Below, in pieces: positions 1 through 25,217 of a stretch of DNA of 25,217 bases. Location of the stretch: positions 1 through 25,217 of IMG/VR virus record IMGVR_UViG_3300049812_000410, one strand, 5' to 3'. How positions within the stretch are numbered: position 1 is the first letter of the stretch; the number at the start of each line of letters is the position of its first letter. Made by a program: the position numbers and the translations under genes. Source of the stretch: a virus. The notes under the pieces were generated by a model. It was not told the origin of the DNA. It was given only the letters and a program-made list of their open reading frames with translations, and made no database searches.

Positions 1-143
1 AATAGTATTGAAGCATTGAGAACACAATCAGAATTCAAGGTTCTCCACCTTCAGCAGAGACTAGACAGAGAAATCTGGAGAGTTGGGAAAAGGCAAAGCC
101 AAGCACCCAAAGAAAAAGGGTCTCAAGGAAAAAAAGATTTTTG
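1..143. other. Non-coding left edge, no gene recognised
   Basis: I see no supported gene here. An open frame reaches back from the 211 gene to a TTG at 16, but it has no ribosome binding site, and the real start at 211 has a good one. The stretch is purine-rich and can form weak local stems: TCTCCA 42-47 with TGGAGA 76-81, and TTGGG 83-87 with CCCAA 106-110 enclosing GGC-AAA-GCC (92-100). It could be the 5' untranslated part of an early transcript or the tail of something cut by the window edge. I could not place a convincing promoter. Confidence 0.4.
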
Positions 144-210
144 CAAACTGCTCATCTTATGGTGGGCAGATTGGAACAATCAGTTCCTACTAAAAACTAA
201 GGAGAAAAAA
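144..210 (+). repeat. Double-hairpin leader cassette, copy A
   Basis: Hairpin 1 is CTGCTCATC (148-156), loop TTAT, GGTGGGCAG (161-169): nine pairs, two of them G-U. Below it an A147/A170 mismatch is followed by CAA/TTG (144-146 with 171-173). Hairpin 2 is GATTG-GAA-CAATC (169-181). A competing stem GGAAC/GTTCC (173-177 with 183-187) is also possible. The element ends in ACTAAAAACTAAGGAG and a purine run up to the start codon at 211. The architecture matches copies B, C and D although the stem sequences differ, so I treat it as the most diverged of the four. Confidence 0.7.
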
Positions 211-393
211 ATGAACAAAGTACAAATTAGAGAAGAACTTAAAGCAATCACAAGCAGTGATGAATCAGTTGTAAGAGACATTGCTTTTGCTTTAAATTTA
301 ATTGCAACCAATCACACATTGGTTAAAGCTGTTGAAGAAAATGTAATCAATGTTGCTTTGATTGCTTATGAACTTGAGAGAAAACTAAGTTAG
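211..393 (+). CDS. Small hypothetical early protein (60 aa)
   Basis: I do not recognise this protein. It is a 60-residue, mostly helical, soluble-looking polypeptide with no cysteines, no membrane segment and no obvious motif. The sequence (MNKVQIREELKAIT... to ...LIAYELERKLS) reads like a short helical bundle. The ATG at 211 is chosen because AAGGAG sits at the usual spacing upstream and is shared with the downstream cassettes. An in-frame extension to a TTG at 16 lacks a ribosome binding site and runs through the structured leader. It is the first of four successive small genes that each follow a double-hairpin leader, which suggests an early accessory or host-takeover protein. That role is inferred from context only. 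Confidence 0.75.
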   Translation: MNKVQIREELKAITSSDESVVRDIAFALNLIATNHTLVKAVEENVINVALIAYELERKLS

Positions 394-475
394 TAATTAT
401 CTAACTGCTCTCTACTGGAGAGCAGATAGATACTTATACAAGTATCAATACAAAAAACAAAAAGGAGAAAACAAA
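394..475 (+). repeat. Double-hairpin leader cassette, copy B
   Basis: The cassette begins right after the stop codon of the upstream gene with TAATTATCTA. The outer stem TATCTA (398-403) pairs with TAGATA (427-432). An A404/A426 mismatch follows, then CTGCTCTC (405-412) pairs with GAGAGCAG (418-425) around a short loop. Hairpin 2, GATACTT-ATAC-AAGTATC (429-446), reuses the 3' side of the outer stem, so the two cannot fully form together. It ends in an A-rich spacer with AAAGGAG before the ATG at 476. Copy C is nearly identical through hairpin 1. Confidence 0.85.
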
Positions 476-880
476 ATGAAGAAAACAAAATATTATGCAT
501 ACATACCAAAAAAGCAATTAGTGAAAAGCTACAACGCATGGCAATGGAAAACTGATGCAACAGTCAGAAAACCAATCTATGTTGATGACAGTGGAGTTCC
601 ACATTTCAAATATGATGGAGACTTCCACCCAATCAAGCCAAATCACTTTGGACATAAGTATATAGACCTAAATGATAATCCAGTTTATTATGATGGATTT
701 AATGGTTTGGGTCTAATGCATTTTCCAAAACTTGATGGTGCAAAGTACAAAATCACATTGACTCTAGTTGATGCTGATGATGATGATGCTGATATACATG
801 TTGATGACAAACAACCTTCAAAGGATAGATTTGATGATAGTGTCATTCACACATATTCAGCTTACAATTACAACAAATAA
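476..880 (+). CDS. Hypothetical early protein with acidic stretch (134 aa)
   Basis: I do not recognise a family. The 134-residue product starts with a basic segment (MKKTKYYAYIPKKQ), is rich in aromatic residues (many Tyr, Phe and Trp) and has an acidic run near residues 99-112 (DADDDDADIHVDD). The composition suggests a small beta-rich soluble protein; the Asp cluster might bind metal or mimic nucleic acid, which is speculation. There is no signal peptide and no transmembrane helix. The ATG at 476 has AAAGGAG upstream inside leader copy B and is well supported. The gene lies between leader copies B and C and is not overlapped by its neighbours, unlike most genes in the window, so it looks like a self-contained early cassette. 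Confidence 0.8.
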   Translation: MKKTKYYAYIPKKQLVKSYNAWQWKTDATVRKPIYVDDSGVPHFKYDGDFHPIKPNHFGHKYIDLNDNPVYYDGFNGLGLMHFPKLDGAKYKITLTLVDADDDDADIHVDDKQPSKDRFDDSVIHTYSAYNYNK

Positions 881-952
881 GTAATTATCTAACTGCTCTC
901 TACTGGAGAGCAGATAGATACTTATGTATCACTAAAAACTAAAGGAGAAAAA
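881..952 (+). repeat. Double-hairpin leader cassette, copy C
   Basis: The copy begins GTAATTATCTA immediately after the TAA of the upstream gene. The outer stem is TATCTA (886-891) with TAGATA (915-920), separated by an A892/A914 mismatch from CTGCTCTC (893-900) with GAGAGCAG (906-913). Hairpin 2 is GATAC-TTAT-GTATC (917-930), again overlapping the outer stem. The tail CACTAAAAACTAAAGGAGAA is shared with copy D. It supplies the ribosome binding site of the ATG at 953. Confidence 0.85.
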
Positions 953-1120
953 ATGAAAAAAGAAATAGACATAGAGTTGATTGTATTGTCTTTGAAATAC
1001 ATTCAAAGAAACATTGATATGTCATTGTGGAAGGAAATCAACCCAGCTAACCAAATCAATTATGAAAAATGGGAAATATCAAGAGATATAAAAACATTAA
1101 TCAATAACTTAGATAAGTAA
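953..1120 (+). CDS. Small hypothetical early protein (55 aa)
   Basis: A 55-residue open frame, MKKEIDIELIVLSLKY... to ...KTLINNLDK, starting at an ATG with AAAGGAG seven bases upstream inside leader copy C. It is charged and probably helical, with one Trp-containing central segment and no cysteines or membrane segment. I do not recognise it. Its stop codon TAA (1118-1120) is part of the conserved GTAATTATC that opens the next leader copy, so gene end and cassette start are fused. The shared leader is the main reason to believe this short gene is real. Confidence 0.75.
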   Translation: MKKEIDIELIVLSLKYIQRNIDMSLWKEINPANQINYEKWEISRDIKTLINNLDK

Positions 1121-1190
1121 TTATCTAACTGCCCATCTACTCGGTGGGTAGATAGATACTTATGTATCACTAAAAACTAAAGGAGAAACT
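1121..1190 (+). repeat. Double-hairpin leader cassette, copy D
   Basis: This copy keeps the fold of B and C with a changed upper stem. TATCTA (1122-1127) pairs with TAGATA (1153-1158), A1128/A1152 is the conserved mismatch, and CTGCCCATC (1129-1137) pairs with GGTGGGTAG (1143-1151) in nine pairs including two G-U. Relative to B and C both sides of the stem change together, which is compensatory evidence for a conserved RNA structure. Hairpin 2 GATAC-TTAT-GTATC (1155-1168) and the tail with AAAGGAG match copy C exactly. Confidence 0.85.
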
Positions 1191-1403
1191 ATGGAAGAAA
1201 TAAAAGAAATGATTTCAAAAGAAATCGTTGATAGATATGCAGATGCACCATCAATGCCAGAGAGCGATGAGATATGGTCAGATGCAGAATACTGTAAGCA
1301 GATAATCGATTGCTTGATTGACACAAAAGTCAAGAACAAACATTTCGACCTTGCACAAACAGTAAAGTATCTAAAGATTGACATTGTGGAGAGCTATGTC
1401 TGA
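1191..1403 (+). CDS. Small acidic hypothetical protein (70 aa)
   Basis: A 70-residue acidic protein (MEEIKEMISKEIVDRYADAP... to ...YLKIDIVESYV) with two cysteines (CKQIIDC) seven positions apart and predicted mainly helical. I do not recognise a family. The ATG at 1191 follows AAAGGAG of leader copy D and is secure. Its last codons overlap the next gene by eight bases, and that gene's GGAG lies inside this coding region. This marks the switch from leader-separated genes to a translationally coupled chain. Confidence 0.8.
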   Translation: MEEIKEMISKEIVDRYADAPSMPESDEIWSDAEYCKQIIDCLIDTKVKNKHFDLAQTVKYLKIDIVESYV

Positions 1404-1605
1404 TAGATACACATTTAAAGAGAACTTCACAGTGGAGTTCACAATCGAAGCAGACTCTTATGACAAAGCATACAAAGCATATAGCCAGATGTTTGATAAG
1501 AACATTCAGCTTGGGTATGACAAGTGGAGAGATGTTGAGAACAAGAATATCCTTGTCGGTCAGTTTGAAGTTCAAACTGAATCAATACATGGAGAAGAAG
1601 AATGA
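1396..1605 (+). CDS. Small hypothetical protein (69 aa)
   Basis: The product MSDRYTFKENFTVEFTIEAD... is 69 residues. Its alternating pattern of charged and hydrophobic residues suggests two beta strands and a helix, and the phrase EADSYDKAYKAYSQMF resembles the helix of small phage proteins in which a strand is followed by 'A..A...A...'. That resemblance is loose and gives no function. I choose the ATG at 1396, with GGAG at 1388-1391, over an upstream GTG/TTG-type start. It overlaps the previous gene by eight bases and is coupled to the next gene by ATGA. Confidence 0.75.
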   Translation: MSDRYTFKENFTVEFTIEADSYDKAYKAYSQMFDKNIQLGYDKWRDVENKNILVGQFEVQTESIHGEEE

Positions 1606-1730
1606 GTAAGAGAGTTCTAATAGAATGCTCACAATGTGGTCTAACAAGCGACATTATAGATATGACACATTCTAAGATGACTCTTTGCTATTCATGTCTA
1701 GCTGACTTTGCTAATGGAGCTGAGATATGA
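1602..1730 (+). CDS. 42-residue four-cysteine zinc-ribbon-like microprotein
   Basis: The 42-residue product carries two CxxC pairs, CSQC near residue 9 and CYSC near residue 30. That spacing is typical of a small treble-clef or zinc-ribbon knuckle, so it probably binds one zinc ion and nucleic acid or a protein partner. The start ATG overlaps the previous stop (ATGA) and AGAAGAAG lies just upstream. It ends in another ATGA junction. Presence of four correctly spaced cysteines in so short a frame is the main argument that it is real. The specific target is unknown. Confidence 0.7.
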   Translation: MSKRVLIECSQCGLTSDIIDMTHSKMTLCYSCLADFANGAEI

Positions 1731-1819
1731 ACAGAGCATTGAGAAGAAAACTCAAAAGCAAGAAGCGTGGTCGAGTTATCTTCAATGGTAAAAGATTGAA
1801 GTATAGGACAAAAGAATGA
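1727..1819 (+). CDS. 30-residue highly basic microprotein
   Basis: A 30-residue frame, MNRALRRKLKSKKRGRVIFN and ten more residues, coupled to its neighbours by ATGA at both ends. About half its residues are Lys or Arg, which suggests an RNA- or DNA-binding peptide or a partner of an acidic host protein. There is no classical ribosome binding site beyond GGAGCTGAG upstream; coupling to the previous stop is the likely initiation route. It is too short for family assignment. It could be a chance frame, but the unbroken row of coupled frames around it argues for translation. Confidence 0.55.
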   Translation: MNRALRRKLKSKKRGRVIFNGKRLKYRTKE

Positions 1820-1917
1820 ATAGAGAAGATGAAATCAAAGTAGAGAAACTACAAAGAAAAATTTTATCTTTGAACAAAGAGAAGATGGAAAAACTTAGAT
1901 TACAAGAAGAAGAGTAA
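1816..1917 (+). CDS. 33-residue charged helical microprotein
   Basis: A 33-residue frame (MNREDEIKVEKLQRKILSLN...) that would form one amphipathic helix, possibly a short coiled coil with Ile/Leu at heptad positions. Its start overlaps the previous stop (ATGA). The stop TAA is part of GTAATTAGCTA, which matches the opening of the leader cassettes and begins the fifth leader. I do not recognise it. Coding status rests on coupling and composition only. Confidence 0.5.
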   Translation: MNREDEIKVEKLQRKILSLNKEKMEKLRLQEEE

Positions 1918-2051
1918 TTAGCTAGAGTCAATGGGGATTGCCCTTATTATGCGTACTAATACATACATAATACTCATTGGCTCTATGGTAACTATTCTGT
2001 CGTAGCACAAAGCTACGCTAGTTATCGCACAAAAAAATACAAAGGAGAATA
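1918..2051 (+). promoter_or_regulatory. Structured leader E: three-way junction plus long hairpin
   Basis: The 134-base gap folds very well. P1 is TAGAGTCAATG (1923-1933) with CATTGGCTCTA (1975-1985), eleven pairs with one G-U. It encloses P2, GGG-ATTG-CCC (1934-1943), and P3, TATTATG (1945-1951) with CATAATA (1966-1972). Directly after, GGTAACTA (1987-1994) pairs with TAGTTATC (2019-2026), and CGTAGC-ACAAA-GCTACG (2001-2017) stacks inside. AAAGGAG and the ATG at 2052 follow. The opening TAATTA-CTA and A-rich exit match the smaller cassettes, so it looks like an expanded relative. It does not match a tRNA or any riboswitch I know. Confidence 0.7.
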
Positions 2052-2651
2052 ATGGCAGAGATTAATCTGACAGATGATGAAGGTTACAATCCAAACGAGA
2101 GTTATGATTGGGTTCAATATCCTTCAAAAATTGACACCAGATGCGATGTTTGTTGGCGTTACCTATTCAAGGGAGACATGATAAAACAGCGTAAAGTTAA
2201 TGGTGTCATTTGGAGAGCAGTCTATTGCCCAAATGCTAAGAAGGAAATAATGCACTTGAATACATCAAAAGAATATTTGATGCATCTACAAGGTGTTAAT
2301 GCTCTTCTTGGTATTGAGTTTTCAAAAGAGCGTTACAACCAAGCTGTAAAAGAATGGGAGCGTATGCGTTACAGAAAAGGGTATCAAGATGTAACTACCA
2401 AAAATATTGTTGATGGACTATCAGCTGATGCACCAAAAGACTTATTGGATTTTGCAACAGACCAACTGAAGTATCTCAACAAGAAAAAAGAATCTTTATA
2501 TACTCGATTGAGAAATCGACAAGTAAAGGTTATGTATTCAGTCGATGATGATAAATCTAAAGACTTACGAAATGAGTATGAAGATGCATTGGCAAAGATT
2601 GAGTTCATGGAAAAACTAAAAAAACAAGCAAGAAGGGAGATGGACTTATGA
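2052..2651 (+). CDS. Hypothetical protein with Cys-pair N-terminus and coiled-coil C-terminus (199 aa)
   Basis: I do not recognise a family. The 199-residue protein has an N-terminal part with CDVC near residue 31 and a further Cys near residue 59 (VYCPNAKK), plausibly a zinc-stabilised fold with one ligand supplied by His. The C-terminal half (about 135-195) is strongly charged and helical (YLNKKKESLYTRLRNRQ, then EFMEKLKKQARREM), consistent with a coiled coil for oligomerisation. The ATG at 2052 follows AAAGGAG in structured leader E, so its translation may depend on that RNA. It overlaps the next gene by four bases. Position among small early genes and before replication-type genes suggests a DNA-metabolism or regulatory accessory role, as inference only. 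Confidence 0.8.
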   Translation: MAEINLTDDEGYNPNESYDWVQYPSKIDTRCDVCWRYLFKGDMIKQRKVNGVIWRAVYCPNAKKEIMHLNTSKEYLMHLQGVNALLGIEFSKERYNQAVKEWERMRYRKGYQDVTTKNIVDGLSADAPKDLLDFATDQLKYLNKKKESLYTRLRNRQVKVMYSVDDDKSKDLRNEYEDALAKIEFMEKLKKQARREMDL

Positions 2652-3007
2652 GAGAGTTCAAACCAATACTTTGGGAAGATGGCAGTTCTTTTCCAAAGAT
2701 TAAACAAGGATTCGATAAAAATGCTATCAAGTCAAAGTATTTTACTGAATCTATTTTAAGGACACTTGTGTCTAACACTGGCAAGGTGTACATCGTTTAC
2801 GAACAAAACAAAATGGGTACACCAACAGATTACAAGAAGCAAAAAGATAGTATCACTACTGGTTTTGCAAATGTGAAAAAGAAGTTGATACAAAGAAATC
2901 TACTTTTGTCATTTCGTGTAAGAAGTGATGAATTGTACAAAGGTGGCACAGTAAGAGTGTATGCAAAAGTATTACCACTTATGAGTGCAGAGAGTGAGGA
3001 AGAATGA
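2648..3007 (+). CDS. Hypothetical protein (119 aa)
   Basis: A 119-residue, basic, mixed alpha/beta protein beginning MREFKPILWEDGSSFPKIKQ. Residues about 34-115 alternate strand and helix (YFTESILRTLVSN, KVYIVYEQNK, LLLSFRVRSD, VRVYAKVLPL), which fits a compact single-domain fold. I see no catalytic motif, no cysteines and no membrane segment. Start and stop are both in ATGA junctions, and GGGAG lies upstream of the start. It pairs with the 2052 gene as a translationally coupled unit, so the two products may act together. Confidence 0.75.
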   Translation: MREFKPILWEDGSSFPKIKQGFDKNAIKSKYFTESILRTLVSNTGKVYIVYEQNKMGTPTDYKKQKDSITTGFANVKKKLIQRNLLLSFRVRSDELYKGGTVRVYAKVLPLMSAESEEE

Positions 3008-3219
3008 TAATGGATTTTATTTATTCAATGGAATTATATGAGCTTATAGCATCATCATTGTTGTTCGGATTCAGTCTCACGCTTCTTGGAGCTTGGATTG
3101 CTCTTAGTCATGCTGAGAGAAAACTTGACAGAGCTAACCAAAAAAGATTTGCAGATGAATATGGTATTCCATATTGGGTCAGAGCAACTGATGAGCAAAT
3201 CGGTATTACTAATCGTTGA
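3004..3219 (+). CDS. Small single-pass membrane protein (71 aa)
   Basis: The 71-residue product has one clear transmembrane helix near residues 13-33 (LIASSLLFGFSLTLLGAWIALS) followed by a charged cytoplasmic-type tail (HAERKLDRANQKR). With few charges before the helix and basic residues after it, an outside N-terminus is likely. I do not recognise it. It is not next to the lysozyme gene, so a holin role is possible but not supported by position. The start is coupled to the previous stop by ATGA. It is followed by a 40-base gap with no overlap, then a new ribosome binding site. Confidence 0.75.
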   Translation: MIMDFIYSMELYELIASSLLFGFSLTLLGAWIALSHAERKLDRANQKRFADEYGIPYWVRATDEQIGITNR

Positions 3220-3259
3220 TTTGTGATACTATTATTTAATACTAAAACAAAGGAGAAAA

Positions 3260-3493
3260 ATGACAGAACAATTAGTTCTTCTGTCTGTCAAAGAAGTCGC
3301 ACAATTACTAGGAGTAGATAGAGCTACTATTGGAAGTTGGAATCACGCTGGTAGATTACCAAATCCAGAGTGGACTGTTTCTGGTGGGCGAACACCAATA
3401 TGGACAGAAGATACTATCAAGGACTGGGCAAACTCAGATGAGTTCGTTCAATCCAAGTTAGATGGTTGGGCAAAGAATAGGTTAGAACAATGA
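3260..3493 (+). CDS. MerR/excisionase-type helix-turn-helix protein (77 aa)
   Basis: A small DNA-binding protein. Residues 6-60 (LLSVKEVAQLLGVDRATIGSW... then a wing with GGRTPIWTEDTIKDWA) match the pattern of MerR/AlpA/Xis-like winged helix-turn-helix domains: an S-x-x-E-x-A-x-x-L-G-V-x-x-x-T-I helix pair, then a G-R wing and a second helix. The protein has no effector domain, so it probably acts as a small transcription factor or recombination-directionality-like factor. No integrase is visible, which makes the transcription role more likely. The ATG has AAAGGAG upstream. It overlaps the next gene by four bases. Confidence 0.8.
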   Translation: MTEQLVLLSVKEVAQLLGVDRATIGSWNHAGRLPNPEWTVSGGRTPIWTEDTIKDWANSDEFVQSKLDGWAKNRLEQ

Positions 3494-3783
3494 GCGTATT
3501 CTTTAGAGGACAACCAATACCAGACTACGCTAAGTCAAAGCACGAAAAAGTTAAATATGTTTTGACAAGGTATAGAGATGCAGAACCAATATCAAATGGA
3601 GAGTTCATTTATGATTTGAACTTTTCAAGATTTGGTTCTTCTATTCACAATCTCAGAAGAGATGGTTGGGATATTGTAACCCTTCCATCTAAGAAGAAGG
3701 GTCTATGCTTCTACTACCTAAGAAGTTTACCCAGTGAAGTAGAAAAGCAAACACAGCTTCGTTTGGTTTCAAATGAGAGCTGA
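3490..3783 (+). CDS. Winged helix-turn-helix protein, HTH_39-like (97 aa)
   Basis: The central part, residues about 25-65, reads PISNGEFIYDLNFSRFGSSI followed by HNLRRDGWDIVTLPSK. This resembles the small phage winged-helix domain in which an R-x-x-x-x-I-x-x-L-R-x-x-G-W-x-I motif precedes a beta wing (HTH_39 type). It probably binds DNA and may regulate phage transcription. It is coupled to the preceding helix-turn-helix gene by ATGA, so the two may form a regulatory pair. The family call is from pattern memory; the helix-turn-helix nature is more secure than the exact family. Confidence 0.7.
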   Translation: MSVFFRGQPIPDYAKSKHEKVKYVLTRYRDAEPISNGEFIYDLNFSRFGSSIHNLRRDGWDIVTLPSKKKGLCFYYLRSLPSEVEKQTQLRLVSNES

Positions 3784-3997
3784 AGTAAAACATTGGAGAG
3801 AATGGGCAGTGCTTACCAACGAAGAGAAGGTTGCACTGTATCCATATCTCTCTGATAAAGAAAAGAAAAAAATCTGGACAAGAGACTACTATAAAGTAAT
3901 CAGAAACAATACTTATCCAAACAAGTACAAAGATAAGTATGATGCCAGATTTGAAGAACAGAAAAAAAGAAGGGAGAAGAAATATGAGCAAGGATAG
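3773..3997 (+). CDS. Small basic hypothetical protein (74 aa)
   Basis: A 74-residue, very basic and aromatic protein (HWREWAVLTNEEKVALYPYL... to ...RFEEQKKRREKKYEQG), probably all-helical with a C-terminal charged helix. I do not recognise it. Its start overlaps the previous gene by eleven bases without a clear ribosome binding site, so initiation is probably by coupling. Its end overlaps the next gene by fourteen bases and contains that gene's GGGAG. High Lys/Arg content is compatible with nucleic-acid binding, but nothing specific can be said. Confidence 0.65.
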   Translation: MRAEVKHWREWAVLTNEEKVALYPYLSDKEKKKIWTRDYYKVIRNNTYPNKYKDKYDARFEEQKKRREKKYEQG

Positions 3998-4376
3998 AGC
4001 GATTGTTGCACAATGTGCATTCAAAGGAGCTATCGAATTATGTGTTGCTGAAAAAATACAAATGAGTGAAATCATGGATTACACCTATAAGTATGCAGAT
4101 GCAATGTGGGATAAGTATGGCTTTGAATCATCTTATGATTCTGGAAGCAGTAATTATTCTGGTGGTAAGGACAGACCAGCTTCTGATAAGCAGAAGAGCT
4201 TTGTGAGCAGTCTGTTTAACAAACTTACTATTCAGCAACAGCAACAGTACAAAGATAAAGTTGATACAAACAGTATGACTATATCTGATGCTTCTGACTT
4301 TATTCAGACATTTCAAGACTTGATTGAGAAACAAAAGAACACTCCAGTCAATCTTGATGATGCACCACCATTTTAG
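3984..4376 (+). CDS. ssDNA-metabolism protein with SSB-like acidic tip (130 aa)
   Basis: The 130-residue protein has an N-terminal helical part (about 1-45, MSKDRAIVAQCAFKGAIELC...), a Ser/Gly/Tyr-rich linker (46-62), a segment ASDKQKSFVSSLFNKL...SDASDFIQTFQDLI (65-115), and ends in LDDAPPF. The helical repeat starting 'A-S-x-K-Q' and followed by a second 'S-x-A-S-x-x-I' helix occurs in many phage replication and recombination proteins. The Asp-Asp-...-Pro-Phe end copies the tip by which bacterial SSB recruits replication and repair proteins. No OB fold is visible. I choose ATG 3984 (GGGAG upstream) over an in-frame ATG at 3939. It sits directly before a replication-initiator-like gene, which fits. 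Confidence 0.65.
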   Translation: MSKDRAIVAQCAFKGAIELCVAEKIQMSEIMDYTYKYADAMWDKYGFESSYDSGSSNYSGGKDRPASDKQKSFVSSLFNKLTIQQQQQYKDKVDTNSMTISDASDFIQTFQDLIEKQKNTPVNLDDAPPF

Positions 4377-5117
4377 ATGGATTATATAAAGTCAGATATA
4401 TATTTCAGCATTGTGCCAGAATGGGTCATTGATGCACCTATTTCGGCACAAGCTGTCAGAGTCTATGCAGTGTTGTGTCGCTATGCAGATAAAGAAGATG
4501 GTACTTGCTTCCCAAGCATACGAACACTTGCAGAGAGACTCAATGTCTCTGATTCAACTATAAAAAGAGCTTTGAAGGAACTAAAAAGTATCTCAGCTAT
4601 CAAATCAGAAAAAAGATTTGATAAGGCAACTGGAGAACAAACTTCAAATCTCTACACAGTTTATAGGAGTCAAGGTGTCATATATGACCTACCCAGTGTC
4701 AAATCTGACCCTAGCCCAAGTTCATCAGAGACCCACAAACTAGAGTCATCTAACCATAGTCATTCTTTGGAAGATAGAAAAGCTCTATGGAATGCACTAA
4801 CAGAATCTATTGGTTACACACCAAAGACCCAAACAGAGAGAGCTGGGTGGAATAAATGTGTTAAGCAATTAAGAGAAGCTGGTGCAAAAGCAGATGAAAT
4901 TCCTAGCAGGGTAGTACAATATAAAAAGCACTTTAAAGGTATGACACTTACACCTTATGCTTTAGTAAAGCATTGGTCATTACTTGACAGTTATGTCGAG
5001 CAAGAGCCAAAGAAGCATGATTGTGCAACTGATGGTTGCCACATGATTGACTTAGATGTAATTGAGAAATGCCGATTTTGTGGTTTAGAAATTTCTAAGC
5101 AAACAACCAATAGCTAA
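4377..5117 (+). CDS. Winged-helix replication initiator-like protein (246 aa)
   Basis: Residues about 10-97 form a winged helix-turn-helix of the replication-protein type: SAQAVRVYAVLCRYAD, FPSIRTLAERLNVSDSTIKR as the recognition helices, and a TSNLYTVY wing. This is the N-terminal pattern of phage replisome organisers and O-like initiators (HTH_36 style). Residues 110-133 are a Ser-rich linker. Residues 135-207 form a second helical domain with Trp-rich ends. The C-terminus has C216, C221, C232 and C235, a likely zinc knuckle. The ATG directly abuts the previous stop. No helicase or polymerase follows here, so the role as origin-binding initiator is inferred; a transcription regulator is the alternative. 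Confidence 0.7.
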   Translation: MDYIKSDIYFSIVPEWVIDAPISAQAVRVYAVLCRYADKEDGTCFPSIRTLAERLNVSDSTIKRALKELKSISAIKSEKRFDKATGEQTSNLYTVYRSQGVIYDLPSVKSDPSPSSSETHKLESSNHSHSLEDRKALWNALTESIGYTPKTQTERAGWNKCVKQLREAGAKADEIPSRVVQYKKHFKGMTLTPYALVKHWSLLDSYVEQEPKKHDCATDGCHMIDLDVIEKCRFCGLEISKQTTNS

Positions 5118-5263
5118 CAACAGGAGCAAGAGTAAGGAATAGAGTCGAAGGAGAACTTCGGACAGGTGTAGATACTCCTTTCATCTAGCGATAGATAATA
5201 GGTTACCTTGTTGAACACCTTACTCAGCTCCATTTATAAACTTCCATCGACCAGATATTCCAT
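5118..5263 (+). ncRNA. Structured intergenic RNA candidate
   Basis: This untranslated stretch can fold as a closed element. GGAGC (5123-5127) pairs with GCTCC (5227-5231) and, after a small internal loop, AGTAAGG (5131-5137) pairs with CCTTACT (5218-5224). Inside are GTCGAAG-GAGAA-CTTCGGAC (5144-5163, one bulged G) and ATCTA-GCGA-TAGAT (5183-5196), capped by a GNRA tetraloop. AGGTGT (5164-5169) can instead take ACACCT (5215-5220), which competes with the closing stem. It could be a leader switch for the 5296 gene or a free small RNA. I do not recognise a family. Confidence 0.55.
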
Positions 5264-5296
5264 TAGACTGACATCGAACAAATGTTTGAAGGTCTA
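5264..5296 (+). promoter_or_regulatory. Hairpin over the ribosome binding site of the phosphoesterase gene
   Basis: TAGAC (5264-5268) pairs with GTCTA (5292-5296) and TCGAAC (5274-5279) pairs with GTTTGA (5284-5289) around the loop AAAT. The structure contains GAAGG, the only plausible ribosome binding site, and the A of the ATG at 5296. In the folded state initiation should be blocked, so it looks like a translational operator or thermosensitive element. One G-U pair is included. Confidence 0.55.
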
Positions 5297-6501
5297 TGAC
5301 TGAAAAAGCTAAAAAAATAATTAAGAAGAAACAGGAAGTCAAGCATAATCAAGAACTAGGAAACAATTATTATCCAAGTGGTTGGAAGCCACGAATAGAT
5401 TATGACTATGGTACTAACACTGGAGAGCTTACTCATGTTCAACCACATGATGATAACTTCAAGTTCAATTCACTTCTGGAGTCTTGGGGTTACGATTCAA
5501 AAGAATTTTATATAGAAGAAGATAAAATACGATTCTCTACTTGGCAGACACAAATCAAAGGTGGAGAGATTGTCGATATGTATGCATTCAAGGCAATCAT
5601 CAAGAAAAGAAACCCACATCATAATAAATTTTTTAGAAAATTAGAACGACAGATTGAAAAGAAAAAACCAATTAGGGTATCACAAGACACTGGAGAACTA
5701 GCATATATGTTTTTTTGTGCAGACTGGCAGTTTGGAAAAGAAGAGTATGGAGCTGATTGGGGTGTAGATAGTACGATTGATTACATAAGAAATGCGATTG
5801 TAAAAGCAAAAAGAGAAATAAAAAATCTTAAAAAGATTGGTCAAGTAGTTGATGAAATTTACATCATAGGTTTAGGCGACCTTATTGAATGCACTTTTGG
5901 CTTCTTCGACCACCAAAATTTTAACATCAGTTTGACAAGAACAGAGCAAGAACACTTAGCAAGAAAAATGGTTCTTGAAGTTTTAGATGGATTATTAGGA
6001 TTAGCACCAAAAATAGTTATTGGAGCTGTCATTGGCAACCATTCAGAATATAGAACTGGAAAAACAACTGTTGCAACGACAAGATTAGATGGTTCTGATA
6101 CTGCAATATTTCAAATAGTTGGAGAAATAATTGAAGGTAGAGAGCGTTACAAGCATGTAAAAACTGTCGTACCAGATGATTATCATTTAACTTTAGAAAT
6201 AAAAGGTAAAAGAATTACTTTTTATCATGGACACATGGTTTCTGGTGGTTCTGGAATAGAAGGCAGACTTATGAATTGGTGGAAGAATCAAGGACATGCT
6301 GGAAGAATACAATCTGATTACCTTGTTACTGGACACTATCATCATTTAAGAGTTTTAACAGAGCGTGGTAAAACATGGTTTCAAGCACCATCGTTAGATA
6401 CATCAGTAGAACTTGAAGCAAGGAGTGGATTGACTACTTCTCATGGAGTATTGACCTTTACTTTGTCAAAAAATGGTTGGGATAATCTTAAAATTTTATA
6501 A
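5296..6501 (+). CDS. Calcineurin-like metallophosphoesterase (401 aa)
   Basis: A two-metal phosphoesterase or nuclease. The family motifs appear in order: ADWQFG (D143), GLGDLIE (G194-D195), GNHSEYR (G247-N248-H249), HGH (311-313) and TGHYHH (346-350). These supply the Asp, Asn and His ligands of the di-metal centre. Motif I reads D-W-Q instead of the usual D-x-H, so one metal ligand is replaced by Gln. The N-terminal 130 residues are a family-specific extension with a Lys-rich start. Similar phage proteins are often annotated as SbcD-like nucleases, but a 5'-end nuclease, 2',3'-cyclic phosphodiesterase or protein phosphatase is equally possible. Position between replication-type genes and the lysozyme suggests DNA or RNA processing. 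The start has only GAAGG, inside a hairpin. Confidence 0.88.
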   Translation: MTEKAKKIIKKKQEVKHNQELGNNYYPSGWKPRIDYDYGTNTGELTHVQPHDDNFKFNSLLESWGYDSKEFYIEEDKIRFSTWQTQIKGGEIVDMYAFKAIIKKRNPHHNKFFRKLERQIEKKKPIRVSQDTGELAYMFFCADWQFGKEEYGADWGVDSTIDYIRNAIVKAKREIKNLKKIGQVVDEIYIIGLGDLIECTFGFFDHQNFNISLTRTEQEHLARKMVLEVLDGLLGLAPKIVIGAVIGNHSEYRTGKTTVATTRLDGSDTAIFQIVGEIIEGRERYKHVKTVVPDDYHLTLEIKGKRITFYHGHMVSGGSGIEGRLMNWWKNQGHAGRIQSDYLVTGHYHHLRVLTERGKTWFQAPSLDTSVELEARSGLTTSHGVLTFTLSKNGWDNLKIL

Positions 6502-6525
6502 ATTTAATGATTATTGATTTATAAT
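6497..6525 (+). promoter_or_regulatory. Promoter candidate with perfect TATAAT, leaderless start
   Basis: TATAAT lies at 6520-6525, seven bases before the ATG at 6532, in a very AT-rich gap. The hexamer at 6497-6502 (TATAAA) at 17-base spacing is a poor -35 match. Transcription would start at or within a base or two of the ATG, so the first mRNA codon would be the start codon. No ribosome binding site precedes 6532, which fits leaderless initiation. Chance occurrence in AT-rich DNA is the main alternative. Confidence 0.45.
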
Positions 6526-6531
6526 ATTTGT

Positions 6532-6684
6532 ATGAAAAGAATAGCTATCGAGAATGATGGTACAAAAGTAAGACTACTTTTGATGGATAATGATGACAAT
6601 ATCATTTATAGGAACTTGCCAAAAGGGATTATAGATATTGACAGACTAAAAGAGTATGAAGATACTTCTTTATCCAGTAATTAG
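6532..6684 (+). CDS. Small hypothetical protein, possibly leaderless (50 aa)
   Basis: A 50-residue frame, MKRIAIENDGTKVRLLLMDN..., with a strand-turn-strand look and an acidic middle (DNDDN). I do not recognise it. There is no Shine-Dalgarno sequence before the ATG; a TATAAT sits seven bases upstream, so it may be translated from a leaderless transcript. Its last 29 bases overlap the next gene in another frame, an unusually deep overlap for this window. It may serve mainly to couple translation into the lysozyme gene. Confidence 0.55.
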   Translation: MKRIAIENDGTKVRLLLMDNDDNIIYRNLPKGIIDIDRLKEYEDTSLSSN

Positions 6685-7081
6685 TTGCTTAATAACTTTT
6701 AATCAACCAGTTACTCCAGAAGTCATTTACGATTACAAGGATTGTAAGAAGATTGAGTTCCAAGTAAATTCAGTCTCACACTGGCAACCCTTGATACAGA
6801 AATACTTTAGAGAGGAAGATGTGATAAAAGTTAGTAGAATCATGTTTTGTGAGTCATCTGGTCGCTCAAAAGCTGTCGGATATAACACAAATGGCACAAC
6901 TGATGTCGGTTTGATGCAGATAAATGATTCGACATACGACTGGATTTCACAGAAACTTGGGTGGTATGGAGACAGAAAAGACCCAGATTTCAATTTAAAG
7001 ATGAGTTCTTGGCTATTCTATAAGTCTGGAGAACATCATTGGAATAGTTCTGCAAAGTGTTGGAAGGATAGGAATGATTAA
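6656..7081 (+). CDS. Lysozyme-like transglycosylase, candidate endolysin (141 aa)
   Basis: A peptidoglycan-degrading enzyme of the lysozyme/SLT fold. E66 in MFCESSGRSKAVG is the expected catalytic Glu, and DVGLMQIN (83-90) is the hallmark substrate-groove motif. The rest (WYGDRKDPDFNLKMSSWLFY, then W129 and C135) fits the C-terminal part of goose-type or actinobacterial lysozyme-like domains. The N-terminus MKILLYPVISCLITFNQPVT is hydrophobic with one Lys; VISC at 8-11 resembles a lipobox, so it may be exported by signal peptide or membrane-tethered. It could lyse the host or open the wall during entry. It lies upstream of the packaging genes, not after the tail. The start overlaps the 6532 gene. 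Confidence 0.82.
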   Translation: MKILLYPVISCLITFNQPVTPEVIYDYKDCKKIEFQVNSVSHWQPLIQKYFREEDVIKVSRIMFCESSGRSKAVGYNTNGTTDVGLMQINDSTYDWISQKLGWYGDRKDPDFNLKMSSWLFYKSGEHHWNSSAKCWKDRND

Positions 7082-7265
7082 AAAAGCAATAGTTACTGGT
7101 ACTTGGAGAAAAACTTGGTTGGCAAAAGATGTCATTGAAGTTTTAGATTCAATACAAGAACTAAAGAATATGTACCCACATCTGAATCTTAGTAATGCAC
7201 AAGTAGAGTTTGTAGAGCTTGATGATATAGATACTGAGTTTGAAGAAGTTAAGGAAGAAGAATGA
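7074..7265 (+). CDS. Small hypothetical protein, acidic C-terminus (63 aa)
   Basis: A 63-residue product with a basic N-terminal part (MIKKAIVTGTWRKTWLAKDV) and a very acidic end (FVELDDIDTEFEEVKEEE). It is probably a single strand plus helix fold. I do not recognise it. The start overlaps the lysozyme gene by eight bases and the stop is in an ATGA junction with the next microORF. AGGATAGG upstream of the ATG is an acceptable ribosome binding site. Proximity to the lysozyme raises a lysis-accessory role, but there is no membrane segment to support that. Confidence 0.65.
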   Translation: MIKKAIVTGTWRKTWLAKDVIEVLDSIQELKNMYPHLNLSNAQVEFVELDDIDTEFEEVKEEE

Positions 7266-7348
7266 GAGATATATTTGATATTTATAAAATCACTGAAGAT
7301 GAAGTTCTGCTTGATTTGAATGGACAAGAAATAGGAGAAGAAGAATGA
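7262..7348 (+). CDS. 28-residue acidic microprotein
   Basis: A 28-residue acidic frame (MRDIFDIYKITEDEVLLDLN...) coupled to both neighbours by ATGA. AAGGAAGAAG upstream serves as ribosome binding site. It also encodes the GGAGAAGAAGA purine run used by the next gene. Its sequence cannot be assigned. Coding is supported by the tight coupling only. Confidence 0.5.
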   Translation: MRDIFDIYKITEDEVLLDLNGQEIGEEE

Positions 7349-7527
7349 ATTACCCAGATGGATTTAAAAGATTAGATGCAATAGATGCAGAGATTGATGA
7401 CACTGTATTTAAAGAAGTAATAATAAAACAACTTAACTATATGCGTATAGAAGGAATCAATCTTGTTGATGATGCAGATGATTTAGTAAATCAATACTTA
7501 CAGATTTGCAAAGCATTACCAGAATAA
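7345..7527 (+). CDS. Small acidic hypothetical protein (60 aa)
   Basis: A 60-residue acidic, helical protein (MNYPDGFKRLDAIDAEIDDT... to ...NQYLQICKALPE). I do not recognise it. The ATG at 7345 has GGAGAAGAAG directly upstream and overlaps the previous stop. It ends in TAATG, sharing one base with the next start. No motif points to function. Composition is like many small helical phage accessory proteins located near the terminase genes. Confidence 0.7.
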   Translation: MNYPDGFKRLDAIDAEIDDTVFKEVIIKQLNYMRIEGINLVDDADDLVNQYLQICKALPE

Positions 7528-7607
7528 TGGACACTCTCTTTGTAATCCTTGTGGTTGTAGGAGTAAATGCGTTTGCATGGTGGCTAATCAAAGAAGATAA
7601 AATATAA
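7527..7607 (+). CDS. 26-residue single-TM microprotein
   Basis: A 26-residue frame that is nearly all one transmembrane helix, MDTLFVILVVVGVNAFAWWL, followed by IKEDKI. The N-terminus carries one Asp and the C-terminus two Lys, which favours a C-terminus inside. TAATG junctions on both sides couple it to its neighbours. Lying a few hundred bases after the lysozyme, it could be a minimal holin- or antiholin-like peptide, or a membrane effector. The uninterrupted hydrophobic helix with flanking charges argues against a chance frame. Confidence 0.6.
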   Translation: MDTLFVILVVVGVNAFAWWLIKEDKI

Positions 7608-7702
7608 TGTTCGATGATTATTTGCTCGATGACCTTGATGATGAACTTACAGAAGATGAAATACAAACCTTTGCCAGAGAACATTACAATACAAAAAAGT
7701 AA
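7607..7702 (+). CDS. 31-residue acidic microprotein
   Basis: A 31-residue frame (MFDDYLLDDLDDELTEDEIQ...) with a strikingly acidic N-terminal two thirds, coupled to the previous stop by TAATG. Its last 47 bases overlap the SET-domain gene in another frame. It could be a real acidic peptide that acts on a basic partner, or a translated stretch needed only for coupling into the SET gene. AGAAGATAAAATATA upstream gives weak ribosome binding potential. Confidence 0.45.
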   Translation: MFDDYLLDDLDDELTEDEIQTFAREHYNTKK

Positions 7703-7967
7703 TATTGAAGGGCTAGGACTCTTTGCATTAGAGTTCATAGATAAAAATAAAACGCTTGGTGTTAGTCATGTCAAGCATAAAGATTACTTGAATGGATATA
7801 TCAGAACTCCATTGGGTGGATTTATAAATCATTCTGAAGAACCAAACTGTAAACTTAGAGAAGTTGGGCATGAAATGTATTTACAAACAATTCAAAAGAT
7901 AAAAGCTGGGGAAGAACTAACATTGAAGTACCAAATGTATAATCCAGTGGAGATAAGAGATGAGTGA
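7656..7967 (+). CDS. SET-domain protein, candidate lysine methyltransferase (103 aa)
   Basis: The product matches a minimal SET domain. It has the N-terminal strand with G-x-G-L-F-A (IEGLGLFALEFIDKNKTLGV), the central GGFINHSEEPNC (the N-H-S of the AdoMet pocket and pseudoknot) and the C-terminal IKAGEELTLKY with the conserved E-L-T-x-x-Y. SET enzymes transfer methyl groups from AdoMet to protein lysines. No post-SET cysteine cluster is visible. At about 103 residues it is as small as viral SET enzymes. I start at ATG 7656; in-frame ATGs at 7614 and 7641 are possible. None has a good ribosome binding site, suggesting coupling. It overlaps the TerS gene by eight bases, so it is probably expressed with the packaging genes; the substrate is unknown. 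Confidence 0.8.
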   Translation: MKYKPLPENITIQKSNIEGLGLFALEFIDKNKTLGVSHVKHKDYLNGYIRTPLGGFINHSEEPNCKLREVGHEMYLQTIQKIKAGEELTLKYQMYNPVEIRDE

Positions 7968-8466
7968 TAGAAACATATTCGGAATAAGAAAAAGAAATAA
8001 AATTCTTGATAATGATGTGCAAGAGAGACTGTTATTTGCTATTAGTCAAGGTTCTTATATACAAGATGCTTGTGCTTACGCTGGAATAGATAGAGCAACT
8101 TACCATCGTTGGAGTAAAAAAGCAGAGAGTGGAGATGAAATTTACAAAAAACTTTTTGATGAGATTACAAGAATAGAAGCAACATTCAAAGTAGATACAG
8201 TCAAAAAAATTAGAGAAATCGGAGAAGAAGATAGAAACCCAAGAGCTTTGCAATGGTTACTAGAAAAAAGATACCCAGAACAGTTTGGAGATACAAGCAA
8301 AGTAGTTTTATCTACTGAAGAAAATGTAGTAAATGTTATAAGATTTAGTGATGGAGAGTTAGCAAATGAACTTCCAGATGGGGTCATAGATGACCTTGAT
8401 GTGCAACATGTGCAACATGAACAGCAGGAAAATGTCAATGATGCTAATATTGATGATTATGACTGA
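7960..8466 (+). CDS. Small terminase subunit, TerS-like (168 aa)
   Basis: TerS recognises phage DNA and hands it to the large subunit for packaging. Residues about 20-60 form a helix-turn-helix (RLLFAISQGSYIQDACAYAG then IDRATYHRWSKKA), the usual TerS DNA-binding head. Residues 61-110 are helical and contain NPRALQWLLEKRYPEQFG, a phrase typical of terminase small subunits of this type. The C-terminal 50 residues are acidic and end in DANIDDYD, likely the TerL- or portal-contacting tail. It lies one small gene upstream of TerL, as expected. The start overlaps the SET gene by eight bases. Confidence 0.8.
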   Translation: MSDRNIFGIRKRNKILDNDVQERLLFAISQGSYIQDACAYAGIDRATYHRWSKKAESGDEIYKKLFDEITRIEATFKVDTVKKIREIGEEDRNPRALQWLLEKRYPEQFGDTSKVVLSTEENVVNVIRFSDGELANELPDGVIDDLDVQHVQHEQQENVNDANIDDYD

Positions 8467-8677
8467 TGACCAAATCAATAATGAATTTGTAGATATTGTG
8501 ATGGAGCAACTCTATGATGTAGAGCTTGAATCACAAAAGACATTTGAAGAAGCTGTGCAGTATGTAATACCTATGCCACCACCAGCTATATACTTCATAT
8601 CACAGATTCCACCAGAGCAGATAGAAGAACTGTTCTCTGATATGTTGAGATGGTTAAGAGATGGATACGACTTCTAA
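8459..8677 (+). CDS. Small hypothetical protein between TerS and TerL (72 aa)
   Basis: A 72-residue acidic protein (MTDDQINNEFVDIVMEQLYD...) with a Pro-rich stretch PMPPPAIYFISQIPPEQIEE near residue 37 and a C-terminal helix DMLRWLRDGYDF. I do not recognise it. The ATG at 8459 overlaps the TerS end by eight bases; an ATG at 8453 in the same frame is also possible. Its last 17 bases overlap the TerL gene. Position suggests a packaging accessory factor, as inference. Confidence 0.65.
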   Translation: MTDDQINNEFVDIVMEQLYDVELESQKTFEEAVQYVIPMPPPAIYFISQIPPEQIEELFSDMLRWLRDGYDF

Positions 8678-9923
8678 AACTAAAATTGTTGAATGGGAAC
8701 TTCCTAAGTTACACAAATCACAACTTGAAGTAGCTAAATCAAAAAAGAGATTCAAGATAGTCGTTGCTGGTAGAAGATTCGGTAAAACAAAATTAGGAAC
8801 TGCATTATGCATACTTTATGCATTAGATGGTAAAAGAGCTTGGTGGGTTGCACCAACTTACGCTATGGCTTTGGAAGGTTGGAGAGAACTAAGATACTTT
8901 GCATATTCTTATGGATTAGAAGTAAGAGAATCAGAGAAAACAATAAACACTGGTAATGGTGGTCAAGTTACAGTAAAGACAGCTGATGCACCAGATAGAC
9001 TTCGTGGTGCTGGATTAGATTTAGTTGTGCTTGATGAATGTGCATTTATTAAAGAACAGACTTGGAAGGAAGTATTACGACCAACCTTATCAGATAGATT
9101 AGGTTCTGCTGTATTTATATCAACACCAAAAGGAGTACAGAACTGGTTTAAGAGATTGTATGATGAAGCAGAAGCTAAAGATGATTGGGAGAGATGGACA
9201 TTCTCTACTTACGATAATCCAACAATAGATAAGAATGAGCTAGTAGAAGCAAAAAAAGAACTAGGTAGCTTCTTGTTCAGTCAAGAGTATGAAGCTAAGT
9301 TCGTAGACCAAGTAGGTGGGATTATCAAAGCAGATTGGTTTCAGTATTACCATCGAGAAGAGAAAACAGAGTTTGATGAGAATGATAACTACAAAGACTT
9401 TGTCTATCTGACAACTGATGTAGATAGTGTAAGGTTAGAAGATTTACGAATAGTAACAGCTGTGGACTTAGCAACATCAACTAAGACATCTGCTGATTTT
9501 ACAGTGGCTACAACAATAGGTATTGATAAGAAGGATAGAATCTATGTTCTTGATGTCGTAAGAGATAAAGTAGAAGCACCAGAGATAATCAGTTTGCTCG
9601 AAAAAGTAAATGAGAAGTGGCAACCAGAAAAGATTGGCATAGAATCTGCTGGGTTTCAATTAGCTCTAATTCAGATAATACGCAGACAAACTTCTCTACC
9701 GATAGTAAAGTTAAAGGCAGATAAAGATAAGTTATCGAGAGCTTTGCCATTGAGTGCGAAAATGGAAGCATCTATGGTATTCTTTGCTAACGATAGTTTA
9801 TGGTATTCTGAACTGGAGAAGGAGTTGTTACAGTTCCCATCTGGAGAGCATGATGACCAAGTTGATAGTTTGGCTTACGCAGTGTTGCAAGTTGCAAGAA
9901 GGAAACAAATAAAGGCATATTAG
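8661..9923 (+). CDS. Large terminase subunit, TerL (420 aa)
   Basis: The packaging motor ATPase and nuclease. Walker A is AGRRFGKT (36-43). Walker B and its catalytic Glu are LVVLDE (121-126). The coupling motif region SAVFISTPKG follows (149-158). The RNase H-like nuclease domain starts near 265 (TAVDLATSTKTSADFT with D269), with E328 in KIGIESAG and the final acidic pair in HDDQVDSLAY (D398, D399, D402). All active-site residues are present, and 420 residues is normal for the family. It belongs with the Terminase_6 type used by many lambda-like siphoviruses. The stop TAG at 9921-9923 is directly followed by the portal start at 9924. Confidence 0.95.
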   Translation: MDTTSKTKIVEWELPKLHKSQLEVAKSKKRFKIVVAGRRFGKTKLGTALCILYALDGKRAWWVAPTYAMALEGWRELRYFAYSYGLEVRESEKTINTGNGGQVTVKTADAPDRLRGAGLDLVVLDECAFIKEQTWKEVLRPTLSDRLGSAVFISTPKGVQNWFKRLYDEAEAKDDWERWTFSTYDNPTIDKNELVEAKKELGSFLFSQEYEAKFVDQVGGIIKADWFQYYHREEKTEFDENDNYKDFVYLTTDVDSVRLEDLRIVTAVDLATSTKTSADFTVATTIGIDKKDRIYVLDVVRDKVEAPEIISLLEKVNEKWQPEKIGIESAGFQLALIQIIRRQTSLPIVKLKADKDKLSRALPLSAKMEASMVFFANDSLWYSELEKELLQFPSGEHDDQVDSLAYAVLQVARRKQIKAY

Positions 9924-11642
9924 ATGGCAGAGAGAAGAAGTTTCAGAGATATAGTTTTCGGAACTCGTAGATTCAGAGATGACAGACAAGTCAAGAGAGC
10001 TACTGGATTTAATTTTTTTAGAAATGACCCAAACGATTTAGTGTATGGTAATTCTTCTTACATACTAGGTTGGAACTCATCTGCTGGAGATTTTAACTTA
10101 TCTGGTCTTGGGAATGGAGAATCAAACTCAGCAGTTACAGCTTGTCTGCAACTTTTAGGTATATCATTCTCTGAAGCAACATTACAAGTAATGCTGACCG
10201 ATGATGAAGGTCAAGAACAAATTATGGCAAACCACCCATTTACAATGTTGATGCGTAGACCTAATCCTTACATGTCTGGAGATGTTATTCAACAATACAT
10301 AATCAATGCAATGCATGTATCTGGTAATGCATATCTGATGAAGATGAAGAATGAAGCTGGACAGTTAGTCGCATTATATCCATTGATGCCAGAGCAAGTT
10401 ACTCCAAAAGGAGACAAAGAGAGTTTAGTAACAAGATATGAATATCAATTAGATGATGGAACTATGGTCATCAACAATGAGAACATGGTTCACTTCAAGT
10501 TAGGACTTGACCCAAAAGACCATAAAAAAGGTTACTCTCCACTGAAAACAGTATTAAGAGAAATCTATGGAGATGAGTCTGCTGGACAGATGGCAACAGC
10601 TCTACTTGCAAACTCTGGTGTACCATCAGTGTTGATTACACCAAAAGATGATTATGGTCTAACAGAAACAGAAGCAGAACAGATTTCAAGAACATATCAA
10701 CAGAAGGTTGGTGGCAAAAACAAAGGTAAGCCATTGATTCTATCTGGTTCAATGAATGTAGAGAAGTTAGCTTTCTCTCCAAAAGATTTAGATATTGGTG
10801 CATTGAGAAGAGTTCCAGAAGAGAGAATATCAGCAGTGCTTGGAGTACCAGCAATCTTAGCTGGACTTGGTGCTGGACTTGAGAGAGCAACTTATAATAA
10901 TACATCAGAGCTCAGAGAGTTCTTTACAGAACAAAAGCTCATTCCATTATGGAGAATGATTGCAGAAGAATTAACACAACAAGTTTTGATACCAGACTAT
11001 ACAGAGAATCAGAATGTATCTGCAAAGTATGACTTCTCAGAAGTAAGAGCTTTGCAGACTGATGAGAGAGAAATGTATGAAAAACTGAACATCGGAGTTC
11101 AAGGTGGTTGGATAACTATTGCAGAAGCAAGAAGTCAAGTCGGACTACCAACTAACGAAGGTCAAGATATTTATTATGTATCAAACTCTGTAATACCAAC
11201 ACAAGCAGACATGGAGATGCCAGAACAAGAAACAGAAGAAGCAGAAGAACAAACAGAAGAAGTTGTTACAGAAGATATGGAAGAGAACGAAGAAAAGAGA
11301 TTTGAAGATAAGGTAGTGAGGAAGATAGGTAATCAGTTTTGTGTGATTGCTGAAGTGTCTGGTAGGAATATGGGTTGTTACCCAACAAGAGAACTAGCAA
11401 ATGCCAGATTAGAACAAATATCAAGATTCAGTGAAAATCCAAAAGCAATCGTTGCAAGAGATACTTATACAACAAAAGAAGAAGCTGAGAGTAGAGCAGA
11501 AGAGTTAGGTTGTGAAGGAACTCATACAATAGACAGAGATGGTAACACAGTCTATATGCCTTGTTCTACTCATGCAAGATACGAACAAGCATTAGAAGAT
11601 AATCAAAGACCAGCTAATAGAACTACCTATGGCACAGCTTGA
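9924..11642 (+). CDS. HK97-family portal protein with C-terminal extension (572 aa)
   Basis: The portal forms the dodecameric DNA channel of the head. Residues 60-430 carry HK97-type portal features: NSAVTACLQLLGISF, HPFTMLMRRPNPYMSG, VSGNAYLM, LYPLMPEQV and NENMVHFKLG. Later come the SGVPSVLITP stretch, RRVPEERISAVLGVP and a helical crown with QKLIPLWRMIAEEL. After a Glu-rich linker (433-458) there is an extra domain, 459-572, with NQFCVIAEVSGRNMGCYPT and AEELGCEGTHTIDRDGN...YMPCSTH, holding five cysteines. Such a tail is not part of a minimal portal; I have seen similar phrases in other phage head proteins, but its job is unknown. The 3' end overlaps the MuF gene by fourteen bases. Confidence 0.92.
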   Translation: MAERRSFRDIVFGTRRFRDDRQVKRATGFNFFRNDPNDLVYGNSSYILGWNSSAGDFNLSGLGNGESNSAVTACLQLLGISFSEATLQVMLTDDEGQEQIMANHPFTMLMRRPNPYMSGDVIQQYIINAMHVSGNAYLMKMKNEAGQLVALYPLMPEQVTPKGDKESLVTRYEYQLDDGTMVINNENMVHFKLGLDPKDHKKGYSPLKTVLREIYGDESAGQMATALLANSGVPSVLITPKDDYGLTETEAEQISRTYQQKVGGKNKGKPLILSGSMNVEKLAFSPKDLDIGALRRVPEERISAVLGVPAILAGLGAGLERATYNNTSELREFFTEQKLIPLWRMIAEELTQQVLIPDYTENQNVSAKYDFSEVRALQTDEREMYEKLNIGVQGGWITIAEARSQVGLPTNEGQDIYYVSNSVIPTQADMEMPEQETEEAEEQTEEVVTEDMEENEEKRFEDKVVRKIGNQFCVIAEVSGRNMGCYPTRELANARLEQISRFSENPKAIVARDTYTTKEEAESRAEELGCEGTHTIDRDGNTVYMPCSTHARYEQALEDNQRPANRTTYGTA

Positions 11643-13506
11643 AGATTTAAGTATTGGAGATGCAGTAAGCTGGTCGATACCTAAACCACCACAAGAACCA
11701 AGCATCGCAAATGGAATTATCAAAAGTCTCAATAGAGAAGATGAGACAGCAAACATAAGAGTATGGGCAATATTAGAGAATGGAGGTCATAGTGAAACTG
11801 ATAGAGATGTTGAAATTGAAGTTAGCAGACTTAGAAAAATTGCTGATTTTAGGACTGAAGAGAACAAGCAAGTTTCTGCTCGAATTGAGCGAATACTTAG
11901 AGACAAGGTAGAAGAACATAACGCAGACAATCCACGCTATCGTGCAACCTTTCGAATGCTGGAAGCATGTTTTAGAAGAGGAATTGGAGCATACAGAACA
12001 AATCCAGCATCAGTAAGGGGTAATGTTCGTTCAGCAGACCAATGGGCATTAGCAAGAGTCAATGGACTATTATATGCATTACGCAATGGTAAGTTCAGAA
12101 GGACACCTTACGATAGGGATTTGCTTCCAAGCAACCACCCATTGAGTTCCAAATCCTTCGAAGGAAAACAAGTTGGTACTGTTCCAGAGTTCATTCGGAA
12201 GAATGCACAGCGTGGTTTAGATAATCTTGAGTTTGCTGGAGATGGATTAGTAGAGAGAACTAAGAGAGAAGCCAGACTTATGAGAGATGGTCAAATATCT
12301 GAAGATAAAGTAATAAGAATGAATGCATGGTTCAAGAGACATGTATCTGATTTAGATTCTCCAAGAGCAAATGAGTATCTGCGTGGAGAAGGAAGAATGA
12401 CAGCTGGTCAAGTAGCTTGGTTGCTCTGGGGTGGAGACCTAGATAGAAGTAATCGCATGAGAGCACAGAAGTGGGCAGAGAGACAAGTAAATCGTATCAG
12501 AGATGAAAAAGCATTTGAATCAGCACAAGAGTTAGTAAAGAGAAGAGAGTTACTCAGAAACTCTGAGTGGCAAGTTAGATTAAATAGATTTAGAACAAAG
12601 CAATCAAGAGATGAAGTGCAATCAAGTTATGAGAAGCTGATTGGAGATTGGGATTTTGCATTAGCAAGACAATACTTTGGCTTACTGGATAGTCAAAGAA
12701 AAACAATAAACAAGTTCCTTGCAGAGAATCCACCAACAATAGTTGGAATACAAGCATTAGTAAATAATCAGATAGATTTAACAACTACACAGTGGAAGGA
12801 AGATTTAGAAGCTGTATATGAATCTATGTGTCTTGACTTTGCATTTTTCCAAACTGATTATCTTTTGCCAGATGAAAAGGATAATACTGTTTATACACCA
12901 GCTGAACAAGAACGCATTGCAAGAGCAAGAAGAAGAAAACCTAGAAAAGAAATAGTTGAAGATGGTTTCTATCCAAGAAGAAGGGGTGGAGCAAGACTAC
13001 CAGTAAACAGAACAGCATTTGATAGAGAAGCAAAAGCATTTGTACAAAATAGACTTGATACATTCTTACCAGATATGAGTAGGACTGCTAAAGATAATCT
13101 AAATAGAGCATTGCGTAAGAGTTTTGATGAAGTAGCTGATTTAGGTCTTACTGGTAAAAAAGCAGAAGATTACATTAGAAGAAATATATCTAATGTAATT
13201 GGTAAAAAGAACTTAGGTAGAGCTATGGGTATTGCAAGAACAGAAGGTTCTGCACTATCAAACTTTGCAATGAGTCAATCTGCGACACAAACTGGATTGA
13301 TACTTACAAAAGAGTGGCTTACAGTACGAGATGGTAATGTAAGAGACTCACACATTATTGCTGATGGAACTGAGATAAATCAAGAAGAACAGTTTATCAT
13401 AGGTGGTAGCCGAATGGATTATCCTTCTGACTCAAAGTATGGTGCTTTAGCAGGAGAAGTGATAAACTGTCGGTGTACTTTAATTTATCACGAGAGAAGG
13501 ATATAA
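11629..13506 (+). CDS. MuF-type minor head protein, multidomain (625 aa)
   Basis: A head morphogenesis protein that binds portal and major capsid during assembly and may be ejected with DNA. Three parts are visible. Residues 5-72 (LSIGDAVSWSIPK...) look like an SH3/Tudor-like barrel of the DUF2945 kind. Residues about 100-290 contain CFRRGIGAYRTNPASVR, DQWALARVNGLLYALRNG, YDRDLLPSNHPLSSK and AWLLWGGD, motifs seen in phage head proteins of unknown role. Residues about 515-622 are the MuF domain: IARTEGSALSNFA, WLTVRDGNVRDSH, MDYPSDSKYG and VINCRCTL. No separate toxin domain is recognised at the C-terminus. It follows the portal and precedes the protease, the canonical place. Confidence 0.85.
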   Translation: MAQLEDLSIGDAVSWSIPKPPQEPSIANGIIKSLNREDETANIRVWAILENGGHSETDRDVEIEVSRLRKIADFRTEENKQVSARIERILRDKVEEHNADNPRYRATFRMLEACFRRGIGAYRTNPASVRGNVRSADQWALARVNGLLYALRNGKFRRTPYDRDLLPSNHPLSSKSFEGKQVGTVPEFIRKNAQRGLDNLEFAGDGLVERTKREARLMRDGQISEDKVIRMNAWFKRHVSDLDSPRANEYLRGEGRMTAGQVAWLLWGGDLDRSNRMRAQKWAERQVNRIRDEKAFESAQELVKRRELLRNSEWQVRLNRFRTKQSRDEVQSSYEKLIGDWDFALARQYFGLLDSQRKTINKFLAENPPTIVGIQALVNNQIDLTTTQWKEDLEAVYESMCLDFAFFQTDYLLPDEKDNTVYTPAEQERIARARRRKPRKEIVEDGFYPRRRGGARLPVNRTAFDREAKAFVQNRLDTFLPDMSRTAKDNLNRALRKSFDEVADLGLTGKKAEDYIRRNISNVIGKKNLGRAMGIARTEGSALSNFAMSQSATQTGLILTKEWLTVRDGNVRDSHIIADGTEINQEEQFIIGGSRMDYPSDSKYGALAGEVINCRCTLIYHERRI

Positions 13507-13508
13507 AA

Positions 13509-14303
13509 ATGGATAGAGAAAAATGGGAGTCTAAAACAATAGACATAACCACTACTAATGAAGTAGAAGGTAAAGTAGAAGCTGTATTCTCAGTATTCAA
13601 TGAAATAGATTCAGATGGCGATGTTGTCATGCCAAACTCAATCAAGTCTGGCTATGGAGATGCTGGTGTTGCAATGGTATGGGCTCACGATTGGAAAAAA
13701 CCAATAGGTCGTGGAGAGATAGTTCAAGATGGAGAAAAAGCAAAGTTCAAAGGACAGTTCATCATGGATACTCAAGATGGTCGTGATGCATTTGAAACAG
13801 TCAAAGCAATGGGAGACCTACAACAATGGTCATTTGGATATGAAGTTGTTGATAGTGAGAATGGTACTTTTACCAAAGATGGTATGGACACAGAAGCAAG
13901 ATTTCTAAATGAATTAAAAGTATGGGAAGTTAGCCCAGTTCTCGTGGGAGCTAATCAAAACACATACACAGTAGGTGTCAAAGAAAAGTCAGAAGGAACT
14001 TCTGGTTTAACTTTAACAAATGAGACAGACCAATTACTTACTAATTTGTCTGCTCTTCTAAAGAGATTCAAAGAGCTAACAGCTTTGAGACTCAAAAAAG
14101 AAAAAACATTGTCGGATAATTCAACAAATCTACTTATGGAACTTCAAGATGCTTTGCAAGAAGCATATCAAGACTTGAGTACTTACATTGATGTGGGAGC
14201 TCCAGATGAACTTAAAGTTGATGAAGAAGATGAAATTGATGACACGACATTATTGTTGGAAACAAATAGGGTTTTAGCTGAGAGCTATGACCCAGAAATA
14301 TAG
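13509..14303 (+). CDS. HK97-type prohead protease, U35 family (264 aa)
   Basis: The assembly protease that trims capsid precursor proteins inside the prohead. Residues 20-158 show the fold: GKVEAVFSVFNEIDSDGDVV, VWAHDWKKPIG with the catalytic His (H60), QWSFGYEV with the nucleophile Ser (S108), and LKVWEVSPVLVGAN closing the domain. The C-terminal 100 residues are helical and acidic (LKRFKELTALRLKKEKT, DVGAPDELKVDEEDEIDDT), probably a scaffold-like segment removed during maturation. I choose ATG 13509, with AGAAGGA upstream, over an in-frame start at 13473 that would lie inside the MuF gene. Confidence 0.92.
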   Translation: MDREKWESKTIDITTTNEVEGKVEAVFSVFNEIDSDGDVVMPNSIKSGYGDAGVAMVWAHDWKKPIGRGEIVQDGEKAKFKGQFIMDTQDGRDAFETVKAMGDLQQWSFGYEVVDSENGTFTKDGMDTEARFLNELKVWEVSPVLVGANQNTYTVGVKEKSEGTSGLTLTNETDQLLTNLSALLKRFKELTALRLKKEKTLSDNSTNLLMELQDALQEAYQDLSTYIDVGAPDELKVDEEDEIDDTTLLLETNRVLAESYDPEI

Positions 14304-14315
14304 GAGAAATACTTT

Positions 14316-15572
14316 ATGCCAAAATTAGATGAGCTAAAGAAGGAACTCCATGAACTCAGAGAGAACACTCTTAATGAGTACAAAGAATTTGAAGCAGTAG
14401 ATTTCGATTCTGAGAAAAAAGAAGAGTGGGCTAAGAGAAATGAGAAGATGGCAGAACTTGTTACACAAGTAAAAGAAGCCACACAAATTGAAGCCGAGAG
14501 AAAAGCTATGGAAGATGAGCTAGAAGCTGGTAAAGCAGTAGAGCCAAAGGCAATACATACTGAAGCAGTAGAAGCTCAAGAATCATACAAAACTGTCGGA
14601 GAACAATTAACAGAGTCAAGTGCCTACAAAGGTTACATGGACTCTGGTCTCAAGAACATCACATCTGAGTTAAAGTGGAATCCGAAGTATGAGTTTAAAA
14701 CAACTCTTACAGAATCTGGATACCCACCAGCAGTAACAAGGTCGGACTTAGTAGTGCCAACTGCAATCAGAAATCCAAATACTATTTTGGACTTAATTGA
14801 TACAATCAATACTGACCAGTTTCAATACAAGTACCTAGAAGAGACCACATTTACTAACAACTCTGCACCAACAGCTGAAGGTTCAGCTCTTGGAGAAAAT
14901 GCATTAGCATTTACTGAAAAGACAGAGAACATTAGAAAAATTGGTTCATTCTTACCAGTTACTGAAGAGTTACTTGCTGATGTTTCAGCAGTACAGGGTT
15001 ATCTTGATTCAAGATTACAAACAATGGTTCAACTATCAGTAACAGACCAGATTATGGCTGGTTCTGGTTCTGGTTCAAACTTGACAGGTATATTAAATGT
15101 TTCTGGAATCAATACATTTGACTTCAGTTCATTTAGTGGAAACCTAAAGAGAATTGGACAAATTTATGAAGCAATCACTGAAATACAAAAAGATAGCTTC
15201 CTAAGCCCAGATGCAATAGTTATGCACCCTTCAGACTGGTATCAAGTTGTAACCGAAGTCAATGCAGTAACAACAAGTGGTTCATTGAATCCACTATTCG
15301 TTGGTGCAGGACAATTCGGTGGAGCTGTCGGTAACACCCTTTGGGGATTACCAGTAGTTCTTGATACAACAAGACCAGCTGGAACTGCAATAGTTGGTGT
15401 ATTCGGTGGTGGACAAGCATGTCATATTGTCGCAAGACAAGGTATGGAAGTTGCAATGTCTGATTCACACGATGAGAACTTTGTAAAAGATATTATGGTA
15501 ATGAAGGCAACAGTCAGATTGGGATTCCCAGTTTATAGACCAACTGCATTCTGTTCCATAACAAACATCTAA
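14316..15572 (+). CDS. Major capsid protein, HK97 fold (418 aa)
   Basis: The shell-forming protein. Residues 1-75 are a charged coiled coil (LKKELHELRENTLNEYKEFE and on) that corresponds to the scaffolding delta domain cut off by the prohead protease. The mature part starts near residue 95-110. It shows the HK97 signatures SDLVVPTAIRNPNTILDLID, a long E-loop region, ENIRKIGSFLPVTEELLADV (spine helix), QIMAGSGSGSNLTGIL, DAIVMHPSDWYQVV and GLPVVLDTTRPAGTAIVG, then MVMKATVRLGFPVYRPTAF at the end. Length is typical. The gene has GGAGAAATACTTT before its ATG, and a long hairpin follows its stop. Confidence 0.95.
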   Translation: MPKLDELKKELHELRENTLNEYKEFEAVDFDSEKKEEWAKRNEKMAELVTQVKEATQIEAERKAMEDELEAGKAVEPKAIHTEAVEAQESYKTVGEQLTESSAYKGYMDSGLKNITSELKWNPKYEFKTTLTESGYPPAVTRSDLVVPTAIRNPNTILDLIDTINTDQFQYKYLEETTFTNNSAPTAEGSALGENALAFTEKTENIRKIGSFLPVTEELLADVSAVQGYLDSRLQTMVQLSVTDQIMAGSGSGSNLTGILNVSGINTFDFSSFSGNLKRIGQIYEAITEIQKDSFLSPDAIVMHPSDWYQVVTEVNAVTTSGSLNPLFVGAGQFGGAVGNTLWGLPVVLDTTRPAGTAIVGVFGGGQACHIVARQGMEVAMSDSHDENFVKDIMVMKATVRLGFPVYRPTAFCSITNI

Positions 15573-15585
15573 GCAATTAGATTAT

Positions 15586-15625
15586 GACTATAATGAGCCA
15601 TCATTTGTATGGTGGCTCAATAGTC
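15586..15625 (+). promoter_or_regulatory. Long hairpin after the major capsid gene
   Basis: GACTAT (15586-15591) pairs with ATAGTC (15620-15625), and GAGCCATCA (15595-15603) pairs with TGGTGGCTC (15610-15618) around the loop TTTGTA; one pair is T-G. It is a 15-pair hairpin with a small internal loop. No T-run follows, so it is not a typical intrinsic terminator. It ends three bases before the GAGAGG ribosome binding site of the next gene. It may stabilise the capsid message 3' end or be a processing site. Confidence 0.7.
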
Positions 15626-15637
15626 GGAGAGGAAAAA

Positions 15638-15829
15638 ATGGAATTAAAAAAAGATATTTACATGAATGATGCTGGAGAATGTGTAGAGACAACTGGTGGA
15701 CTTCCTAAAGGTTGGGCTAAAGGTAAGCTCATTGGGAAAAAAGGTCAAGAGATGTCTGATGCAGATTACAAAGCATTGAATATCATTGCTACAAAAGCAA
15801 AAGCTCCAAAAGAGAACAAAGGTAAGTAA
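15638..15829 (+). CDS. Small hypothetical protein after the capsid gene (63 aa)
   Basis: A 63-residue basic protein (MELKKDIYMNDAGECVETTG... to ...TKAKAPKENKGK) with a short strand-turn start and Lys-rich end. I do not recognise a family. Small proteins in this position are often head decoration or hinge proteins, but the charge and length do not prove that. The ATG at 15638 has GAGAGG at good spacing, downstream of the post-capsid hairpin; an in-frame start at 15584 would translate through the hairpin and lacks a ribosome binding site. GGTAAG at its 3' end may serve the next gene. Confidence 0.75.
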   Translation: MELKKDIYMNDAGECVETTGGLPKGWAKGKLIGKKGQEMSDADYKALNIIATKAKAPKENKGK

Positions 15830-15835
15830 AACTAA

Positions 15836-16456
15836 ATGGCAGTAGTAAATGGATATACTACTCTAGCCGAACTTAAAAGCTACATTGGGTTGAGTGGTTC
15901 TGGACAAGACACCAACTTGGAGAATGCTATAAATGGTGCAAGTAGGCAGATAGATGCAATAACTGGCAGATTCTTTTATCAGACAAGTTCTGAATCAAAG
16001 TTCTTTACTCCAGATAATGTTCTATTCCTAGAAGTACCAGATATATCAACACCAAGTGGATTAGTCGTGCAACTTGATACAACAGATGATGGTTCGTATG
16101 ATACGACACTTACAATAGATACAGACTTTTATCTAAAACCAATCGATGCTGGTAATCAAGTTGATGGAGAAGAGTTTGCACCAATCACTGAGATTGCAAT
16201 ACTTGATACCAGAAGCTCAGAGAGATTCGACCCAACGATAGTTAAGAATGTAAAAATAACAGCACAGTTTGGATATAGTGCTGTTCCTAAAGCAATCAAA
16301 CAAGCAACCCTAATTCAAGGGCTAAGACTATTCAAAAGAAAAGATGCACCATTCAATATTCTAGGTAACGAGCAAACTGGTCAGATTGAACTATTTAACA
16401 AGTTCGACCCAGATGCAAGAGAACTTATCAAAGGTTACATCAAGAACAAACTCTAA
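15836..16456 (+). CDS. Head-tail connector, gp6-like adaptor (206 aa)
   Basis: The adaptor ring that sits under the portal after packaging. The start TTLAELKSYIGLSGSGQDTN, then LENAINGASRQIDAITGRFF, is the helical pattern of the gp6/gp15-like connector family (helix with D-x-x-L-E-x-x-I-x-x-A-S-x-x-I-D). The middle (45-140) is a beta-rich insertion typical of longer marine phage versions. The C-terminal helices (AIKQATLIQGLRLFKRKDAP) include the R-L-F-x-R-K phrase common in this family. It lies just after the capsid genes and before the gp10-like completion protein, the standard order. Start is weakly supported by AGGTAAG. Confidence 0.82.
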   Translation: MAVVNGYTTLAELKSYIGLSGSGQDTNLENAINGASRQIDAITGRFFYQTSSESKFFTPDNVLFLEVPDISTPSGLVVQLDTTDDGSYDTTLTIDTDFYLKPIDAGNQVDGEEFAPITEIAILDTRSSERFDPTIVKNVKITAQFGYSAVPKAIKQATLIQGLRLFKRKDAPFNILGNEQTGQIELFNKFDPDARELIKGYIKNKL

Positions 16457-16986
16457 TGGCAGAAACAGGTATTACAGTCAAGATAACTGGTGCTGAGAGT
16501 CTAAGAAAAAGATTAAAAGCTAACAATCTTATGATGACTCCACTTCGTAACTATCTCAATGGTTATGGAAAAGTTATAAAAGAAAAATCAAAAGTACATG
16601 CTCCAGTTGATACTGGTGCTTTGAGAAGAAGTATTAAGTACACAAGAGTAAAACCACAAGGAAGAATACCTAACAAGACAAAAGTTTTTGCAACAGCTAA
16701 ACATGCATCTTTTGTTCATGGTAATCCAGAGAAAAGATTTAGAATGTCTGAACCATTCAACAGAACAAGACCACACTTCCCACCAGTCAAAGCACTTACT
16801 GGGTGGGCAAAGAGACATGGCATGAATCCTTATGTTGTTGCTAACTCGATTGCACAAAAAGGTACACCGATAGTGCCATTTTTAAAAATGGGATTGAGAG
16901 ATGCAAAGCCAGAAAATAAAGTATTATTACAAGTAGCAACCAAACAAATTGAGAGACAATTTAAGAAGGGAAGGAAAAGAGTCTAA
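16456..16986 (+). CDS. HK97 gp10-like head-tail completion protein (176 aa)
   Basis: Recognised by the N-terminal half: ITGAESLRKRLKAN, then HAPVDTGALRRSIKYTRVKP and ATAKHASFVHGNPEKRF. The APVDTGALRRSI phrase is the mark of the HK97 gp10 family of head closure or tail completion proteins. The remainder is very basic and ends FKKGRKRV, in keeping with contact to DNA at the head-tail joint. The sequence is longer than the shortest family members because of a loop at about residues 85-130. It shares one base with each neighbour (TAATG), so it is co-translated with connector and terminator genes. Confidence 0.85.
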   Translation: MAETGITVKITGAESLRKRLKANNLMMTPLRNYLNGYGKVIKEKSKVHAPVDTGALRRSIKYTRVKPQGRIPNKTKVFATAKHASFVHGNPEKRFRMSEPFNRTRPHFPPVKALTGWAKRHGMNPYVVANSIAQKGTPIVPFLKMGLRDAKPENKVLLQVATKQIERQFKKGRKRV

Positions 16987-17393
16987 TGGCATCTTTATCA
17001 TCGATAAGGTCTGGAATAGCAACCAACTTGGAAAACATATCATCACTAACAGTTTTTGGTTTTGTTCCAGATAGTATTGAACCACCTACTGCTGTGGTAG
17101 GTGTTGTAGATAATATTGAGTATGATACTTCAATGTCTCGTGGTGCAGACACTTATTCTATTCCAGTATTTCTTTATGTAAGTAGAGTTGATGCACAAGA
17201 TGCTCAAGATACTTTAGATGCATTCCTTGCTTCTAGTGGTTCGAGTTCTGTAAAAACTCAGATAGAATCCGATGTAACACTAGGTGGAGTCGCAAACTCT
17301 GCTAGAGTAGTAGAAGCAGACAACTATGGAGTGTATAGTATAAATAACATAGACTACTTAGGTTGTGAATTTACAGTAGAGGTAATAGCATGA
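16986..17393 (+). CDS. Tail terminator-like protein (135 aa)
   Basis: A 135-residue alpha/beta protein: an N-terminal helix (SLSSIRSGIATNLENI), a strand SLTVFGFVPDSIEPPTAVVG, a long strand pair YSIPVFLYVSRVDAQDAQDT and a closing strand EFTVEVIA. This order is that of lambda gpU/gp17-like tail terminators, which cap the tail tube and join it to the head. The P-P-T-A-V-V-G phrase after a short helix is common among them. It sits after gp10-like and before the tube proteins, where a terminator belongs. The call is mostly from fold pattern and position. Confidence 0.75.
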   Translation: MASLSSIRSGIATNLENISSLTVFGFVPDSIEPPTAVVGVVDNIEYDTSMSRGADTYSIPVFLYVSRVDAQDAQDTLDAFLASSGSSSVKTQIESDVTLGGVANSARVVEADNYGVYSINNIDYLGCEFTVEVIA

Positions 17394-17542
17394 AATACAT
17401 AGTACAGAGTGGCATCGATGTCGGTAAGAACCGATATGAAGTTGGAGACCCAATTACAAAAGAACAAATGGGAAAAAGTTTTAAGTGGCTAGTAATGCAA
17501 GGTATTGTATTAGATGAATCAAAAATAATGGAAGAAGAATAA
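17390..17542 (+). CDS. Small hypothetical protein (50 aa)
   Basis: A 50-residue frame, MKYIVQSGIDVGKNRYEVGD..., coupled to the terminator stop by ATGA. The pattern (strand, turn, G-x-x-Y-E-x-G-D, then a helix KEQMGKSFKWLVMQGIV and an acidic tail) resembles small beta-hairpin phage proteins found near head-tail genes, in which a residue pair 'Y-x-x-G-D' is followed by a short helix. I do not assign a function. It ends in TAATG with the next microORF. Confidence 0.65.
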   Translation: MKYIVQSGIDVGKNRYEVGDPITKEQMGKSFKWLVMQGIVLDESKIMEEE

Positions 17543-17625
17543 TGGGAAAAGGAAGTTATGGTTCTGGCAGTGGCTCAAGGCGTGGTGGCAGAATGAGAAG
17601 AAGAAGAAGAAGGAGTAGAAGGTAA
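17542..17625 (+). CDS. 27-residue arginine-rich protamine-like peptide
   Basis: The frame reads MGKGSYGSGSGSRRGGRM followed by RRRRRR-S-RR: a Gly/Ser linker and then an almost pure Arg tail, 11 Arg in 27 residues. It is coupled by TAATG at both ends to a head-tail gene and to the tail tube gene. It resembles in style the tiny basic DNA-condensing proteins of other viruses (such as the J protein of phiX174), but no homology can be claimed. It may enter the virion with DNA or bind RNA. The AGA/AGG codons also make a purine run (AGGAG, GAAGG) that can serve as the ribosome binding site of the tail tube gene, so selection for initiation is an alternative explanation. Confidence 0.6.
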   Translation: MGKGSYGSGSGSRRGGRMRRRRRRSRR

Positions 17626-18344
17626 TGGCATTCGTTCATGGTAAAGGCACTAAGGTTCATGTAAATGCAGTGGACTTCAGTGAATATTTTAATAATGTCG
17701 ATGTAACAAAAACATCAGATGTTGCAGAGACAACAAACTTTGGTTCATCTGGAGTAAAGACTTTTATTGCAGGAGAAGATGATGGCACATTTTCATTAAC
17801 TGGATTGTTTGATGCCACTGCTGATGCAACCCTTCAACCACTCTTAGGTGGTTCAGATTTTAATTTAATTGTTGGTATTGATGGACTTGAAACTGGAGAT
17901 AGAACCCAGTTCGGTTCTGCAAACATTACTAACTATGGTGTATCAAGCCCAGTAGGAGATGTAGTTGCAACTTCAATAGATGCTCAAGCAGATAATGGAG
18001 TTACGATAGGTCTCGTATTAAATGCTGGTGCTTATACTGCAACTGGAGTGCAAGGCAGTGCCAATGACAACTCAGCGAGTTCAACTGGTGGTGGTGGTGC
18101 ATTTCTGATTGTAACTAGCGTAAGTGGTACTTCTCCAACTGGAGATGTAAAGATTCAGCATAGTGCTGATAATGTTACTTACGCTGATTTAATAACATTC
18201 ACTCAAGCAACAAGTGCAACGAGTGAGATTAAAAAAGTAGCTGAAGGTACGACAATCAACAGGTATGTAAGAGTACATGCTACGATTGGTGGTTCATCTA
18301 CTCCAACTATTAATGCAATAGTTGGTTTTGGAAGAAATAATTAA
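17625..18344 (+). CDS. Tail tube protein 1 with C-terminal decoration domain (239 aa)
   Basis: Probable tail tube subunit. Residues 1-125 (MAFVHGKGTKVHVNAVDFSE..., FNNVDVTKTSDVAETTNFGS, TFSLTGLFDATADATLQPLL, ANITNYGVSSPVGDVVATSI) share phrases in the same order with the next gene, so the two are paralogues. Residues about 130-239 are an added beta-rich domain (GDVKIQHSADNVTYADLITF, then NRYVRVHATIG and VGFGRNN) that resembles surface decoration or carbohydrate-binding domains carried by tube proteins. A Gly/Ser-rich linker joins them. It is preceded by a strong purine-rich initiation region, as expected for an abundant structural protein. Confidence 0.75.
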   Translation: MAFVHGKGTKVHVNAVDFSEYFNNVDVTKTSDVAETTNFGSSGVKTFIAGEDDGTFSLTGLFDATADATLQPLLGGSDFNLIVGIDGLETGDRTQFGSANITNYGVSSPVGDVVATSIDAQADNGVTIGLVLNAGAYTATGVQGSANDNSASSTGGGGAFLIVTSVSGTSPTGDVKIQHSADNVTYADLITFTQATSATSEIKKVAEGTTINRYVRVHATIGGSSTPTINAIVGFGRNN

Positions 18345-18355
18345 GGAGAAGATAA

Positions 18356-18766
18356 ATGGCATTTGTACATGGTAAAAGCTCGGTATTCAAGTTGGATAAC
18401 GCAAGTGGTTCTTTAACTGACATATCAGCATTTGTGAACAATGTAGACTTCCCAGAGACAGCTGATGTAGCTGAAACAAGCGTACTAGGAGCATCAAACA
18501 AAACTTATATAGTTGGTTTAAAAGATGCAACAATATCCTTAAGTGGATTATTTGATGCTACTGTTGATGCAATCTTAGGAGCTGTTGTTGGTCAAACTGC
18601 AACTCTATCGTATGAATATAGCCCAGAAGGTACTGCTTCTGGAAAAGTAAAATACACTGGAGAAGCAATACTAACCAACTACGCACTTAGCTCCCCAGTC
18701 GGAGATGTGGTCGCTTACTCAGCAGATTTGCAATGCTCTGGTGCAGTTACTCGTGGTAGTCATTAG
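18356..18766 (+). CDS. Tail tube protein 2, paralogue without decoration domain (136 aa)
   Basis: A 136-residue single-domain version of the preceding protein. Shared landmarks in the same order are MAFVHGK, F-x-N-N-V-D, T-x-D-V-A-E-T, SLSGLFDAT, ILTNYALSSPVGDVVAYSAD. Tail tube proteins have this size and beta-sandwich character. It has its own good ribosome binding site (AAGGAG, seven bases before ATG). Either this or the 17625 protein may form the main tube, the other being mixed in or placed at one end. It directly precedes the tail assembly chaperone. Confidence 0.75.
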   Translation: MAFVHGKSSVFKLDNASGSLTDISAFVNNVDFPETADVAETSVLGASNKTYIVGLKDATISLSGLFDATVDAILGAVVGQTATLSYEYSPEGTASGKVKYTGEAILTNYALSSPVGDVVAYSADLQCSGAVTRGSH

Positions 18767-18792
18767 TTAAGATAATTAAAGAGAGGAGACAC

Positions 18793-19119
18793 ATGAAACG
18801 ATTATCTATTGATGATATAGAAAAACTACCTTCAGTTCCAGAAGAAGAATTTGAGATTGAAGAGTGGGGTTTCTCAATATTGATTCGTGGTATCAATAAA
18901 GGTATGCAAGTTAAGTTGGGTAAATTACTTAATGAAGATGATGCTGATGCATTTGATTATCAAAAAGAATTACTCAAGGTATGCGTTATTGAACCAGAGT
19001 TAGATGATGAAACAATCGATAAGTTGTATGAAAAAGATGCTAAAGTCATTGACCAGATATTTGCAAAAATAAATGAACTCAATGGTATTGGGGGTTCTGC
19101 CGAAGCAGAACAGTTTTGA
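18793..19119 (+). CDS. Tail assembly chaperone, G-type frame (108 aa)
   Basis: The upstream part of the two-frame tail assembly chaperone that lies before the tape measure in nearly all siphoviruses. It is acidic, 108 residues (MKRLSIDDIEKLPSVPEEEF..., ILIRGINKGMQVKLGKLLNE, DQIFAKINELNGIGG). The phrase with I-R-G-I-x-K-G and a following helix, and DAKVIDQIFAKINELNG near the end, are typical of phage tail chaperones of the Actinobacteria-type. It ends at TTT-TGA (19114-19119), where a +1 shift would continue into the second frame. It coats the tape measure during tail assembly. GAGAGGAG lies before the ATG. Confidence 0.82.
   Translation: MKRLSIDDIEKLPSVPEEEFEIEEWGFSILIRGINKGMQVKLGKLLNEDDADAFDYQKELLKVCVIEPELDDETIDKLYEKDAKVIDQIFAKINELNGIGGSAEAEQF
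19111..19119 (+). other. Candidate +1 programmed frameshift site (CAG-TTT-TGA)
   Basis: The first chaperone frame ends CAG-TTT-TGA. With Phe-tRNA on TTT (19114-19116) in the P site, a slip of one base forward still pairs with TTT (19115-19117) and brings GAA (19118-19120) into the A site, opening the second frame. The slow UGA codon resembles the recoding stop of bacterial prfB. The two frames differ by +1. A slip at GGG-G (19090-19093) would also reach the second frame. Confidence 0.65.
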
Positions 19120-19309
19120 AAACAATCTTGATTTAATATTCAGATTCAAACTAGCTCGTGAGTTAGGCATGACTGTCGGAGAACTATTAGCTACAATGAG
19201 CTTCAAGGAATACAACCAGTGGATTAGTTTCTATAAATGGGAAACTGGAGAGCAAAACAAACAACAAGCTCTTGCTGAAGCTGAGCGTAATAAGAAGATG
19301 GGAAGATAA
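19118..19309 (+). CDS. Tail assembly chaperone, T-type extension read by frameshift (63 aa)
   Basis: The second chaperone frame encodes ENNLDLIFRFKLARELGMTV, GELLATMSFKEYNQWISFYK and a charged end. The L-A-x-x-L-G-M-T-V-G-E-L-L phrase followed by S-x-x-E-x-x-x-W is the classic second part of GT chaperones (T domain), which contacts tail tube protein. It has no ribosome binding site of its own: an in-frame ATG at 19073 and a later one at 19082 are within the first gene and lack one. Read through a +1 shift it would give a fused product of about 171 residues. It overlaps the tape measure start by one base. Confidence 0.78.
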   Translation, partial: ENNLDLIFRFKLARELGMTVGELLATMSFKEYNQWISFYKWETGEQNKQQALAEAERNKKMGR

Positions 19310-21729
19310 TGGCAATAGCCGATATAGCAATAAATATTGTTACTAAGGGTGCTGAGTTAGCAAAACGACAACTCAATTCACTTAGTGGCTCTGCTGGTAA
19401 GTCTGGCAACATGATGAGCAAACTTGCCACTGGTGCAAAACTTGCTGGTGTTGCTCTTGCTGTTGGTTTAGCTAAAGGTCTTACAGAAGCAGTACAAGAG
19501 TTTACTGCATTCAATGACAAGATGACACAATCTCTTGCCATTATGAACACCACTGTCGAGCAACAAAAGGCAATGGAAGAGTCTGCTCTATCTGTTTCAA
19601 GAGAGACTAGAATATCTGCTGAGCAATCTGCTGAAGCATTTTTCTTCTTAGCATCTGCTGGTTTAGATGCTGAACAGTCTATATCTGCACTTCCACAAGT
19701 AGCTAAGTTTGCTCAAGCTGGTATGTTTGATATGGCTACTGCAACTGACTTAGCAACAGATGCTCAGTCTGCATTAGGACTTACTGTCGATGATGCACAA
19801 CAAAACTTAGAAAATCTTACGAGAGTTACAGATGTTTTGGTAAAAGCTAACACATTAGCCAACTCTTCTGTACAACAGTTCTCTGAAGCACTTACTAACA
19901 AAGCTGGTTCTGCATTGAAGGTAGCTAACAAAGGTATCGAAGAAGGTGTTGCAGTATTATCAGCATTTGCAGATAGAGGTGTAAAAGGTGCTGAAGCTGG
20001 AGAAAAACTAAACCAGTTACTTCGTGATATTCCAAGAGCCACAGCAAAGAATGCTGAAGAGTTTGCAAAACTTAATCTATCTATGTTTGATTCAAGTGGT
20101 AACTTAAAAAATGTTGCAGACTTGATTGAAGAACTAGACACAGTTCTTGCACCAATGTCAGATGAGCTAAAAGCATCTACATTAGACCAGTTAGGACTAA
20201 ATCGTGGTGTTGCTGATGCTGTAAAGATATTATCTGGTGCTGGAGATGAAATAAGGGCTTATGAATCAGCTTTGATGCAATCTGGTGGTACTACTGAAGA
20301 TGTAGCAAACAAACAGATGGGTTCACTTAAAGCACAACTTGATTTGATGAACAATGCATTTTCTGAGCTAGGGATTCTCATAGGAGATATTATTGCACCA
20401 GCTCTTACTGCTTTAGTTGAAGGTGTAACAAAGACTGTCAGAAAATTCACAGACTTCATAAGTAATCAAAGAGAACTAAGTGCAGAAATAAAGAAGAATG
20501 TTGAAGAAGCAGATAAGTCAGTTGGACTTTATGGTACAAAATTACCAAAAGCATACGATGTTTATGGAACATCAGTTAAAGATACAACTGATGAATTAAT
20601 AGACCATAGGACTGCAACTGAAAAAGCTATTGAAATGGGTACTAAATATGCAGACATGAACAATGGTAGATTAGCCACTGACCAAATTGTTGCAGATGCA
20701 CTTAAAACATTTACAAGAGAAACAGAGAATAATACAGATGCGATAGAAGAACAAACAGAACAAGCCAAAGAATTTGCAGATACAATGAAATCAAAACTCT
20801 TACCTTCACTTCAATCAGTTGTTGATGCTCAAGACAAACTTAAAGATATTCAAGATAGAATAACTGATGCTGAAGAAGATAGAGATGAAGCTAGTAAGAA
20901 TCTTACAAAAGCTCAAAAAGAATTAGAAAATGCATCTTTGCAAGTTTCAGTTGCAGAACAAAAACTAGCTGATGCAAAAGATAAAGCAAAACAAGTTACC
21001 CTAGAAGAAAAACTTGCAATAGCACAGCAAGAAGAAACTATTAGAAAATTAGTTGAAACTGAAGAGCGTAATGAGATACAAGAGCTTCAGTTAGCAATAG
21101 CAAAAGAAAAACTTACAGAATTAATAGAAGCATCTACTGGAGCTACTAATGAACAAACACAAGCTGAGAGAGAGTTAGAGAGAGCTTTAGAAGCAGAACA
21201 AAGAGCTACTGAGCGTGTTACAAAAGCACAAGAAGCACTTACCAAAGCACAAAAAGAACTTAATGAAGTAACTGCAAAGACACCAAAGAATCTTCTTGAG
21301 ATAGCTATGGCTAAAAAAGAATTAGATGATGCTCTTAAAAATTTAGATGCACTTGGTTCTTTTGAAGATGGATTAGCACTTCTTGTTGAATCGACTGGTA
21401 TGAAGCTACAAGATTTAATAAATATGGCTAATGCAATAAGAAGTGGTAATAATATTTCAGTTGGTTCTGGTGGTGGTGGAGACTCTGGTGGTGGAGATGG
21501 TGGAAGCACTGGGAGTGAAACTTTTGATACTGATGGTGTATCTGATGGTGGTGCTGGAAATGATGTAATACCTTCAAGAGTTCCAGCATCTCAAAGAGTA
21601 GCTAGTACAGTTCTATTTACACAAAATCTTAAGTTTGAAAATCCTAAACTTGAAGGAGATGAACTTGCTCTCAAAGTTGCAGAACAAGTTAGAAGAGCAA
21701 CAAGAAATGGTATCAAAGTTATAACATGA
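19309..21729 (+). CDS. Tail tape measure protein (806 aa)
   Basis: Sets tail length and is released during DNA entry. Residues about 1-60 hold the start (IADIAINIVTKGAELAKRQL) and a hydrophobic segment (GAKLAGVALAVGLAKGL). Residues about 65-330 are the TP901-like core (TAFNDKMTQSLAIMN, SAEQSAEAFFFLASAGLDAE, LPQVAKFAQAGMFDMATATD, SVQQFSEALTNKAGSALKVA, DRGVKGAEAGEKLNQLLRDI). Another apolar stretch is near 350-375 (LGILIGDIIAPALTALVEGV). Residues about 485-690 are heptad-like coiled coil, followed by a Gly/Ser-rich linker. At about 1.5 angstrom per residue the tail would be near 120 nm. The ATG shares one base with the chaperone stop. Confidence 0.93.
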   Translation: MAIADIAINIVTKGAELAKRQLNSLSGSAGKSGNMMSKLATGAKLAGVALAVGLAKGLTEAVQEFTAFNDKMTQSLAIMNTTVEQQKAMEESALSVSRETRISAEQSAEAFFFLASAGLDAEQSISALPQVAKFAQAGMFDMATATDLATDAQSALGLTVDDAQQNLENLTRVTDVLVKANTLANSSVQQFSEALTNKAGSALKVANKGIEEGVAVLSAFADRGVKGAEAGEKLNQLLRDIPRATAKNAEEFAKLNLSMFDSSGNLKNVADLIEELDTVLAPMSDELKASTLDQLGLNRGVADAVKILSGAGDEIRAYESALMQSGGTTEDVANKQMGSLKAQLDLMNNAFSELGILIGDIIAPALTALVEGVTKTVRKFTDFISNQRELSAEIKKNVEEADKSVGLYGTKLPKAYDVYGTSVKDTTDELIDHRTATEKAIEMGTKYADMNNGRLATDQIVADALKTFTRETENNTDAIEEQTEQAKEFADTMKSKLLPSLQSVVDAQDKLKDIQDRITDAEEDRDEASKNLTKAQKELENASLQVSVAEQKLADAKDKAKQVTLEEKLAIAQQEETIRKLVETEERNEIQELQLAIAKEKLTELIEASTGATNEQTQAERELERALEAEQRATERVTKAQEALTKAQKELNEVTAKTPKNLLEIAMAKKELDDALKNLDALGSFEDGLALLVESTGMKLQDLINMANAIRSGNNISVGSGGGGDSGGGDGGSTGSETFDTDGVSDGGAGNDVIPSRVPASQRVASTVLFTQNLKFENPKLEGDELALKVAEQVRRATRNGIKVIT

Positions 21730-22991
21730 GTGTTGCATTCGATTCAGATGTAACACTAACAGTCGAGATTGCACTGGATAGTTCTCCATTTGATGCATCA
21801 CAATCATTTACAGACATAAGTTCTTTTGTAAGGTCTTTTCAATTCTCAAGAGGTAGGTCAGATGAATTATCTGCATTTAGAGCTGGTACATTGACATTAA
21901 ATGTATCTAATGCAGATAATAGATTTAATCCATCTAATACTTCTAGCCCTTACTTTGATTCATCTGCTGGAAGAACAAAGATACAACCACTTAAGCAAGT
22001 AAGAATAAAAGCTGTTTATGATTCTGAAACTTATACAATTTTTCGTGGTTTCTTAGATGTTATACCAGTCAAGTTTATAGCAGAAGGTGCTGACTCCATT
22101 GTTCAATTTACAGCGATAGATGCATTTAGATTGTTTCAAAACCAAACATTTCAATCGGTTGGTTGGAGAGTTGGTAGAACTGGTTTTACAGAATTAGGTC
22201 AAAGGACAAGGTTAGGTTATTCAGATGCTCAAGAACTATCTTCACTGAGAGTTTCAAGAATATTAAATGCAATAGGTTTTCCTTCTGCATTAAGAAGTAT
22301 TGATACTGGAACAAAACAAGTTATAACACAAGGATTAACAACAAATGTTTTGACTGGCTTAAGAGAATGTGAAACAGCAGAGAATGGTCAGTTCTTTATT
22401 GATAGAGAAGGTAAAGCAACATTTAGAAATAGGGCATATAAGTTTACTAATACAAAATCTACAACTGTTCAAGCTACATTCGATAATTCTGGTTCTAATT
22501 TACCATATACAGATGTTCAATTAGGTTTTGATGATAATGAAGTTATCAACAATTATTCATGGACAAGAAGTGGTGGTACTACACAATTTATTGCTGACTC
22601 TGACTCGATTCAAAGATTTACACCAATAAACTCTTCTGAAACTACAATCAATGTAAATGATGCTGATGTTGCTGGAATTATTCAACAAAAGCTATCAGAG
22701 ACAGCTATTCCAATTATTAGAATTGATAGTCTTACAATAAATCCAAGACAGAATACTAGCATTTGGGAACATGCTCTTGGAAGAGATTTAGGAGATAGAA
22801 TCAAAGTAAATATTACAAATCCAGATAGCAGTACATTTAGTGATGAACTCTTCATTGAATCTGTATCACATAGTGTAAGTGCATCTACTCAAAGTTGGCA
22901 ATGGATAATGACACTTAGCCCAGCATCTTCTTCATCTTGGGTATTAGGTCAAGCACAATTAGGAATTGGTACACGATTTGCTTATGCTTAG
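21726..22991 (+). CDS. Distal tail / baseplate-hub-like protein (421 aa)
   Basis: A 421-residue beta-rich protein directly after the tape measure, the usual place for distal tail or hub proteins. The N-terminal part (LTVEIALDSSPF, FTDISSFVRSFQFSRGRSDE, FRAGTLTLNVSNADNRFNPS) has the look of tail-tip proteins that define a coordinate list, and the middle (RNRAYKFTNTKSTTVQATF, DVQLGFDDNEVINNYSWTRS) and end (WEHALGRDLGDRIKVNITNP, SHSVSASTQSWQWIMTLSPA) resemble the hub domain phrases found in Dit/Tal-like minor tail proteins. I cannot separate Dit from Tal roles. No protease or lysozyme domain is visible. ATGA links it to the tape measure. Confidence 0.72.
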   Translation: MSVAFDSDVTLTVEIALDSSPFDASQSFTDISSFVRSFQFSRGRSDELSAFRAGTLTLNVSNADNRFNPSNTSSPYFDSSAGRTKIQPLKQVRIKAVYDSETYTIFRGFLDVIPVKFIAEGADSIVQFTAIDAFRLFQNQTFQSVGWRVGRTGFTELGQRTRLGYSDAQELSSLRVSRILNAIGFPSALRSIDTGTKQVITQGLTTNVLTGLRECETAENGQFFIDREGKATFRNRAYKFTNTKSTTVQATFDNSGSNLPYTDVQLGFDDNEVINNYSWTRSGGTTQFIADSDSIQRFTPINSSETTINVNDADVAGIIQQKLSETAIPIIRIDSLTINPRQNTSIWEHALGRDLGDRIKVNITNPDSSTFSDELFIESVSHSVSASTQSWQWIMTLSPASSSSWVLGQAQLGIGTRFAYA

Positions 22992-23024
22992 TGCTATGAT
23001 AAAAGAGATAAAAGGAGATAAATA

Positions 23025-23549
23025 ATGGCAGGAGCAGGTTGGCAAAGTTATTCCACTGGAGACTTGATAGATGCTACGACATTTCAAACATTCATACAAG
23101 ACCAAGTTATTCAAGTATATGCAGATTCATCAGCTAGAGATACAGCATTAGGAACTAATGATGCAGAAGGTATGTTCTGCTTCTTAAAAGATTCAAATAC
23201 TTTACAATTCTACGATGGTTCAGCTTGGGTAAACTTTATTGGAGATGGAGATATAACTGGAGTTACAATAACTACTGCATCTAACTCTGGACTTGCTGGT
23301 GGAGCATCTGCGACATCTGGTGCATTCTCAGCTACAATGACAACAGACTTAAATAATCTTGCATCTGCAACAGTCAATGTTGCAAATGATAGTATCGCTA
23401 TCATTGATGCAGATGATAGTAATGGAAGTAAAAAAGAGAGCATAGCTGATTTTGTTTCTGGCATAGCTGGAACTGGATTGACTGCTTCAAGTGGTCAGTT
23501 AAATGCATCAGCTGGTGTTACTCTTGGATTAGTATTAGCACTAAGCTAG
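23025..23549 (+). CDS. Tail fibre-like structural protein (174 aa)
   Basis: The sequence has the marks of short marine phage fibre or tail-tip proteins: YADSSARDTALGTNDAEGMF, then FYDGSAWVNFIGDGDITGVT, a Gly/Ala/Ser/Thr-rich repeat-like region, and VANDSIAIIDADDSNGSKKE followed by SIADFVSGIAG. The 'I-x-x-I-D-A-D-D-S-N-x-x-K-K-E-S-I-A-D' segment recurs in fibre proteins of cyanophages and pelagic phages. The C-terminus is short, with no receptor-binding domain, so receptor contact may be by the neighbouring proteins. It has a strong AAAGGAG and is separated from the previous gene by 33 bases. Confidence 0.7.
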   Translation: MAGAGWQSYSTGDLIDATTFQTFIQDQVIQVYADSSARDTALGTNDAEGMFCFLKDSNTLQFYDGSAWVNFIGDGDITGVTITTASNSGLAGGASATSGAFSATMTTDLNNLASATVNVANDSIAIIDADDSNGSKKESIADFVSGIAGTGLTASSGQLNASAGVTLGLVLALS

Positions 23550-23559
23550 GAAGGAAAAT

Positions 23560-23886
23560 ATGGCAGATACTTTACATTCAGCAACTGGAGTTTTAGGTAC
23601 AAGTGCAACAGACATAATTGATGCAGTGCCTTCATCTACAACAGAGACATCAATAGGAATATTGTTGGCAAATGTAAACTCAAGCAGTCAAGATGTAACA
23701 GTTGATTTAAGTCTTACAAAATCTGGTGGAACATTAAGACATCTTTTAAATAATGTTACTTTACCAGCTGGAGCAACCATAGAGTTAAATACAAAGATTA
23801 CATGTGAGACTGGAGATGTTTTACAAGGACTTTGCTCATCAGCATCAAGTGCTGAGTTTACTTGTACATTCTTGAGACAGACATAG
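23560..23886 (+). CDS. Small virion-type beta protein (108 aa)
   Basis: A 108-residue Ser/Thr-rich protein (MADTLHSATGVLGTSATDII..., TSIGILLANVNSSSQDVTVD, LNNVTLPAGATIELNTKITC, GDVLQGLCSSASSAEFTCTF). The order of short strands with LLANVN...VTVDL...LPAGATIEL...GDVLQ is typical of an immunoglobulin- or jelly-roll-like virion protein found beside tail fibres in marine phages, where it is annotated as hypothetical. It probably is a tail-tip component. GGAAGG precedes the ATG. Function by position only. Confidence 0.7.
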   Translation: MADTLHSATGVLGTSATDIIDAVPSSTTETSIGILLANVNSSSQDVTVDLSLTKSGGTLRHLLNNVTLPAGATIELNTKITCETGDVLQGLCSSASSAEFTCTFLRQT

Positions 23887-23893
23887 GTGGCTT

Positions 23894-24517
23894 ATGTCAT
23901 TTGGTTATATTGGAGATATATCTACCAAGATAAAACAACAAGTTAAAAATGAAGGAATACTATCTGTTACTGAATTACTTGAATTAGAAAAAGATGGTTT
24001 TCTAGGTGGTAGTTTAGAGCTTATTGAAGAAAAATCTATAAGTGGTGTATCTTCTGCAATTTTTACAGATATAAAAGAAAATGTTTATGATGTACATTTT
24101 TTACAAATAAATGATTATCAACCTATATCAGACAATACAGATATAAGAGTAAGGTTTTTTGAAAGTGGAGTAGAGCAAAGTGGTAGTGTATATCAATATG
24201 CTTTTGAATTTATGACAGCAAATGGGTCAAGGGGTGAAGTACAAGATACAAGTTCAACTTATATAAGAGCTACATTTAATACAGGTAATTCAACAAATGA
24301 AAAACAAGTTTCATATAATTATTTTTATAATTTAGGAAATAGTGCAAAGAATAGTTTTCAAACAATGCAAACATGTGGTATGAATAATCTAACCGAATTT
24401 ATTACAGCTTTTGGTGGTGGAGTACTAGGACAAGCTAGTACAGTAAATCAAATAAAATTATTTAATGGAAGTGGTAATTTTAGTTGTACTGCAAGTTTAT
24501 ATGGGGTGAAACAATGA
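23894..24517 (+). CDS. Receptor-binding-like tail protein 1 (207 aa)
   Basis: A 207-residue protein with a short helical N-terminal anchor (1-35, GDISTKIKQQVKNEGILSVT) and a beta-rich body (36-207). The body opens with LELIEEKSISGVSSAIFTDI and VYDVHFLQINDYQPISDNTD, and ends KLFNGSGNFSCTASLYGVKQ. The same order of landmarks occurs in the next two genes, so the three are paralogues. Surface-exposed beta bodies with N-terminal anchors at the end of a tail operon are typical of receptor-binding or fibre-tip proteins. AGGTGG lies before the ATG and the stop is in ATGA with the next gene. Confidence 0.68.
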   Translation: MSFGYIGDISTKIKQQVKNEGILSVTELLELEKDGFLGGSLELIEEKSISGVSSAIFTDIKENVYDVHFLQINDYQPISDNTDIRVRFFESGVEQSGSVYQYAFEFMTANGSRGEVQDTSSTYIRATFNTGNSTNEKQVSYNYFYNLGNSAKNSFQTMQTCGMNNLTEFITAFGGGVLGQASTVNQIKLFNGSGNFSCTASLYGVKQ

Positions 24518-25035
24518 GTAACCTAAGATTATTAAATGAAACTACTGTAAGCACAAGTGTAAGCACAGTTAATGTAACAGATGTTTTTTCTTCAGATTTT
24601 GATATATATAAAATTACTTTTAGTGGCATTTCAACAGCAGGAAGTACAGCAACACCTCTAAACGCTAGGTTAATTAATTCAAGTGGAAGTGTTATTACTT
24701 CTTCAGAGTATGATTATGGTTTTTTACTTTTAAAAGCTGAAACCTCTGATACAGAGAGCAGAGCAACTAATGGCACACAATGGGATAATTTTTTTGGAAA
24801 TCCAGATGATAATCCAGAAGTAGTAAGTGGAGTAGCATATATATTTAATCCATTTTCTAGTTCATCTTTTACTTTTGCTATAAATCAAGTAGCAGTTGAA
24901 ACTAGAAGGTGGTATAAAATGATACAAATTTTGACAGATTTAAGTTCAGTAACAGGATTTCAAGCATTTGAAAGTAATTCAAGACCAATAAATAGTGGTG
25001 TATTCAGAACTTATGGACTAAGGGTTGATACATAA
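24514..25035 (+). CDS. Receptor-binding-like tail protein 2 (173 aa)
   Basis: Residues 3-70 (LRLLNETTVSTSVSTVNVTD, FDIYKITFSGIS, ARLINSSGSVITSSEYDYGF) align by eye with the body of the preceding protein (opening with L-x-L-I/L-x-E, a Ser/Val-rich strand, T-D-I/V, Y-D/I, then a 'S-G-x-x-x-S-S-x-Y-x-Y' stretch). It ends NSGVFRTYGLRVDT, matching a 'G-x-F-x-x-x-x-L-Y/R-G' ending. It lacks the N-terminal anchor of protein 1. I choose ATG 24514 (ATGA overlap, GGGGTG upstream) over an in-frame start at 24484. Role as receptor-binding or fibre-tip protein is inferred. Confidence 0.68.
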   Translation: MSNLRLLNETTVSTSVSTVNVTDVFSSDFDIYKITFSGISTAGSTATPLNARLINSSGSVITSSEYDYGFLLLKAETSDTESRATNGTQWDNFFGNPDDNPEVVSGVAYIFNPFSSSSFTFAINQVAVETRRWYKMIQILTDLSSVTGFQAFESNSRPINSGVFRTYGLRVDT

Positions 25036-25217
25036 TGGGATTATTACAAGTATCAACAAATACAGTATCAAGTGCTGTAAGTTCTGTGGTATTAACAGGA
25101 ATAGATGATGATAATGTGTACATGGTAGCTTTTAATAATGTTGTAGGTGCAACAAATAATGTTGGACTTCAAATACAATTAACTAAAAGTGGAACTGCAC
25201 AATCTGATAGTGAATAC
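25035..25217 (+). CDS. Receptor-binding-like tail protein 3, cut by the window edge
   Basis: The first 61 residues of an open frame (MGLLQVSTNTVSSAVSSVVL, then TGIDDDNVYMVAFNNVVGAT and LTKSGTAQSDSEY) run to the last base. The order L-L-x-x-S, a Val/Ser strand, T-G-I-D, V-Y, then S-G-x-x-x-S-x-S-E-Y repeats the opening of the two preceding genes. It is therefore a third paralogue in tandem. The ATG shares one base with the previous stop (TAATG). Its length and C-terminus are unknown. Confidence 0.65.
   Translation, partial: MGLLQVSTNTVSSAVSSVVLTGIDDDNVYMVAFNNVVGATNNVGLQIQLTKSGTAQSDSEY

Follow-up and report, generated by a model that had tools for sequence, protein, structure and literature searches.

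Phages rapidly gain and lose small genes for host takeover and anti-defense, and the locus described here touches the question of how a newly gained gene gets expressed at once within a packed operon. The window, by which we mean the whole stretch of DNA analyzed, is a virus record of 25,217 bases from IMG/VR. Terminase, portal, head, and capsid protein genes lie in its right part, and its left end is the early region, where small genes are followed by those for a replication-initiation-like protein (4377–5117) and an exonuclease family protein (5296–6501). A sequence-only reading had placed copies of a double-hairpin RNA leader before four successive small genes of this region, at 144–210, 394–475, 881–952, and 1121–1190. 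All four copies are present, and these ranges also take in the SD stretch.

Elsewhere in the window, the gene at 7614–7967 encodes a protein with a SET domain (Pfam PF00856, 43 bits), which is unusual for a phage, and its DNA matches Pelagibacter phage Kolga (69% over ~190 bases). A 178-nt non-coding stretch with a good fold (z −2.9) lies between the replication protein and exonuclease genes (5118–5295); whether it is an origin or a small RNA can only be raised as a question. The protein encoded at 3939–4376 carries the C-terminal sequence NLDDAPPF, which is similar to the acidic tail found in single-stranded DNA-binding proteins (SSBs); we take its DDAPPF end to be SSB-like, and a Pfam search of this protein gave no SSB match. 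Host searches with the terminase, portal, tape measure, and DNA returned distant or tiny matches only, and the host was not assigned.

In the window copies, all on the plus strand, hairpin 1 consists of a 3-bp outer stem (CAA/TTG or CTA/TAG), an A.A mismatch, a CTGC../..GCAG stem, and a short variable loop. Hairpin 2 (GGAAC/GTTCC or GATAC/GTATC) follows immediately 3', and then come an A-rich exit, (A)AGGAG, and an ATG at 211, 476, 953, and 1191, the same architecture that had been read from the sequence. Copy 1 (136–187), of the "first-in-array" type, comprises GATT at 136–139, hairpin 1 at 144–173, and hairpin 2 at 173–187 with the loop AATCA, the AATC of which is complementary to the flanking GATT. 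The remaining copies begin with GTAA: copy 2 (393–446) has it at 393–396, with hairpins at 401–429 and 429–446; copy 3 (881–930) at 881–884, with hairpins at 889–917 and 917–930; and copy 4 (1117–1168) at 1117–1120, including the stop codon of the gene at 953–1120, with hairpins at 1125–1155 and 1155–1168. For each copy, all 200 dinucleotide shuffles fold less well (z −4.27, −6.10, −6.11, and −5.33 for copies 1–4). Upstream of copy 1 lies the untranslated leader of the early operon (1–135, plus strand). In the near-identical record L008, just outside the window equivalent, a terminator-like hairpin and TGTTATACT (TGnTATACT, an extended −10-like box) are found 5' of this leader, and we infer from its sequence that this box may be the early promoter.

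To find further copies, we searched IMG/VR with a pattern drawn from copies 2 and 3, in which the inner stem was left unconstrained. The resulting 31 stretches included ~28 that share the conserved flanks and in which the inner stem is compensated; matches in L029, L039, and L041, where the conserved flanks were absent, were rejected. A covariance model built from 23 copies (R1), which matches copy 1 at 138–191, revealed as many as six clustered copies in a record, along with stem classes outside the pattern, CAGC/GCTG and CTAC/GTAG replacing CTGC/GCAG; searches for these classes brought in more phages. The pattern GCAAACTRC..GYAGATTGG proved too loose, with most of its 89 stretches due to chance, and only model-confirmed ones were retained. 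The element is present in ~51 IMG/VR records, some of them near-identical to one another, with 1–6 copies each, in one cluster per searched record and on a single strand, that of the gene. The element-bearing records form one large shared-gene network with at least three gene-content groups. A lack of further copies in related phages would have refuted the sequence-only reading; instead, many were found. A second model (R2), built from 28 copies of other, more distant phages with the window and its nearest relatives excluded, recovers all four window copies (E = 2.9e-5, at 144–187, 4.1e-13, 2.3e-13, and 5.5e-15 for copies 1–4), and its only other matches in the window are antisense shadows of the palindromic copies 2–4.

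None of the 4227 models of Rfam release 15 matched the window at its gathering score, and loose thresholds yielded no family either. The best score, 21–24 bits against a cut-off of 49.9, was that of freshwater-2 (RF02980), an identity that we rejected given the sub-cut-off score and an aligned part consisting mostly of the SD stretch. Six pattern matches in GTDB genomes were judged by eye to be due to chance. Searching isolated phages with the leader gave no convincing match (best E 0.3, LC765218), and no description of the element was found in the open-access literature, most subscription journals being outside this search. The element is a small folded RNA of uncultivated marine phages and represents a new RNA family absent from Rfam.

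The fold is supported by extensive covariation. Across 81 distinct copies, 99.0% of the pair cells are standard pairs, two-sided changes occur in 13 of 16 pairs (174 such cells), and the covariation score is 0.421, compared with 0.136 ± 0.009 for shuffled controls and 0.029–0.060 for slid partners. Because this alignment was fitted to the covariance model, we reran the test after aligning 28 copies of other phages with plain MAFFT, which gave 97.5% paired cells, two-sided changes in 13 of 19 pairs, and a score of 0.324, against 0.102 for shuffled and at most 0.076 for slid controls. Without a supplied structure, RNAalifold picks hairpin 1 plus hairpin 2 for the 28 copies from other phages. The claim that pairing is kept while stem letters differ, which a lack of significant covariation would have undone, is strongly borne out against both kinds of controls.

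Few letters of the element are fixed: the invariant pair C9–G120, the pair C13–G116 (swapped to G–C in L057 and L064), and the opposed unpaired A12 and A117 (A.G in two copies). The loop sequence is free (UUAU, UUCG, UUAG, and GAAA-type), with insertions of up to ~75 nt. In hairpin 1, the apical loop is free and accepts insertions of ~35 and ~75 nt. Insertions of 35–75 nt in this loop were seen in L027:31–121 (−), L013/L014 (14916–15050, −), and L054:12466+, and some contain inner hairpins.

On the sense strand, there are 84 G.U pairs and 2 A.C pairs, a ratio that remains 22 to 2 after dropping the mostly-U.G wobble column 20–109, and this asymmetry points to the transcript, not the DNA, as most likely the constrained molecule. 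The element might instead act at the DNA level, as a palindrome for a recombinase or a DNA-binding operator, its fold being a by-product, as with attC or ESAS. Such a site would be in keeping with one element per gene, a stop codon at the edge, a variable apical part, and genes swapped between sites, but neither a double-stranded nor a bottom-strand site predicts the excess of sense-strand G.U over A.C pairs, hairpin 2 covaries separately, and homology between copies explains the swaps. We regard a DNA-level site as very improbable.

Beyond the two hairpins, positions 1–4 of the element are complementary to the hairpin 2 loop (125–128). Of 311 cells, 292 agree with this pairing; permutations average 247 and never exceed 272, and alternative registers reach only 79–218. 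The forms of this third helix are GUAA/UUAU, AUAA/UUAU, CUAA/UUAG, GUGA/UUAC, CUGA/UUAG, GAUU/AAUC, GUUA/UAAC, and UUAA/UUAA, and CUUA/UAAG and GCUA/UAGC pair when the register is moved by one position. Taken singly, each of the pairs beats 1000 of 1000 shuffles. The helix is weaker in the 28-copy MAFFT set (90% paired, two-sided changes in 2 of 4 pairs), partly owing to the misalignment or absence of the shifted and first-in-array classes in that set. The classes share descent, and independent events are therefore fewer than the counts given. Since positions 1–4 covary with the hairpin 2 loop, the true start of the element lies 5' of the one given in the sequence-only reading, which located the copies correctly but set their 5' start too far downstream.

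As the third helix crosses hairpin 2, two arrangements are possible: an H-type pseudoknot whose first loop holds hairpin 1, or a switching between one long hairpin and the pair of hairpins. The sequences exclude neither, and both remain open. By nearest-neighbor energies, the long hairpin (1–8 with 121–128) is preferred in 79 of 80 copies, with a mean of −21.1 kcal/mol for the long single hairpin vs −16.7 kcal/mol for two hairpins. Given this predicted minimum-energy fold, hairpin 2 would need help, a kinetic advantage, or the pseudoknot. The extension pairs 5–8/121–124 of the long hairpin are unsupported (5–124 is unpaired, and 8–121 is G.G in 14). Only 0–1 nt are available to close the pseudoknot in part of the copies; such short loops may strain simultaneous formation of the helices and speak for alternation. 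One conceivable, although rather doubtful, role for alternation is that of a bistable RNA sensing upstream termination, in which a ribosome stopped at the UAA (positions 2–4) would hide the strand 1–8 so that hairpin 2 forms, the long hairpin forming otherwise. If true, the phage would order or gate each exchangeable early gene via a swappable RNA switch, and the occurrence of such a design in two sizes within one operon (types A and B, below) would make it a general phage gene-cassette architecture.

The placement of the element is strict on one side and loose on the other. In 85 of the 92 copies that have an upstream gene, the stop codon of that gene ends between −1 and +5 relative to the start of the element, and in 66 of these 85 it is UAA at positions 2–4. 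The distance to the start codon, by comparison, is 12–64 nt, except for ~165 nt at L033:8577 (−), where another structured insert intervenes, and the SD sequence is never within covarying pairs. Structured inserts of 100–165 nt between the element and the start codon were observed in L033:8577–8637 (−), L028:1593+, and L017:286−; they have long inverted repeats, such as ATTATGATTTGTG..CACAAATCATAA, and possibly represent an additional RNA module. The copy 1 type (GATTTTTGCAAACTGC) heads the array, with no upstream gene, in 13 of 13 phages. Every gene of an array is preceded by one element, and the last gene is not followed by one, which assigns the element to the gene downstream of it. The element is missing before operon genes that overlap their upstream neighbor (1378 to 1917), as would suit a role where genes are not translationally coupled.

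A start at the stop codon leaves no room for a promoter outside the coding sequence, which counts against ordinary promoter cassettes like the PeSL of T4, despite the similar layout between early genes. In a promoter consensus scan of 1–9000, there was no excess over shuffles, with 25 promoter-like matches compared to 32.7 (sd 5.3), and we find this explanation the hardest to entertain. Nor is a terminator likely: no U run follows any copy, and no intrinsic terminator was found on the plus strand in 1–9000. A processive antitermination RNA acting on the host RNA polymerase would be closer in form. The put RNA of HK022 consists of two adjacent stem-loops of ~70 nt located just after early promoters (PMC9378689), and the element likewise has two adjoining stem-loops, about 55–70 nt in all, with copy 1 placed shortly after the (inferred) early promoter, within the untranslated leader. 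However, put occurs once per operon and the element before every gene, intrinsic terminators in the early region show no excess (1 found vs 3.6 expected), and the contacts that define put, which suppresses termination through the zinc-binding domain of the RNA polymerase beta' subunit, can be assessed only with the host. Antitermination remains possible but unlikely.

The genes behind the elements are diverse. The check proposed for the leaders, namely, a covariance model, a search of phage contigs, and a look for unrelated small genes downstream, has now been run, and the 99 downstream proteins were assigned to 51 small-gene families unrelated to one another. In the window, the array consists of four plus-strand genes encoding proteins of 60, 134, 55, and 70 amino acids (211–393, 476–880, 953–1120, and 1191–1403, the last in the array), the first three without a family match and the fourth without one above the cut-off. 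Among ten representative array proteins, two match Pfam at E ≤ 0.01: the product of the MINALTGN gene (L033:8155−, L028:1166+, L046:6800−) matches the anti-restriction domain ArdC-N (25.0 bits against a cut-off of 22.6), and another has a weak SprT-like match, below the cut-off. Judging from the ArdC-N match, array genes may serve against host defense.

Comparison of related phages places the exchange of these genes at the elements. Outside the array, the window and L009 are 94.5% identical over 4.7 kb and 96.7% identical over 0.7 kb. Within it, their homology continues through element 1, the first gene, and element 2, is lost in 476–880 and 953–1120, where L009 carries other genes, and is back at element 4. 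L066 contains a homologue of the second gene, and its cassette corresponding to 392–868 is 81% identical to the window at the DNA level, compared to 70–72% for the core genes, so that the cassette was probably moved more recently. Moreover, the same gene can be found behind different stems: the MSSWYN gene behind three (CTGC, CAGC, and the CGT/ACG outer-stem form) and the MINALTGN gene behind two classes (CTGC and CTAC). Together, the element-bounded replacements and the genes found behind different stems show directly that leader and gene are independent of each other. The suggestion that small genes can be swapped at these leaders is supported. As far as these sequence comparisons go, the elements are borders of gene exchange; frequent or active movement is not shown. 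Homologous recombination between copies suffices, and dedicated machinery is neither needed nor shown. Separately, we observed that the untranslated leader 5' of the first element in L054, L055, L057, and L026 differs from that of the window group and that homology between the two groups starts at GATTTTTGCAAACTGC, another exchange border.

The same operon contains a second, larger leader of similar plan, type B, before the gene starting at 2052 (1914–2026, plus strand; fold z −3.10). It starts with GTAATTAGCTAG, the GTAA of which contains the stop codon of the ORF at 1816–1917, and shares its opening GTAATTAGCTA with the element described above (type A). A hairpin 1 of ~60 nt is followed by hairpin 2 (GGTAACTA..TAGTTATC, 1987–2026) and by AAAGGAG at 2041–2047. 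A pattern search gave 11 distinct relatives with compensated stems (GAGTCAATG/CATTGGCTC, GAGCTCATCAC/GTGGTGGGCTC, GGGCGCTC/GAGCGCC, GAGTAGTC/GGACTACTC), including L020:6486−, L063:5077−, L066:11521−, L073:2091+, L043:1000+, and L156:1538+. In L045, the type B leader is nearly unchanged, although the gene that follows shows only 36% identity. Around AUACCCUU, the sequence of the type B internal loop appears conserved. From the shared start and plan, we would guess that types A and B are of common descent.

What, then, does the element do? We favor, at about even confidence, a cis-acting, portable 5' leader by which every accessory gene becomes an expression unit of its own and which doubles as an exchange joint; its molecular action is inferred, as the evidence on function comes from sequence only, without expression, probing, or mutation data. 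The leader would be transcribed within the early operon, one copy ahead of each small accessory gene, and its compact fold in the mRNA would uncouple the downstream cistron from upstream translation. With the SD sequence offered on an unstructured A-rich stretch, each gene could be translated independently, and the message perhaps protected or processed. A ribosome terminating on the stop codon in positions 1–4 would open that helix and let hairpin 2 form, and upstream translation could hypothetically thereby bias the fold. Genes bounded by near-identical leaders could then be replaced one at a time by ordinary homologous recombination, with the neighbors undisturbed. Such an isolating and equipping leader fits best because the element is anchored at the stop codon, leaves the SD sequence free, and is lacking at overlapping genes. 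Against it, the distance to the start codon varies, and the geometry for a direct control of ribosome binding is therefore not fixed.

Two other readings at the RNA level remain possible, each with a modest chance of being right. T7 early genes have RNase III sites between them, and the element might similarly be a processing or stability site, cut by an RNase (of the RNase III type or other) or blocking a 5' exonuclease, to give separate stable messages. Its position between cistrons at the stop codon, the mismatch-interrupted stem, and the tolerance of loop insertions (L027:31–121, L014:14916–15050) would suit such a site, but without stacking of hairpin 2, the uninterrupted helix is short for an RNase III substrate, there are no cleavage data, and the host is unknown. 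Alternatively, a phage or host RNA-binding protein could repress or activate all array genes jointly through a translational operator, in the manner of gp32. A single shared fold stands ahead of many genes, the invariant unpaired A12 and A117 together with C9–G120 resemble a recognition site at the base below a free apical loop, and the succession of pseudoknot, A-rich stretch, and SD sequence resembles the gene 32 operator (PMC3014915). No regulator has been identified, however, the only SSB hint being the DDAPPF end noted above, without a Pfam match; furthermore, the SD sequence is not sequestered, and the start-codon distance is variable. The work adds an RNA family to those known and supplies a defined leader suited to reporter testing, and a covarying RNA module that marks exchange joints in a widespread set of marine phages offers a handle for finding such genes.

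Among known systems, the PeSL cassettes of T4-type phages, said to have been described by Arbiol and colleagues in GBE in 2010, reportedly place stem-loops between small early genes and take part in gene shuffling. The element shares with them the stem-loop between small early genes and gene exchange at the unit; it differs in that no early promoter was found within the unit (by consensus scan only), in the double hairpin with a third helix, the covariation, the phages concerned, and the start at a stop codon. With no promoter excess over shuffles, the earlier description of a PeSL analogue without an obvious promoter is a fair one. Integron attC sites are folded bottom-strand DNA recognized by the IntI recombinase; the base-pair asymmetry of the element favors sense RNA, without settling the comparison with attC. 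Freshwater-2 resembles it in stacked hairpins followed by AAAGGAGAAAACAAAUG before the start codon. The likeness to put, two stem-loops 3' of an early promoter that is itself inferred, extends to copy 1 only, and no terminators were seen here. In the T4 gene 32 leader, a pseudoknot lies upstream of an A/U-rich ribosome binding region (PMC3014915), but that leader serves a single gene and is autoregulatory, whereas the element precedes many genes and has an extra hairpin inside the knot. The nearest described repeats are the SAS/ESAS of Cluster K mycobacteriophages, located upstream of the start codons of many unrelated non-structural genes, with inverted repeats and a variable spacer, and sometimes overlapping the upstream stop codon (PMC3203893). 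The 13-bp SAS found at start codons, GGGATAGGAGCCC, is absent from the window starts, where the leaders were read directly, and the authors of that study concluded that sequence changes in ESAS do not support RNA pairing (PMC3203893); in the element described here, by contrast, pairing is strongly supported.

Follow-up and report, generated by a model that had tools for sequence, protein, structure and literature searches.

The tail assembly chaperone genes of this virus, one of a family of uncultured bacterial viruses, which we call G and T after the phage lambda pair, are very likely expressed in part as a siphovirus-type G-T fusion made by a programmed +1 frameshift, a conclusion that rests on sequence comparison without product data. 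Comparison with relatives establishes the reading frame, the slip codon, the exclusion of other shift points, coding in two frames, and the presence of a conserved hairpin and a Shine-Dalgarno-like motif just upstream. The hairpin is likely the main stimulator of the shift, with the UGA stop codon and the G-rich run as helpers; its stimulatory effect is inferred, and we have no efficiency data.

Results

The locus

The window, by which we mean the whole 25,217-base stretch of DNA analyzed, encodes a siphovirus-type head and tail module with terminase, portal, capsid and tail genes, and no tRNA genes were found in it. The features that concern us are as follows.

17625-18344, + strand: first of two adjacent major tail proteins (phrog_9522, E 3.1e-48)
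18356-18766, + strand: second major tail protein, immediately 5' of G (phrog_10528, E 3e-46; PF06199, E 8.5e-9)
18793-19119, + strand: G, predicted tail assembly chaperone (profile and fold), zero frame, 108 aa, ending in TTT TGA
19090-19094, + strand: GGGGG, Shine-Dalgarno-like, 5' of the hairpin, its last G able to join the stem (predicted 16S pairing)
19094-19111, + strand: RNA hairpin with arms GUUCUGC (19094-19100) and GCAGAAC (19105-19111) and loop CGAA (19101-19104) (folding and covariation)
19114-19117, + strand: slip site UUU-U (UUU-C in most relatives), where the P-site tRNA-Phe would move +1 (sequence and relatives)
19117-19119, + strand: zero-frame stop codon UGA, occupying the A site during the slip (TTTTGA in 30 of 78 distinct junctions)
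19118-19309, + strand: T domain, +1 frame after the slip, 63 aa and TAA (phrog_337, dN/dS, predicted helical)
19309-21729, + strand: tape measure protein, immediately 3' of T (phrog_1533, E 1.4e-63; PF10145, E 7.2e-30)

The order of genes, from major tail protein through G and T to tape measure protein, is that of a lambda-type chaperone pair. G matches the tail assembly chaperone profile phrog_344 (E 7.8e-7), as do 26 of 33 relatives, and T matches the tail protein profile phrog_337 (E 8.7e-8), as do all 33. Among solved structures, the predicted fold of G (pLDDT 86.9) most closely resembles YqbN (3klu, Z 9.4) and the HK97 tail assembly chaperone (2ob9, Z 7.9), the top rows among the 52 chains compared, and Foldseek gave an E of only 0.05 for this fold. 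The identification of G as a tail assembly chaperone is thus a prediction from its profile and modeled fold. T is predicted to be helical (pLDDT 84.1). A search of the G protein against 50,697 phage records returned 0 matches, leaving G without a cultured-phage counterpart in that set.

Elsewhere in the module, the two major tail proteins at 17625-18344 and 18356-18766 are related to one another, and the first of them is extended at its C terminus; the annotations of Arthrobacter phages Kovu and Ottawa likewise show two neighboring major tail proteins. The portal gene at 9924-11639 has a C-terminal DUF3721 match (PF12518, E 6.8e-10, residues 515-551). DUF3721 is not known as a common addition to portal proteins.

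A +1 frame and a re-pairing Phe codon

The last zero-frame codons of G are GCA GAA CAG TTT TGA, with TTT at 19114-19116 and TGA at 19117-19119. The open frame spanning 19073-19309 is +1 relative to G; position 19073 is the start of an ATG-begun ORF, and the portion translated after the slip is 19118-19309. The -1 arrangement expected of a chaperone pair, with its canonical slippery heptamer, does not apply here, T being +1 to G, and the -1 frame closes 20 nt past the G stop. What is present is the prfB-type arrangement, a re-pairing slip codon followed by a stop (TTT TGA), and among the last zero-frame codons UUU alone can re-pair one base on. Reading UUUU as a single Phe joins the two frames into a protein of 171 residues (...AEAEQF-ENNLDLIF...).

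Relatives were collected by three viral-contig scans (with G, T and tail-tube proteins), two profile scans and one genome scan, giving loci L002-L399. Because many contigs recur under several locus identifiers, locus counts are not virus counts, and we give distinct junctions where we can. A first survey found the +1 arrangement in 59 of 63 distinct junctions, the remaining 4 being relatives of less than 30% identity. Profiles of both proteins then located T in 395 of 400 sequences: 370 of these loci have T in the +1 frame beside a related G, 1 is +1 without a G match, 21 are -1 and 3 are unreadable. An in-frame TTT lies near the stop in 367 of the 370 +1 loci, the next base is T or C, and a P-site tRNA on UUU can therefore re-pair in the +1 frame, on UUU or UUC, in all 367. 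They represent 78 distinct junctions, 30 with TTTT(GA) and 48 with TTTC. In the TTTC junctions the zero-frame stop lies two or more codons past the slip codon and is never in the A site. A tree of 48 representatives, which are less than 90% identical to each other and exclude L397 and L399, implies at least four interchanges between the two forms. At the site itself all 48 representatives use TTT for Phe, against 212:53; this test overstates the case because the representatives were preselected for TTT, and 367 of 370 loci is the fair figure.

Three of the 370 loci depart from the pattern. L143 has TTT-C further upstream, and L206 and L231 have GAT TTC AAA AGC at the site with no in-frame TTT. 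In the latter two a slip on AAA-A would be required, and such a slip may possibly have replaced the one on TTT. Inspection of these two loci (about 3240-3290) shows that bases are shifted at the site and that the hairpin-forming arms are retained.

Purifying selection acts on G and on T, in each case on its side of the slip site. Median dN/dS is 0.20 for the zero frame of G and 0.25 for the +1 frame of T, with values of about 1 or more in the other frames, and the +1 frame 5' of the slip codon gives 0.96, meaning no coding selection. These values come from 24 representatives, nearly all of one length type, with many pairs omitted as saturated; an ungapped calculation gave 1.14 for the own frame of G, because unequal lengths at the 3' end misaligned the codons.

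The original prediction, made from the sequence alone, had placed T in the +1 frame instead of the usual -1, with a slip at TTT that preserves tRNA pairing and a product of about 171 residues reading ...AEQF-ENNLD... across the junction. All three parts hold: the frame in 370 of the 395 loci with T, the slip codon as TTT-T/C in 367 of the 370 +1 loci, and the product by in silico joining (171). Its proposal of a slow UGA in the A site, as in prfB, holds only in part. The UGA is present here but is not the general driver, because 48 of 78 junctions are TTTC and the two types have interchanged repeatedly; across relatives TTT is kept and TGA is optional. The prediction had also named -1 relatives as a possible refutation. 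Such relatives exist as 21 loci, but all are distant, and since no close relative has a -1 arrangement they do not refute the +1 shift here.

A conserved hairpin directly upstream of the slip codon

The original prediction missed two conserved elements, a hairpin and a Shine-Dalgarno-like motif, both upstream of the slip codon. In this record the hairpin ends 2 nt 5' of the slip codon, or 3 nt if only its 6-bp core (19095-19110) is counted. Of the 78 junctions, 71 have an uninterrupted stem of 4-8 pairs, drawn from 26 distinct 5' arms, and its distance to the slip codon is 1-6 nt, mostly 2-5. The 46 TTTC junctions that retain such a stem are all but two of the 48. Among the seven junctions lacking an uninterrupted stem, L044, L047, L051, L052 and L058 fold with bulges where shown, and in L397 and L399, relatives from bacterial genomes, the hairpin is absent. 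Other sub-families place quite different stems at the same point, for example UUCAGACA-GAAA-UGUCUGAA.

Folding energies mark the same position. The 26-nt segment that ends at the slip codon has a mean MFE of -7.8 kcal/mol across the 48 representatives, compared with about -0.5 to -2.8 elsewhere, and our stem score is passed by 46 of 48 at this position versus 385 of 1,920 other positions. The natural hairpin is also more stable than synonymous recodings (mean z -1.96 over 33 representatives). The exception is L176, where the average recoding is the more stable, and for several others the margin is narrow; the Stouffer z of this test treats relatives as independent. When this record's stretch is folded in full, its stability is ordinary compared with shuffles (z -0.81), and an Rfam search gave no match. 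We found no conserved 3' structure near the slip site (mean MFE -0.9 to -1.3 for 30 nt starting at +4 to +13). A mild, family-wide rise in stability is seen +60 to +90 nt past the slip codon, within T (mean 26-nt MFE about -2.7). Among the -1 relatives, which comprise 10 distinct junctions, the local fold reaches -7 to -8 kcal/mol in three (L140, L158, L160) and is weaker in the other seven.

Evidence that this hairpin is maintained as RNA comes from silent positions. In the commonest stem type the third bases of a Ser codon (TCN) and an Ala codon (GCN) pair with each other, and a change at either is silent. These third bases form Watson-Crick pairs in all 43 distinct junctions (TA 35, GC 6, CG 2), and are complementary in 25 of 25 representatives, where codon usage predicts 38%. 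Sequences entered this test solely by the first two bases of the two codons, and were not chosen to fit the stem. The tree requires at least three changes of pair type. When 44 sequences (31 distinct rows) are aligned without gaps, the variable pair is UA 25, GC 4 and CG 2 with no one-sided change, and the covariation score of 0.149, versus 0.040 in shuffles, was reached by 0 of 500; this set, by contrast with the Ser/Ala test, was chosen to fit the stem, with 8 sequences of another stem register removed from a group of 52 of the 78. Matching silent changes, together with differing stems at one place, demonstrate that selection in this region acts on RNA structure and not on the peptide.

A Shine-Dalgarno-like run 5' of the hairpin

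Immediately upstream of the stem, relatives carry GGGGG or GGAGG. Predicted pairing with the 3' end of 16S rRNA peaks at this run, where its mean is -5.6 kcal/mol; across most of the G sequence around it the value is close to zero. The pairing is -5 or better in 45 of 48 representatives, and the motif is weak in the other 3. Where the run consists of two Gly codons, GGA or GGG fills the first position in 34 of 39 cases, versus 104 of 284 Gly codons elsewhere (p 1.4e-9). In primary sequence the run here lies 19 nt from the slip codon and so fails the 3-nt spacing of prfB. We infer that looping out the 6-bp hairpin would leave 3 nt, the prfB spacing, with a looser fit in other sub-families.

Alternative explanations

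Two alternatives would reach T from further upstream, and we consider both very unlikely. One is a -2 slip at the G-run (GGG GGU, 19090-19095), as documented for phage Mu (PMC5009743), which would enter the same downstream frame and give a fusion one residue longer. In its favor, the overlap contains GGGGG, and in this record the +1 frame opens at -41, counted from the slip codon, well 5' of the run, so that a -2 shift at 19093-19095 could be read through. The other is that T is a separate gene, translated without frameshifting from ATG 19073 or another start in the overlap; the +1 frame 5' of the slip codon here does contain two ATG codons and one TTG. The relatives argue against both. In 20 of 76 family junctions (12 of 57 in the first junction set and 8 of 19 new ones) a +1-frame stop lies between the G-rich motif and the slip codon, no more than 11 nt upstream of the latter, leaving just 5-8 open nt, so that neither a -2 slip at the G-run nor an upstream start can reach T there. 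A junction at the G-run, which the original prediction had named as a result that would overturn it, is thus unworkable in these cases. Many relatives moreover have GGAGG in place of the G-run, and the absence of coding selection in the +1 frame 5' of the slip codon (see above) counts against both the -2 slip and a protein begun at an upstream start. In 24 of 57 distinct junctions the +1 frame is free of ATG, GTG and TTG from -60 to +50 around the slip codon. The first start codon beyond that stretch lies at +55 in most and encodes a Met that is conserved within the T helix. (The 57-junction set left out 19 loci without a G match, 5 below 45% identity, 2 running off the contig and 2 without TTT.) Because stops in relatives exclude both the G-run slip and upstream starts, +1 slippage of tRNA-Phe on UUU-U/C is, very probably, the only economical reading of these sequences.

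The remaining alternatives accept the junction and differ on what causes it. The slip might be driven by the slow UGA, with the Shine-Dalgarno-like run, as in prfB, leaving the hairpin with another role or none. TTTTGA is indeed present here and in 30 of 78 junctions, the G-rich motif is conserved, and prfB variants with a Phe codon before TGA are known from low-GC bacteria (PMC12421855). We nonetheless regard this as unlikely: the A site lacks a stop codon in 48 of 78 junctions, of which only two are without an uninterrupted stem, the G-run is 19 and not 3 nt from the slip codon, and the hairpin covaries silently at a nearly constant distance from it. Transcriptional slippage, in which the polymerase inserts or skips a base within the T run with the aid of a nascent hairpin, has in its favor that a hairpin followed by a U-run resembles a terminator and that a hairpin-stimulated case exists in a Roseiflexus insertion sequence (PMC5009743). 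The T run is only 3 in the 48 TTTC junctions and 4 in the others, and known polymerase slippage runs are longer than 3-4 T; this explanation is all but excluded. The reading we retain is ribosomal +1 slippage at UUU.

Discussion

A proposed model for hairpin-stimulated +1 frameshifting

We propose that most ribosomes would terminate at UGA 19117-19119 and release G (108 aa), while in a minority the P-site tRNA-Phe on UUU 19114-19116 would slip +1 onto UUU 19115-19117 (UUC in most relatives) and yield the 171-aa product. In this model, the hairpin would refold behind the ribosome, against its E site, once the 3' arm has left the decoding sites, and would pull the mRNA backwards through the ribosome, favoring a forward slip and blocking a backward one. 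Where a junction carries UGA, this codon may prolong the pause. The G-rich motif may pair with 16S rRNA, the hairpin looping out the intervening 16 nt to leave a 3-nt spacing, or may slow the ribosome just before the site. By analogy with phage lambda, the roles of G and GT would be to bind the tape measure protein and to recruit the tail-tube protein.

We take the hairpin as the main stimulator because the stem would sit against the E site, the slip codon can re-pair, and the stem shows matched changes. It is not an absolute need for +1 shifting in the wider family, since L397 and L399 are +1 with TTTC and lack an uninterrupted stem. A bolder reading, towards which we lean only modestly, is that these phages carry a natural and widely conserved +1 signal for bacterial ribosomes with a covarying hairpin as its main stimulator. 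In that reading the hairpin would act as the pulling motor, or would also bring the G-run to the prfB distance, uniting the modes of prfB and yeast ABP140.

Relation to known frameshift stimulators

The phage element shares with prfB a one-base-forward slip in the P site, a UGA in the A site (in this record) and an upstream G-rich Shine-Dalgarno-like run. The prfB motif is AGGGGG, 3 nt, CTTT and TGA, with a Phe codon at the slip position in some low-GC bacteria (PMC12421855). The phage element differs in that its run is 19 nt away with a hairpin between, only 30 of 78 junctions carry the UGA, there is no autoregulation, and the protein is another one.

Upstream hairpins have been linked to frameshifting before. 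Artificial ones stimulate +1 shifts in yeast, and in the attenuation of -1 shifts their stability and proximity matter (PMC3639245). Huang et al. 2018 found that, on 70S ribosomes, an artificial hairpin near the E site stands in for an internal Shine-Dalgarno duplex and promotes +1 shifting at CUUUGA, only without RF2 and with a hairpin of 12 base pairs (PMC6321510); the 4-8 bp phage stems are shorter. Fenton et al. 2025 described a natural, conserved stem-loop with matched substitutions upstream of the +1 site of yeast ABP140, which raises +1 shifting only if the P-site tRNA can re-pair, and for which mRNA pulling was proposed (PMC12661321). Like ABP140 and the artificial constructs, the phage element has a stem-loop directly 5' of a re-pairing +1 site, and the phage family fits the ABP140-class pattern of a conserved, covarying stem-loop within a few nt of that site. 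ABP140, however, is a eukaryotic gene that shifts at CUU-AGG-C with its stem 6 nt upstream, and the 70S case is artificial, whereas the phage element is natural, uses UUU-U/C with a stem below 12 bp, has a Shine-Dalgarno-like run and appears with 26 different 5' arms. In T4 gene 60 bypassing, a 5' stem-loop at the mRNA exit is thought to pull mRNA (PMC5009743), as we propose here. The influenza PA-X +1 site is likewise UUU-C (PMC3498833).

The open-access literature that we searched contained no natural upstream hairpin stimulating +1 frameshifting in bacteria or phages, and as far as that search goes the conserved upstream hairpin is the new part of this work. Stimulators of +1 frameshifting are poorly known, and by the account of the PRFect authors no motif general to forward shifts is known (PMC10885494). 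Fenton et al. expect upstream structures to work outside yeast, the bacterial support they name being limited to Shine-Dalgarno pairing, artificial hairpins and T4 bypassing (PMC12661321). What we describe is, in our judgment, likely to be a chaperone frameshift in the +1 direction, for which a hairpin occurring naturally upstream probably acts as a stimulator on bacterial ribosomes, stimulation again being an inference. The phage family offers a natural set of 26 stem arms, two slip-site versions and silent compensatory changes, a variety with which the mRNA-pulling model could be put to a direct test in E. coli. Annotators could also use it to recognize +1 chaperones overlooked by scans for -1 motifs.

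Frame direction in tail assembly chaperones

Lambda G/GT lies in the same place, between the major tail protein and the tape measure gene, and comprises, as we predict here, a short G and a rarer extended GT, with shared chaperone fold and profiles. As in a lambda-type pair, T lies in an overlapping frame, is under coding selection and can be reached only by a frameshift near the end of G. Lambda and most relatives shift -1, whereas the present family shifts +1 at UUU-U/C; we place the locus with this pair nonetheless, because the pair is defined by a frameshift and not by its direction (PMC5009743). The original prediction called +1 a rare recoding mode for these proteins, which holds, though +1 shifting in the chaperone pair is not new as such: Atkins et al. 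already state in their review that tailed phages use -1, -2 or +1 for it, and that haloarchaeal HSTV-2 very likely uses +1 (PMC5009743). Listeria phages PSA, A118 and A500 and Bacillus phage SPP1 also have a +1 shift in a siphovirus tail module (PMC5009743, PMC6316719), but the slip is at CCC-U in the tail-tube gene and not in the chaperone, and the SPP1 chaperone pair is a putative -1 case.

Homologous gene pairs are thus documented with -1 in some lineages and +1 in others. In a first set of named phages the homologous modules are -1 in 7 of 7 (Arthrobacter Kovu, Salgado and Ottawa; Microbacterium ValentiniPuff; Roseobacter CRP-406; Pelagibacter HTVC112P and HTVC026P), and in a second set 3 of 4 are -1 (Streptomyces PHTowN and Moraxella Mcat32 and Mcat23), the fourth, Microcystis phage Mae-JY09, being +1. 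UUU-C with a +1 frame is found in Mae-JY09 (L400) and in the bacterial-genome loci of Carboxydocella (L397) and a Thiobacillus MAG (L399). UUU-C +1 chaperones therefore extend beyond the present clade, and the direction of the frameshift has switched in the history of the pair.

In Mae-JY09 the two chaperone parts are annotated as separate hypothetical proteins, and in two Pelagibacter phages (L408, L409) and Arthrobacter phage Salgado (L405) the -1 T extension is unannotated in public records, with the -1 frame open up to or near the tape measure gene.
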